Shown here piece after piece: positions 1 through 41,011 of a stretch of 41,011 nt of DNA. Every line of letters starts with the position of its first letter. The first letter of the stretch is position 1. Both the position numbers and the translations under genes were made by a program. Below the pieces are notes generated by a model that ran no database searches, was not told where the DNA came from, and worked only from the letters and a program-made list of their open reading frames with translations. Source of the DNA: a virus; the IMG/VR virus record IMGVR_UViG_3300047321_000055, positions 1 to 41,011 of that record; one strand, given 5' to 3'.

Positions 1-127
1 AGCGTCAGCGAACATGACTGGGTGGGCGTGGCCGTTCACCTGATCGCTCCGGCGCTCGTCATGCTTCTGGCGGAAGTCGGGCCCGTGTACATGAAGGCGC
101 TTGCCGACGCTGAGCGGGATGCGCTGA
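1..127. repeat. 127-bp terminal direct repeat, left copy
   Basis: Bases 1-127 are identical to 40885-41011. The repeat lies inside a coding gene and contains no packaging-like structure. The exact length of 127 equals a common maximum assembler k-mer, so it most likely marks a circular contig. Confidence 0.95.
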
Positions 128-420
128 AGGCTCCGGAGACGCTGCCGATCACCGGGGCTGACCCGACACCCGCACGGTTCCTGTACGAGCCGGAGACGGA
201 GCCTGAGGGCGACGCTGAGCTGACCGTGACACACGACGCGGATCTAGTCGACGTCGACGTCGAGCCCGCACCGCGCATGTCCCGTAAGGAAGCGAACGAG
301 ATCATCGAGAAGGGTTGGCGGCACAAGCTGAACCCGATCGAAGTTGCTTCCGCTGCTGGACGCCACCCGGCAACCGTGCGCCGGAAGTACAAGGAACTTG
401 ACGCCGCACTGACCGCCTGA
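1..420 (+). CDS. Membrane protein with C-terminal HTH, 3' part (5' part at 40579-41011)
   Basis: This is the C-terminal part of a gene cut by the arbitrary linearisation; reading is open from base 1. Joined to 40579-40884 it gives about 241 residues. The whole protein has about four hydrophobic segments, then an acidic Pro/Glu-rich linker, then a short helical domain (MSRKEANEII...HPATVRRKYKEL) that looks like a helix-turn-helix. The membrane half resembles DUF2637/SpdB-type proteins of actinobacterial plasmids and prophages; this is by layout only. It is the last gene of the early rightward block and is followed at once by a strong terminator. Function unknown; it may act at the host membrane during infection or in the lysogen. 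Confidence 0.7.
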   Translation, partial: SVSEHDWVGVAVHLIAPALVMLLAEVGPVYMKALADAERDALKAPETLPITGADPTPARFLYEPETEPEGDAELTVTHDADLVDVDVEPAPRMSRKEANEIIEKGWRHKLNPIEVASAAGRHPATVRRKYKELDAALTA

Positions 421-424
421 CACG

Positions 425-469
425 AAGCCCCGTACTGACTGCCTTCCTGGCGGCTGGTACGGGGCTTTT
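425..469 (+). terminator. Rho-independent terminator
   Basis: An 11-bp stem (AAGCCCCGTAC at 425-435, its complement at 457-467) ends in a short T run. It closes the early rightward block just after the stop at 420. Confidence 0.85.
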
Positions 470-492
470 CGCGTGGCCGCGCGCATGACAGA

Positions 493-520
493 AGCCCTGT
501 ACGTGTCGGCGTACAGGGCT
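493..520 (-). terminator. Hairpin terminator of the minus-strand operon
   Basis: AGCCCTGTAC (493-502) and its exact complement GTACAGGGCT (511-520) form a 10-bp stem with an 8-base loop. It lies 13 bases beyond the stop of the leftward gene at 534. The T run is weak. Together with the terminator at 425-469 it separates two converging transcripts. Confidence 0.65.
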
Positions 521-533
521 CCGGTATCGGGGG

Positions 534-683
534 TCAGCGGGCAGTGCGGTACTTCTTCCACAGCCTCTGACCATAGGGGCAACCGCTGGTCGCCTTCGGT
601 GCATGGGCGCACATGTGACAGTGGTCAGCGTGCCTCAGCCATGCCGCGTAGGCAGTCTGGACGTACTTCAGCGCGGCGCTCAT
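534..683 (-). CDS. Small Cys/His-rich protein (49 aa)
   Basis: The ATG at 683 overlaps the stop of the upstream leftward gene (ATGA), so the two are translationally coupled. The product begins MSAALKYVQTAYAAWLRHAD and carries HxHMCxH and a further Cys in SGCPYGQRLWKKY, a pattern that could bind a metal. It is basic and helical. No family is recognised. The ATGA overlap, the terminator after the stop and the non-random composition support a real gene. It is one of only two leftward genes in the phage, next to the integration module, so it may be expressed in the lysogen. Confidence 0.6.
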   Translation of the reverse strand: MSAALKYVQTAYAAWLRHADHCHMCAHAPKATSGCPYGQRLWKKYRTAR

Positions 684-847
684 CGCTGCGTCCCGTGCGG
701 GTGCCGGCGGATCTCAACGTTGCAGTCGGTCACGCGCGACATGTCGTGATCCTTCCGCGCGGCTTCACGCTCCCGGACAAGGGCACCACACACTTTGCAT
801 CCCGCTGTGGGCTGTGCTTCGTCGAGTACCTGACTAGTCTGTGCCAT
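680..847 (-). CDS. Small CxxC protein (55 aa)
   Basis: The ATG at 847 is preceded by a good GGAG Shine-Dalgarno nine bases upstream, which favours it over an upstream in-frame start at 991 that has no visible ribosome site. The product (MAQTSQVLDEAQPTAGCKVC...) has a CKVC pair, a charged helical segment (REREAARKDHD) and a later Cys in VTDCNVEI. It could be a half zinc ribbon. It is first in a two-gene leftward operon diverging from the GntR-type regulator at 1013. No function can be given. Confidence 0.6.
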   Translation of the reverse strand: MAQTSQVLDEAQPTAGCKVCGALVREREAARKDHDMSRVTDCNVEIRRHPHGTQR

Positions 848-1012
848 GGCGGCACGCTCCAATCGTGTTGCCCGTGCCCTCCGGACTGTTGCGAGCAGTC
901 GCGGGGGGTTTCGTCGTTTCGTCACGGTAGCGCGATCCGCCAGGGTCCGCCATAGCGCGCCATAGATATCCCTGAGTCGACTGGCGCGCAATAGCTACCT
1001 ACGGTTGGTTGC
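848..1012. promoter_or_regulatory. Divergent intergenic region between leftward operon and GntR-type gene
   Basis: These 165 bases should hold two back-to-back promoters. Leftward, a weak candidate is TTGCGC and TATCTA spaced by 17. Rightward, TAGATA or TAGCTA could be a -10, but no convincing -35 is seen. No operator palindrome of the ACTCAC type is present here. Confidence 0.35.
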
Positions 1013-1246
1013 ATGGGTGATCTTGACGACACACGCCCGAAGTGGGTACAGATTTTCGAAATTCTCAGCGCGCGAATCGGTAACGGTACGTATCCGCCGG
1101 ACACGCGCATTCCGACGTCGTTGGAGCTGCAAGCGGAGTTCAGCGTGGCCAACGCGACGGCTCAGAAGGTGTACCGGCGCCTGCGCGAAGACGGGCTGAT
1201 CCGCACCGAACCGGGTATGGGCTCGTACGTGAAGCGGCCGGCTTAG
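1013..1246 (+). CDS. GntR-type winged-helix regulator (77 aa)
   Basis: The protein is essentially one winged-helix DNA-binding domain of the GntR type. It has a first helix (WVQIFEILSARIGNGTYPPDTRIPT), a recognition helix region (SLELQAEFSVANATAQKVYRRLREDGLI) and a wing (RTEPGMGSYVK). GntR proteins normally add a C-terminal effector domain; none is present, as in many small phage and plasmid regulators. The ATG at 1013 has no clear Shine-Dalgarno, so the message may be leaderless. It lies 40 bases before attP and the integrase, so control of integrase expression is a reasonable inference. Confidence 0.75.
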   Translation: MGDLDDTRPKWVQIFEILSARIGNGTYPPDTRIPTSLELQAEFSVANATAQKVYRRLREDGLIRTEPGMGSYVKRPA

Positions 1247-1286
1247 GCGCGTTTCCGCTGGTCAGGCGCTTGCGTTGTCAAGTTAC

Positions 1287-1325
1287 CCCCAACTGAGCTA
1301 ACCTCAAAGTTGACTCAGTTTGGGA
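1287..1325 (+). other. attP: Probable attP
   Basis: The site lies directly before the integrase. From memory of the phiC31 attP, the outer arms match (CCCCAACTG on the left, CTCAGTT on the right, and a shared TAACCT in between) with the same spacing. The imperfect inverted repeat AACTGAG (1291-1297) / CTCAGTT (1314-1320) is centred on bases 1305-1306. This places the predicted crossover dinucleotide at CA instead of the TT of phiC31. The site overlaps the upstream edge of the integrase reading frame. Confidence 0.75.
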
Positions 1326-1337
1326 TACCGTAGAGGC

Positions 1338-3113
1338 ATGACACCAGGGGTGGTTACCGGGATGGCGATCCACGCGGCGGGTTACGACAGACAGTCGTAC
1401 GCGAAGGAAAATCAAAGCGTAGCGTCACCAGCCTCACAGCGGGCAGCGAACGAGAAAGCCGCATCGGACCTTCGTCAGCGCGGGGAAGACGTCACGTGGG
1501 TTGGCCACTTCTCCGAAGCCCCCGGCACGTCCGCCTTCGGTTCCGCTGAACGCCCGCAGTTCGAACGGCTGTTGAGCGAGTGCCGGCGCGGCCATGTGAA
1601 CATGATCTTCGTCATGTACGTGAGCCGCTTCTCCCGGCTCGACCCGCTTGAAGCAATTCCCATCGTGACCGAGTTGCTCAACATCGGTGTCACGATCGTG
1701 TCCGTTACGGAGGGTACATTCCGTAAGGGCAACATTATGGATCTGATCCATATCATCATGCGTCTGGACGCCGCGCATAACGAAAGCAAAAACAAATCTG
1801 ACGCTATTCAGGGGGTTAAAGAATCGGCAAAGGCGCTCGGTGGCTATTTGGGTGGGCGACCCCCGTACGGCTTTATGATGGTGCCTCAGAACGTGCCAGT
1901 GGGCGACGGCAAACACATCACAATTCAGACGCTTCAGCATTCGACGGAGAAGCTTTCCGGGCCGCTCAAGAGTGAGCCTGCGGTGATCCGCGAGATGTGG
2001 GCGCGCATTCAAAAGCACCGTGACACACCGTTCATTCCGTCCGGGCCGGGAGTAGGCCACCCAGGCTCGATCAGCGGGATTTGCGCAGCGTTCGAGACAG
2101 AAGGCGTACCGACACGAGGCAACGCCGTAGGCAAACTCACAGCGGGTAGCACGTGGGACGCCGCTGTCGTTAAGCGCATCTTGCGTGACCCGCGCGTTGC
2201 CGGCTTTCAGGCTGACCCCGTGTACAAGACAGACGCCGCCGGTAAGAAGACGTACACGATCACGGAGTACCGCATTAGGCGCGACCCCGTCACCATGGCG
2301 CCGCTGACGCTCGACTGTGGGCCCATCCTCCCGCCGGACGAATGGCACGACCTACAAGGGTGGTTGGACGGCAGAGGGCGCGGCAAGGGGTTGTCACGGG
2401 GGCAAGCACTGCTGTCCGCCATGGGCCGGCTGTACTGCGAGTGTGGGGCGAACGGTTCAGGCCACAAGGCAGGCAGCATCGGAGCAACCTACCGATGTAC
2501 ACGGCGGCGGAAGCTTCCCGGACAGCACGAGGGCGGCAACACGGTCAACATGGCAGCGCTCGACCAGTACGTTGCCGGCCGCATCATGGCGCGCATCGGT
2601 ACCGCTGACCACGAGGACGAAGCCACGCTAGCCATGCTGTGGGAAGCCACGAGGCGCTTCGGCAAGCTGACAGAAGCCCCTGAGACGACCGGTGAGCGCG
2701 CGTCACTCCTCTCCGAACGACACGACGCGCTAGGGGCGCTGAACGAGCTGTACGAGGACCGGGCGGCCGGCGGGTATGGCGGGGCGATCGGACGCAAGCA
2801 CTTCCTGAAGGCTGAGGCAGCGGCAACGGCACGGCTACAGGGGGCGGAAGCCCGGCTAGCCGAACTCGACCAAGCACAGAACCCGATCATGCCCATTGGC
2901 GAGTGGCTGGGTGAGCCTGGCACTGACCCGACCGGGCCCGACTCGTGGTGGGGGCGCAGCGCGATGCCGGAGCGACGGGCGTTCGTTGCACTGTTCATCG
3001 ACCGCATAGAGATCCTACGGAACCCGTCGGCAGGGGCGCAGACACCCGTGGAACAGCGCGTACGGCTCACGTGGGCAACGCCGGAAGAGACCGAGGACGA
3101 AGCGGCAGCGTAG
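1338..3113 (+). CDS. int: Large serine integrase, phiC31 type
   Basis: This is the site-specific recombinase that inserts the phage genome at an attB using the attP just upstream. The N-terminal resolvase domain (about 1-160) has the catalytic serine in GYDRQS (Ser20 from this start) and the typical VSRFSRL and long helix DLIHIIMRLDAAHNES. A recombinase domain follows (LGGRPPYGF, RILRDPRVAGF), then a zinc-ribbon region (YCECG...YRCTRRR), a coiled-coil section and a WWGRSAMPERRAFVALFIDRI end. Overall it follows phiC31 Int closely and is about 591 aa against 605-613. ATG 1338 matches the longer phiC31 form; ATG 1362 matches the shorter one. A fourth zinc cysteine expected after GQHEG is not seen. 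Confidence 0.97.
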   Translation: MTPGVVTGMAIHAAGYDRQSYAKENQSVASPASQRAANEKAASDLRQRGEDVTWVGHFSEAPGTSAFGSAERPQFERLLSECRRGHVNMIFVMYVSRFSRLDPLEAIPIVTELLNIGVTIVSVTEGTFRKGNIMDLIHIIMRLDAAHNESKNKSDAIQGVKESAKALGGYLGGRPPYGFMMVPQNVPVGDGKHITIQTLQHSTEKLSGPLKSEPAVIREMWARIQKHRDTPFIPSGPGVGHPGSISGICAAFETEGVPTRGNAVGKLTAGSTWDAAVVKRILRDPRVAGFQADPVYKTDAAGKKTYTITEYRIRRDPVTMAPLTLDCGPILPPDEWHDLQGWLDGRGRGKGLSRGQALLSAMGRLYCECGANGSGHKAGSIGATYRCTRRRKLPGQHEGGNTVNMAALDQYVAGRIMARIGTADHEDEATLAMLWEATRRFGKLTEAPETTGERASLLSERHDALGALNELYEDRAAGGYGGAIGRKHFLKAEAAATARLQGAEARLAELDQAQNPIMPIGEWLGEPGTDPTGPDSWWGRSAMPERRAFVALFIDRIEILRNPSAGAQTPVEQRVRLTWATPEETEDEAAA

Positions 3114-3116
3114 CGA

Positions 3117-3150
3117 AGGGGCGCCGGCCAACGTGGCTAGCGCCCTATTT
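3117..3150 (+). terminator. Terminator after integrase
   Basis: An imperfect stem (AGGGGCGC...GGCCA with TGGCT...GCGCCCT, small bulges) with an ACG loop is followed by ATTT. It starts four bases after the integrase stop and separates int from the promoter element that follows. Confidence 0.6.
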
Positions 3151-3215
3151 GCCGGAGTTCGAATCGTTAGTTTGCCTAACTACATGTTCCTGCGTCACGA
3201 CAGCGGACAGGCGAC

Positions 3216-3319
3216 AGGCTTCTGACCTGCAAGGAGTGATGAAGTGACGTTGTGACTATATTTCTGAATTCACATAAGAAAACTCTATAGGTAATCCAGA
3301 CTTGGCACCACTTCGTCAC
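3216..3319 (+). promoter_or_regulatory. 104-bp duplicated promoter-like element, copy A (late side)
   Basis: This block matches 24773-24876 at about 90 of 104 positions with no gaps. It contains a GTGAC-box array (GTGATGAAGTGAC and GTGACGTTGTGAC overlapping, 3236-3256), an unusually AT-rich core for this genome (ATTCACATAA, ACTCTATAGGTAATCC), and an opposing GTCACTTCGTCAC at 3315-3327. It precedes the tRNA/HNH/late gene block and is followed at once by the GTCACCGACTCCCTTC motif. It is either a phage-specific promoter or, less likely, an origin with iteron-like boxes. Confidence 0.6.
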
Positions 3320-3350
3320 TTCGTCACCGCGCTCCCCCGCCGCTGAACAG

Positions 3351-3366
3351 GTCACCGACTCCCTTC
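3351..3366 (+). promoter_or_regulatory. GTCACCGACTCCCTTC leader motif, copy 1
   Basis: An exact copy of the dispersed motif lies 31 bases after the 104-bp element, the same order as at 24773-24902. No start codon or AAGGGAG arm follows nearby, so here it may mark the 5' end of the late transcript without gating a gene. The stretch from 3367 to 3482 holds no gene that I can see. Confidence 0.7.
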
Positions 3367-3482
3367 ATATAGGTATAGCGGTACGCGCCGCGCATACAGG
3401 ATCACATAGAGACGGCGGACTGAGCGCGTGCCACTTGCCGGGTTGTTCCCTTGATCTCTCCCAGGGTTGAGCACCCGGCGTT

Positions 3483-3552
3483 GCTTCCGTAGCTCAATGG
3501 GCAGAGCAGCCACCGCAAGTGGATTGCGCAGGTTCGAATCCAGCCGGAAGCA
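3483..3552 (+). tRNA. tRNA-like gene, possible anticodon GCA (Cys)
   Basis: The acceptor stem (GCTTCCG/CGGAAGC) and D stem (GCTC/GAGC) are perfect, and the T loop TTCGAAT is canonical. The anticodon arm is poor: with a seven-base loop CCGCAAG the anticodon is GCA, but the stem has a mismatch, position 33 is C, and one or two bases are missing around position 26 and the variable loop. The T stem has one mismatch. It may be a decayed or atypical tRNA. No CCA is encoded. Confidence 0.55.
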
Positions 3553-3633
3553 CGAGCGCGTAGCCAAAGGGTCAGCCCAGGGTGTCAGAGCCTTGCCGGC
3601 TGTAAGTGGGATCAGACTGCCCCACACGCGCAT

Positions 3634-3660
3634 CCAGCCTACTCACGGTGAGTAGGCTGG
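3634..3660. promoter_or_regulatory. Operator palindrome 1 (27-bp perfect)
   Basis: The ACTCACGGTGAGT core (3641-3653) is extended on both sides by CCAGCCT/AGGCTGG to a perfect 27-bp palindrome with a single central G. It is the longest of the family. It lies 20 bases before the HNH gene start at 3681 and could also fold as an RNA hairpin. Confidence 0.75.
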
Positions 3661-3680
3661 CCGATAGGCTGGGGGTGCTT

Positions 3681-4028
3681 GTGCGTACGCAGTGCATTGA
3701 CTGTGGTGAACACGCCACCCATTCCGGCCGGTGCGAGTCCCATCACGCGGCTTACAGGGGCCGGCGCAGCGTGAGAAGCCATGCTGTGCGGCGTGCGGTT
3801 ATCGCGTGCGGCAACAATGCTGCGGCGAGGATGCGGCGGGCTGTGCGGCGTGCTGGTGGCGCTGAGTGTGGTTGGTGCCGGGGCTTCTATCGACCGAGCC
3901 TTGTGGATATCGACCATGTGTTGCCGCTGTCGAAGGGTGGTGAGGACGTCGATTCGAACGTTCAGCCCCTGTGCAAGGCGTGCCACAAGGCGAAGACTGC
4001 TATTGACTTCGGCAAGCGTCCCTTTTGA
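3681..4028 (+). CDS. HNH endonuclease (115 aa)
   Basis: The C-terminal half is a classic HNH fold: CGWC, then VDIDHVLPLSKGGEDVDSNVQPLCKACHKAKT. This shows the catalytic DH pair and the two CxxC zinc knuckles; an N-terminal CIDCG...CESHH adds more possible ligands. HNH nucleases beside the terminase genes often assist cos cleavage in long-tailed phages, but this copy is separated from the terminase by two tRNAs and a second HNH gene, so it may be a homing-type nuclease. GTG 3681 is chosen for the G-rich stretch 5-10 bases upstream; GTG 3675 is an alternative. Confidence 0.85.
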   Translation: MRTQCIDCGEHATHSGRCESHHAAYRGRRSVRSHAVRRAVIACGNNAAARMRRAVRRAGGAECGWCRGFYRPSLVDIDHVLPLSKGGEDVDSNVQPLCKACHKAKTAIDFGKRPF

Positions 4029-4126
4029 CGTTGCCGGCATTGCGACGCTTACGGGTGTCGTCCAGCGGCGCTTTGCTGACCCACTTCCGGCCAATATGGC
4101 GCGGACAACAGATGCAAAGCGCCTGC

Positions 4127-4207
4127 CCGCTGTTGGTGGAACGGTAGACACGTCCGGCTTAGGCCCGGATGCCTTCGGGCATGGGGGTTCGAATCCCTCA
4201 CAGCGGA
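4127..4207 (+). tRNA. tRNA-Leu (anticodon UAG)
   Basis: It folds as a type II tRNA. The acceptor is CCGCTGT/ACAGCGG and the D stem GTG/CAC. The anticodon stem TCCGG/CCGGA is perfect, with loop CTTAGGC (anticodon TAG). The long variable arm is TGCC-TTCG-GGCA and the T arm GGGGG-TTCGAAT-CCCTC. The discriminator is A; no CCA is encoded. It reads CUA, a codon rare in Streptomyces but frequent in this phage's late genes. Confidence 0.93.
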
Positions 4208-4268
4208 CGGAGCACGGGACGCAAGCGGGGCACGCACTCCTCGGCCGGCGACCCCGGTTCTCGTGCAA

Positions 4269-4343
4269 GTGGGTATGGCTCAGCCTGGCCAGAGCGCTCC
4301 GTTTGGGACGGAGAGGACGCGGGTTCGAATCCCGCTGCCCGCA
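4269..4343 (+). tRNA. tRNA-Pro (anticodon UGG)
   Basis: The acceptor GTGGGTA pairs with TGCCCGC (two G-T pairs), and the D stem is GCTC/GAGC. The anticodon stem CTCCG/CGGAG is perfect with loop TTTGGGA (anticodon TGG). The T arm is GCGGG-TTCGAAT-CCCGC. The discriminator is A and no CCA is encoded. It reads CCA, and probably other CCN codons. Confidence 0.93.
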
Positions 4344-4346
4344 CAG

Positions 4347-4424
4347 CTTCGCCACTTAGACATAGACCCCTGAACGGCGTCAGTCGTAATCCTGGGGCCG
4401 TTCCGTACGGTTCGGGTGGCGAAG
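4347..4424 (+). ncRNA. Nested hairpin after tRNA-Pro
   Basis: CTTCGCCAC (4347-4355) pairs exactly with GTGGCGAAG (4416-4424), enclosing a second exact pair GAACGGC (4372-4378) / GCCGTTC (4397-4403). The structure starts four bases after the tRNA and ends 25 bases before the next gene. It could be a tRNA processing signal, a transcript-stabilising structure or a leader. No function is shown. Confidence 0.35.
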
Positions 4425-4448
4425 CCCCAACGTAATCAAGGGGTGACT

Positions 4449-4826
4449 ATGGGTGCTCGTTCCGTGTGTTCGACCCCTGGTTGCCCCGTGCTTGTCTATC
4501 CTGCCGGCCGATGCGCTGAGTGTGTGGCTAAGGCTGCTGCTATGAGGCGCGCGCGTGGCGGGGGTACGGCTAAGCGTGGGTACAACAAGGGGTGGCAGCG
4601 TACGCGTAAGGCCTACCTGAGGGCCCACCCGCTGTGTGAGTGTGCTGAGTGTGCTGCTGTGCCTATGCCATTGCGTCAGCCGGCTACTGAGGTTGACCAC
4701 ATTGATGGGCTTGGTCCATTGGGTCCACGTGGTCACGACTGGTCGAACCTGAGGGCTATGACGAAGGCTCATCACTCACGAGAGACAGCGAAGCATCAGC
4801 CTGGTGGTTGGAATGATCGCGAATGA
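4449..4826 (+). CDS. HNH endonuclease next to terminase (125 aa)
   Basis: The N terminus has a CxxxGCPVLVYPAGRCAEC zinc-binding section. The C-terminal half has the HNH core: CECAEC, then EVDHIDGLGPLGPRGHDWSNLRAMTKAHHSRETAKHQ. This architecture and its place immediately before the terminase genes are typical of phage HNH proteins that work with the terminase in cos cleavage, so that role is the best inference. ATG 4449 has an AAGGGG ribosome site at a good distance. Confidence 0.88.
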   Translation: MGARSVCSTPGCPVLVYPAGRCAECVAKAAAMRRARGGGTAKRGYNKGWQRTRKAYLRAHPLCECAECAAVPMPLRQPATEVDHIDGLGPLGPRGHDWSNLRAMTKAHHSRETAKHQPGGWNDRE

Positions 4827-5017
4827 TGTGCAATTTGCATTCGTTTGCGATTCGTTTGCTTTCGTGGCCATGGGGTGGGGGGTGACCCCTGCCGGCCTAG
4901 GGGACGTTGAACGCGGGGGAGGGCGCCGGCAGGTGTGCCCGGTTCAAACACCCGTTTGATCTTGCTGGCACGCGCCGGCCATTTGCACTGCAAACACGCG
5001 AACGGAGGTGATCACCC
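4827..5017. other. Probable cos/packaging region (non-coding)
   Basis: These 191 bases between the HNH gene and the small terminase gene carry no reading frame I would call. They contain ATTCGTTTGC twice in tandem near 4838-4860, and an exact inverted repeat CCTGCCGGC (4888-4896) / GCCGGCAGG (4925-4933). A purine-rich stretch around 4911-4923 lies between the arms. The position is the usual place for cos in long-tailed phages with an HNH-terminase cassette. The cut site itself cannot be read from sequence. Confidence 0.45.
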
Positions 5018-5470
5018 ATGCCACGAGGCGGAGCACGCGTACGATCCGGGCCGGCACCGACCAGTCAGGAGCGGAGCCACAAGGCAGACGCGCAAGGCTG
5101 GGTGACCCTCCCCGCTGACGGACGCGACGGGTACGAGCCGGCCTTCCCGCTGGCCGATCCGTCACCGCGTGAGATGCAGCTATGGGAGCGCCTTTGGGAG
5201 ACACCCCAGGCCACCATGTGGGAGCAACTTCACCAGGAATTCGAGGTTGCCTCGTACGTCCGGCTGCTCGTGCGCGCTGAGTCTCCACGGTCCTCCGCGA
5301 TCGTCTGGGGTCAGGTGAAACAGTTCGCCGAATCTCTCGGTTTGAGCGTCAGCGGTATGCAACGCAACAAGTGGACCATCGCCCCGGTTGGTCAGGCTGA
5401 CGATGATGTGCCGGCCGTGTCGGGGGTGTCGTCGCTGACTGCCCGGCTTAAGGCGGTGGGCGGTGACTGA
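5018..5470 (+). CDS. terS: Terminase small subunit (150 aa)
   Basis: The ATG follows a near-consensus GGAGGTGATC ribosome site, fitting a highly expressed late gene. The start MPRGGARVRSGPAPTSQERS is the basic, Gly/Pro-rich N terminus common in actinophage small terminases. The middle (SPREMQLWERLWETPQATMWEQ) and the helical C-terminal half fit that family by recall. The gene overlaps the large terminase gene by eight bases. The protein should bind the cos region just upstream and feed DNA to the large subunit. Confidence 0.75.
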   Translation: MPRGGARVRSGPAPTSQERSHKADAQGWVTLPADGRDGYEPAFPLADPSPREMQLWERLWETPQATMWEQLHQEFEVASYVRLLVRAESPRSSAIVWGQVKQFAESLGLSVSGMQRNKWTIAPVGQADDDVPAVSGVSSLTARLKAVGGD

Positions 5471-7073
5471 CGGTAAGTGCTTGGTGGTCACGCTCGCATG
5501 GATCGAGTCTCATGCTGTCATCCCGGACGGGTTTCGGCAAGGTGAGCCGTTCGAGTTGCTTGCCTGGCAGCTCAAGGTAGCAAGCAACATGTACACGGTG
5601 CGTGACACGGCTGAGGTCGGTCAGAAGTCGTCTGCGTTCGTCTACAGGCGCGCTCAGGTGATCATGCCTCAGAAGAGCGGCAAGGGCCCGTTTGCGGCTG
5701 CTGTCGTGCTTGCTGAGGCTGCTGGACCAACGGTGTTCGCCGGCTTCGCTGAGGGTGGCGAGCGGTACCGCTGCAAGGATCACGGTTGCCCCTGCGGCTG
5801 GGTGTACGAGTACGCCGAAGGCGAGCCCATGGCGGTTCCCCAGCCCACCCCGCTGATTCAGCTACTGGCCACGTCCGAGGATCAGGTTGCCAACGTCTAC
5901 AGGCCGCTGGTCGCCATGGTCAAGCACGGGTCGCTAGGCGCTGTCATGAGCGTCCGCGAAGGCTTCATGCGGGTGGGCGACGAAGGGCGCATTGACGTCG
6001 TGACTTCGTCGGCACAGTCGCGCCTGGGTAACCCAATCACGTTCGCCATTCAGGATGAGACAGGCACGTACACAGCGACGAACAAGATGATCAAAGTGGC
6101 TGAGACGATGCGTCGTGGTCTCGCCGGCATGTCCGGGCGCAGCATGGAGACGACGAACGCGTATGACCCGTCGGAGTACAGCACCGCGCAGCGCACGCAC
6201 GAGGGTAAGGCCGAGGACGTTTACCGGTACTTCCCGCAGGCGCCTGCCACGCTGAGCTACCGCAACAAGGTTGAGCGGCGACGCATCCATAAGGCTGTCT
6301 ATGTCGACTGCCCGCATATCGACCTTGACGCCATTGAGGCTGAGGCCGCTGAGCTACTTGAGTCGGACCCTGGGCAGGCTGAGCGGTTCTTCGGTAACCG
6401 CATCATGGCTGGTCACGGTTCGTGGATTGAGGCAGCGCACTGGATATCGCGCGAGAGTGACCGCGAGAAGCCGGCGCCATCGGCGTACAAGCTGATGAAG
6501 GTTCCGATTGTCCTGGGCTTTGACGGCTCCGACAGCGACGACTGGACGGGTATCCGTGCTGAGACGTTGGAGGGCTTTCAGTTCACGCCCACGTACGGGC
6601 CTAGCACGCGCCCGACGGTGTGGGACCCGGCTGAGTGGGGCGGGCAGGTTCCGCGCCTAGAAGTCGACGCAGCGGTTAGCGAACTGTTCGCGAAGTACGA
6701 CGTGAAACTCATGTACTGCGACCCGCCGTATTGGGAGACGGAAGTCGACCAGTGGGCTGACCGGTACGGAGACAGGCGCGTTGTTCGCTGGCACACTCGC
6801 CGGCCAATGCAGATGCACGCTGCCGCTGAGCGGATCAAGACCGACGTCATTAAGAAGGATTCGAATTTCACGCACGACGGTTGTCCGATTACGGAACGCC
6901 ACGTGTTTAACGCGCGTATGGCCGCGCGTCCATCTGATCGCTACGTACTGGCCAAGCCGGAGCACAAGCGAAAGATTGACTTGGCTGTTGTCAGCGTGCT
7001 CACGCATGAAGCTGCGTGTGACGCGATTGCCGCCGGCCTGTTGAAGCGCAAGCCCTTGTACATGTCTGCCTAG
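5463..7073 (+). CDS. terL: Terminase large subunit (536 aa)
   Basis: This is the ATP-driven packaging motor and nuclease. The ATPase domain shows a Walker A-like PQKSGKGP (residues 69-76) and a Walker B TFAIQDE (183-189). The C-terminal nuclease domain starts with a VLGFDGSDSDD acidic cluster (340-350). Between the Walker motifs is a compact Cys/His cluster CKDHGCPCGW (104-113) that looks like a small zinc-binding insertion. The GTG start overlaps the small subunit gene, so the two are probably translated together. Length is normal. Confidence 0.93.
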   Translation: MTDGKCLVVTLAWIESHAVIPDGFRQGEPFELLAWQLKVASNMYTVRDTAEVGQKSSAFVYRRAQVIMPQKSGKGPFAAAVVLAEAAGPTVFAGFAEGGERYRCKDHGCPCGWVYEYAEGEPMAVPQPTPLIQLLATSEDQVANVYRPLVAMVKHGSLGAVMSVREGFMRVGDEGRIDVVTSSAQSRLGNPITFAIQDETGTYTATNKMIKVAETMRRGLAGMSGRSMETTNAYDPSEYSTAQRTHEGKAEDVYRYFPQAPATLSYRNKVERRRIHKAVYVDCPHIDLDAIEAEAAELLESDPGQAERFFGNRIMAGHGSWIEAAHWISRESDREKPAPSAYKLMKVPIVLGFDGSDSDDWTGIRAETLEGFQFTPTYGPSTRPTVWDPAEWGGQVPRLEVDAAVSELFAKYDVKLMYCDPPYWETEVDQWADRYGDRRVVRWHTRRPMQMHAAAERIKTDVIKKDSNFTHDGCPITERHVFNARMAARPSDRYVLAKPEHKRKIDLAVVSVLTHEAACDAIAAGLLKRKPLYMSA

Positions 7074-7084
7074 AAAGGAGCGCG

Positions 7085-8566
7085 GTGGCTACATACGGTG
7101 AAGCACTATCGCTCGTTCAGCTACTTGAGAACGAGCTACTAAACCGACGTCCGCGTATCCAGCGGCATTCGGCGTATTACCAGGGTGAGCAGAAGCTAGC
7201 GTTTGCGTCTGATCAGTTCCGCAAGTTCCACGGTGACCGGTACCGCGATTTTGCGGACAACTGGGTACAGGTGACGTCCGACAGTCCGGTTGAGCGACTG
7301 ACCGTGAACGGCGTTCTGCCCGCCGGCATGACTGAGGCTGATAAGGAGTCGTGGCGTGTCTGGCAGATGAACGCGCTTGACGCTGACTCGCAGCTTGGGT
7401 TCCTCGGCGCTGTCAACAGTGGGCGCAGCTTCGTGCTGGTCTGGGGCAACCCGGATGATCCGGAGACGCCTGAGGTGACGTTCGAGGATGCCTCACAGTG
7501 CATTGTCGCGTACGTGCCTGGTTCTCGCCGGAAGCGTCGTGCCGCGCTGAAGCGTTGGGATGACGGGCCGCGAAGTTTCGCCACGCTGTACCTTGCGGAC
7601 CAAGTGTGGAAGTTCGAGCGGCCACTACTGGGTGCTAGCACCAAGACACCGCAGATGCAAAGCGTTGACGATGAGCTAGAGCGGTGGCTCCCGCGCGACA
7701 TGGGTGACGAGCCGAACCCTCAGCCGAACCCAATGGGGGTAGTTCCGATTGTGGAACTCCCTAACCGGCCGATGCTGGCAGGTGAGCCCGTGAGTGATAT
7801 CGCGGGTGTGATCGCCATGCAGGATGCGGTAAACCTCCTGTGGGCGCAGTTGTTCACCGCTGCCGATTACGCGTCGTTCCCTCAGCGCATCGTTCTTGGT
7901 GCCGAGGTGCCGGAAATTCCGATCCTTGACGAGACCGGGCAGATTGTTGGTTCGCGCCCGGTGGATATGGAGCGTTTCGCGGTTGACCGGGTGATGTTCT
8001 TCACGGGTGATGACGTCAAGGTCACTGAGTGGACTGCGGCGAATCTTGAGGCGTACACCAACGTGATGGAAGTGGCCGTTGGTCACATTGCCGCGCAGAC
8101 GCGAACGCCTCAGCATTACCTGATTGGCAAGATGGCGAATCTGTCCGGTGACGCGCTGTTGGCCGCTGAGACTGGTCTAGTCAAGCGGGTTGAGGAAAAG
8201 CAGATTTGGTTTGGTCAGGCGTTGCGCGAGATGTTCCGCCTGATCGCGCTCGCGCAGGGTGACGACAGCAAGGCGAAGGCTATTGCCGGCGGACGTGTTC
8301 TGTGGGCTGACGCCGAATCGCGCAGTCAGGCGCAACAGGCTGACGCGCTGCTGAAGCTGAAACAGATTGGTTTCCCTTTCGAGTTCCTGGCGCTGCGCTT
8401 CGGCATCACGCCGACTGAGCTAGCCGACATTCTGCTGATGCGGGAGAAGGAACTACAGGCTGACCCCATGGGCGCGTTCACGTCGCTGATGGCACGTGAT
8501 CCGGCGCAGGGAGACACCACGAATGGCAGCAAGTTGGCGGGCACAGCGGCACCAACAGCAGCGTGA
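7085..8566 (+). CDS. Portal protein (493 aa)
   Basis: The protein starts GEALSLVQLLENELLNRRPRIQRHSAYYQGEQKLAFAS and resembles SPP1 gp6-type portals common in Gram-positive siphophages. It should form the ring at one capsid vertex for DNA entry and exit. A strong AAAGGAG lies just before the GTG start. The first 20 codons contain four CTA leucine codons (L8, L13, L18, L19), which links the gene to the phage tRNA-Leu(UAG). The 3' end overlaps the start of the MuF-type gene by 44 bases. Confidence 0.9.
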   Translation: MATYGEALSLVQLLENELLNRRPRIQRHSAYYQGEQKLAFASDQFRKFHGDRYRDFADNWVQVTSDSPVERLTVNGVLPAGMTEADKESWRVWQMNALDADSQLGFLGAVNSGRSFVLVWGNPDDPETPEVTFEDASQCIVAYVPGSRRKRRAALKRWDDGPRSFATLYLADQVWKFERPLLGASTKTPQMQSVDDELERWLPRDMGDEPNPQPNPMGVVPIVELPNRPMLAGEPVSDIAGVIAMQDAVNLLWAQLFTAADYASFPQRIVLGAEVPEIPILDETGQIVGSRPVDMERFAVDRVMFFTGDDVKVTEWTAANLEAYTNVMEVAVGHIAAQTRTPQHYLIGKMANLSGDALLAAETGLVKRVEEKQIWFGQALREMFRLIALAQGDDSKAKAIAGGRVLWADAESRSQAQQADALLKLKQIGFPFEFLALRFGITPTELADILLMREKELQADPMGAFTSLMARDPAQGDTTNGSKLAGTAAPTAA

Positions 8567-9431
8567 GGCACTAGCGGACGCTACGGCGCGCGCGGTTCTC
8601 GCTGAGTGGGCGAAGGTCAATCCGGACGATGTGGCGCGCGATTGGGCGCGTTTGCTTCCGAAGGTCACGGCGTATGTGCAGTCTGGTCAGCTTCACGCGG
8701 CCGAAGGCACGCACACGTTTATGCGCGAACTGTTGGGCGCTGACGCTGATTTGAGTCCGCAGATTGTGCCTGAACAGTTCGCGTCACAAACGCCCGACGG
8801 GCGAGACGCTATGGGTTTGCTCGCAAGAGCGGTTCCGAATGCGATTACTGCGCGCCGTAAGGGGTTCAGTCCGCGTGCCGCAATGGCGCGTGCCGCTGGG
8901 TTCCTGGACATGGTTGTGCGCACCGTGGTCGCTGACACTGGCCGGCAGGCTGATCAGGCGGCGATGGTGGCCAACAAGGGTGTGACCGGCTACGTGCGCG
9001 TTGTGGAGCTTCCCGCGTGCTCCCGGTGCATCATCTTGGCCGGCCGCGAGTACGGCGTTTCTAGCGGGTTCCTGCGGCATCCTCGCTGCGATTGCACGAT
9101 GGAGCCTGTCACGCGCAAGCATATGCCGACACCACTTCGGCCGGCCGACCTGTTCGACAGCATGACCCCCGCCCAACGACGCAAGATCTTTGGCGAAGCT
9201 GGGGCTAAGGCGATTCAGGATGGGGCGCGCATCTCCAGCGTGGTCAACGCTCGCAAGAGTATGGATCGCGTCGAGATGTTCGGCAAGACGGTACAGGTGA
9301 CGCATGTCGGCACCGGTAGCAGGAAGAACCCGCGCCCCCCGCGTCTGATGCCGGAAGAGATTTACCGGCTGGCAGGCGACGACCGTAACCACGCTGTTCG
9401 ACTTCTCTTCAAGAACGGCTATCTCCGCTAG
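8523..9431 (+). CDS. MuF-type head morphogenesis protein (302 aa)
   Basis: The position after the portal and the central motif ELPACSRCIILAGREYGVSSGFLRHPRCDCTMEPV (CxxC, then HPRCDC) mark this as a phage Mu F / SPP1 gp7-type minor head protein, present in few copies near the portal. ATG 8523 is chosen because GGGAG lies at the right distance; an upstream in-frame GTG at 8496 would extend deeper into the portal gene. No toxin-like C-terminal extension is seen. Confidence 0.85.
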   Translation: MAASWRAQRHQQQREALADATARAVLAEWAKVNPDDVARDWARLLPKVTAYVQSGQLHAAEGTHTFMRELLGADADLSPQIVPEQFASQTPDGRDAMGLLARAVPNAITARRKGFSPRAAMARAAGFLDMVVRTVVADTGRQADQAAMVANKGVTGYVRVVELPACSRCIILAGREYGVSSGFLRHPRCDCTMEPVTRKHMPTPLRPADLFDSMTPAQRRKIFGEAGAKAIQDGARISSVVNARKSMDRVEMFGKTVQVTHVGTGSRKNPRPPRLMPEEIYRLAGDDRNHAVRLLFKNGYLR

Positions 9432-9453
9432 CGCGCAATGCGCAGCGATTCAT

Positions 9454-9472
9454 CCCACTCACGGTGAGTGGG
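9454..9472. promoter_or_regulatory. Operator palindrome 2
   Basis: CCCACTCAC-G-GTGAGTGGG is a perfect 19-bp palindrome with the ACTCACGGTGAGT core. It sits in the 69-base gap between the MuF-type and scaffold genes, inside the late operon, where no promoter is evident. It may work as a stoperator that blocks elongation in the lysogen. Confidence 0.7.
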
Positions 9473-9500
9473 TTAACCCCCGCAATGGAGGCGCTTCACC

Positions 9501-10136
9501 ATGCCCGAAAACATTGAGACCGAGACCGACGCTACCGCTGAGGGTGTCACCGACGAAACTGCGTCGACTGACACGGCTGACGACACCACTCCGGAGGGTG
9601 CCGACTCCCTAGGCGACGCCGGTAAGCGCGCTCTTGATTCGATGAAGTCGAAGTGGAAGGCGGAGCGTACGCAGCGTCAGGCGCTTGAGCGTCAGATTGC
9701 TGAGGCGACCGCCACCCCTGCGGAGGGTTCTGAGACTCCCGACCTTGACGCGATCAAGCGACAGGCGGCGAGTGAGGCAACGGCGAAGGCTAATGCCCGC
9801 ATCCTGCGTTCGGAGATTAAGGCTGCTGCCGCTGGCAAGTTCGCTGACGTCTCCGACGCGATCCTGAATATCGACCTGACTGCTTTTGAGGTTGACGAAA
9901 ACGGTGACGTTGACGCCGACGAAATTGCAGCGGAGATTCAGGCAGTCCTAACCCGTAAGCCCCACCTTGCTGCCGCAACGGCCAAGCGATTTCAGGGGAC
10001 CGGGGATGGTGGCGCGGCGCGCAAGGCGTCTGGGCCCGTTCAGCTCACCGAGTCTGACCTAGATCGGATGAGCCCTGAGCAGATCAGTAAGGCCAAGCGC
10101 GAGGGTCGCCTAAACAAGATCCTCGGAATCAAGTAA
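9501..10136 (+). CDS. Capsid scaffolding protein (211 aa)
   Basis: The protein is strongly acidic at the N terminus (IETETDATAEGVTDETASTDTADD), helical and coiled-coil-like in the middle (KSKWKAERTQRQALERQIAE), and ends in a short basic tail (QISKAKREGRLNKILGIK). This is the usual profile of a scaffold, whose basic tail binds the coat protein. It lies directly before the coat gene. A GGAGG ribosome site precedes the ATG. No separate capsid protease is seen, so the scaffold may leave the shell intact. Confidence 0.85.
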   Translation: MPENIETETDATAEGVTDETASTDTADDTTPEGADSLGDAGKRALDSMKSKWKAERTQRQALERQIAEATATPAEGSETPDLDAIKRQAASEATAKANARILRSEIKAAAAGKFADVSDAILNIDLTAFEVDENGDVDADEIAAEIQAVLTRKPHLAAATAKRFQGTGDGGAARKASGPVQLTESDLDRMSPEQISKAKREGRLNKILGIK

Positions 10137-10155
10137 CTAGACGCTGGGAGCGTCC

Positions 10156-11031
10156 ATGGCTGTTGACACGTTCATTCCGAAGGTTTGGGCAGCGGAGCTT
10201 TTCGTTGCCCTTCGTGGCGCGCAGGTGTTCGCGCAGGGTGGTCTCATCAACCGAGACTATGAGGGCGAAATTGCTCAGTCCGGTGACACTGTGCACATCG
10301 GCACTCTTGCCCGCCCGACCATCTCCAACTATGTCAAGAACGTCACTGCGATTGACCCGCAGACGCTCGCGACCACTGATCAGACTCTGGTCATTGACCA
10401 GTCCAAGTATTTCGCCTTCGAAGTCGATGACGTTGACGCGCGGCAGGTGAAGGATTCTGGTCAGCTTCTGACCAAGGCTGCTGACGACGCTGCGTTCGGT
10501 CTGGCCGATGGCGCGGACAACTTCCTTGCTGGTCTCATGACCACGGCGGCGGGCAACGTCATCACTGCCGGCGATGCGGCTACCGCTGACGCTGCGTACA
10601 AGATCGTTCTTGCGCTGAAGGTCAAGCTGGACAAGGCGAAGATTCCTTCGCAGGGTCGGTTCCTGGCTATCTCGCCTGAGTTCCACGCGCTGATTCTTCA
10701 GGACAATCGGTTCCTTGACGCGTCGGCGTACGGTTCCAGCGCGCCGATCCTGAACGGTGAGGTTGGGCGGGTGCTGGGCTTCTCGGTTCTGATCAGCCTG
10801 AATCTGCCGGCCGGTACTGCTGGTACTGCTGGTGAGGTTTCGAACTTCGTGGTTGCTGGGCACAGCATGGCGACCACGTTCGCTGAGCAGATCAACAAGG
10901 TTGAGGCTTACCGTCCGCAGAACTCGTTCAGCGACGCGATCAAGGGTCTGTACCTGTACGGCGCCAAGGTGGTCCGTCCGGAGGCCCTAGCGGTCATGGA
11001 CGTTGACGTCACTGCTGGTCTGCCTGTCTAA
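10156..11031 (+). CDS. Major capsid protein (291 aa)
   Basis: The start MAVDTFIPKVWAAELFVALRGAQVFAQGGLINRDYEGEI and later GDTVHIGTLARPTISNY, FAFEVDDVDARQV and GRFLAISPEFHALILQD fit the P22-coat-like branch of the HK97 fold common in actinophages. No cleaved N-terminal delta domain is apparent. The gene follows the scaffold gene by 19 bases and is followed by a GC-rich hairpin, an arrangement often seen where coat message is kept at a high level. Confidence 0.9.
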   Translation: MAVDTFIPKVWAAELFVALRGAQVFAQGGLINRDYEGEIAQSGDTVHIGTLARPTISNYVKNVTAIDPQTLATTDQTLVIDQSKYFAFEVDDVDARQVKDSGQLLTKAADDAAFGLADGADNFLAGLMTTAAGNVITAGDAATADAAYKIVLALKVKLDKAKIPSQGRFLAISPEFHALILQDNRFLDASAYGSSAPILNGEVGRVLGFSVLISLNLPAGTAGTAGEVSNFVVAGHSMATTFAEQINKVEAYRPQNSFSDAIKGLYLYGAKVVRPEALAVMDVDVTAGLPV

Positions 11032-11043
11032 CCGGCCTGAGTT

Positions 11044-11073
11044 GGGGGCCACTCATTGATGTGGGTGGCCCCC
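11044..11073 (+). terminator. Attenuator or stabilising hairpin after coat gene
   Basis: GGGGGCCAC (11044-11052) pairs exactly with GTGGCCCCC (11065-11073), with two more pairs inside. No T run follows, so it probably acts as a partial terminator or 3' mRNA stabiliser. Confidence 0.6.
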
Positions 11074-11110
11074 TCTCGCCCCCAATTCGCTTACCACGTA
11101 GGGAGATCAC

Positions 11111-11275
11111 ATGGCACTCGTTGCCGTAGAGGTTGTCAACAACTCTGATCAGACTGTCCGGCTCAGCATGGACGAAGACAGCGATCAGCTCGCGTACCTG
11201 AAGACGCTCGTCAAGCGTGAGCACCTGGTGAGCGTCAAGGTGCTGCCGGCGCGGAAGCCTGCCGCATCCAAGTAA
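11111..11275 (+). CDS. Small head-region protein (54 aa)
   Basis: MALVAVEVVNNSDQTVRLSMDEDSDQ... is an acidic-to-basic small protein with GGGAG six bases before the ATG. It lies between the coat gene and the first connector gene. Actinophages commonly carry a small protein of this sort here, sometimes head-associated, but no function is established. The start MALVA resembles the start MALIA of the structural gene at 12193, perhaps by chance. Confidence 0.75.
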   Translation: MALVAVEVVNNSDQTVRLSMDEDSDQLAYLKTLVKREHLVSVKVLPARKPAASK

Positions 11276-11287
11276 GGGGGTCGGACG

Positions 11288-11857
11288 ATGGCACTTGCCC
11301 CGTTGGCGTCTGTCGCTGACCTTGAAGCGCGCGGTGTCACTGTCGACCCTTCGGAGGTTGACGCCGTGTCCCTCTATCTGGACGTAGCTTCCACGCTCGT
11401 GCGGGATGCCGCCGGTTCGCCTATCAGCGAGTCGGTGAGCACCGTGAAGCTTGAGGGGCGCGGCGGTCGCCTGTTGCTACCAGGGAGCCCCGTCACGGGC
11501 GTGTCAGCCGTTCTTGAGGATGGGGTGGCAGTCTCGGACTACCGCCTTCTCTCAGGCGCTCTTACGCGCGCGTGTGGCTTCGCGGAGGGGAGCGAGTACG
11601 AGGTGACCTACACGCACGGGCTTCCCGCTGTCCCGGCTGACATTGTCGACATGGTCTGTCGTTTGGCCGGCCAGGAACTAGTTGCGCTTCGCTCCGGTGA
11701 GACGGCTTCCCGCCCGCTGAAGACTGAGCGAATCGGTGACTACTCCGTTGGCTATGACACGGACGTTGACAGCGGCACGATGCTGCTGACTGACTTTCAG
11801 CGCGCTCGTCTGGCCGCTCGTTTCGGCGGTGGCGCTGGGATGGTGCGTGCCCGGTGA
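11288..11857 (+). CDS. Head-tail connector, gp6/gp15-like (189 aa)
   Basis: The start MALAPLASVADLEARGVTVDPSEVDAVSLYLDVASTLVRDAAG is the helical N terminus of connector (adaptor) proteins of the HK97 gp6 / SPP1 gp15 class. These form a ring under the portal. The middle has SPVTGVSAVLEDGVAVSDYRL and YTHGLPAVPADIVDMVCRLAGQELVAL, typical of actinophage versions. The 3' end overlaps the next gene by four bases (GTGA). Confidence 0.85.
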   Translation: MALAPLASVADLEARGVTVDPSEVDAVSLYLDVASTLVRDAAGSPISESVSTVKLEGRGGRLLLPGSPVTGVSAVLEDGVAVSDYRLLSGALTRACGFAEGSEYEVTYTHGLPAVPADIVDMVCRLAGQELVALRSGETASRPLKTERIGDYSVGYDTDVDSGTMLLTDFQRARLAARFGGGAGMVRAR

Positions 11858-12180
11858 TTGCTCGTCTGCTGAACGCCTCAGCTGAGGTATGGCGTGCTAC
11901 GCGCACAAGCGACGGCATGGGGGGCTGGGTCAGCGGGTGGTCGAAGGTTGGTACTGTCCGCGCCCGCTTCTCTCAGCCGTCCGCCACTGAGCGGGTACAG
12001 GGCGCACAGAACGGCGCAGACCTTTCGCATGTCGTCTACCTCCTGCCCACTGCTGATGTGCGGCGAGACGACGAACTACGCATGGGCCCACGGGTGTTCG
12101 AGGTTTTGGCCACGTTCGAGCCGTCGGAGCCCGGCACCTATCTACGCGCTGACTGCAAGCTGCGTCAGCCTGGCCTGTAA
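11854..12180 (+). CDS. Head closure (head-tail joining) protein (108 aa)
   Basis: The GTG start overlaps the stop of the connector gene. The small beta-rich protein (LLNASAEVWRATRTSDGMGGWVSGWSKVGTVRARFSQPSATERVQGAQ) is of the head-tail joining class (SPP1 gp16-like) that plugs the connector after DNA packaging. Gene order and length fit. Confidence 0.8.
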   Translation: MIARLLNASAEVWRATRTSDGMGGWVSGWSKVGTVRARFSQPSATERVQGAQNGADLSHVVYLLPTADVRRDDELRMGPRVFEVLATFEPSEPGTYLRADCKLRQPGL

Positions 12181-12192
12181 AGGAATACGCAC

Positions 12193-12519
12193 ATGGCACT
12201 CATTGCCGCTCAGACTGTTTCGACCGCCGGCCTTGCCCCCACTTTCGCGTCTGCTTCTGCGGGTGGCGATCAGGCGCCGGTTGGCGGTGGCTACTTCCTT
12301 GTTGTCCGCAACGGTGGCGCGTCGCCTGTCACGGTCACTGTGGTCACGCCCGGCACCATCAAGGGGCTTGCTATCGCTGATACGGCGCTAGTCATTGCCG
12401 CTGCTGGTGAGGGCATCGTTCCGCTGGATTCGATCTACCGCAACCCTTCGACCGGTCGCGCTGACATCACGTACAGCGCGGTTACTTCGGTCACCGTGGG
12501 TGTCATTCAGGCGGGCTAA
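12193..12519 (+). CDS. Small structural protein, possible capsid decoration (108 aa)
   Basis: A beta-rich protein of low complexity in Ala, Gly, Val and Thr (YFLVVRNGGASPVTVTVVTPGTIKG) with AAAGGA before the ATG. The composition and all-beta character suggest a virion surface or decoration protein. Its place among the connector genes also allows a role in tail completion. The stop overlaps the next start (TAATG). Confidence 0.6.
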   Translation: MALIAAQTVSTAGLAPTFASASAGGDQAPVGGGYFLVVRNGGASPVTVTVVTPGTIKGLAIADTALVIAAAGEGIVPLDSIYRNPSTGRADITYSAVTSVTVGVIQAG

Positions 12520-12887
12520 TGCCGGCCACTGTTCGCGGGTTCCGGCAGGCGCTTGCCCGGCTTCGGCTGCTGCCCCGCCGCGTGAACGACGCGCGTAACG
12601 AAGCGCTCGACCAGTGGGCCAGTGACCTTGAGAAGACGGCTAAGGACTTGGTGCCGAAGCGGTCAGGCGCGTTGATGCGCTCCATTGAGTCGAAGGTCAA
12701 CCGGTCGAGCGGTAAGGCCTGGGTCCAAATCGCGCAAGGCAAGACACGTGAGTACGCCTATTACGTGGAGAAGGGAACGAGCGCGATGAAGGATCAGCCG
12801 TTTCTAGGTCCGGCCGCGCAAATCCACAGACGTACCGGCGAACGGGCCATGCAGCGTGCGGCGTCCCGACGACTTGGAAGGTGGTAG
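12519..12887 (+). CDS. HK97 gp10-like tail completion protein (122 aa)
   Basis: The sequence RRVNDARNEALDQWASDLEKTAKDLVPKRSGALMRSIESKV...YAYYVEKGTSAMKDQPFLGPA matches the HK97 gp10-like family by its conserved SGxL and VExGTxxxxxxPFLxPA elements. These proteins join the tail to the connector. The start overlaps the preceding stop (TAATG), so translation is coupled. Confidence 0.88.
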   Translation: MPATVRGFRQALARLRLLPRRVNDARNEALDQWASDLEKTAKDLVPKRSGALMRSIESKVNRSSGKAWVQIAQGKTREYAYYVEKGTSAMKDQPFLGPAAQIHRRTGERAMQRAASRRLGRW

Positions 12888-13280
12888 ATGGCTACGGCAT
12901 TGAGGCCGCTTCAAACGGCCATGTATTCCAAGTTGGTTGCTCGTGCCGCGCTGACGGGTCGCGTGTTCGACGAAGTGCCGGAGCCGGCGCCGTTCCCGTA
13001 TGTGTCGTTCGGCTCGTTCGTCGAGTTCCCGGACGATCAGCACGACGCGCAGGGGCTGAACGCGCTCGTCACCATTCACGTGTGGAGTAAGGCTCCCGGC
13101 AACGGCGAAGCCTATGACCTGTTCGCTGAGGTTGACGCCGCCCTTGATCGTATGGCGCTGACGCTGCCCGGTTTCCGTGACGTGTTCATAAAGCACACGC
13201 AGCACCAGGTGGTGACCGACCCCGATCCGGATATTCGGCACATCAATGCGCAGTACCGCATTCACATGACTAAGGAGTAA
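12888..13280 (+). CDS. Tail terminator protein, DUF3168-like (130 aa)
   Basis: LRPLQTAMYSKLVARAALTGRVFDEVPEPAPFPYVSFGSFVEFP and LNALVTIHVWSKAPGNGEAYDLFAEVDAALD match the DUF3168 tail terminator pattern. The protein caps the tail tube once the tape-measure length is reached. Gene order between the gp10-like gene and the tail tube gene agrees. Confidence 0.88.
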   Translation: MATALRPLQTAMYSKLVARAALTGRVFDEVPEPAPFPYVSFGSFVEFPDDQHDAQGLNALVTIHVWSKAPGNGEAYDLFAEVDAALDRMALTLPGFRDVFIKHTQHQVVTDPDPDIRHINAQYRIHMTKE

Positions 13281-13285
13281 ACAAC

Positions 13286-13705
13286 GTGGCTGGACTAGAC
13301 GCGTTCGGCATTGCGCTCAAGCGTGGTGACGGGCTGACGCCGGAGACTTTCGCAACCATTGGCAGCGTGACCAGCGTCAAGGGTCCGGAGATTGAGCGGG
13401 AGACGTACGACGTTACCGCGCATGATTCGGTTGACGGGTGGCGGGAGTTCGTCGGTGGTCTGAAGGATGCCGGCGAGGTTTCGATTGAGATCAACTATGA
13501 CCCGCGCGTGCATGACTCACTGGTCGCAGATTTCGAGGACACGCGCCCGCGCAATTACAAGATGGTGTTTCCCGGAACTCTCGGTTCGTGGGACCTGAAG
13601 CTGATTCAGACCGGTTTCAGTCAGGAAGCGCCGGTGGACGACAAGCTGTCTGCTGAGCTGAAGTTCAAGGTGTCGGGCAAGCCGGCCATTACCGCAGGAG
13701 TGTAA
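13286..13705 (+). CDS. Major tail tube protein (139 aa)
   Basis: The GTG start has AAGGAG upstream. The protein (VAGLDAFGIALKRGDGLTPETFATIGSVTSVKGPEIERETYDVTAHDS...EVSIEINYDP) has the beta-sandwich look and conserved early segment of siphophage tail tube proteins. At 139 residues it is near the short end of the family and carries no extra Ig-like domain. Confidence 0.88.
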   Translation: MAGLDAFGIALKRGDGLTPETFATIGSVTSVKGPEIERETYDVTAHDSVDGWREFVGGLKDAGEVSIEINYDPRVHDSLVADFEDTRPRNYKMVFPGTLGSWDLKLIQTGFSQEAPVDDKLSAELKFKVSGKPAITAGV

Positions 13706-13709
13706 GCAC

Positions 13710-14072
13710 ATGTACCTTTCCGCTGAAGACATTCTCGGCGCTGACGACCTACAGCGTGAGCCCGTTGACGTTCCGGAATGGGGCGGAACGGTACTTGTGC
13801 AGGGTATGAGCGGTACCGACCGGGACAGGTTTGAGGCCGCCATGCTCAACGCCAACATGAGCGGCGTCGACAAGGACAAGGCAATGGATCAGTACCGTGC
13901 CCGCCTTGCTGCCGCGTGCATTGTGGACGAGAACGGCAAGCGGCTGTTTCAGGGTGCGGCGGTGAAGCGTCTTGGTGAGAAGTCTGCGCAGGCGCTAAGC
14001 CGCGTGGTCGATGTTGCTTCGCGTCTCTCTGGGCTCACTGAGTCGGACGTGAAGGAACTGACGGGAAACTGA
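13710..14072 (+). CDS. Tail assembly chaperone, short form (120 aa)
   Basis: The gene follows the tail tube gene and precedes the tape measure, the fixed site of the G/GT chaperone pair. The product (MYLSAEDILGADDLQREPVDVPEWGGTVLVQGMSGTDRDRFEAAML) is typical of actinophage chaperones. It ends right after a GGGAAAC slippery heptamer, so a fraction of ribosomes should slip and make the longer fusion described in the next entry. Confidence 0.88.
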   Translation: MYLSAEDILGADDLQREPVDVPEWGGTVLVQGMSGTDRDRFEAAMLNANMSGVDKDKAMDQYRARLAAACIVDENGKRLFQGAAVKRLGEKSAQALSRVVDVASRLSGLTESDVKELTGN

Positions 14073-14398
14073 TCGCCCGCCCTGAGCGACAGTTCTACTT
14101 CCGTTTGGCCGGTTACCTGGGTGCGCGTTCTGTTGCCCACCTACTCGCTGACATGTCGTCCCGTGAACTCACGGAATGGATTGCGTACGAGAAGGTAACC
14201 GGCCCGTTGGATGCGCGGCTTCGCGGTGACATTTCTGCGGGCATTGTCGCGGCCACGGTGAGCAATTCAAACGGGAGTAAGAAGCGCGCGAAGCCGTCCG
14301 ATTTTCTGCCGACTTGGTTCAAGCGCAAAAAGAGCCCTGAGGAAATTTGGCGAGACGTCGTGCAGGCGAATGCCGCTTTGGGCGGGTCAATCCAATAG
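13710..14398 (+). CDS. Tail assembly chaperone, -1 frameshift fusion (about 229 aa)
   Basis: The frame that continues from 14069 to 14398 has no good start codon or ribosome site of its own, and its coding starts upstream of the short-form stop. The heptamer GGGAAAC at 14063-14069 is in the correct phase (G GGA AAC) immediately before the TGA at 14070. A -1 slip gives ...TGN-LIARPERQFYFRLAGYLG... continuing through DMSSRELTEWIAYEKVTGPLDARLRGDI to ...NAALGGSIQ. The fusion should coat the tape measure during tail assembly, as in lambda gpGT. Confidence 0.85.
14063..14069 (+). promoter_or_regulatory. Programmed -1 ribosomal frameshift site GGGAAAC
   Basis: The heptamer is in X XXY YYZ register with the zero frame and abuts its stop codon. 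It lies in the tail chaperone gene, where such slips are a conserved feature of long-tailed phages. Confidence 0.85.
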
Positions 14399-14422
14399 TG
14401 CGCGACGAGAAGGGGGGTGCCC

Positions 14423-16267
14423 GTGGCCACGCTTGCATCACTTACTGTGGCGCTGGGCATTGACACGGATCGGCTAGCGGCGGGTGTTCGTACTGCTGCG
14501 CGTCGGCTGGAAACAATTCGTATTGAAGCGGAGCGGGTTGGTCGGCAGGCTGATGCGTCGTTCCGTCGTATGGGCAACAGCGCACTAGGCGCAGCGGGTC
14601 GAATCGGTGACCGACTAGGCGGCTCGTTCGTCTCGCTGGGCAATGCCGCGAAAAGCGGTGTCAAGCCTGCGCTGATGGGCATGGCTGGTCTGGCGGGTGG
14701 TGCGGTCGCTGCGTCGGGTGCGCTTGCTGCTGTGCCGCTTGCCATGGTTGGTATCGGTGTCGCTGCGGCAGCGCAGAACAAGCAAGTGCAGACGGCGTTC
14801 AGCGGGTTGAAGGACCACGTCACCAAAACGATGCAATCGCTTGCCGCGCCGTTGGTCAAGCCGCTTGCCGAAGCCGCGAAGCAGCTACAGGGAATCTTTG
14901 ACGATTTGGCCCCCGCGCTGGGCAACATCTTCAAGAATGCCGCACCGCTGATTCAGCCGCTGGTCGCTGGTCTCGGTGAGCTAGTCAAGGGCATCATGCC
15001 GGGGCTACAGGCGGTCATGGAGAACGCTGGCCCGCTCGTTCAGGGGCTAGCTCAGGGGCTCGGTGCGCTGGGTCAGGGGCTCGGTGGGCTGTTCAGTGGT
15101 TTGTCGGCTGGTCTCGGTGAGGCCGGGGGTGTGCTGAGTTCGCTGTTCGGCGCAATTGGCGGAATCCTCCCCGTTCTCGGTCAGCTACTGGGGCAGATCC
15201 TGAAGTTCGCCGGCCCGGTGCTGGCAAAACTTCTCGATGGCCTGGGGCCGATCATTGCGCAGCTCGGTTCCGCGCTTATGCCGGTGATTGCCGCGCTGGG
15301 ACCGGTGCTTGATGGGCTAGTTGACGCGATTTTGGCGCTGTTGCAGGCGGTTATGCCGCTGATCCCGCCGATTATGCAACTTGTCATTGCGCTTCTGCCG
15401 GCGCTTATGCCGATTATTACCGCGCTGGTGCCTCTGTTTGACGCGTTGGGGCAGGTAATCACGGCGCTCGTCCCGATCCTGACGCCGATTATTGCCCTTG
15501 TGGGACAGTTGGCAATGATTCTCGGTAACGAAATTGCGCAGCTCATCACGACGGTTGTCGTTCCGGCGCTTCAAGCTATCGCCGCACTGCTGAGCGGTGA
15601 CTTTTCGGGTGCCTGGGAGTTGGCAAAGAAGGCGGTTACCGGCGCCCTTCAGTTTATGAAGGACCTAGTTATCAAGTTCCCCGGTCAGGTCGTTGACGCG
15701 CTCGCGCCTTTGGGTAGCAAGCTGTGGGAGTTGATGAAGAAGGCGGGTAACCGGTTCCTAGACGCTGCCGGTGACTGGATCGCTAAGGCTGTAGCGAAGG
15801 TGCGGGAACTTCCCGGCAAGGCTAAGACGGCGCTGGGCAACCTTGGCGGTGCGCTGAAGAACGCCGGTATCGAATTGATCCGTGGGTTCATTCGCGGCAT
15901 CAGCTCGATGTTCGGTTCTGTCAAGAGCAAGCTTGGTGACCTGACGTCCAGCCTCACAAGTTGGAAGGGTCCGGAGTCGCTTGACAAGAAGATCCTTACG
16001 CCTGCCGGCCGAATGGTTATCGGTGGCTTTATGGCTGGTATTGACCGGTCGGTTCCTGCACTGCGTTCGCAGCTTCAGGGGCTTACGGGTGATCTGCCGG
16101 GCATGGCCATGGACGTTAACCCGCAGGGTGTGTTCCGTTCTGCGACCCGCACTGATCAGCGCCTGGCGCTCGACGTCACGGGGTCGGACGAGGACATGAA
16201 GCGGCTAATCCGCCGCATCGTTAAGACGCAGGGGCGCGGCAACGTGCAGACTGCGTTCGGTTACTGA
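14423..16267 (+). CDS. Tape measure protein (614 aa)
   Basis: The protein starts with LTVALGIDTDRLAAGVRTAARRLETIRIEAERVGRQADASFRRMG, a usual tape-measure N terminus. It has hydrophobic Gly/Ala/Leu-rich stretches and regularly repeated helical segments (for example LGPVLDGLVDAILALLQAVMPLIPPIMQLVIALLPALMPIITALVPL). At about 0.15 nm per residue it predicts a tail near 90 nm. GTG 14423 is preferred over GTG 14417 because the AAGGGGGG ribosome site is then correctly spaced. No lysozyme-like domain is visible. Confidence 0.92.
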   Translation: MATLASLTVALGIDTDRLAAGVRTAARRLETIRIEAERVGRQADASFRRMGNSALGAAGRIGDRLGGSFVSLGNAAKSGVKPALMGMAGLAGGAVAASGALAAVPLAMVGIGVAAAAQNKQVQTAFSGLKDHVTKTMQSLAAPLVKPLAEAAKQLQGIFDDLAPALGNIFKNAAPLIQPLVAGLGELVKGIMPGLQAVMENAGPLVQGLAQGLGALGQGLGGLFSGLSAGLGEAGGVLSSLFGAIGGILPVLGQLLGQILKFAGPVLAKLLDGLGPIIAQLGSALMPVIAALGPVLDGLVDAILALLQAVMPLIPPIMQLVIALLPALMPIITALVPLFDALGQVITALVPILTPIIALVGQLAMILGNEIAQLITTVVVPALQAIAALLSGDFSGAWELAKKAVTGALQFMKDLVIKFPGQVVDALAPLGSKLWELMKKAGNRFLDAAGDWIAKAVAKVRELPGKAKTALGNLGGALKNAGIELIRGFIRGISSMFGSVKSKLGDLTSSLTSWKGPESLDKKILTPAGRMVIGGFMAGIDRSVPALRSQLQGLTGDLPGMAMDVNPQGVFRSATRTDQRLALDVTGSDEDMKRLIRRIVKTQGRGNVQTAFGY

Positions 16268-16282
16268 TAGAGGGGTGGGTCA

Positions 16283-19200
16283 GTGGTCTTTCCGCTGGAC
16301 ATTCGTACTGAGCTACTGCTAGGCGGCGTGTGGTCGGACATTAGCTCTGACGTCTACGTGCGCGACGCTAAACAGATCACGTACGGGAAGCGTGACCAAG
16401 GGCAGTCCGCTGACCCTGCCCGCCTGTCGCTGACGCTGAATAACAAGGGCGGGCGCTACAGCCCGCGCAATGCCATGTCCGACCTGTACGGGAAGATCGG
16501 CCGCAACACTCAGATGCGGGTTTCTGTGCCGGCGCCTGGCAACTATCTCAACTTGGTTGGTGACCCGAACAGTTTCGTTTCGACGCCGGATTCTGGGCCG
16601 CTGGACATTCCGGGGGACATTGATATTCGGGCCGAGATATCGCCCAATTGGTACGGTCCCGACAATCAGATGATCATTGGCAAATGGGAGCCGGCGGGTA
16701 ACCAATGCTCGTGGTTCCTGAAGGTGTATCAGGGTGTGCTCAACTTTCAGCACAGCCTGACGGGTTCGCCTACGAACGTCTGGTCGTATACCCGCTCGCT
16801 GCAAGAGATTCCGGAGCGTGGCGCTGTCCGTGTGACGCTCGACGCTGACAACGGGAATTTTGGGCGCACGGTCCGTTGGTACACGGCGCCTTCCATTGCC
16901 GGCCCGTGGACGCAGCTCGGTCCCGACACGGTCATTGCCGGTGCGGTGGTGCTCGTCAACACGTCGGCTCCGCTGAAGGTCGGCCCGTCGGATCTGACCA
17001 CGGCGAAGCCCGCACGTAAGCCGTTCATCGGACGGGGCTACAAGTTCGAAGTACGAGCCGGCATCGGCGGAACGATCGTTGCCAACCCGGACTTCACCGC
17101 GCAGACAGCGGGCACGACGTCGTTCACTGACGGTGCGGGCTGTGTGTGGACCATGGCCGGCGGCGCTGAGATCCGGGACCGTGACGACCGCTTCGTCGGT
17201 GAGGTTTCGTCGTGGCCGCAGAAGTGGACGCCGGACGAGTCGGACGTGTACGTGCCCGTGGAGGCGAACGGCATTCTCCGCCGGCTGGGGCAGGGGCTGA
17301 AGGCGCTCGATTCCACGCTGAGGCGGCGTATCCCGTCGGGCGACCCCATCGCGTACTGGCCCATGGAGGAATCGCAGTACGCCACGCGCGCGTACTCGCC
17401 TATCGCGGGTGTGGATTCTGCGTCGGTCAGCGGCGTCGAGTGGGCTTCCGCTGATGACCTTCCATCCTCTCAGGCTTTGCCCCGCCTTAAGGCGTCTGGT
17501 GCCATGTCAGCCCCGGTGCCGGTAGCGCCTTCGGGTGAGTGGCATGTGGAGTTCGTGTACAACGCGTACGGGAAGGCGCCGGAGTTCACGGAGCCGCACG
17601 CGGAAGTGATCCGGTTCTCGTCTCCGAACGGCACTGTGCGGAATTGGATTCTGGGTGTCCACAAGGGCGATGCCATGTGGCGTGTCTGGGGCTATGACGC
17701 TGCCGGCAATGACTTGGTGTTCCACACGTTCACGCCCGGTGACGTGCTCAACGAATGGATGCGGCTCCGCTTTTGGGCGAAGGACAACGGCGACGGCACG
17801 TTCAACTTCCGCATCGGTTGGCAGGACACGAGCGGCGAATGGTACGGCTACACGCAGCAACTGACGGGTACCGCTGGGCGCCTGAATAACATCGGTGCGC
17901 AGTGGGGTGCGGGCACGGAGGGTTGGGGCATCGGTCATCTGTCGGTGCTGCCGGTTGCCGGCTCCACCATCTATGACTACTCCGACGATGCGTTCGTTGG
18001 CGATACCGCGTGGAACCGGATTTTGCGCCTGGGCGTTGAAGAAAACGTTCCGGTCGAGCGGATTCACGGGCAGGACATCACGTCAGCGCGCGTCGGTCCT
18101 CAGCGGCCGGACACGCTGATCAACTTGGTTGAGTCTGCGGCTGAGGCTGATGGCGGGTTCATTCTCGAAACCCGGAACCGTGTTGGCCTTGCCTTCCGTG
18201 ACCGGGCGAGCATGTACACGCAGGAGCCGGCGCTGACACTGTCGTACAACTCCCCTGGGTTGGCGCCTGGGTTGGAGCCTATCGACGACGACAGCGCGGT
18301 GCGGAATGACATCGTGGTGCAGCGTGACGGAGGCTCCGCTGGTCGTGCGTATTTGGCCGAAGGTCCGCTGTCGGTGCAGTCTCCGCCGTTGGGCATCGGT
18401 GTCTATGACGAACAGGTGACGTTGTCGTTGGGCGACGACACCCAGCCGGAGCCCATGGCGAATTGGCTGTTGCATCTGGGCACGTATGACGGTGCCCGGT
18501 ATCCGACCGTGACTGTCATGCTGCACAAGCCGGGGGCTGAGGTGCTGATTCCTCAGATTCTCGCGTTGCGTGTGGGCGACATGATCCGGCTCACGGACCT
18601 GCCGGCGTGGCTGTCACACGAGGATGTTGACCTGATCGTTGAGGGCTACAGCGAGACGCTTGACGTGTACCGCTGGGAGATCACGTTCAACTGTTCGCCC
18701 GGTGGCCCGTGGGATGTGGCGCAGGTTGGCAACGTCAAGGCTGACACTGACGGCACGGTCCTAGCTACGCCTGCCGGCACGTCTGATACTGCGCTCGTGA
18801 CGCAGGTGACTGCCGGTTCGCAGTGGGTCACGAACCCGGCTGAGTTCCCGTTTGATGTGACTGCCGGCGGGGAGCGCATGACGGTTAACTCCATTACTAG
18901 CGCGCTGTCTGACACGTTCACGCGGACGGTTGCCGCTGGGGGCTGGGGCACAGCGGATACGGGTCAGCCCTGGGTTGTGAAGTCGGGTGCTGCCGCTGAC
19001 TTTGATGTTGCGTCGAACACTGGCCGGCACGTGCACAACTCGCGCAACATCTTCCACATCACGCAGGTGGACAGTATTCAGCTAGCCGACGCTGAGCTAC
19101 TGACGAAGGTAACCATGCCGATCATGCCTACGGGTGACGGCATGTACACGTTTTTCATGCTCCGCTCGAATGCGGCTGCTACGAATTACTACTTTGCGCG

Positions 19201-19627
19201 CGTGTTCTTTTCCATCACGGGCACGGCGCAGCTATCGCTACGTAAGCGGAACCCCGCTGAGAGCGTGCTCGCCACGCAGACGGGAACCATTCCGCACGTG
19301 GCCGGTAATTCGTACATGGTGCGTTTTCGCGTGGAGGGGGCGCAGCTTTACGCGAAGGTGTGGAATGCGTCCGGCGCTGAGCCTGCCGGGTGGATGGTGA
19401 CGGCGACGGACACTGACGCTGCCGTTCCTGCGGTGGGTAGTCCGGGGCTTCGGAGCGTGGTTGTTACGGCGAACACGAACGCGCTGCCTGTGATTGTCCC
19501 GTTCGACGATATCCAAATTACGAACGCTCAGAAATTCAACGTGACGCGTAGCGCGAACGGTGTCGTCAAGCCTCATCCGGCCGGCGAACCCGTGGCCCTT
19601 GCGCGCCGTGCTATCGCTTCTCTCTAA
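16283..19627 (+). CDS. Large minor tail protein, tail-tip/adsorption (1114 aa)
   Basis: The N-terminal region (about 1-110) resembles actinophage tail-tip proteins that attach to the tube. Two LamG/concanavalin-like beta sections follow: about 100-250 (LDIPGDIDIRAEISPNW...MIIGKWEPAGNQ...WFLKVYQGVLNF) and about 345-570 (DPIAYWPMEES...GEWHVEFVYN). The central part (about 590-810) has a hub-like character, and the C-terminal 200 residues again look like a LamG-type fold. It may combine the functions of distal tail, hub and receptor-binding proteins. GTG 16283 has AGGGG upstream. Confidence 0.85.
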   Translation: MVFPLDIRTELLLGGVWSDISSDVYVRDAKQITYGKRDQGQSADPARLSLTLNNKGGRYSPRNAMSDLYGKIGRNTQMRVSVPAPGNYLNLVGDPNSFVSTPDSGPLDIPGDIDIRAEISPNWYGPDNQMIIGKWEPAGNQCSWFLKVYQGVLNFQHSLTGSPTNVWSYTRSLQEIPERGAVRVTLDADNGNFGRTVRWYTAPSIAGPWTQLGPDTVIAGAVVLVNTSAPLKVGPSDLTTAKPARKPFIGRGYKFEVRAGIGGTIVANPDFTAQTAGTTSFTDGAGCVWTMAGGAEIRDRDDRFVGEVSSWPQKWTPDESDVYVPVEANGILRRLGQGLKALDSTLRRRIPSGDPIAYWPMEESQYATRAYSPIAGVDSASVSGVEWASADDLPSSQALPRLKASGAMSAPVPVAPSGEWHVEFVYNAYGKAPEFTEPHAEVIRFSSPNGTVRNWILGVHKGDAMWRVWGYDAAGNDLVFHTFTPGDVLNEWMRLRFWAKDNGDGTFNFRIGWQDTSGEWYGYTQQLTGTAGRLNNIGAQWGAGTEGWGIGHLSVLPVAGSTIYDYSDDAFVGDTAWNRILRLGVEENVPVERIHGQDITSARVGPQRPDTLINLVESAAEADGGFILETRNRVGLAFRDRASMYTQEPALTLSYNSPGLAPGLEPIDDDSAVRNDIVVQRDGGSAGRAYLAEGPLSVQSPPLGIGVYDEQVTLSLGDDTQPEPMANWLLHLGTYDGARYPTVTVMLHKPGAEVLIPQILALRVGDMIRLTDLPAWLSHEDVDLIVEGYSETLDVYRWEITFNCSPGGPWDVAQVGNVKADTDGTVLATPAGTSDTALVTQVTAGSQWVTNPAEFPFDVTAGGERMTVNSITSALSDTFTRTVAAGGWGTADTGQPWVVKSGAAADFDVASNTGRHVHNSRNIFHITQVDSIQLADAELLTKVTMPIMPTGDGMYTFFMLRSNAAATNYYFARVFFSITGTAQLSLRKRNPAESVLATQTGTIPHVAGNSYMVRFRVEGAQLYAKVWNASGAEPAGWMVTATDTDAAVPAVGSPGLRSVVVTANTNALPVIVPFDDIQITNAQKFNVTRSANGVVKPHPAGEPVALARRAIASL

Positions 19628-19636
19628 GGGGTTCTC

Positions 19637-21244
19637 TTGGTTGCTCAGCCCATTGAACAGTGGCTGCCGGGCATGGACATTACTGCCGGCCGGTTGGAGT
19701 CCATGAATCAGAAGTCGTTTTTCATGGTGACGAACTACGGCGCCGACTCGTCCGGCCTTGCGAACGCCGATCAGGCTATTCAGCTTGCGCTCAATGATGC
19801 GCGTGACAGGGGCGGCGCCTGGGTGCTCGTTCCACCGGGTACGTATCTGATCGGTGCCACGCTGCGCATTTACGCGAACACTCGGCTCACGCTGGCCGCT
19901 GGCGCTGAGTTCCGTCGGAATCATGGCGGCACGATGATTCTCAACGGTGACCTGGGTCAGTCTCTGGGCGGGTATACCGGGAACGGGAACATTACGATTG
20001 AGGGCGGGCTATGGAATATGCGCGCCACCACGCCCGGCATGACCGGCAACGCAATGTGCATCTCGATCGGTCACGCTGCGCACGTCACGATTCGAGACCT
20101 TGAGGTTCGGGATGTTCCCGGCTTCCACGGTATTGAGCTGAACTCGACGAAGCACGCACAGATCATTAACTGTACGTTTCGCGGCTATGTTGATCCGGGC
20201 GGCCGTGCATCGTCCGAGGCTATTCAGATGGACCTTGCGAAGGATTCGGCAAGCTTCGGCGGGTTCGGCCCGTATGACCAGACGCCGTGTGAGGACGTCG
20301 TTGTGCGTGACTGCTACTTCGGTGCCTCGGACACGCCCGGCACGATTCCCTGGCCGCGTGGTGTGGGTTCGCACTCCGGCACGGTTGGCCGCTGGCACCG
20401 CCGCATTCACGTTGTCGACTGCATGTTTGAAAGCCTGTCAGCGCACGCGATCCGGGGCTATTCCTGGGAAGACGTTGTGATCATGGGTAACACCATGCGC
20501 GCGTGCGGCGCCGGCATTGCTATTCGGACGCTCGATACAGCGCGACCGAACGACACGCTGAACACTTCGGGTGTTCAGACGAATGCTTCGCAGACGGCAT
20601 GGGGTTACGTCATTGCGAACAACAACATGCGCGACGGTGGTGCGCTGAACGAACAGATCATCGTGGAAGGCGAGACGACTGGTCGCGCAATCCTGGTAGC
20701 CATTACGGGCAACGTGATTCGTGGTTCGTCTGGCGGGCAGAACGGCATTCGTGTCATGTGGGCTTACCGCGTGACCATCACGGGCAACGTCACGCATGGT
20801 GTCGCTGGGACGGGCATCAGCCTGTTCAACGTGCAGGGTGCCGCTGTGTCGGGCAACAGGGTGCACGACTGCGTCGGTTCTGGCATCACGATGGACACGT
20901 GCACCGAGATGGCGATCACGGGCAACAACGTGACCACGGCTGGCGGTAACGGTATCTACGCCATCGGCGGTAGCTACATCAAGTGGTCGAACAACTTCGT
21001 GCGCGGCGCTGGCAATGCGGGGGATTCGGCTGCTGCCGGCTACCGGGTGTCGACCAGCGTGGACCGAATCGCGATCACGGGCAACACGTACGCGAAGGCG
21101 GGCAGCGGGACCGAGGCGCCGTTTGCGCTGAACATCACTTCCGGCACGAACGTCCGTCGGTACGGCAACGATTGGCTTGGTCAGGGAACCGTGACTGACA
21201 CGTCTACGTCTCCGAACCTTTCGCCGCTCGACTCCGGCGCGTAA
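19637..21244 (+). CDS. Right-handed beta-helix tail spike (535 aa)
   Basis: The protein has an N-terminal pectate-lyase-like entry (NYGADSSGLANADQAIQLALNDARDRGGAWVLVPPGTYLI) followed by many imperfect helix coils with recurring xITGNxx units (TITGNVTHG, AITGNNVTT, AITGNTYAK). Spikes of this fold bind or cleave surface polysaccharide. No catalytic residues can be named. The start is TTG 19637 with AAGGGG just upstream; no ATG or GTG gives a better fit. It is the last structural gene. Confidence 0.85.
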   Translation: MVAQPIEQWLPGMDITAGRLESMNQKSFFMVTNYGADSSGLANADQAIQLALNDARDRGGAWVLVPPGTYLIGATLRIYANTRLTLAAGAEFRRNHGGTMILNGDLGQSLGGYTGNGNITIEGGLWNMRATTPGMTGNAMCISIGHAAHVTIRDLEVRDVPGFHGIELNSTKHAQIINCTFRGYVDPGGRASSEAIQMDLAKDSASFGGFGPYDQTPCEDVVVRDCYFGASDTPGTIPWPRGVGSHSGTVGRWHRRIHVVDCMFESLSAHAIRGYSWEDVVIMGNTMRACGAGIAIRTLDTARPNDTLNTSGVQTNASQTAWGYVIANNNMRDGGALNEQIIVEGETTGRAILVAITGNVIRGSSGGQNGIRVMWAYRVTITGNVTHGVAGTGISLFNVQGAAVSGNRVHDCVGSGITMDTCTEMAITGNNVTTAGGNGIYAIGGSYIKWSNNFVRGAGNAGDSAAAGYRVSTSVDRIAITGNTYAKAGSGTEAPFALNITSGTNVRRYGNDWLGQGTVTDTSTSPNLSPLDSGA

Positions 21245-21255
21245 CTCCCATACGT

Positions 21256-21292
21256 GGGGCAGGTGGTGCATTGCGCGCTGCCTGCCCCTTTT
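21256..21292 (+). terminator. Rho-independent terminator after tail spike
   Basis: GGGGCAGG (21256-21263) pairs exactly with CCTGCCCC (21281-21288), followed by TTTT. It separates the structural genes from the lysis genes and may be only partly effective, since no lysis promoter is evident. Confidence 0.8.
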
Positions 21293-21308
21293 CATTGGAA
21301 GGCTCAAC

Positions 21309-22088
21309 ATGTCTCGTATGACTGGCGCTACTTGGCGCCCGATTCCCGTCAACTTCACGGTCAACGGGCAGAGTTCGGTGCGTGGTGTGGTCATTCACAT
21401 CATGGCCGGCACGCTGGCAGGCACCGACTCGTGGTTCCGCAACCCGAAGGCTCAGGCGTCGAGCCACTTCGGTACGGGCAAGACCGGCGCGCTGTATCAG
21501 TGGGTTGACACGAAGGACCGTGCTTGGGCGCAGGCAGGCGGTAACCGCGATTGGCTCAGCGTCGAGAACGAGGGGCAGGGCGGTGACACGCTGACGGACG
21601 CGCAGGTGACCCGCTGCGCTGAGGTGCTCGCCTGGGCTCACAAGACTCACGGTGTGCCGCTTCAGCTTGCCGCGTCGACCAGCGATAAGGGTCTGGCGTA
21701 TCACGCGCTGGGCGGTTCGGGTTGGGGCGGTCACACGTCTTGCCCCGGCTCGAAGATCGTGGCGCAGCTTCCGGAGATTCTGAAGCGCGCGAAGGCGCTT
21801 GTGGTTCCGCCGAAGCCTGCCGTGCCGGCCAAGCCGAAGTACGAGCCGTTCCCTGGTGCTGCGTGGTTCAAGACGGGCCGGAAGTCTCCCATCGTTCTCG
21901 CCATGCGTAAGCGGCTCATAGCTGTGGGTTGCAGCCGCTACAAGTCGAGCTCCGACCCCGACACGATCGGTTCCGGCGATAAGGCTTCGTACGAGGCGTG
22001 GCAGCGGAAGTGCGGGTTCACGGGCAAGTCCGCTGAGTGGCCACCCGGTAAGACCACGTGGGATGCCCTGAAGGTGCCGAACGTCTAG
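21309..22088 (+). CDS. Endolysin: N-acetylmuramoyl-L-alanine amidase (259 aa)
   Basis: Residues 1-160 form an Amidase_2/PGRP-type domain with likely zinc ligands His30 (VVIHIM), His132 (YHALGG) and Cys145 (HTSCPG). It cuts the amide bond between N-acetylmuramic acid and L-alanine. A Pro/Lys linker (VVPPKPAVPAKPKY) leads to a C-terminal domain of about 75 residues with conserved Trp and Gly (WFKTGRKSPIVLAMRKRL...YEAWQRKCGF) that fits peptidoglycan binding. There is no signal peptide, so release needs a holin, probably from the next genes. Confidence 0.92.
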   Translation: MSRMTGATWRPIPVNFTVNGQSSVRGVVIHIMAGTLAGTDSWFRNPKAQASSHFGTGKTGALYQWVDTKDRAWAQAGGNRDWLSVENEGQGGDTLTDAQVTRCAEVLAWAHKTHGVPLQLAASTSDKGLAYHALGGSGWGGHTSCPGSKIVAQLPEILKRAKALVVPPKPAVPAKPKYEPFPGAAWFKTGRKSPIVLAMRKRLIAVGCSRYKSSSDPDTIGSGDKASYEAWQRKCGFTGKSAEWPPGKTTWDALKVPNV

Positions 22089-22099
22089 GAGGCGGCACC

Positions 22100-22339
22100 G
22101 TGGCTGACCAAGAGCCATTGGGAGTAACCATCAGCGCGCGTGAAATCTATGACCAAATCGTTGGTCTGCGGGATGACGTGCGCTCGCTGGTCCAGTCAAA
22201 CGCTGAGGTTTCCAAAGCGATGGACGATCACGAAACGCGTCTCCGCAGTGTGGAGCGCTGGAAGTACGCCGTACCTACGGCGCTTATCGGTTCTCTTGTC
22301 AGCGCAGGAATCACGATCACTAAGGCAATTGGAGGCTAA
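22100..22339 (+). CDS. Holin-like protein with coiled coil and one TM (79 aa)
   Basis: GTG 22100 has a TAGGAGG ribosome site. The N-terminal two thirds are a charged coiled coil (YDQIVGLRDDVRSLVQSNAEVSKAMDDHETRLRSVERWK) followed by one C-terminal hydrophobic segment (VPTALIGSLVSAGITITKAIGG). This XhlA/DUF2746-like layout is common next to endolysins in actinophages. A role in holin function or its control is inferred from place and topology. Confidence 0.75.
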   Translation: MADQEPLGVTISAREIYDQIVGLRDDVRSLVQSNAEVSKAMDDHETRLRSVERWKYAVPTALIGSLVSAGITITKAIGG

Positions 22340-22528
22340 ATGGGTGAGCACAGCGTAGGCACTACGGGCGTGAAGGCGCTCGCGCTGGGTGCTGCGGCGT
22401 TTGTGTGGGTGCATCGGCGGAAGGTGGGATCGGGCGTGCTGGTCGCGCTGCCGTTCGTCGCCCGGTATTTCCCTGGGTTCCCCACTGATGAAGTGGTCCG
22501 GGTGGTGCGCCTGTTCCTGGGCGCGTAG
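22340..22528 (+). CDS. Small membrane protein, possible second holin (62 aa)
   Basis: It follows the previous gene immediately with a GGAGG ribosome site. The protein has a hydrophobic segment (VKALALGAAAFVWVH), a basic turn (RRKVG) and a second moderately hydrophobic segment (SGVLVALPFVARYF), so it may span the membrane twice. It completes the lysis cassette. The stop codon abuts the GTCACCGACTCCC leader of the next gene. Confidence 0.65.
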   Translation: MGEHSVGTTGVKALALGAAAFVWVHRRKVGSGVLVALPFVARYFPGFPTDEVVRVVRLFLGA

Positions 22529-22573
22529 GTCACCGACTCCCTTCCTGGGTGGCAACACACTCAGCGAAGGGAG
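22529..22573 (+). promoter_or_regulatory. RBS-sequestering leader hairpin, copy 2
   Basis: GTCACCGACTCCCTTC (22529-22544) is followed by the exact complement GAAGGGAG (22566-22573). CTG/CAG extends the stem inside. GAAGGGAG is also the Shine-Dalgarno of the kinase ATG at 22582. Confidence 0.75.
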
Positions 22574-22581
22574 TTCGTACC

Positions 22582-23163
22582 ATGATCCGGTACCGGCATG
22601 TGGGGCTTATCGGGCGTGCGCGCGCAGGGAAGGACAGCGTAGCTAACCGCCTGTCGGAGCGTCATGGCTATCAGCGGGTGGCGTTCGCGGACCGGCTGAA
22701 GGAGGCGGCGCTGAAGGTTGACCCATACGTTGAGGTGTGGGCGGGACCTACCGCGTACCGGCAAATTCGACTGTCGGACGTTGTGCGTGAGCACGGCTGG
22801 GAGGGCGCGAAGCAGTACACGGAAGTTCGCCGCTTCCTTCAGGACTACGGGCAGACCGTGCGCGACCTTGACCCTGACTTCTGGGTGCGTGCGGCACGCC
22901 CGGCTATCGACGCTGCGAATCGCCTGAGCCTGCCGGCTGTCGTGACTGACGTCCGGTACGAGAACGAGGCGCGTTGGCTGCTGGAGCGTGGCTTTGTCCT
23001 CGTGCGGGTGACGCGCCCCAACGCTGGGTTGGCCGGCGACGCGGGCAGGCACGCAAGCGAGACTGAGCTAGCCGACTACATCACGGACATGACCATTGCC
23101 AACACAGGGACGCTGCGCGACTTGGACGCGATCGTTGACAGTCTCCTTCTCCCCCGGACCTAG
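22582..23163 (+). CDS. Deoxynucleoside monophosphate kinase (193 aa)
   Basis: The start VGLIGRARAGKDSVANRLSERHGYQRVAFADRLKEAAL contains the P-loop (GRARAGKDS) and matches phage dNMP kinases, which make dNDPs for phage DNA synthesis. Later RRFLQDYGQTVRDLDPDFWVRAA and PAVVTDVRYENEARWLLERGFVLVRVTRP also fit. It lies after the lysis genes and before the strong terminator, but has the GTCACCGACTCCC leader seen on early genes. The ATG follows GAAGGGAG by eight bases. Confidence 0.88.
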   Translation: MIRYRHVGLIGRARAGKDSVANRLSERHGYQRVAFADRLKEAALKVDPYVEVWAGPTAYRQIRLSDVVREHGWEGAKQYTEVRRFLQDYGQTVRDLDPDFWVRAARPAIDAANRLSLPAVVTDVRYENEARWLLERGFVLVRVTRPNAGLAGDAGRHASETELADYITDMTIANTGTLRDLDAIVDSLLLPRT

Positions 23164-23168
23164 CAACT

Positions 23169-23215
23169 TGCCCCGCACTGACTGGCCTTCGGGTTGGTTG
23201 GTGCGGGGCATTTTT
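23169..23215 (+). terminator. Strong terminator closing the late block
   Basis: TGCCCCGCAC (23169-23178) pairs exactly with GTGCGGGGCA (23201-23210), followed by TTTTT. It isolates the late block from the repressor locus. Confidence 0.93.
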
Positions 23216-23237
23216 GCGTTCCGGGTTGTGCGAACCC

Positions 23238-23249
23238 ACTCACGTGAGT
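23238..23249. promoter_or_regulatory. Operator palindrome 3 (12-bp form)
   Basis: ACTCACGTGAGT, without the central extra base, lies between the late terminator and the putative repressor promoter. Its centre is about 32.5 bp, roughly three helical turns, from the next operator. Confidence 0.7.
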
Positions 23250-23269
23250 AGCCTTCAGTTCTCGGTCCT

Positions 23270-23282
23270 ACTCACGGTGAGT
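23270..23282. promoter_or_regulatory. Operator palindrome 4 (13-bp form)
   Basis: ACTCACGGTGAGT ends four bases before the -35 of the promoter at 23286-23315. A bound protein would touch RNA polymerase there, so autoregulation of the downstream gene is likely. Confidence 0.75.
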
Positions 23283-23285
23283 GCG

Positions 23286-23315
23286 TTGGACGCGACAAGA
23301 TCACTCCGATAGGGT
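23286..23315 (+). promoter_or_regulatory. Sigma70-type promoter of the putative repressor gene
   Basis: TTGGAC (23286-23291) and TAGGGT (23310-23315) are spaced by 18 bases, a good match to Streptomyces HrdB-type promoters. It is one of the few clear host-type promoters in the genome and lies directly after two operators, as expected for a gene expressed in the lysogen. Confidence 0.7.
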
Positions 23316-23338
23316 GACTGAATCGAGAAGGGGACGAC

Positions 23339-24703
23339 ATGCCGAAGAAGGGTGAGCGCCTACCGTGGCGCCTGACTTTCCAGTACGCCGGACAGGCTGA
23401 GCAGAACCGTCCGTTCGATACGGCGGAGCGTGCCGAGTACCTGGCGGATGAAATCGTGAAGGCCGCACAGCTTCGCGACAGTGCCGTCACCCTCACGATC
23501 AGCAACCGTGACACGGGTGAGAGCTACAGCTTTCCCCGGACAGGAGACGACATGCCCCCGAAGAAGAAGACCGAAGCCGCGCCGGCTCAGGCAGCGAACG
23601 CCGACGTTGACGCGCTGATCAGCGACGTTCACGCGACGATCGATCAAATCAAGGAGATCAAGCCGGATGACGAAGGCGCGGCCACGCTTGCCGCTGACCT
23701 GAAGGCTGAGGCTGAGACGAAGATCCGCGAGCTTCCGACGGCGAAGCGTACGGCACTGCGGAAGGCTGCGCGGGAAGCGTACGAGGTGGCGACCACGAAG
23801 CCGGAGCCGGAGCCCGCACCCGCCGCTGAGGTGGCCACGATCAGTGATGACCCGATGAAGTGGGCGCACGTGCCCGAACTCATTGCGGTCGGCGTCGAGA
23901 AGATGCGCGAAGGCACCGAAGCCGGCATGAAGCTGACTTCTGCCGGCGAAGTGGTGGCCAACGTTCTCCTGACGATCCGTCAGAACATGGTTGACCCTGA
24001 GACGGGCCTGCCGGATATCCCGTGGCGCATGAAGGCGACCCGCAACGCCGCCAGCAAGGTGTACGACGACGCACTCAAGGGTGTCAGCGAAGACGACGTC
24101 GAGCGCCGTGCCGCCCATGCTTCGCTGATCAAGGCCACGCAGAACAAGGCGAGTGACGTTCTCGTTGACTGGTTGCGCGGCTATACCCGTGAGGACATCG
24201 AGCTTCTGCGGGAGATCTTCCCCGCTGCCGCTGACGCCGTTGAGGCTGACAAGGAGCTGACGCCGGAGTCCGCTATCCGCGCGCTGTACGCCGACCATGG
24301 GGTTGAACTTCCGCTGCGTGGCCGCACTGAGCAGATGCGTCTCAATCGCCGCGTCGAGAAGATCCAGCAGCATGCGAAGGAACTTGAGGCGGCCGAAGAC
24401 GCGGGCAACGGCGCACGGGTGGAGGAGCTGAAGGCCGCCATCAGCGATCTTCGGGCGGACCTTCCCGCTGACGTGCTTCCGGCGCTCGACGTCAAGGAGA
24501 AGACCGACGCGGAGCGCACGACTGAGGCGGTGGCGAAGCTGCGCAAGGATCTTGAGTCGGCCGGCAAGCGGTTCGCGAAGGTCAAGAGCACGGCGCAGAA
24601 GCGCAAGGTGAAGTCGGACCTGTACAGCCTGATCAGGGAAGCAGCGGAGGCGTTCGAGCTTGACCTGAGCGCGCTCGTGCCGGCGGAAGAGAACGGCGAG
24701 TAA
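23339..24703 (+). CDS. Putative immunity repressor with nested in-frame start (454 aa and 383 aa)
   Basis: The gene has its own host-type promoter, two operators upstream and a terminator after it, placed between late and early blocks. It has two starts with good ribosome sites: ATG 23339 (AAGGGG) and in-frame ATG 23552 (AGGAG), both opening with MPxKK-like residues. Products would be about 49 and 41 kDa. The phiC31 repressor gene c likewise makes several N-terminally different proteins with a common C-terminal part of about 42 kDa. The common part is helical and charged; a clear HTH is not seen. The repressor call rests on context. Confidence 0.55.
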   Translation: MPKKGERLPWRLTFQYAGQAEQNRPFDTAERAEYLADEIVKAAQLRDSAVTLTISNRDTGESYSFPRTGDDMPPKKKTEAAPAQAANADVDALISDVHATIDQIKEIKPDDEGAATLAADLKAEAETKIRELPTAKRTALRKAAREAYEVATTKPEPEPAPAAEVATISDDPMKWAHVPELIAVGVEKMREGTEAGMKLTSAGEVVANVLLTIRQNMVDPETGLPDIPWRMKATRNAASKVYDDALKGVSEDDVERRAAHASLIKATQNKASDVLVDWLRGYTREDIELLREIFPAAADAVEADKELTPESAIRALYADHGVELPLRGRTEQMRLNRRVEKIQQHAKELEAAEDAGNGARVEELKAAISDLRADLPADVLPALDVKEKTDAERTTEAVAKLRKDLESAGKRFAKVKSTAQKRKVKSDLYSLIREAAEAFELDLSALVPAEENGE

Positions 24704-24719
24704 GAGCGCACCACTGCGG

Positions 24720-24750
24720 AGCCCCGATCAGCGCCTAGGGTCGGGGCTTC
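24720..24750 (+). terminator. Terminator after putative repressor gene
   Basis: AGCCCCGA (24720-24727) pairs exactly with TCGGGGCT (24741-24748), followed by T. It lies 17 bases after the stop codon. Confidence 0.75.
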
Positions 24751-24772
24751 GTCACGTCCAAGCACAGCGGCA

Positions 24773-24876
24773 AGGCTTCTGACCTGGGGCGAGTGATGAA
24801 GTGACGTTGTGACTCATTTTCTAGATTCACATAAAGAAACTCTATAGGTAATCCAGAGTCGGCAGCACTTCGTCAC
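24773..24876 (+). promoter_or_regulatory. 104-bp duplicated promoter-like element, copy B (early side)
   Basis: About 87% identical to 3216-3319 with no gaps. It contains GTGACGTTGTGAC (24801-24813), the AT-rich core with ACTCTATAGGTAATCC, and GTCACAACGTCAC (24872-24884), which is the exact reverse complement of the left box. It follows the repressor terminator and precedes the whole early block, so a major early promoter is the simplest reading. The boxes suggest a dimeric activator or a polymerase-specific contact; an origin is the alternative. Confidence 0.6.
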
Positions 24877-24886
24877 AACGTCACCG

Positions 24887-24930
24887 GTCACCGACTCCCT
24901 TCATGTCGAGAGAGACGACTATGAAGGGAG
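24887..24930 (+). promoter_or_regulatory. RBS-sequestering leader hairpin, copy 3
   Basis: GTCACCGACTCCCTTC (24887-24902). CTCCCTTCAT pairs exactly with ATGAAGGGAG (24921-24930), with an inner GTCG/CGAC stem and an AGAGAGA loop. The right arm is the Shine-Dalgarno for TTG 24936. Confidence 0.8.
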
Positions 24931-24935
24931 CCACC

Positions 24936-25817
24936 TTGCCGAAGGTGCGCACTATCTATCGAAGCGGGTCCCGCTTCTACGTCCACCCGGAAGACCGGGA
25001 ACGTGTCCATCCTGGCGTGACGTCCATCCTGGGCATGCTGCCAAAGCAGAACTTTCTAGCCCCGTGGCAAGCAAAGCTGACCGCAGAGCTTGCCGCTGAT
25101 TCGCTCAACTTCATCGCTGACATGTTGGCCCGTGCCGGGCGCGAAAGCGTCGTTGATTACCTGAAGGGCGCTGCCCGCCGGTACACGAAGATTCGCGCTG
25201 ATATCGGCTCCGAAGCCCATGACATGTTCGAGCGCATGATTCGCGGCGAAGGCGGCTTCACTGAGCTGAACTCGCGCGGTCAGTACGTGGTGCGCGTGTC
25301 GCCCGATATGGAGCCGTACCGCAAGCACTTCCACGAGTTCCTTGAGGCGGTGAACCCGGAGTTCGTCCGCGCTGAGGACGTGGTGTGGTCGGACACGTAC
25401 GGGTACGCCGGCTCGTTCGACGTGTGGCTGTACGTGTGGCTGGACGCGGATGGCAACCCGACCCCTGACCGTTCCGGCGTGCGGCACCTGATCCTGGGCG
25501 ACTGGAAGACGGGCAAGAACACTTACCCGGACGTTGCGCTTCAGCTTGCCGCGTACGAGCGCGCTGACTACGTCCTTGACCCTGACGGCAACGCTGAGCC
25601 CCTGCCGGAGTTCGACGGCGCTGCGGTGCTCCACATCACGGACGAGACGTGGGCTTTCAAGCCTGTCGACACGGGTGATGACGTGTTCGCGGAGTTCCTG
25701 CGGCTTCGGGGCACGTTCGATTGGGACCGTGAGCTGTCGCGGAAGGTGATCGGGAAGCCCATTGCGCGGAAGGCGACCGGCAAGCTTGTGACGGGTACGC
25801 AGCGGAGGGCGCGCTGA
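24936..25817 (+). CDS. PD-(D/E)XK exonuclease, RecB/Cas4-like (293 aa)
   Basis: The nuclease core reads SEAHDMFERMI, then EDVVWSDTYGYAGSFDVWLYV, then LILGDWKTGKNTYPDVALQLAAYERADYV. These give the acidic residue of the SFD strand, the D-x-K pair of GDWKTGK and the Q-x-x-x-Y of motif IV. Phages use such enzymes in recombination or host DNA breakdown. TTG 24936 is favoured over ATG 24921 because in most sister leaders the AAGGGAG arm lies 5-8 bases before the start, whereas ATG 24921 lies inside the hairpin arm. Confidence 0.85.
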   Translation: MPKVRTIYRSGSRFYVHPEDRERVHPGVTSILGMLPKQNFLAPWQAKLTAELAADSLNFIADMLARAGRESVVDYLKGAARRYTKIRADIGSEAHDMFERMIRGEGGFTELNSRGQYVVRVSPDMEPYRKHFHEFLEAVNPEFVRAEDVVWSDTYGYAGSFDVWLYVWLDADGNPTPDRSGVRHLILGDWKTGKNTYPDVALQLAAYERADYVLDPDGNAEPLPEFDGAAVLHITDETWAFKPVDTGDDVFAEFLRLRGTFDWDRELSRKVIGKPIARKATGKLVTGTQRRAR

Positions 25818-26053
25818 TGACGTATCGCGATTCGTTCGGCGTGCCCCTTGAAGCGGGTGACTACGTCGTGTCGGGGGCCACGAGCACGGGCAACCTGAAG
25901 ATCGGCACGGTGTACTTCACAGAGCGCGGCACGCCGATGTTGCACGTCACGGCGTCCAACTATGACAGCTACGGACGCAGCGCGCTGGGGTACATGTCCA
26001 TGGTGCTGCGCAAGGCTGACGGCACGGTGCCTGACCACGTGAAGGAGGCGTAG
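25817..26053 (+). CDS. Hypothetical protein (78 aa)
   Basis: The ATG overlaps the exonuclease stop (TGATG), so translation is coupled. The protein is small and probably beta-rich (FGVPLEAGDYVVSGATSTGNLKIGTVYFTERGTPMLHVTASNYDSYGR), with the feel of a small SH3-like barrel. No family is recognised. It may modulate the exonuclease. Confidence 0.7.
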   Translation: MTYRDSFGVPLEAGDYVVSGATSTGNLKIGTVYFTERGTPMLHVTASNYDSYGRSALGYMSMVLRKADGTVPDHVKEA

Positions 26054-26055
26054 CC

Positions 26056-26301
26056 GTGGCTGACTTCTGGCGTGTCAAGCCTGGGCAGTGGCCCCTGCGC
26101 AACGCTGAAGTGCGGGTGCAGCTAAGGCGTAAGACGTTTGTCGGCTCCGTGCTGTTGGACGAGTTCCGCCCCTGGGTTGACGACGTTGCGCCGGCCATTG
26201 CCGTTCAGCGCGCGAAGAACGTGATCATGGAGCGGCGGGCACACGAGGATTCCGTGCGCGCTGTGCTGGGTGACAGCCCCGTGAAGGAGGTGAAGCCGTG
26301 A
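26056..26301 (+). CDS. Hypothetical protein (81 aa)
   Basis: GTG 26056 has GAAGGAGG upstream. A basic protein (MADFWRVKPGQWPLRNAEVRVQLRRKTFVGSVLLDEFRPWVDD...) with a C-terminal helix. The stop overlaps the next start. No family is recognised. Confidence 0.7.
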   Translation: MADFWRVKPGQWPLRNAEVRVQLRRKTFVGSVLLDEFRPWVDDVAPAIAVQRAKNVIMERRAHEDSVRAVLGDSPVKEVKP

Positions 26302-26492
26302 ATGCCTACCGGAAGACGTCCACACGTCAGCCGTACTGCGTGTACTTGACCAAGGAAGACGCCATGGACGTTATGGCTGAGGTGTCCGAGGCGCTGGCTG
26401 AGCCGTTCAAGCTCACGGCGTACCCGACACTGGCCAAGCTCGCCGCAAAGTTGGACAAGGTCTACGGCAGTAAGGAAGTGAAGCGCGCATGA
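26298..26492 (+). CDS. Hypothetical protein (64 aa)
   Basis: GTG 26298 overlaps the previous stop and has GAAGGAGG upstream. The product (MNAYRKTSTRQPYCVYLTKEDAMDVMAEVSEALAEPFKLTAYPTLAKLAAKLDKVYG) has two predicted helices. No family is recognised. Four coupled small genes here form one translation unit with the exonuclease. Confidence 0.7.
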   Translation: MNAYRKTSTRQPYCVYLTKEDAMDVMAEVSEALAEPFKLTAYPTLAKLAAKLDKVYGSKEVKRA

Positions 26493-26554
26493 GCGGTCCG
26501 AACTGTCTTTGCAACCCTCAGAAGTCTGGTCTGTGCGGTAGCTGCGGGGGCTAG
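26489..26554 (+). CDS. Cys-rich 21-residue microprotein
   Basis: MSGPNCLCNPQKSGLCGSCGG starts in an ATGA overlap with the previous stop and has AAGGAAG 11 bases upstream. Four cysteines in CxC and CxxC pairs suggest a tiny metal-binding peptide. The stop codon overlaps the first base of the next leader motif. Short length keeps confidence moderate. Confidence 0.5.
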   Translation: MSGPNCLCNPQKSGLCGSCGG

Positions 26555-26595
26555 TCACCGACTCCCTTCGTGGTACGTGCAACCGACTGAAGGAG
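26554..26595 (+). promoter_or_regulatory. RBS-sequestering leader hairpin, copy 4
   Basis: GTCACCGACTCCCTTC (26554-26569) can pair with GAAGGAG (26589-26595) with one bulged C. The right arm is the Shine-Dalgarno for TTG 26604. Confidence 0.7.
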
Positions 26596-26603
26596 AGAAT
26601 CCC

Positions 26604-26810
26604 TTGCTCGACTTTCTGAAGATGTTCGTGGTGGCGTTCGTGCTGTCGGTCCTGGGGCTGTGCGCTTCGGCGTTCGCGCTCATGATCTATGTCGGCGTGT
26701 GGCACGGCTACAACGCTTCGGTGCCGGCGGTGGGCTTCATTGACTCGCTGTTCGCCGTGGGCGTGCTTTCGCTGCTGGGCATCCTGGGTGCCAACCTGAA
26801 GCGCAAGTAG
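26604..26810 (+). CDS. Small two-TM membrane protein (68 aa)
   Basis: TTG 26604 follows AAGGAG. Two hydrophobic helices (FVVAFVLSVLGLCASAFALMIYVGVW and FIDSLFAVGVLSLLGILGA) are joined by a short loop and end in basic NLKRK, so both termini are probably cytoplasmic. It is a monocistronic early gene bounded by a leader hairpin and a terminator. Exclusion of other phages or a membrane effect on the host is possible; no evidence is available. Confidence 0.7.
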   Translation: MLDFLKMFVVAFVLSVLGLCASAFALMIYVGVWHGYNASVPAVGFIDSLFAVGVLSLLGILGANLKRK

Positions 26811-26839
26811 CACCCTGCCGGGCCCACGGGCCACCCGGA

Positions 26840-26875
26840 ACCCCTCAGTGCCGCACAAGGGCGCTGGGGGGTTTT
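26840..26875 (+). terminator. Rho-independent terminator
   Basis: A 13-bp stem with two G-T pairs (26840-26852 with 26859-26871) and loop GCACAA is followed by TTTT. Confidence 0.85.
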
Positions 26876-26892
26876 CTGCGTTGCTGCGCCAA

Positions 26893-26939
26893 GTCACCGA
26901 CGCCCTTCGTGGTCGGCAACCAACCGAAAGCGAGTGGGC
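26893..26939 (+). promoter_or_regulatory. Leader hairpin, variant copy 5
   Basis: The motif is GTCACCGACGCCCTTC with one change (T to G). The downstream arm also differs: it reads GGGC (26936-26939) instead of GGGAG, so GCCC/GGGC pairing is kept. This looks like a compensatory change supporting an RNA stem. Confidence 0.6.
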
Positions 26940-27155
26940 ATGTACCGAGTAGTGCAGACCGTTGCCACGTTTGAGTACCCGGCCGGCAAGGTGTGGGGTC
27001 CGTACACGGACAAGGTTGACGCCGATCAGCGGGTTGCGACACTGCGCAGCTTCAGCGGGGACGGTGTCATTGAGGAAGGTGACTTCGGTACGCCGTGCCG
27101 TATGACCGACGTCCGTCCCAGCGGTGACCCCAGCGCGTTGCTTGCCGCCGCGTAG
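26940..27155 (+). CDS. Hypothetical protein (71 aa)
   Basis: ATG 26940 follows an AAAGCGAG stretch; an in-frame GTG lies six bases upstream. The product ([50 protein letters not shown]) looks like a small alpha/beta protein. No family is recognised. It sits alone between two leader motifs. Confidence 0.65.
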
Positions 27156-27170
27156 CACCCTGCCGGCCAC

Positions 27171-27256
27171 GTCACCGACTCCCTTCACAGCAAGAGACAG
27201 GAGTAATCGGGCGGGTGAGAGGTGTCGAATCCCTCTTGCCCGCCCCGGCAAGGGAG
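27171..27256 (+). promoter_or_regulatory. Leader hairpin, copy 6, with inserted tRNA-like minihelix
   Basis: GTCACCGACTCCCTTC (27171-27186) and AAGGGAG (27250-27256, Shine-Dalgarno of the RDF gene) pair over seven bases. Unlike the other copies, a second hairpin is inserted between the arms, lengthening the leader by about 43 bases. Confidence 0.65.
27210..27244 (+). ncRNA. tRNA acceptor/T-arm-like minihelix
   Basis: GGCGGGT (27210-27216) pairs with GCCCGCC (27238-27244), and AGAGG/CCTCT continues the helix to a loop containing GTCGAAT. This is the coaxial acceptor plus T arm of a tRNA without D and anticodon arms. The 3' strand TGCCCGCC resembles that of the phage tRNA-Pro. Confidence 0.45.
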
Positions 27257-27265
27257 ATCCCACGT

Positions 27266-28000
27266 ATGGCGCGTAAGAGCATTTGGGCGAAGGACGAAGA
27301 GAACAAGCCGAAGGAGCGGGTTTCCTACTCGGATGACACCGTTGGCCGGCTGCATTCCGGCTATTCGGAGTTTGACGAGAAGACGAAGAAGGTTCTTCCC
27401 GTCGCGCTGTCTGAGTGGCGCTTTTCGACCGGTGACAAGGCCGTTGCTGACGCGGTGGCTGGGCTCTTCGGCGGTGAGCCCGTTGAGAATGACGAGTCGG
27501 CGTCTGAGAACTTCATTGACGTCTTCACCACGGCGGCGAAGGTCCCGGTGATCATCGCGCAGGACGGCATTTACTGGGACATGAAGCAGTGGATCAACGG
27601 CAAGCTTGTCCACCACTGCGACGGCTTCAACTTCCTGAGCCACCCCAGCAATGACGAGATGATCGGTGCCGAATGCGGGTGCCCCACGCTGTTTGCTGAG
27701 CGGAAGCAGGCGGCGAAGGACTACCAGGGGCCGAACCCGGCAATTGCCGTGACGTTCCGCCTTGCTGACGCGCCGGAGCTTGGTGAGTTCAAGTTCGCTA
27801 CCGGCTCTTGGACGCTCTTCAAGGTCATTCACGAGTCTGAGGGCGCGCTAGAGAACGTGGGCGACACGGCGACCGGTTCGCTGGAGCTGGAGTACGTCGA
27901 ATACACGCCGAAGAAGGGGCCGATGCGGAACAAGCTTGTTTCGTACACGAAGCCCAACATCAACATTGGCCGCGCGTACGCCGGCGCAGATGCTGAGTGA
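27266..28000 (+). CDS. Recombination directionality factor, phiC31 gp3-like (244 aa)
   Basis: The protein matches the gp3-like RDF family by recall. It has an N-terminal MARKSIW...[16 protein letters not shown], then [24 protein letters not shown], the [47 protein letters not shown] block, and C-terminal [13 protein letters not shown]...VSYTKPNI. Such factors bind the serine integrase and switch it from integration to attL x attR excision. An early position fits expression on induction. ATG 27266 follows AAGGGAG; an upstream in-frame GTG at 27215 would start inside the leader structure. Confidence 0.85.
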
Positions 28001-28166
28001 TGCGCATGCGCGCGTAGTACGGGCGGCACTCAGAGTGGCCACTGACAACACAATTCGTCAGCCCCTTTGGAACTTCCACCCGTCCTACCGCGCGCACGTC
28101 ATTCATGAACGGCGGGTGCGCTTCGGCGTCCCTACCGCTGACGACTTCGATCCGGAATACCACTAG
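27990..28166 (+). CDS. Hypothetical protein (58 aa)
   Basis: The ATG lies inside the last codons of the RDF gene, so translation is probably coupled. The product ([58 protein letters not shown]) is basic then acidic at the end. No ribosome site stands out. No family is recognised. Confidence 0.6.
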
Positions 28167-28194
28167 CGCTAACGCGCGGAACGGAGAGACACAT

Positions 28195-28443
28195 ATGGCC
28201 AAGGCCAAGAAGAACGTTGAGCGCGTCACCACTGAGACCGTGACGTTCACGCTGACGCTGACCACGGATGAGGCGTTTGCCGTCGCGTCGCTGCTGGGGC
28301 GTGTGGGTGGTAGTCGCGACATGTCCGCCCGCAAGGACACTGAGACGGTTCTGCGCGCACTTGAGGCTGCTGGGGTCGGTTGGTATCGCAGTGCGGTGGA
28401 CCGGACGCTGACGGGGCATCTTCAGTTTGGCGTCCGTGGCTAA
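28195..28443 (+). CDS. Hypothetical protein (82 aa)
   Basis: ATG 28195 follows GGAGAG. The product has a basic start (MAKAKKNVERV), a beta strand rich in Thr (TETVTFTLTLTTDEAFAVASLLGRVGG) and a helical end. Small early proteins of this look are common in actinophages; function unknown. The stop overlaps the next gene. Confidence 0.75.
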   Translation: MAKAKKNVERVTTETVTFTLTLTTDEAFAVASLLGRVGGSRDMSARKDTETVLRALEAAGVGWYRSAVDRTLTGHLQFGVRG

Positions 28444-28726
28444 GCGCGGAACCGTCACCGACTATGCGGGGGAAGCCCTGTATCAAGGTGACTTGATCAA
28501 CTACGCCACGCGATGCGGGAACGGCACGCGCGCTGCTGACGCGATCATTCGGGAAATTGAGATTCGTTACGCGTTCGGCAAGCGCATCCCGTTCCTTCTC
28601 GTTCAGCCGACGGGCGTTGAGTCGCGCAGCGGGTTGGACGAGCGCAAGACGCTCCGCAAGGAGTGGATAGGCACGGAACATGTGCGCTTGCTGCGCAGCA
28701 ATGTGACCGGCGAACAAGACGGATGA
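28436..28726 (+). CDS. Hypothetical protein (96 aa)
   Basis: GTG 28436 overlaps the end of the previous gene. The product (VAKRGTVTDYAGEALYQGDLINYATRCGNGTRAADAIIREIEIRYAFGKRIPFLLVQPTG) appears to be an alpha/beta protein. No family is recognised. A terminator follows. Confidence 0.7.
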   Translation: MAKRGTVTDYAGEALYQGDLINYATRCGNGTRAADAIIREIEIRYAFGKRIPFLLVQPTGVESRSGLDERKTLRKEWIGTEHVRLLRSNVTGEQDG

Positions 28727-28733
28727 CGACTGG

Positions 28734-28760
28734 CCCCCTATGGCAATGCGCCGTAGGGGG
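28734..28760 (+). terminator. Hairpin terminator
   Basis: CCCCCTA (28734-28740) pairs exactly with TAGGGGG (28754-28760), with an inner GGC/GCC pair. TTCGTCGTGTTT follows, so the T run is weak. Confidence 0.65.
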
Positions 28761-28777
28761 TTCGTCGTGTTTATGGC

Positions 28778-28790
28778 ACTCACGGTGAGT
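28778..28790. promoter_or_regulatory. Operator palindrome 5
   Basis: ACTCACGGTGAGT lies directly before the ATG at 28799. Its right half runs into AGG, the only possible ribosome site, so a bound protein or an RNA fold here would affect that gene. Confidence 0.7.
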
Positions 28791-28798
28791 AGGTATGG

Positions 28799-28993
28799 AT
28801 GCGTAAGGGACTGTTCATTACGGCGGAGTCTGCGCCGGCCATTGGGGATGTGCGAACGGCAGACGCCACGCATGTTGTGTTTGTGCACGCTGATGCCCCG
28901 CAGCGGAAGGACTGGGCGCGGTATGCGGACGCGCTGACGGTAGCTATTGCGCGTGGCGCTGAGGTGGTTACGGGGGTGCGTCGTGGCGCATGA
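28799..28993 (+). CDS. Hypothetical protein (64 aa)
   Basis: The product (MRKGLFITAESAPAIGDVRTADATHVVFVHADAPQRKDWARYADALTVAIARGAEVVTGVRRGA) looks like a small alpha/beta fold. The ATG lies eight bases after an operator palindrome. It overlaps the HNH gene that follows by 11 bases. No family is recognised. Confidence 0.65.
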   Translation: MRKGLFITAESAPAIGDVRTADATHVVFVHADAPQRKDWARYADALTVAIARGAEVVTGVRRGA

Positions 28994-29405
28994 GCCGAAG
29001 TGCCCGTGTCAGCCGTGCCGGAACAGGCGCCGGAAGGGGTACATAAAGGACTATTACCGGAAGCTTCCGCCGGACAAGCGCCACACGCTGAGTCAGAAGC
29101 GGCGGGCAACGGCGTACGGGGTCGAACATGCGGAGTACAGCCGGGCGGCGATCATGCGCCGTTGGGGCTACCGCTGCGCCTACTGTGACGCGCGCGCTGA
29201 GCACCTTGACCACGTCCACCCGCTGAGCAAGGGCGGCGCTGACGCTGAGCACAACATGGTGCCGGCGTGCGCGAAGTGCAATCTGTCGAAGGGTGCGAAG
29301 ACGCTTGCTGAGTGGTCGCTGACGTTCGGTCCGAAGCCGGCAGGTCACCGACTCCCTTCTGAGCCCGCGAAGGACGAGAGAAGGGAACCACCGTGGAGTT
29401 CGTAG
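28983..29405 (+). CDS. HNH endonuclease in early region (140 aa)
   Basis: The HNH core reads YRCAYCDARAEHLDHVHPLSKGGADAEHNMVPACAKCNLSKGAK, with two CxxC knuckles and the DH pair; an N-terminal CPCQPC adds more cysteines. The last 20 or so residues are encoded by the leader motif of the next gene (GHRLPS from GTCACCGACTCCC) and overlap the primase start, so they are probably not functional. It may be a free-standing homing nuclease. GTG 28983 has a GGGGGTG stretch upstream. Confidence 0.85.
   Translation: MAHEPKCPCQPCRNRRRKGYIKDYYRKLPPDKRHTLSQKRRATAYGVEHAEYSRAAIMRRWGYRCAYCDARAEHLDHVHPLSKGGADAEHNMVPACAKCNLSKGAKTLAEWSLTFGPKPAGHRLPSEPAKDERREPPWSS
29344..29386 (+). promoter_or_regulatory. RBS-sequestering leader hairpin, copy 7 (inside HNH gene)
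   Basis: GTCACCGACTCCCTTC (29344-29359). TCCCTTCT pairs exactly with AGAAGGGA (29379-29386), the Shine-Dalgarno of GTG 29393. The whole element is embedded in the 3' end of the HNH gene. Confidence 0.75.
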
Positions 29406-31843
29406 AGATCCTGGGGCGCTTCAAGGAAGTCAGCGAAGAGGCGGACGGCGGCTATCTTGCCGTGTGTCCGGCTCACAACGACTCGCGCCCGTCGCTGCGC
29501 GTTTGGCGTGGTGATGACGACAAGGTGCGCCTTACGTGCCGGGCGGGCTGTGACACGGGTGACGTGGTTGCCGCTGCTGGGCTCCGGTGGGCTGACCTGT
29601 TCCACGCCACGGGCGAAGGCAACACGGTTTCGCGTGAGGCTCCGAAGATGGTGACGGGCGCCCCGGTGACGCGGCTCCGCATGTGGCTGGACAGTCGAGG
29701 GCTGACCTACGAAGCCGCCGCGTACGCTGCCGATCGGTTCGGTGTCGACCACGAGACTGCGGAGCGCCTGGGGCTCAAGTCGACCCCTGCCAACCCGACG
29801 ATTGTGGATGACAACTTTCCGTCGTTCTTGTCGTCGTCGTTTCTGCGCTTCCCGCGTCTCGTGGTTCCGCTGGATAGCTTCGACGGCGTGACGCGTGGCG
29901 CTCAGGGGCGTGACCTTTCCGGTAAGTGTCCGGGGCGGTGGCTGAGCCTGAGCAACCCTGAGGGTCAGCGGTGGGCGCAGTACGGCGTTTTCCGGGGCGA
30001 AGCCGGGTATGGCGTCGTCGTCGTGTCTGAGGGGCCGGGCGATGGGCTCACGGTTGCCGCGCTGGGCTATGACGCTGTGTGTATCCGTGGCGCGCAGCTT
30101 GCCGGAAGCCCTGATCTTCTCGCTGAGCTTGCTGCCGGCTTGGAGGGTTATCAGGTCATTGCCGCTGGGGACAACGACGAAGCCGGGCAGCGTTTCAATC
30201 GTGCGCTTGCCGAAGGTCTGAAGCCGTTCGGTATTGAGGTTTTCGCGCTGCCGATTCCGGACCTGGGACCGAAGACCGACGTAACTCGTTGGCGTGAGTA
30301 CACGGTTGAGACTTCGTCGGCTGATGTGTTCGCTTCGTCCTTCCACCACGCTGTAAAGATCGCTGCGCCGGTCATTGAGCGTGCGGTTGCCGAGGCTGCG
30401 CACCGTAAGGCTGAGGTGGCTGAGCGGACGGGTGCTACTGCCATCACCGTGGATATGGGTGCGGAGGCTGCGCGCATCCTGGGTGAGTTGGTCAACACGT
30501 ACGGCGAAGACGCTGACGCCATGAACGCGTATGCGCTGGTTGCGTGGACGGACGGGCGTATCAAGTTCGCGCCTGGGCTGGGGTACTTCGTGTGGGACGG
30601 CGTGACGTGGGTGAAGTCGGCAACGCGTGTCCGTCAGGAAATTCACGCCATGGGCGCAGCACTTGTCTTCGCCGGCTACACGAAGGAAGCGCGCGGCTTC
30701 ACCATGACGAGCAAGATCAACAACCTGTTGGAGGAGCTGCGCAGCGTCCCCAGCGTGTATGTCGATGCTGAGGAATTCGACGCGAAGCCGCACCTGTTGA
30801 GTTTTGCGAACGGTGTGGTGGACCTTCGTACGGGCAAGATGCGTGCGCACGAGAAGTCAGACATGCTCACGGTGACGCTGCCTGTCGACTACGACCCGCA
30901 CGCTCAGGCGCCTCGCTGGGAACAGTTCATCACCGAAATTTTCCCGGACAACGCCGACCTTGCGGACTATGTGCGCCGGCTGGTCGGCTACGGCATCACG
31001 GGCAACACGTCGGAACAGTGCTTCGCTGTGCTGTGGGGCAAGGGCGCGAACGGCAAGTCCGTGTTCACGGAGACGTTGACTGACGTGTTCGGCCGGATCA
31101 CGAAGACGACTCCGTTCGCCACGTTCGAGGACAAGGGCAGCGGCGGGGGTATCCCGAACGATCTTGCTGCGCTGCGTGGTGCTCGTCTCGTCATGGCGTC
31201 CGAAGGCGAGTCGGGCAAGCCCATGTCGGAGGCTGTGCTGAAGCGCGTTACGGGTAAGGACAAGGTCACGGCGCGTTTCCTGCGACAGGAGTTTTTCACT
31301 TTCGCACCCACGTTCCTGATCATGCTTGCGACGAACCATAAGCCGCGCTTTAAGTCTCAGGATGAGGGGCTGTGGCGGCGCGTGAAGCTGATTCCTTTCA
31401 CGCGGTACTTCGCGCCCCACGAGCGTGACTATGACCTTGATCGGAAGCTTCGCGCTGAGTCGGCGGGCATTGTGGCCTGGGCTGTGCGTGGTGCTGTCGA
31501 GTGGTACGCGAACGGGCTTCGTGACCCTGAGTCCATCAGCGCGGCCACGCGGGAGTACCGGGCAACGTCCGATGCGCTTGCCGGCTTCTTTCCGGGGGTG
31601 CTTGAAGAGGCTGACGACGAAGCTGTGTTGCCGGGCGCTGACGCGTACACGGCTTACACGGACTGGTGCGAGGCTGAGGGGTTGCAGCGCAAGGAGGTGT
31701 GGTCGCGGAAGGCGTTTTACGGCGCCATGGAAGAGCGCAACGTGATGAAGAAGAAGACGAACAAGGGCATCGCATTGGTTGGCGTGAAGATGGCTGACGC
31801 GCCGGTTGCCGTTGGTCCGGGCATCTTCGGCAAGGACTCGTAG
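29393..31843 (+). CDS. Primase-helicase (816 aa)
   Basis: The N terminus has a CHC2-like zinc motif (CPAHNDSRPSLRV...LTCRAGC). A TOPRIM domain follows, with Glu213 (VVVVSEGPGDGL) and DNDEAG at 260-265. The C-terminal half is a P4/D5-type superfamily 3 helicase with Walker A GKGANGKS (549-556), then LRGARLVMASEGE and IMLATNHKPRF (sensor 1). It should prime and unwind DNA for the phage polymerase encoded next. The GTG start follows AGAAGGGA. Confidence 0.93.
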   Translation: MEFVEILGRFKEVSEEADGGYLAVCPAHNDSRPSLRVWRGDDDKVRLTCRAGCDTGDVVAAAGLRWADLFHATGEGNTVSREAPKMVTGAPVTRLRMWLDSRGLTYEAAAYAADRFGVDHETAERLGLKSTPANPTIVDDNFPSFLSSSFLRFPRLVVPLDSFDGVTRGAQGRDLSGKCPGRWLSLSNPEGQRWAQYGVFRGEAGYGVVVVSEGPGDGLTVAALGYDAVCIRGAQLAGSPDLLAELAAGLEGYQVIAAGDNDEAGQRFNRALAEGLKPFGIEVFALPIPDLGPKTDVTRWREYTVETSSADVFASSFHHAVKIAAPVIERAVAEAAHRKAEVAERTGATAITVDMGAEAARILGELVNTYGEDADAMNAYALVAWTDGRIKFAPGLGYFVWDGVTWVKSATRVRQEIHAMGAALVFAGYTKEARGFTMTSKINNLLEELRSVPSVYVDAEEFDAKPHLLSFANGVVDLRTGKMRAHEKSDMLTVTLPVDYDPHAQAPRWEQFITEIFPDNADLADYVRRLVGYGITGNTSEQCFAVLWGKGANGKSVFTETLTDVFGRITKTTPFATFEDKGSGGGIPNDLAALRGARLVMASEGESGKPMSEAVLKRVTGKDKVTARFLRQEFFTFAPTFLIMLATNHKPRFKSQDEGLWRRVKLIPFTRYFAPHERDYDLDRKLRAESAGIVAWAVRGAVEWYANGLRDPESISAATREYRATSDALAGFFPGVLEEADDEAVLPGADAYTAYTDWCEAEGLQRKEVWSRKAFYGAMEERNVMKKKTNKGIALVGVKMADAPVAVGPGIFGKDS

Positions 31844-31846
31844 CAC

Positions 31847-31884
31847 GTCACCGACTCCCTTCGTGGCACACGTCACGAGGGGAG
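31847..31884 (+). promoter_or_regulatory. RBS-sequestering leader hairpin, copy 8
   Basis: GTCACCGACTCCCTTC (31847-31862). CTCCCTTCGTG pairs with CACGAGGGGAG (31874-31884) over 11 bp with one G-T pair. The right arm is the Shine-Dalgarno of the polymerase ATG at 31892. Confidence 0.8.
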
Positions 31885-31891
31885 TTTTTTC

Positions 31892-33742
31892 ATGATCCAT
31901 TACAGCCATGGCGTCAACGGCGAACCGATCACGGTTTATGTGCCGGAGACGGACGCCGACCTTCGCACGTTCATGCATTGGGCGCGCAACAAGCCCGTGC
32001 TTGCGCTGGACACGGAGACGACCGGGCTCGATATCTATTCGGCCGGCTATCGGCTCCGCACGGTGCAGTTCGGCACAGCGGACGAAGCCTGGGTCATCCA
32101 TTACGAGCTGGGCGGCCGGTTCGTTGAGGCGGCTCAGTACGTGCTCCGCCACTGTCCGCGCTTCCTGATCCATAACGCGCTGTTCGACTGGCTTGTGTTG
32201 GACGCGCACGCGGGTGTGTCGCTGGAATCGCTTGCCCCGCGCACAACGGACACGAAGATCAAGGCAACGCTCATCGACCCGCGTCAGCCCATGGAAGGTG
32301 GCATCGGTACCGGCCTGAAGCCGCTGAGCGCGCACTACATCGACCCGTCGGCACCGGACACGCAAGGCGACTTGACGGCGGTCTTCCGTTCGCTGGGGCT
32401 GACGAAGGCAACCGGGTGGGCGGGTATCGACCTTCGGCACCCCATCTACAACTTGTACGCGGGCTTGGACGTGATCTACACGGCGCGCCTGAACCCGATG
32501 CTTGACCGCGAGCATGAGCGGCTGGGTGTCCGGCCGGCGCTTGTGGACTATGAGCACGAGATTGCCCACATGTGCGCCCACATGCAGCGTGCCGGGCTCG
32601 TGCTGGACCTTGACTACGTCGACACGTTGCGTCGGATGCTGCGCGAAGACGAGGCGAAGCACCTGACCATTGCCGCGCGCTACGGCGTCGATTCGGTGAA
32701 CTCCGGCGCTCAGGTTTCCGAGGCGCTGCTAGCCATGGGCGAGACGCTGACTGACCGTACTGACGGCGGGGCGCTGAAGGTTGACAAGGCTGTCCTGTTG
32801 CGGCTCGCCGACCTTGACCGGGACTGGAAACCGATTGGGTCGCGCGCCCCTAACCCTCTCGCTGACGCTGTCCTTCGCAGCAAGCGCGCCGGCAAGTGGG
32901 TGACGACGTACGCCGACCGGTTTGCGGCCAATGTTGATCCGTCCGGGCGCATCCATCCGATGATCAACACCCTTCAGGCGCGCACGGGTCGCATGTCTAT
33001 CAGCGGTGACCTTGCCGCACAGACGCTGCCTTCGTCCGATTGGATGATTCGCCGCGCTGTGCTCGCTGATCCTGGGCACGTGATCATCAGCACGGACTTT
33101 CAGGCGATTGAGATGCGCGTGTTGGCGGCGCTCGCGGACGTGAAGAAGATGAAGGCCGGGTTCGTGTCCGGCGGCACCGACTTCGATATCCACATGTACA
33201 CGGCGCAGCTCATCAAGGGTGCCGGGGCGACAGCGAAGGATCGCAAGGTCTTCAAGGGCGCCGGCTTCGGCAAGGTGTACGGCGGTGGCGTGGTCACGAT
33301 CGCGCGGCAGACCGGTGCGCCTGAGTCGGAGATTGCGCGTGCCATCGCTGCGTACGACCGACAGTTCCCTGAGATCAAGCGTGCGTCGAGCCGTTGGCAG
33401 CGGGAAGCGCGCGCGACGGGGCTCGTGACTGTGTCGGTGACTGGTCGCCGCCTGCCGCTGGACCGTGACCGTATGTACGCAGTTGTCAACTATCAGTGCC
33501 AGTCGGCAGCGCGTGACGTGCTCGGGCAGGCCATGATCAACATGCGTGACGCCGGCCTTCTCGACTACATGAAGTTGCCGATCCATGACGAAGTGGTCGC
33601 GTCGGTCCCGAAGGCTGAGGCTGAGGACTTCGCGCGCGAGTTTGAACGCTGCATGTCAATGGACCTGTACGGCGTTCCGGTGACCGCTGACGCTGAGATT
33701 GGCGGTCGCTCGTGGGGGTCGCTGTACGGAGCTGACTTCTAG
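31892..33742 (+). CDS. DNA polymerase, family A with 3'-5' exonuclease (616 aa)
   Basis: The exonuclease domain begins with LALDTETTG (Asp40, Glu42). The polymerase domain has motif A STDFQAIEMRVLA (Asp402), the O-helix RKVFKGAGFGKVYGGG, and motif C PIHDEV (His565, Asp566, Glu567). The 5'-3' exonuclease domain of bacterial Pol I is absent, as in T7-type replicative enzymes. It is encoded right after the primase-helicase, making a compact replication module. ATG 31892 lies seven bases after the GGGGAG arm. Confidence 0.95.
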   Translation: MIHYSHGVNGEPITVYVPETDADLRTFMHWARNKPVLALDTETTGLDIYSAGYRLRTVQFGTADEAWVIHYELGGRFVEAAQYVLRHCPRFLIHNALFDWLVLDAHAGVSLESLAPRTTDTKIKATLIDPRQPMEGGIGTGLKPLSAHYIDPSAPDTQGDLTAVFRSLGLTKATGWAGIDLRHPIYNLYAGLDVIYTARLNPMLDREHERLGVRPALVDYEHEIAHMCAHMQRAGLVLDLDYVDTLRRMLREDEAKHLTIAARYGVDSVNSGAQVSEALLAMGETLTDRTDGGALKVDKAVLLRLADLDRDWKPIGSRAPNPLADAVLRSKRAGKWVTTYADRFAANVDPSGRIHPMINTLQARTGRMSISGDLAAQTLPSSDWMIRRAVLADPGHVIISTDFQAIEMRVLAALADVKKMKAGFVSGGTDFDIHMYTAQLIKGAGATAKDRKVFKGAGFGKVYGGGVVTIARQTGAPESEIARAIAAYDRQFPEIKRASSRWQREARATGLVTVSVTGRRLPLDRDRMYAVVNYQCQSAARDVLGQAMINMRDAGLLDYMKLPIHDEVVASVPKAEAEDFAREFERCMSMDLYGVPVTADAEIGGRSWGSLYGADF

Positions 33743-33782
33743 ATCGGGCGTGTTTGGTAACGCGCGTATAACGATCGAAGGT

Positions 33783-33795
33783 ACTCACGATGAGT
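33783..33795. promoter_or_regulatory. Operator palindrome 6 (one mismatch)
   Basis: ACTCACGATGAGT, within TACTCA...TGAGTA, has one asymmetric base in the centre. It lies 40 bases after the polymerase stop codon, between that gene and the hairpin at 33826-33858. Confidence 0.6.
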
Positions 33796-33825
33796 AGGTC
33801 ACTCCGCTTCTGAAAGACGATCAAA

Positions 33826-33858
33826 GCCCCGTTACCTGTAAAGGGAAGGTAACGGGGC
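33826..33858. terminator. 12-bp hairpin, terminator type
   Basis: GCCCCGTTACCT (33826-33837) pairs exactly with AGGTAACGGGGC (33847-33858). The T run is on the minus-strand side (TTTGAT), so it would terminate leftward transcription best; on the plus strand it lacks a T run. Confidence 0.65.
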
Positions 33859-33977
33859 CGCTGGCATATGCCCGACTCGTACATCCAAAGGATGAGACGC
33901 GGTCACGCCTTCGAATCCCTGTAACCCCCTTCCGGCCCGTGCGGGTCATCACGGGTGCCCGGACGGAAATCGAACCT

Positions 33978-33989
33978 ACTCACGTGAGT
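33978..33989. promoter_or_regulatory. Operator palindrome 7 (12-bp form)
   Basis: ACTCACGTGAGT in the context CCTACTCACGTGAGTGTG. A TATGTT sequence lies about 12 bases downstream and could be a -10, but no good -35 is seen. Confidence 0.65.
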
Positions 33990-34132
33990 GTGTTCGGGTT
34001 ATGTTCGAGCTGCACGACGGACCGGAACTGATCAACCCCCGTCGGCAAGAGTCGGTGACCTTGATTGGTTGCCCTCACCTGCCCGCACGTGGGGTGAGCC
34101 TTGCCGTGAAGCGGTTGTGACGCACTCCGTCG

Positions 34133-34181
34133 CTCCCTAAGTCACCGACTCCCTTCAACCGGAATCAAACGACTTAGGGAG
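34133..34181 (+). promoter_or_regulatory. Leader of sigma-like gene with two competing hairpins (copy 9)
   Basis: GTCACCGACTCCCTTC lies at 34141-34156. The right arm GACTTAGGGAG (34171-34181, containing the Shine-Dalgarno) can pair perfectly over 11 bp with CTCCCTAAGTC (34133-34143). Alternatively AGGGAGTC pairs over 8 bp with GACTCCCT in the motif. Both pairings need the same right-arm bases, so they exclude each other. Confidence 0.65.
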
Positions 34182-34188
34182 TCACCCC

Positions 34189-35376
34189 ATGCTGTCCTTC
34201 GACACCATCAAGGCCGCGCAGAACCACGACGACATCAGCGTCCGGCTCACCGCTCAGCGCGAAGTGATCGAGCACATCGAGTCCCGTGTTACCGCTCTTG
34301 CCACTCAGGCAGCGCACCGTATGGCCCCTCACGGTGGTGACCGCTACGCCGACTACCGGGATGAGTTCGCGCAGGTTGGCCGTGTCGCTGCGTTCGAAGC
34401 CATTGACCGCTTCACCGACACGACGGTTGACGCGTTCGAGCGCTTCGTGTTCACGACCGTTCAGCGCACGCTGTTGGACGCTGTGCGGGCTGAGCGCAAC
34501 GGGATGGGCGCTGACGACATGGCCGTGAAGATCTTCGCTGCGATGATCGAAGCCGCCGATGGCGACGTGTACGAGGCTGAGAAGCTTGCGCAGACCATTC
34601 CGCCGAAGGGTCGACGTCTGAGCGCTCAGCGTGCCAATGCGGCACGTCTCGCGTGGCAGGGCGCCATCTCCATCGACAAGGTCTCTGGGGCAGCGAAGGA
34701 CAGCGAAGCCAACGGCTCGCTCGCTGACACGCTTGCGCACCACGACGAAGAGGTTGACGGCGAGATTCGCCCGAAGGTTGGCCGTGGCGCCGTGATCGAG
34801 GCGGCTCACGTGCTTGAGCGGTACGTGACCGTTCCGACGGACCACAAGGCGCGCAAGTTCGTCGCACACGCCCTGCACTACGCCCGCGCGGGTCTCGCTA
34901 CTCCGGACACCGTTGAGGCGCTTGAGGACGTCATCAGTGTGCCGCGTGACCCGCAGACGCGCCGCTACGTGCTCGACGCCATGGCCGTTCTCGCTGCCGC
35001 TGTTTCCACTGCCACGGAAGGCGCCGTTGATGACGAGCTGATGGGTGCTTCGGACGTTCGCCGCGCTGACGATTCCGCGAAGCACGCACGTGTGAACTCC
35101 GTCCTTGACTCCATGGGCAAGGCTCAGCGGGACGTCCTTCGCCACTCGTTCGGCATCGGTGACGTGCTCGATTTCGGGTGGGGCGACGGGTGCGACCTGC
35201 CCGGGCTGTGCGAGTTCCTGGGCATGACGTACGACAACGCGAAGCAGCACCGGGCGAAGGGGCGCAAGTCGTTCGCGAAGCGCTACGTGGCCGTTGTGGG
35301 GCTCGACAAGCCCGCCTATGCCGCTGTCCTTGAAGCCGCTGCCGCCGCGAATCTGAAGAACGGTGGGCGCAAGTAA
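34189..35376 (+). CDS. Sigma-factor-like protein (395 aa)
   Basis: The N-terminal part (YADYRDEFAQVGRVAAFEAIDRFTDTTVDAFERFVFTTVQRTLLDAVRAE, about 45-100) reads like sigma70 region 2. The C-terminal part (HARVNSVLDSMGKAQRDVLRHSFGIGDV...LCEFLGMTYDNAKQHRAKGRKSFAKRY, about 300-365) reads like region 4 with its helix-turn-helix. The 200 residues between are not recognisable. It could direct host RNA polymerase to phage promoters such as the two 104-bp elements. ATG 34189 follows the leader arm AGGGAG. Confidence 0.7.
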   Translation: MLSFDTIKAAQNHDDISVRLTAQREVIEHIESRVTALATQAAHRMAPHGGDRYADYRDEFAQVGRVAAFEAIDRFTDTTVDAFERFVFTTVQRTLLDAVRAERNGMGADDMAVKIFAAMIEAADGDVYEAEKLAQTIPPKGRRLSAQRANAARLAWQGAISIDKVSGAAKDSEANGSLADTLAHHDEEVDGEIRPKVGRGAVIEAAHVLERYVTVPTDHKARKFVAHALHYARAGLATPDTVEALEDVISVPRDPQTRRYVLDAMAVLAAAVSTATEGAVDDELMGASDVRRADDSAKHARVNSVLDSMGKAQRDVLRHSFGIGDVLDFGWGDGCDLPGLCEFLGMTYDNAKQHRAKGRKSFAKRYVAVVGLDKPAYAAVLEAAAAANLKNGGRK

Positions 35377-35386
35377 CCGACGTTGT

Positions 35387-35413
35387 GGGGCGGAATCACA
35401 CGGGTTCCGCCCC
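35387..35413 (+). terminator. Hairpin terminator after sigma-like gene
   Basis: GGGGCGGAA (35387-35395) pairs exactly with TTCCGCCCC (35405-35413). There is no T run; the next leader motif begins three bases later. Confidence 0.65.
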
Positions 35414-35415
35414 TA

Positions 35416-35450
35416 GTCACCGACTCCCTTCATGGCCCACAACAAAGGAG
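35416..35450 (+). promoter_or_regulatory. Leader motif, copy 10
   Basis: GTCACCGACTCCCTTC (35416-35431) is followed by AAAGGAG (35444-35450), the Shine-Dalgarno of ATG 35458. Pairing is weaker than in other copies (CTCC and TT with AA and GGAG around a bulge). Confidence 0.65.
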
Positions 35451-35457
35451 AAACGCA

Positions 35458-35658
35458 ATGATCTTCAAGCTTGAGAACGGTTACCGCGTACGCACCACTC
35501 GCGTTGACAGTGGCGTTGAGTTCGAGACGCGCAACGCGAAGGGCGACACGATCAGCACGGTCGTTCACCCGCACACTGAGGCTGTTCCGCTGATCGCCCG
35601 GCTTCGTATCGCTGACGGTTTCCGCTTCTGTCGGGTGTACGGCGGCGGCGTTCGCTAG
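35458..35658 (+). CDS. Hypothetical protein (66 aa)
   Basis: ATG 35458 follows AAAGGAG. The product (MIFKLENGYRVRTTRVDSGVEFETRNAKGDTISTVVHPHTEAVPLIARLRIADGFRFCRVYGGGVR) appears beta-rich. No family is recognised. A GGGGC-TTCG-GCCCC hairpin (35664-35677) follows, then a tRNA-like gene. Confidence 0.7.
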   Translation: MIFKLENGYRVRTTRVDSGVEFETRNAKGDTISTVVHPHTEAVPLIARLRIADGFRFCRVYGGGVR

Positions 35659-35682
35659 CAACACGGGGCTTCGGCCCCACTC

Positions 35683-35768
35683 GCCCCGGTAGCTCAACGG
35701 AAGAGCATCCCGACCTAGGGCCCGTAAGGGTGCAAGGGACGACGCGGGTTCGAATCCCGTCCGGGGCA
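35683..35768 (+). tRNA. tRNA-like gene with enlarged anticodon arm
   Basis: The acceptor (GCCCCGG/CCGGGGC), D stem (GCTC/GAGC) and T arm (GCGGG-TTCGAAT-CCCGT) are sound. The 37 bases between D and T stems form no normal anticodon arm. TCCC/GGGA can close it, but the loop is then far too large and holds an inner hairpin GCCC-GTAA-GGGT. Removing about 15 bases would give a normal class I tRNA. The anticodon cannot be assigned. Confidence 0.55.
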
Positions 35769-35802
35769 CGCAAACACAAACCAGCAGCGAAGGGGGCGCG
35801 CC

Positions 35803-36213
35803 GTGCGCGTGTGGAGAGTGGCCCACGAGTCAGCTCAGTTCGAAGGTGTTCCCGCCGGCCCGTACGCATGTGGCGCGGAACTGCCCGAAGGCGTGGCCGC
35901 GAAGCTTCACCGCATGTTCGAAGAGCACTGCGACCACGAGCACCCGTCACCCTTCCACCCGGACAGCGGCCTTCGCGGCATTGCTTCGCATGAGCGTTGC
36001 GGGTTCGATTCGCGGGAAGCGCTGAGCGATTGGTTCGAGGGGTTCCTGCCCTTGCTCGTTGAGTGCGGGTTCCGCGTGTACACGTACGAAGTTCCCGACT
36101 TCGCGTGTCGTGTGGGGTTTGCCGGCCAGACCGTTTTTGACAAGTACGAGGCGACGGAGCTTGCAGTTGAGCCGTTCGCGCTGAAGCCGCAACAAATCGC
36201 GCTGTTCGCATAA
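35803..36213 (+). CDS. Hypothetical protein (136 aa)
   Basis: GTG 35803 has GAAGGGGG upstream. The product contains GPYACGAELPEGVAAKLHRMFEEHCDHEHPSPFHPDSGLRGIASHERCGFDSREALSDWFEGF, a pattern seen in actinophage proteins of unknown function. Several Cys and His residues suggest metal binding. No catalytic family can be named. Confidence 0.75.
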   Translation: MRVWRVAHESAQFEGVPAGPYACGAELPEGVAAKLHRMFEEHCDHEHPSPFHPDSGLRGIASHERCGFDSREALSDWFEGFLPLLVECGFRVYTYEVPDFACRVGFAGQTVFDKYEATELAVEPFALKPQQIALFA

Positions 36214-36224
36214 GGAGAGAACGC

Positions 36225-36524
36225 ATGAAGATCACGAACGAGACGAAGGCTGTTCTTGTGACGGAGAAGGGGCGGGTTGTCGGCTTCGTGAAGTCGAACG
36301 AGCCGGGCAAGATCAGCCTTGCTGTGCCGAACGACCGCGCTGTGATGACTCCGGCTCAGGCACGTCAGCTTGCCGCATGGCTCATTGACGAGGCCGACCG
36401 TGTGCACCCGACGGAGACGGTTGCGGCACGTGCGGCACGCCAGTACAGCGCAGAAGAGCGCGAGCGACAGGCGGCAATCCGCGATGCGCTGGGCGGACGA
36501 ACCTTCACGCGCCGTGCCTACTGA
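36225..36524 (+). CDS. Hypothetical protein (99 aa)
   Basis: ATG 36225 follows AAGGAGAG. The protein has a beta-rich first half (MKITNETKAVLVTEKGRVVGFVKSNEPGKISLAVPNDRAVMTPAQARQLAAWLIDEADRV) and a charged helical second half. The segment MTPAQARQLAAWLIDEAD recurs in small actinophage proteins. Function unknown. Confidence 0.75.
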   Translation: MKITNETKAVLVTEKGRVVGFVKSNEPGKISLAVPNDRAVMTPAQARQLAAWLIDEADRVHPTETVAARAARQYSAEERERQAAIRDALGGRTFTRRAY

Positions 36525-36705
36525 ACCGAAAGCGCCCCGCGCTACGGCATCCCAGCGGCGAACCGAACGGATGGCTGAGCGTGTCGACGCATGGCGTTGC
36601 GCGAACAGTCTGATGGGTTCGGTACCCGCTAGTTGGGATGTCACACCGTACGACGTGTTTCAGCTTGCTCAGTGGCTTGCCGGTGACGGCTCCGCTTCCG
36701 AATGA
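36514..36705 (+). CDS. Hypothetical protein (63 aa)
   Basis: GTG 36514 overlaps the end of the previous gene and would be translationally coupled; ATG 36571 is a shorter alternative. The product is basic at the N terminus, then AERVDAWRCANSLMGSVPASWDVTPYDVFQLAQWLAGDG. No family is recognised. Its stop is followed by the operator-terminator hairpin at 36712. Confidence 0.55.
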   Translation: MPTEPKAPRATASQRRTERMAERVDAWRCANSLMGSVPASWDVTPYDVFQLAQWLAGDGSASE

Positions 36706-36711
36706 CGACGT

Positions 36712-36746
36712 GGGGCGAACCTACTCACTGTGAGTGGGTTCGCCCC
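36712..36746 (+). terminator. Terminator hairpin with operator core (operator 8)
   Basis: GGGGCGAACC and GGTTCGCCCC are perfect outer arms. The centre is the operator core ACTCACTGTGAGT (36723-36735), itself palindromic. Together they make a 35-base near-perfect inverted repeat with one T-G pair, followed by GTTT. DNA operator and RNA terminator occupy the same bases, just before thyX. Confidence 0.75.
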
Positions 36747-36762
36747 GTTTGGAGAGACTGCC

Positions 36763-37458
36763 TTGAAGGTTGATGTACTCGCGTCCACGGTGCTGCGCAC
36801 GAACGTGCTTGACGACGCGTACGGATACAGCGCGTGCCCCGACTACGATACGACCGGCATTGACGCGCTTGCCGAAGCCGCCGGCCGAATCTGTTACAAG
36901 TCCTTCAGCCGACCGAACCCGCTCACGGCGACCAACCAACTGTACTTGGACAACATCATCGGTCAGGGTCACTTCAGCGTGCTGGAACACAGCTCCGTGA
37001 CGTTCCTTGTCCGTGACGTCTCCCGCGCGCTGCTGACGGAGTTGACGCGGCACCGACACCTGAGTTTCAGCGTGGTGAGTCAGCGCTACGTGCCGTACGG
37101 CGAGACTGAGCCGGTCATTCCTCCTGCCGCCGCGAACGACATGTACGCACAGCTCACCATCCGTGATGCGTACGACTCAGCGCTGAACTTTTACGAGTTG
37201 CTTGTCACGCGTTTCACCGCTGAAGGCATGAAGCGCAAGGAAGCCCGCGAAGCCGCCCGCTGTGTGCTGCCGAACGCCGCCCCCGTCGACATGGTGGTTA
37301 CAGGCAACTTGCGTGCATGGCGAGACGTGCTGGGCAAGCGCTGGCACGTGGCCGCTGACGCTGAGATCCGCGAGTTCGCCGGCATTGTGCTGGGGCACCT
37401 TCGCGAAGTTGCGCCCAACTCTGTTCAGGATGTGCCGGTGGCGCCGTATGGAGGCTAA
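36763..37458 (+). CDS. thyX: FAD-dependent thymidylate synthase ThyX (231 aa)
   Basis: The ThyX signature region reads [14 protein letters not shown] (96-109). It keeps RHR, both serines and RY, but differs from the textbook RHRxxSxNExSxRY at the N-E pair, as I recall for many phage versions. [17 protein letters not shown] and [25 protein letters not shown] also fit. The enzyme makes dTMP from dUMP for phage DNA. TTG 36763 with GGAGAG upstream gives the natural N terminus MKVDVLAS. The next gene starts within its last codons. Confidence 0.92.
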
Positions 37459-37615
37459 GCCGGGAACAGCCCAGTGGGAGAAGAACCGCGCAGACTACTG
37501 GTTCAAGGCCTACTGCAACGCTGTCGACCAGCGAGACGCAGCGAGGCGAGAAGCGCGCATGTGGCGTGACCGGTTCTTCCGTGCAATGCGACAGCTTAGG
37601 AAGGTGCGCGCATGA
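37448..37615 (+). CDS. Small basic helical protein (55 aa)
   Basis: The ATG overlaps the end of thy[56 protein letters not shown] is highly charged and likely one long helix. It links thyX and the next gene by overlaps on both sides (ATGA at its end). Function unknown. Confidence 0.7.
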
Positions 37616-37839
37616 GTGCTGCGCAACCCAACCCGTTCCTGACCCTCTCCCCCGCTGCTGTCGATGTGCTGGACGACATGCGGGAAGAGTGGAACGACCG
37701 TGAACGGCACGGAGAGTTGAACGGTGGCCGGGGCTACGGTCTGGCCAAGACTGAAGCGCTCAGCGTGCTGAACGAACTGATTTGCGCGGCATGGCGCGTG
37801 CGCGTGAACTACGCCGACGTTGAGGAGAGCGAAGCATGA
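37612..37839 (+). CDS. Hypothetical protein (75 aa)
   Basis: It starts in an ATGA overlap and ends in another (37836-37839). The product (LSPAAVDVLDDMREEWNDRERHGELNGGRGYGLAKTEALSVLNELICAAWRVRVNYADVEESEA) is mostly helical and acidic. No family is recognised. It belongs to the nucleotide-metabolism unit by position. Confidence 0.75.
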   Translation: MSAAQPNPFLTLSPAAVDVLDDMREEWNDRERHGELNGGRGYGLAKTEALSVLNELICAAWRVRVNYADVEESEA

Positions 37840-38087
37840 GCAACACCCTGGTTATGTTCGGTGCTACGTGGTGCCGGCCGTGTAAGGCAACCCATCCGCT
37901 CGCTGTCGACGCTGCATACGCGGCGGGGATCGAGTTCGAATACGTTGATGTGGAAACGTACGACTCTCGTGCCAACGATGTAACAGCCGTTCCCACACTG
38001 CGCGTGTACGACGAAGATGGTGAGCCGGTTGCTGAGCACAGGGGCGGGGCAACGTTGGGCCAGATAGCGGCCCTGATCGGGGGATGA
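37836..38087 (+). CDS. Thioredoxin/glutaredoxin-like protein (83 aa)
   Basis: The active site is ATWCRPC (Cys13, Cys16), with EYVDVETYD and the cis-proline region TAVPTLRVYDEDGEPV. The protein is a minimal thioredoxin fold, shorter than host thioredoxin. Phages use such proteins as electron donors for ribonucleotide reductase or other enzymes; its place between thyX and dCMP deaminase supports a role in dNTP supply. Confidence 0.88.
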   Translation: MSNTLVMFGATWCRPCKATHPLAVDAAYAAGIEFEYVDVETYDSRANDVTAVPTLRVYDEDGEPVAEHRGGATLGQIAALIGG

Positions 38088-38091
38088 TCTC

Positions 38092-38238
38092 ATGAGTCTG
38101 CGCCGACGCTTGATAACGAACGTGGCGTGGAACGTGAGCCTTTTTGTGGGCCCGCTGATCCTCTTCCATGCAGCCCGCGCGGTGACGCTGTGGGGCGCAT
38201 ACGAGGGTTGGTGGGCCCTTTCGATGAACATGCACTAG
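38092..38238 (+). CDS. Small membrane protein (48 aa)
   Basis: MSLRRRLITNVAWNVSLFVGPLILFHAARAVTLWG... has a basic start and one hydrophobic segment, so it is probably a single-pass membrane protein with a cytoplasmic N terminus. It starts four bases after the thioredoxin-like gene and ends where the next ribosome site begins. No clear strong ribosome site of its own is seen. Confidence 0.55.
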   Translation: MSLRRRLITNVAWNVSLFVGPLILFHAARAVTLWGAYEGWWALSMNMH

Positions 38239-38247
38239 GGAGTGACT

Positions 38248-38460
38248 ATGGGCGTGCGCTTCACGGATCGTGACGGTGCAACGTGGGAGATGTCGAGTCC
38301 GACGGAGGCGCGTTGCCTGAACGAGCCGGACGCGTACTCCGACGATTGGGAGCCGGACGCGGGCTTGGACGATTGGGTGCCGGGCGTGCCGGTTGGCTTG
38401 GCGGACATTGCGCGCAGCTACGGGCCGCTCGACTTTGCAGAGGCGGTGGACAATGCCTGA
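38248..38460 (+). CDS. Hypothetical acidic protein (70 aa)
   Basis: ATG 38248 has AGGGAG upstream. The product (MGVRFTDRDGATWEMSSPTEARCLNEPDAYSDDWEPDAGLDDWVPGVPVGLADIARSYGPLDFAEAVDNA) is strongly acidic with repeated DDW. Its end overlaps the deaminase start. DNA-mimic behaviour is conceivable from charge alone, but nothing else supports it. Confidence 0.7.
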   Translation: MGVRFTDRDGATWEMSSPTEARCLNEPDAYSDDWEPDAGLDDWVPGVPVGLADIARSYGPLDFAEAVDNA

Positions 38461-38857
38461 GCGCCCCGATTGGGACACGTACTTTCTCAACCTTGCCGCT
38501 GTTGTGTCGTCGCGCGCTGACTGTACGCGCTCGCAGGTTGGTGCCGTTCTGGTGAACGCTTCGAACGAAGTGCGCGGCACGGGTTACAACGGGGCGCCGG
38601 CCGGAGTGCCAGGGTGCGCTTCAGCGGGTGCGTGTCCGCGCGGTCAGCTCACGTACGAGCAGTGCGCGGCGAACACGGATTACAGCAACTGTGTGGCCGA
38701 CCACGCCGAACGGAACGCGATTCGTCACGCACCTGCCGCTGAGCTTCCGGGCGCGACGCTGTATGTGACTCGTTCGCCGTGTCCTTCGTGCTGGACGCTG
38801 ATCCGTGCGAGCGGGATTCGTCGCGTCGTGACACCGGAGGTTGACCTACTCACGTGA
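38453..38857 (+). CDS. dCMP deaminase (134 aa)
   Basis: The zinc and catalytic motifs are DHAERNAI (His84, Glu86) and PCPSC (Cys110, Cys113), the cytidine/deoxycytidylate deaminase signature. A Cys-rich insertion (GCASAGACPRG...EQCAANTDYSNC) matches phage dCMP deaminases. The enzyme turns dCMP into dUMP, the ThyX substrate. It overlaps its neighbours at both ends; its stop codon lies inside operator palindrome 9. Confidence 0.92.
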   Translation: MPERPDWDTYFLNLAAVVSSRADCTRSQVGAVLVNASNEVRGTGYNGAPAGVPGCASAGACPRGQLTYEQCAANTDYSNCVADHAERNAIRHAPAAELPGATLYVTRSPCPSCWTLIRASGIRRVVTPEVDLLT

Positions 38858-38859
38858 GC
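38848..38859. promoter_or_regulatory. Operator palindrome 9 (12-bp form, one mismatch)
   Basis: ACTCACGTGAGC in the context TTGACCTACTCACGTGAG, the same string as at the promoter at 39013. Here no -10 follows at the right distance. It contains the stop of the deaminase gene and the GTG start of the next gene. Confidence 0.6.
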
Positions 38860-39033
38860 CGCTACGGCGTAGGTAGGGACAAGCGCGCGTGGTTCGTGAC
38901 ACGAGATGATGCGCGGGTGCGGGGCATAGGCGTGTTCAGGCACAAGGCTGACGCTGAGCACGTTGCGGCACGGCGGAACGAGGGTAAGCGCACGTACGGC
39001 ACCCTTCCTTCCTTGACCTACTCACGTGAGTAG
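38854..39033 (+). CDS. Hypothetical basic protein (59 aa)
   Basis: The GTG overlaps the deaminase stop (GTGA). The product (VSRYGVGRDKRAWFVTRDDARVRGIGVFRHKADAEHVAARRNEGKRTYGTLPSLTYSRE) is basic and compact, with alternating strands and a helix. Its last codons and stop fall within the operator-promoter at 39013-39041. No family is recognised. Confidence 0.65.
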   Translation: MSRYGVGRDKRAWFVTRDDARVRGIGVFRHKADAEHVAARRNEGKRTYGTLPSLTYSRE

Positions 39034-39041
39034 GTTAGAGT
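39013..39041 (+). promoter_or_regulatory. Sigma70-type promoter with operator 10 in its spacer
   Basis: TTGACC (39013-39018) and TAGAGT (39036-39041) are spaced by exactly 17 bases, close to the Streptomyces consensus. The perfect 18-bp palindrome CCTACTCACGTGAGTAGG (39017-39034) fills the spacer. A bound repressor would block polymerase directly. It drives the zinc-ribbon gene at 39079. Confidence 0.82.
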
Positions 39042-39078
39042 CTTCCTTGTCAGCAGGAAACGACGAAGGGAAGAGACC

Positions 39079-39255
39079 ATGTTCCGGCACCAGTGCAGCG
39101 AGTGCGGCAAGACCGACTATCGACTGATCGCGGGCAACGTGTACGGGTGCCCCTCGTGCAACAAGCGGGTCAAGCCGAGTGACTTCAGCCTTGATGAAGG
39201 CGAGCGGATCGCGACCGACGAAGCCGGGTACATGGTGATCATGCTCCCCGCCTAA
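39079..39255 (+). CDS. Small zinc-ribbon protein (58 aa)
   Basis: MFRHQCSECGKTDYRLIAGNVYGCPSCNKRVKPSDF carries two CxxC knuckles, a rubredoxin-like zinc ribbon. The acidic C-terminal part (LDEGERIATDEAGYMVIMLPA) follows. It has its own operator-controlled promoter and terminator, so it is a single-gene unit switched off by the repressor. ATG 39079 follows GAAGGGAAG. Zinc ribbons of this size often contact RNA polymerase or nucleic acid; a regulatory role is only inferred. Confidence 0.75.
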   Translation: MFRHQCSECGKTDYRLIAGNVYGCPSCNKRVKPSDFSLDEGERIATDEAGYMVIMLPA

Positions 39256-39263
39256 ACCGGCCG

Positions 39264-39304
39264 AAAACCCCCAACCTACTCATTGCGAGTGGGTTGGGGG
39301 TTTT
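39264..39304. terminator. Bidirectional terminator with operator core (operator 11)
   Basis: AAAACCCCCAACC and GGTTGGGGGTTTT form a long stem with A/T runs at both ends. The centre ACTCATTGCGAGT (39278-39290) is a degenerate form of the operator core. As at 36712, operator and terminator coincide. Confidence 0.85.
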
Positions 39305-39331
39305 ATGCGTTTTGCGGCTTTGTCGGTTTAG

Positions 39332-39526
39332 TTGACACTCGTTCAACTTACCTCTCAGGCAAGGAAACCTTTCATCCTGGCGTGTGTCAGTGGTCGGGCG
39401 TAGAGTCGCCCACACGTTCGAGCGACACACGAAACCTTCACGAGTCCTTCGGATTGATGACACACGCCGTTAGGTGTACGCCTCAGGTACTGGCCACGCC
39501 AAGCCTGTGGGACGACTCACATGAGC
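39332..39526. promoter_or_regulatory. Control region of a cargo gene
   Basis: A TTGACA at 39332 lies in a short inverted repeat (GTTGA...TCAAC). TAGAGT at 39401-39406 is a possible -10. An exact 11-bp inverted repeat GGCGTGTGTCA (39379-39389) / TGACACACGCC (39458-39468) flanks it, with a further GACACACG between. ACTCACATGAGC at 39515-39526 is a weak operator-like site. No gene is called between 39305 and 39579. Confidence 0.5.
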
Positions 39527-39579
39527 GGTTGAAGGCTCAACATGGGAAGCACACATTCCGCCTTTGGGGGGGCGAGCAC

Positions 39580-39918
39580 ATGCACACTGCACCTTTCACC
39601 CTTGCGCTGTCTGCCTGGGTACCGTCCGGGGCCGCTCAGGCGTGGCTTCCGTGCGTTCTGCTGGGCACGTCCATGGGCGAAGAACCCATAACAGCGTGTG
39701 GGGAACTCCGTGCCGTTCTCGTGGCGCATTCACGGCTTCTCGCACGCATCCTGAGCGCTCCGCCGGCACCGAAATACGCCGGATTCCGCATCATCGGGCG
39801 GCGCAAAGACAGCGGAATCCTGGTGGCGGAAGTCGAGTGGAAGCGCTCAGCGGAAACGGGCCAACTCATCCCGGACGGCGACGTGTTCACCGCGTGCGAG
39901 TGGGTTCACGGCGCCTAG
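39580..39918 (+). CDS. Hypothetical cargo protein (112 aa)
   Basis: ATG 39580 has a G-rich stretch with GGCGAG just upstream; an in-frame ATG at 39457 would add 41 residues but lies in an inverted repeat without a ribosome site. The product (MHTAPFTLALSAWVPSGAAQAWLPCVLLGTSMGEEPITACGELRAVLVAHSRLLARIL...) has a mildly hydrophobic first half and a C-terminal RIIGRRKDSGILVAEVEWKRS. No family is recognised. The independent control region and flanking terminator suggest a lysogeny-expressed accessory gene. Confidence 0.6.
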   Translation: MHTAPFTLALSAWVPSGAAQAWLPCVLLGTSMGEEPITACGELRAVLVAHSRLLARILSAPPAPKYAGFRIIGRRKDSGILVAEVEWKRSAETGQLIPDGDVFTACEWVHGA

Positions 39919-39993
39919 CGGAAGCTGCTAATCCGGTTAGTGTATGGTCCGAGTAAGTTTAAAACTGGACAAGATCCATTTGGGGGGTATTCC

Positions 39994-40530
39994 ATGAGTC
40001 GGCTAGTGCTGTCCGCTGCCGCGTCTGCCGCTGTTTTTGTCACCACTTTGGGGGCTGTTGCGTATAACGCTGACGCCGACTCCAGACCGGGCCATGACAG
40101 CGTGCCTGACGTGCTCCCGGAGCCTGACGCGACCGTTGCGAAGCCGTTCGCTAGCACACCGCCGCAAGGTGCTGTAGGGCCCATGACCGCCACTGCGTCG
40201 CCCGTTCCGGCACCTGCCAAGCCGAGGCATGCGAAGCCGTCTCCTGCGACCCCTGAGCCGGCCAAAACGCACCACGCGGAGCCCCGGCACGCGAAGCCTA
40301 AGCACCGCGCGACGCGAGCCCCGGACGCTGGTGACGATGGACCCTTCAGGGACGCCGAAGGCGATGGAAAGATCATGGACGACCTGTTTGGCACCGTGAT
40401 ACCGGACGGCGTGCTGCCCATGGGTGGGCATGGGGACAAGCCCATAGACGTAAGCGGCAGCAAAGACACCGTGAGCGACAGCGGCAGGCATGGCCACCAC
40501 CATCACCGGCACAACCGCCATTGGCGTTAG
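39994..40530 (+). CDS. Secreted Pro/His-rich protein (178 aa)
   Basis: Residues 1-28 (MSRLVLSAAASAAVFVTTLGAV...) look like a signal peptide with an AxA-type end. The middle is disordered and rich in Pro, Ala, Lys and His with recurring RHAKP units. The C terminus ends in GHHHHRHNRHWR, a likely metal-binding tail. ATG 39994 has GGGGGG upstream. Exported proteins outside the lysis module are unusual in such phages; candidates are lysogenic conversion, superinfection exclusion or metal capture, none shown. Confidence 0.65.
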   Translation: MSRLVLSAAASAAVFVTTLGAVAYNADADSRPGHDSVPDVLPEPDATVAKPFASTPPQGAVGPMTATASPVPAPAKPRHAKPSPATPEPAKTHHAEPRHAKPKHRATRAPDAGDDGPFRDAEGDGKIMDDLFGTVIPDGVLPMGGHGDKPIDVSGSKDTVSDSGRHGHHHHRHNRHWR

Positions 40531-40534
40531 GCAC

Positions 40535-40585
40535 GTCACCGACTCCCTTCATGGCCCGTGACAAAGACTCAACTAGTCATGGGAG
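40535..40585 (+). promoter_or_regulatory. Leader hairpin, copy 11
   Basis: GTCACCGACTCCCTTC (40535-40550). CTCCC and CATG of CTCCCTTCATG pair with CATGGGAG (40578-40585), bulging TT. The right arm contains the ATG at 40579 and a GGGAG that could serve a TTG start at 40594. Confidence 0.65.
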
Positions 40586-41011
40586 TACGGGAGTTGGACA
40601 CGAGAACGATCGTGAGAACGCGCAAGGTGCTCGTTGGCGGACGGTGGTTCCTGATCCTGGGGCTTGTGTTTTACAGCCTCATGACGACGACTCCGTTCGT
40701 CAGCGCGCACAGTGAGTGGGAATGGTCCGGCTGGGTGCTGGGGCTGATCGTTGACGCGGCTTTCATCATGGCGCTGTCAGCGGAAAGCACGCTCGCGAAG
40801 TACGGCGTCACGCAGCTCGGGAAGTGGCCGGTTGCCTTCCGCTGGGTGACCGGGCTTGCGTCCGTGTTCCTGAACGTGTGGCTTAGCGTCAGCGAACATG
40901 ACTGGGTGGGCGTGGCCGTTCACCTGATCGCTCCGGCGCTCGTCATGCTTCTGGCGGAAGTCGGGCCCGTGTACATGAAGGCGCTTGCCGACGCTGAGCG
41001 GGATGCGCTGA
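40579..41011 (+). CDS. Membrane protein with C-terminal HTH, 5' part (continues at 1-420)
   Basis: This is the N-terminal part of the gene described at 1-420. A basic start (MGVRELDTRTIVRTRKVLVGGRW) is followed by hydrophobic segments FLILGLVFYSLMTTTPFV, WVLGLIVDAAFIMAL, WVTGLASVFLNVWL and VGVAVHLIAPALVMLLAEVG. The layout is like DUF2637 proteins of actinobacterial mobile elements. ATG 40579 lies within the leader hairpin; by comparison with the other leaders TTG 40594, eight bases after GGGAG, may be the true start. Confidence 0.7.
   Translation, partial: MGVRELDTRTIVRTRKVLVGGRWFLILGLVFYSLMTTTPFVSAHSEWEWSGWVLGLIVDAAFIMALSAESTLAKYGVTQLGKWPVAFRWVTGLASVFLNVWLSVSEHDWVGVAVHLIAPALVMLLAEVGPVYMKALADAERDAL
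40885..41011. repeat. 127-bp terminal direct repeat, right copy
   Basis: Identical to bases 1-127. It shows that the contig closes into a circle of about 40,884 bp. It is coding sequence of one gene, not a packaging site. Confidence 0.95.

Follow-up and report, generated by a model that had tools for sequence, protein, structure and literature searches.

Why a gene for a protein of only 58 residues should lie between a promoter filled by a palindrome and a terminator of its own is the question raised by a short locus in the 41,011-nucleotide viral DNA analyzed here (IMG/VR record IMGVR_UViG_3300047321_000055; hereafter, the window). A preliminary description had taken such care as the mark of an immediate-early regulator that starts the lytic cycle once repressor is lost. 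We favor, with a probability of about 80%, a different reading, in which the locus is a single-gene, c-controlled early cassette of a phiC31-family temperate Streptomyces phage and its gene is an exchangeable accessory cargo, not a lytic switch. The locus comprises the following features.

38844..38863, unstranded: half-decayed conserved inverted repeat (CIR), ACCTACTCACGTGAGCCGCT, at the end of the dCMP deaminase gene
38854..39033, + strand: 59-aa open reading frame (orf59), with about 91% DNA identity in L018 and L125
39013..39018, + strand: -35 hexamer TTGACC
39016..39035, unstranded: perfect 20-bp palindrome, ACCTACTCACGTGAGTAGGT, a predicted operator of the phiC31-family CIR type
39036..39041, + strand: -10 hexamer TAGAGT
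39042..39078, + strand: untranslated leader with ribosome-binding site, common to other CIR promoters of the family
39079..39255, + strand: cargo gene for the 58-aa zinc-ribbon protein (CxxC-x14-CxxC)
39264..39304, + strand: intrinsic terminator hairpin whose loop end is the CIR-like CCTACTCATTGCGAGTGGG (39275-39293)

By BLAST, the window falls among the phiC31-like Streptomyces phages Samora, Vash, Lilbooboo, Euratis, phiBT1, TG1, and phiC31, and the gene order around the dCMP deaminase gene was the same in the window as in the named phiC31-like relatives. Judging from gene order, the contig appears to be permuted relative to the named genomes, and both of its ends seem to fall in the pre-integrase region. 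Further features elsewhere in the window are as follows.

1320-3113: serine integrase
23234..23253, unstranded: CIR-type operator with 3 mismatches, upstream of the repressor gene
23339..24703, + strand: c repressor gene (454 aa; PF25746, Streptomyces phage repressor protein c)
33974..33993, unstranded: CIR-type operator with 2 mismatches, upstream of the sigma-factor-like gene
34189..35376, + strand: gene for a phiC31 gp12-like protein with sigma-70 region 2

An Rfam search of the window returned tRNAs only, namely four tRNA genes (3483-3552, 4127-4207, 4269-4343, and 35683-35768); the one at 35683 sits among early genes, like the tRNA-Gly of Lilbooboo.

The promoter named in the preliminary description, TTGACC-17-TAGAGT, is present at 39013-39041, with 17 nt separating the two hexamers. 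A match to the E. coli consensus is by itself weak evidence, one such promoter being found against 0.6 expected in shuffled sequences. Two relatives nevertheless preserve both hexamers and the 17-nt spacing (TTGACG-17-TAGATT in L018 and TTGACC-17-TATAGT in L125), and TAGAGT is closer to the actinomycete -10 consensus of Streptomyces promoters, TAGRRT, than to the E. coli consensus. The DNA of the promoter and leader is also similar to the promoters of Euratis gp46, which encodes a different 50-aa CxxC protein (E=3e-5), and of phiBT1 gp19.2 (E=4e-3).

The palindrome overlaps the final three bases of the -35 hexamer and adjoins the -10 box. It is perfect, as had been proposed, but measures 20 bp rather than the 18 bp originally given. 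Its central 18 bases are the same as CIR7 and CIR8 of the phiC31 GenBank record X91149, in which both are labeled as protein_bind features for the repressor ("conserved inverted repeat"), and the operator identity of the window palindrome rests on this annotation. The core TACTCACGTGAGTA with CC/GG flanks occurs as near-identical 20-bp copies in phiBT1 (16 copies) and Samora (15 copies), the core is also repeated in phiC31, Vash, Lilbooboo, and Shawty, and the layout with the palindrome in the promoter spacer recurs across the phiC31 family. Allowing up to 3 mismatches, we found four CIR matches in the window against none in 100 shuffles. The even-spaced, CACGTG-centered sites lie at 23234, 33974, 38844 (half-decayed), and 39016 (perfect). 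At the place equivalent to 38844, phiBT1 and Samora carry a perfect palindrome upstream of gp21; in the window, this half-site was considered as a second promoter and rejected, there being no -10 box at the proper spacing. The outer palindrome position is altered on both sides in L018 (CCTAC..GTAGG to CGTAC..GTACG), a symmetric change that fits the expectation for a dimer-binding site. The flank in L125 is asymmetric (CCTAC..GTACC), indicating that strict conservation is limited to the 14-bp core.

The c protein encoded in the window matched PF25746 with an E-value of 1.6e-122 and a score of 410 against a cut-off of 27 bits. Its identity to the c proteins of eleven named relatives ranges from 38 to 72%, with 72% for Euratis and 43-47% for phiC31 and phiBT1; since the latter values are no higher, we infer recognition of the 39016 site from the conservation of the site. 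The correspondence of the palindrome core to annotated phiC31 repressor sites, along with the presence of a PF25746 repressor gene in the same genome, bears out the proposal of a repressor-blocked promoter at 39013-39041, which is thus a well-supported prediction. With a phage repressor site between its promoter hexamers, the gene would be expected to be silent during lysogeny and to be switched on early in the absence of repressor. The palindrome and the c repressor belong to a studied phage family, and the kind of switch is already known.

The gene had likewise been recognized correctly as a small zinc-ribbon gene, with a 58-aa open reading frame carrying CxxC-x14-CxxC and a coding status supported by dN/dS. 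Its single detectable homologue (L005/L018) is 86% identical with all four Cys kept, so that the motif is invariant in both proteins. Comparison of the window with L018 gave dN=0.08 and dS=0.28, and the resulting dN/dS of about 0.3, based on one sequence pair, points to a real protein gene. The search of IMG/VR yielded one homologue; a scan of the genome contigs for relatives found none, and tblastn against 50,697 phage records found no homologue at E<=1. Searches of Pfam, PHROGs, and NCBIfam with the protein gave nothing above cut-off. AlphaFold2 modeled a confident small beta-fold (mean pLDDT of 91; strands at residues 15-18, 21-23, 43-46, and 51-55), and with two CxxC knuckles in this beta-rich fold, the product is predicted to be a zinc ribbon.

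The terminator hairpin has a folding energy of -35.5 kcal/mol (z = -7) on the + strand. The - strand version reaches -31.1 kcal/mol with one interrupted pair, because a G-U pair turns into A-C, and no convincing - strand gene was seen by the terminator. The earlier claim of a bidirectional terminator therefore holds for the strong + strand hairpin but not for full bidirectionality. CCTACTCATTGCGAGTGGG carries an extra central base as well as the G-U pair, and hence is not an intact operator. In the window, L018, L125, and Euratis, a 19-nt CIR-like sequence carrying a single additional central base is found within ten hairpins whose outer stems are 6 bp or longer, and every one of the ten has GAGTG, which gives the G-U pair. 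CIR-like terminator hairpins with the extra central base, and usually the G-U pair, were located at 3638, 36720, and 39275 in the window, at 4319, 9903, and 11960 in L018, at 4753 and 7881 in L125, and at 8688, 14703, and 15941 in L012. The exception is the site at Euratis 11977, which is even-spaced with long outer arms and lies upstream of the gp12-like gene; since no T run follows, it is taken as an operator.

The terminators of phiC31, phiBT1, Samora, Vash, Lilbooboo, and Shawty carry CIRs with the even spacing of operators. RemusLoopin, Sebastisaurus, and Heather have promoters with CTCTTAAGAG and terminators with CTCTCAAGAG and a G-U pair. These comparisons suggest that, in two groups, terminators retain the RNA hairpin without the full operator. 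We found no paper on hairpin-preserving broken operators in the open-access literature searched, which is not proof of novelty. The difference between the even-spaced terminator CIRs of the phiC31/phiBT1 lineage and the broken ones of the window and Euratis makes a repressor function at terminators testable.

The comparison with L125 separates the gene from its surroundings. The window and L125 are 91% identical in the upstream orf59, 83% across promoter plus leader, 84% over the terminator, and 81% in the non-coding DNA further downstream, whereas the value is 47% in the cargo gene, the two genes being unrelated and of different length. Within the same promoter/terminator frame, L125 encodes at 7531-7860 a 109-aa Cys-rich protein ending in CDCSCGGANHGSSF; this protein had no Pfam match, and its gene could be a functional analogue of the zinc-ribbon gene. 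Phages phiBT1, Samora, and phiC31 fill the slot behind their deaminase gene with differing gp21 proteins, again between a CIR promoter and a CIR-bearing terminator. The phiBT1/phiC31 gp21 types, gp19.2, and the four-Cys gp46/47 of Euratis and Heather are further cargos that occupy the equivalent slot or follow a CIR-type promoter. Slot cargos were Cys-richer than other small genes (Mann-Whitney p=0.002; n=9, a set picked post hoc whose members share ancestry). The notion that all cargos are zinc proteins was discarded, given that gp19.2 has no Cys, and the Cys enrichment remains a lead only. The 59-aa open reading frame is flanked by an 18-nt direct repeat, TTGACCTACTCACGTGAG, at 38841 and 39013 (172 nt apart; 38841-39030), an arrangement that may be compatible with gene insertion via recombination at CIRs.

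Several other arrangements were observed in these genomes. L043 carries two tandem one-gene units at 8101-9000, with genes of 146 and 86 aa; the units have near-identical CIR promoters and leaders, TTGAACCTACTCACGTGAGTAGGTTAAGCT before each, and a hairpin behind each. A second, unrelated four-Cys small protein (MQCGxCSG..PCPxCPDGG) is encoded behind a CIR promoter in Euratis, Heather, and RemusLoopin (L012 15664-15816; L016 16809-16961; L013 16918-17070). At 39377-39410 of the window, upstream of the gp22-like gene, lies the near-palindrome CTGGCRTRTGTCAG with a GTA...T box after it, conserved in eight phages. This element is possibly a second, different operator-promoter; the corresponding place in phiC31 holds a CIR.

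How the zinc-ribbon protein acts can be weighed against these data. As an immediate-early transcription regulator, it would bind host RNA polymerase or phage promoters and launch the lytic cascade. The strong host-type promoter with its predicted direct repressor control is in keeping with such a role, zinc ribbons are common among transcription proteins, and a Foldseek search of BFVD returned generic zinc-ribbon matches, none significant, the weak viral ones including RNA polymerase subunits (all E>0.3). The protein is, however, near neutral in charge (7 K/R and 8 D/E by count), which does not suggest a nucleic-acid-binding role, and it lacks a significant fold or family match. Conservation across phages with the same circuit, as expected of a master regulator, is not what we found: there were 0 homologues in the 50,697 phage records, named relatives included, and a non-homologous gene occupies the same, near-identical frame of L125. 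A gene swapped out between such close neighbors is unlikely to be required for the start of lytic growth. A better candidate for an early regulator is the gp12-like protein with sigma-70 region 2, a conserved protein whose gene is preceded by a CIR of its own at 33974. Lytic initiation by the zinc-ribbon protein, as put forward in the preliminary description, is therefore unlikely, and the care spent on its expression does not single out a master regulator, since the same kind of operator-promoter and leader precedes many genes of the family.

Similarly doubtful is a classical moron, namely, an accessory gene equipped with a promoter and terminator of its own, active in the prophage and useful to the lysogen. 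Its self-contained promoter-gene-terminator unit and sporadic distribution would agree with this, but the operator fills the promoter, which predicts no expression in the lysogen, and the base composition of the gene is phage-like (GC3 of 0.88 vs 0.80 for the polymerase gene). That the protein mimics eL43 at the ribosome is very improbable. The best sequence and fold matches of the protein were eL43/L37ae zinc ribbons (phmmer E=0.0017 over residues 4-39; top Foldseek matches in the PDB over 30 columns with an rmsd of about 1.5, not significant), but they fell below the curated family cut-offs (PF01780, 16.2 vs 21.9 bits; NF003058, 15.5 vs 87 bits) and cover the zinc-knuckle geometry only. Moreover, eL43 is not known from bacterial ribosomes. 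We regard as possible, if tentative, a specific form of the best explanation, in which the product is a counter-defense or host-inhibition protein needed in the first minutes, with a target such as a nuclease or the host polymerase. An early promoter, small size, rapid turnover, and Cys-rich cargos are typical of early host-directed phage genes, and this locus combines an early-type promoter and a small product with fast cargo turnover and Cys-rich alternative cargos; on the other hand, the Pfam, PHROGs, and NCBIfam searches revealed no homology to known inhibitors.

The exchangeable-cargo reading can be put as a model. The sequence supports the layout of the unit, the identification of the operator, the presence of a repressor gene, and the exchange of cargo; we infer that c binds the 39016 site, that expression is early, that the gene is dispensable, and how and on what the protein acts. 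In the lysogen, c bound to the 20-bp CIR in the promoter spacer would block host RNA polymerase; during infection before c builds up, or upon induction, the vegetative host holoenzyme would initiate at TTGACC-17-TAGAGT. Both the block and the immediate transcription without c are suggested by the identity and position of the operator. One short mRNA would encode the zinc-ribbon protein and end at the 39264-39304 terminator. The promoter-operator-leader and the terminator would constitute a conserved frame around a cargo gene that phages exchange, and such exchange makes an optional host-directed accessory the most likely role of the protein. It is probably a host-directed adaptor, by prediction a small zinc-stabilized one that would bind and modify a host protein early in infection. 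The gene itself is probably dispensable, a view that, with two zinc-ribbon sequences only, rests on its absence elsewhere.

More generally, the phiC31-like frame of c-operator promoter, leader, and CIR-derived terminator may be a plug-in exchange cassette for small, often Cys-rich early genes, in which recombination within the frame, including the CIR, swaps the cargo, and from which the window lineage uncoupled the terminator from the operator via the central base and the G-U pair; we consider the odds of this proposal to be even. The lytic-trigger guess is thereby turned into a simpler claim, that c-controlled early promoters are standard slots for interchangeable small genes. If this is true, scans for CIR promoters would list early, probably host-directed Streptomyces phage genes of unknown function.

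The locus resembles several known systems in part. It shares two CxxC knuckles and, in the model, beta-hairpins with the eL43/L37ae zinc ribbons, although the protein is under every family cut-off and shows no sign of common descent. Stoperators, the repeated repressor sites of Cluster A mycobacteriophages and phage R4 (PMC10276819), are likewise spread over temperate actinophage genomes, but a stoperator is an elongation block, whereas the window site is a promoter operator. Like morons, the accessory loci of prophages (PMC7067206), the unit couples a single gene to a dedicated promoter and terminator and is sporadically distributed, with another gene at the locus in L125; unlike them, it is predicted to be silent in the lysogen owing to the operator. 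The closest parallels are within the family. With the phiC31-family CIRs and repressor c, the window shares the palindrome core, the PF25746 repressor, and the promoter use, while it differs in that it has four CIR-type sites where phiBT1 has about 16, and in that its terminators contain broken CIR-like hairpins instead of intact ones. The gp21 and gp19.2 units of phiBT1 and the gp21 unit of phiC31 similarly lie after (gp21) or just before (gp19.2) the deaminase gene, with a CIR-associated promoter in front and, for the gp21 units, a terminator behind, but they encode unrelated proteins, and their gp21 terminator holds an even-spaced CIR.
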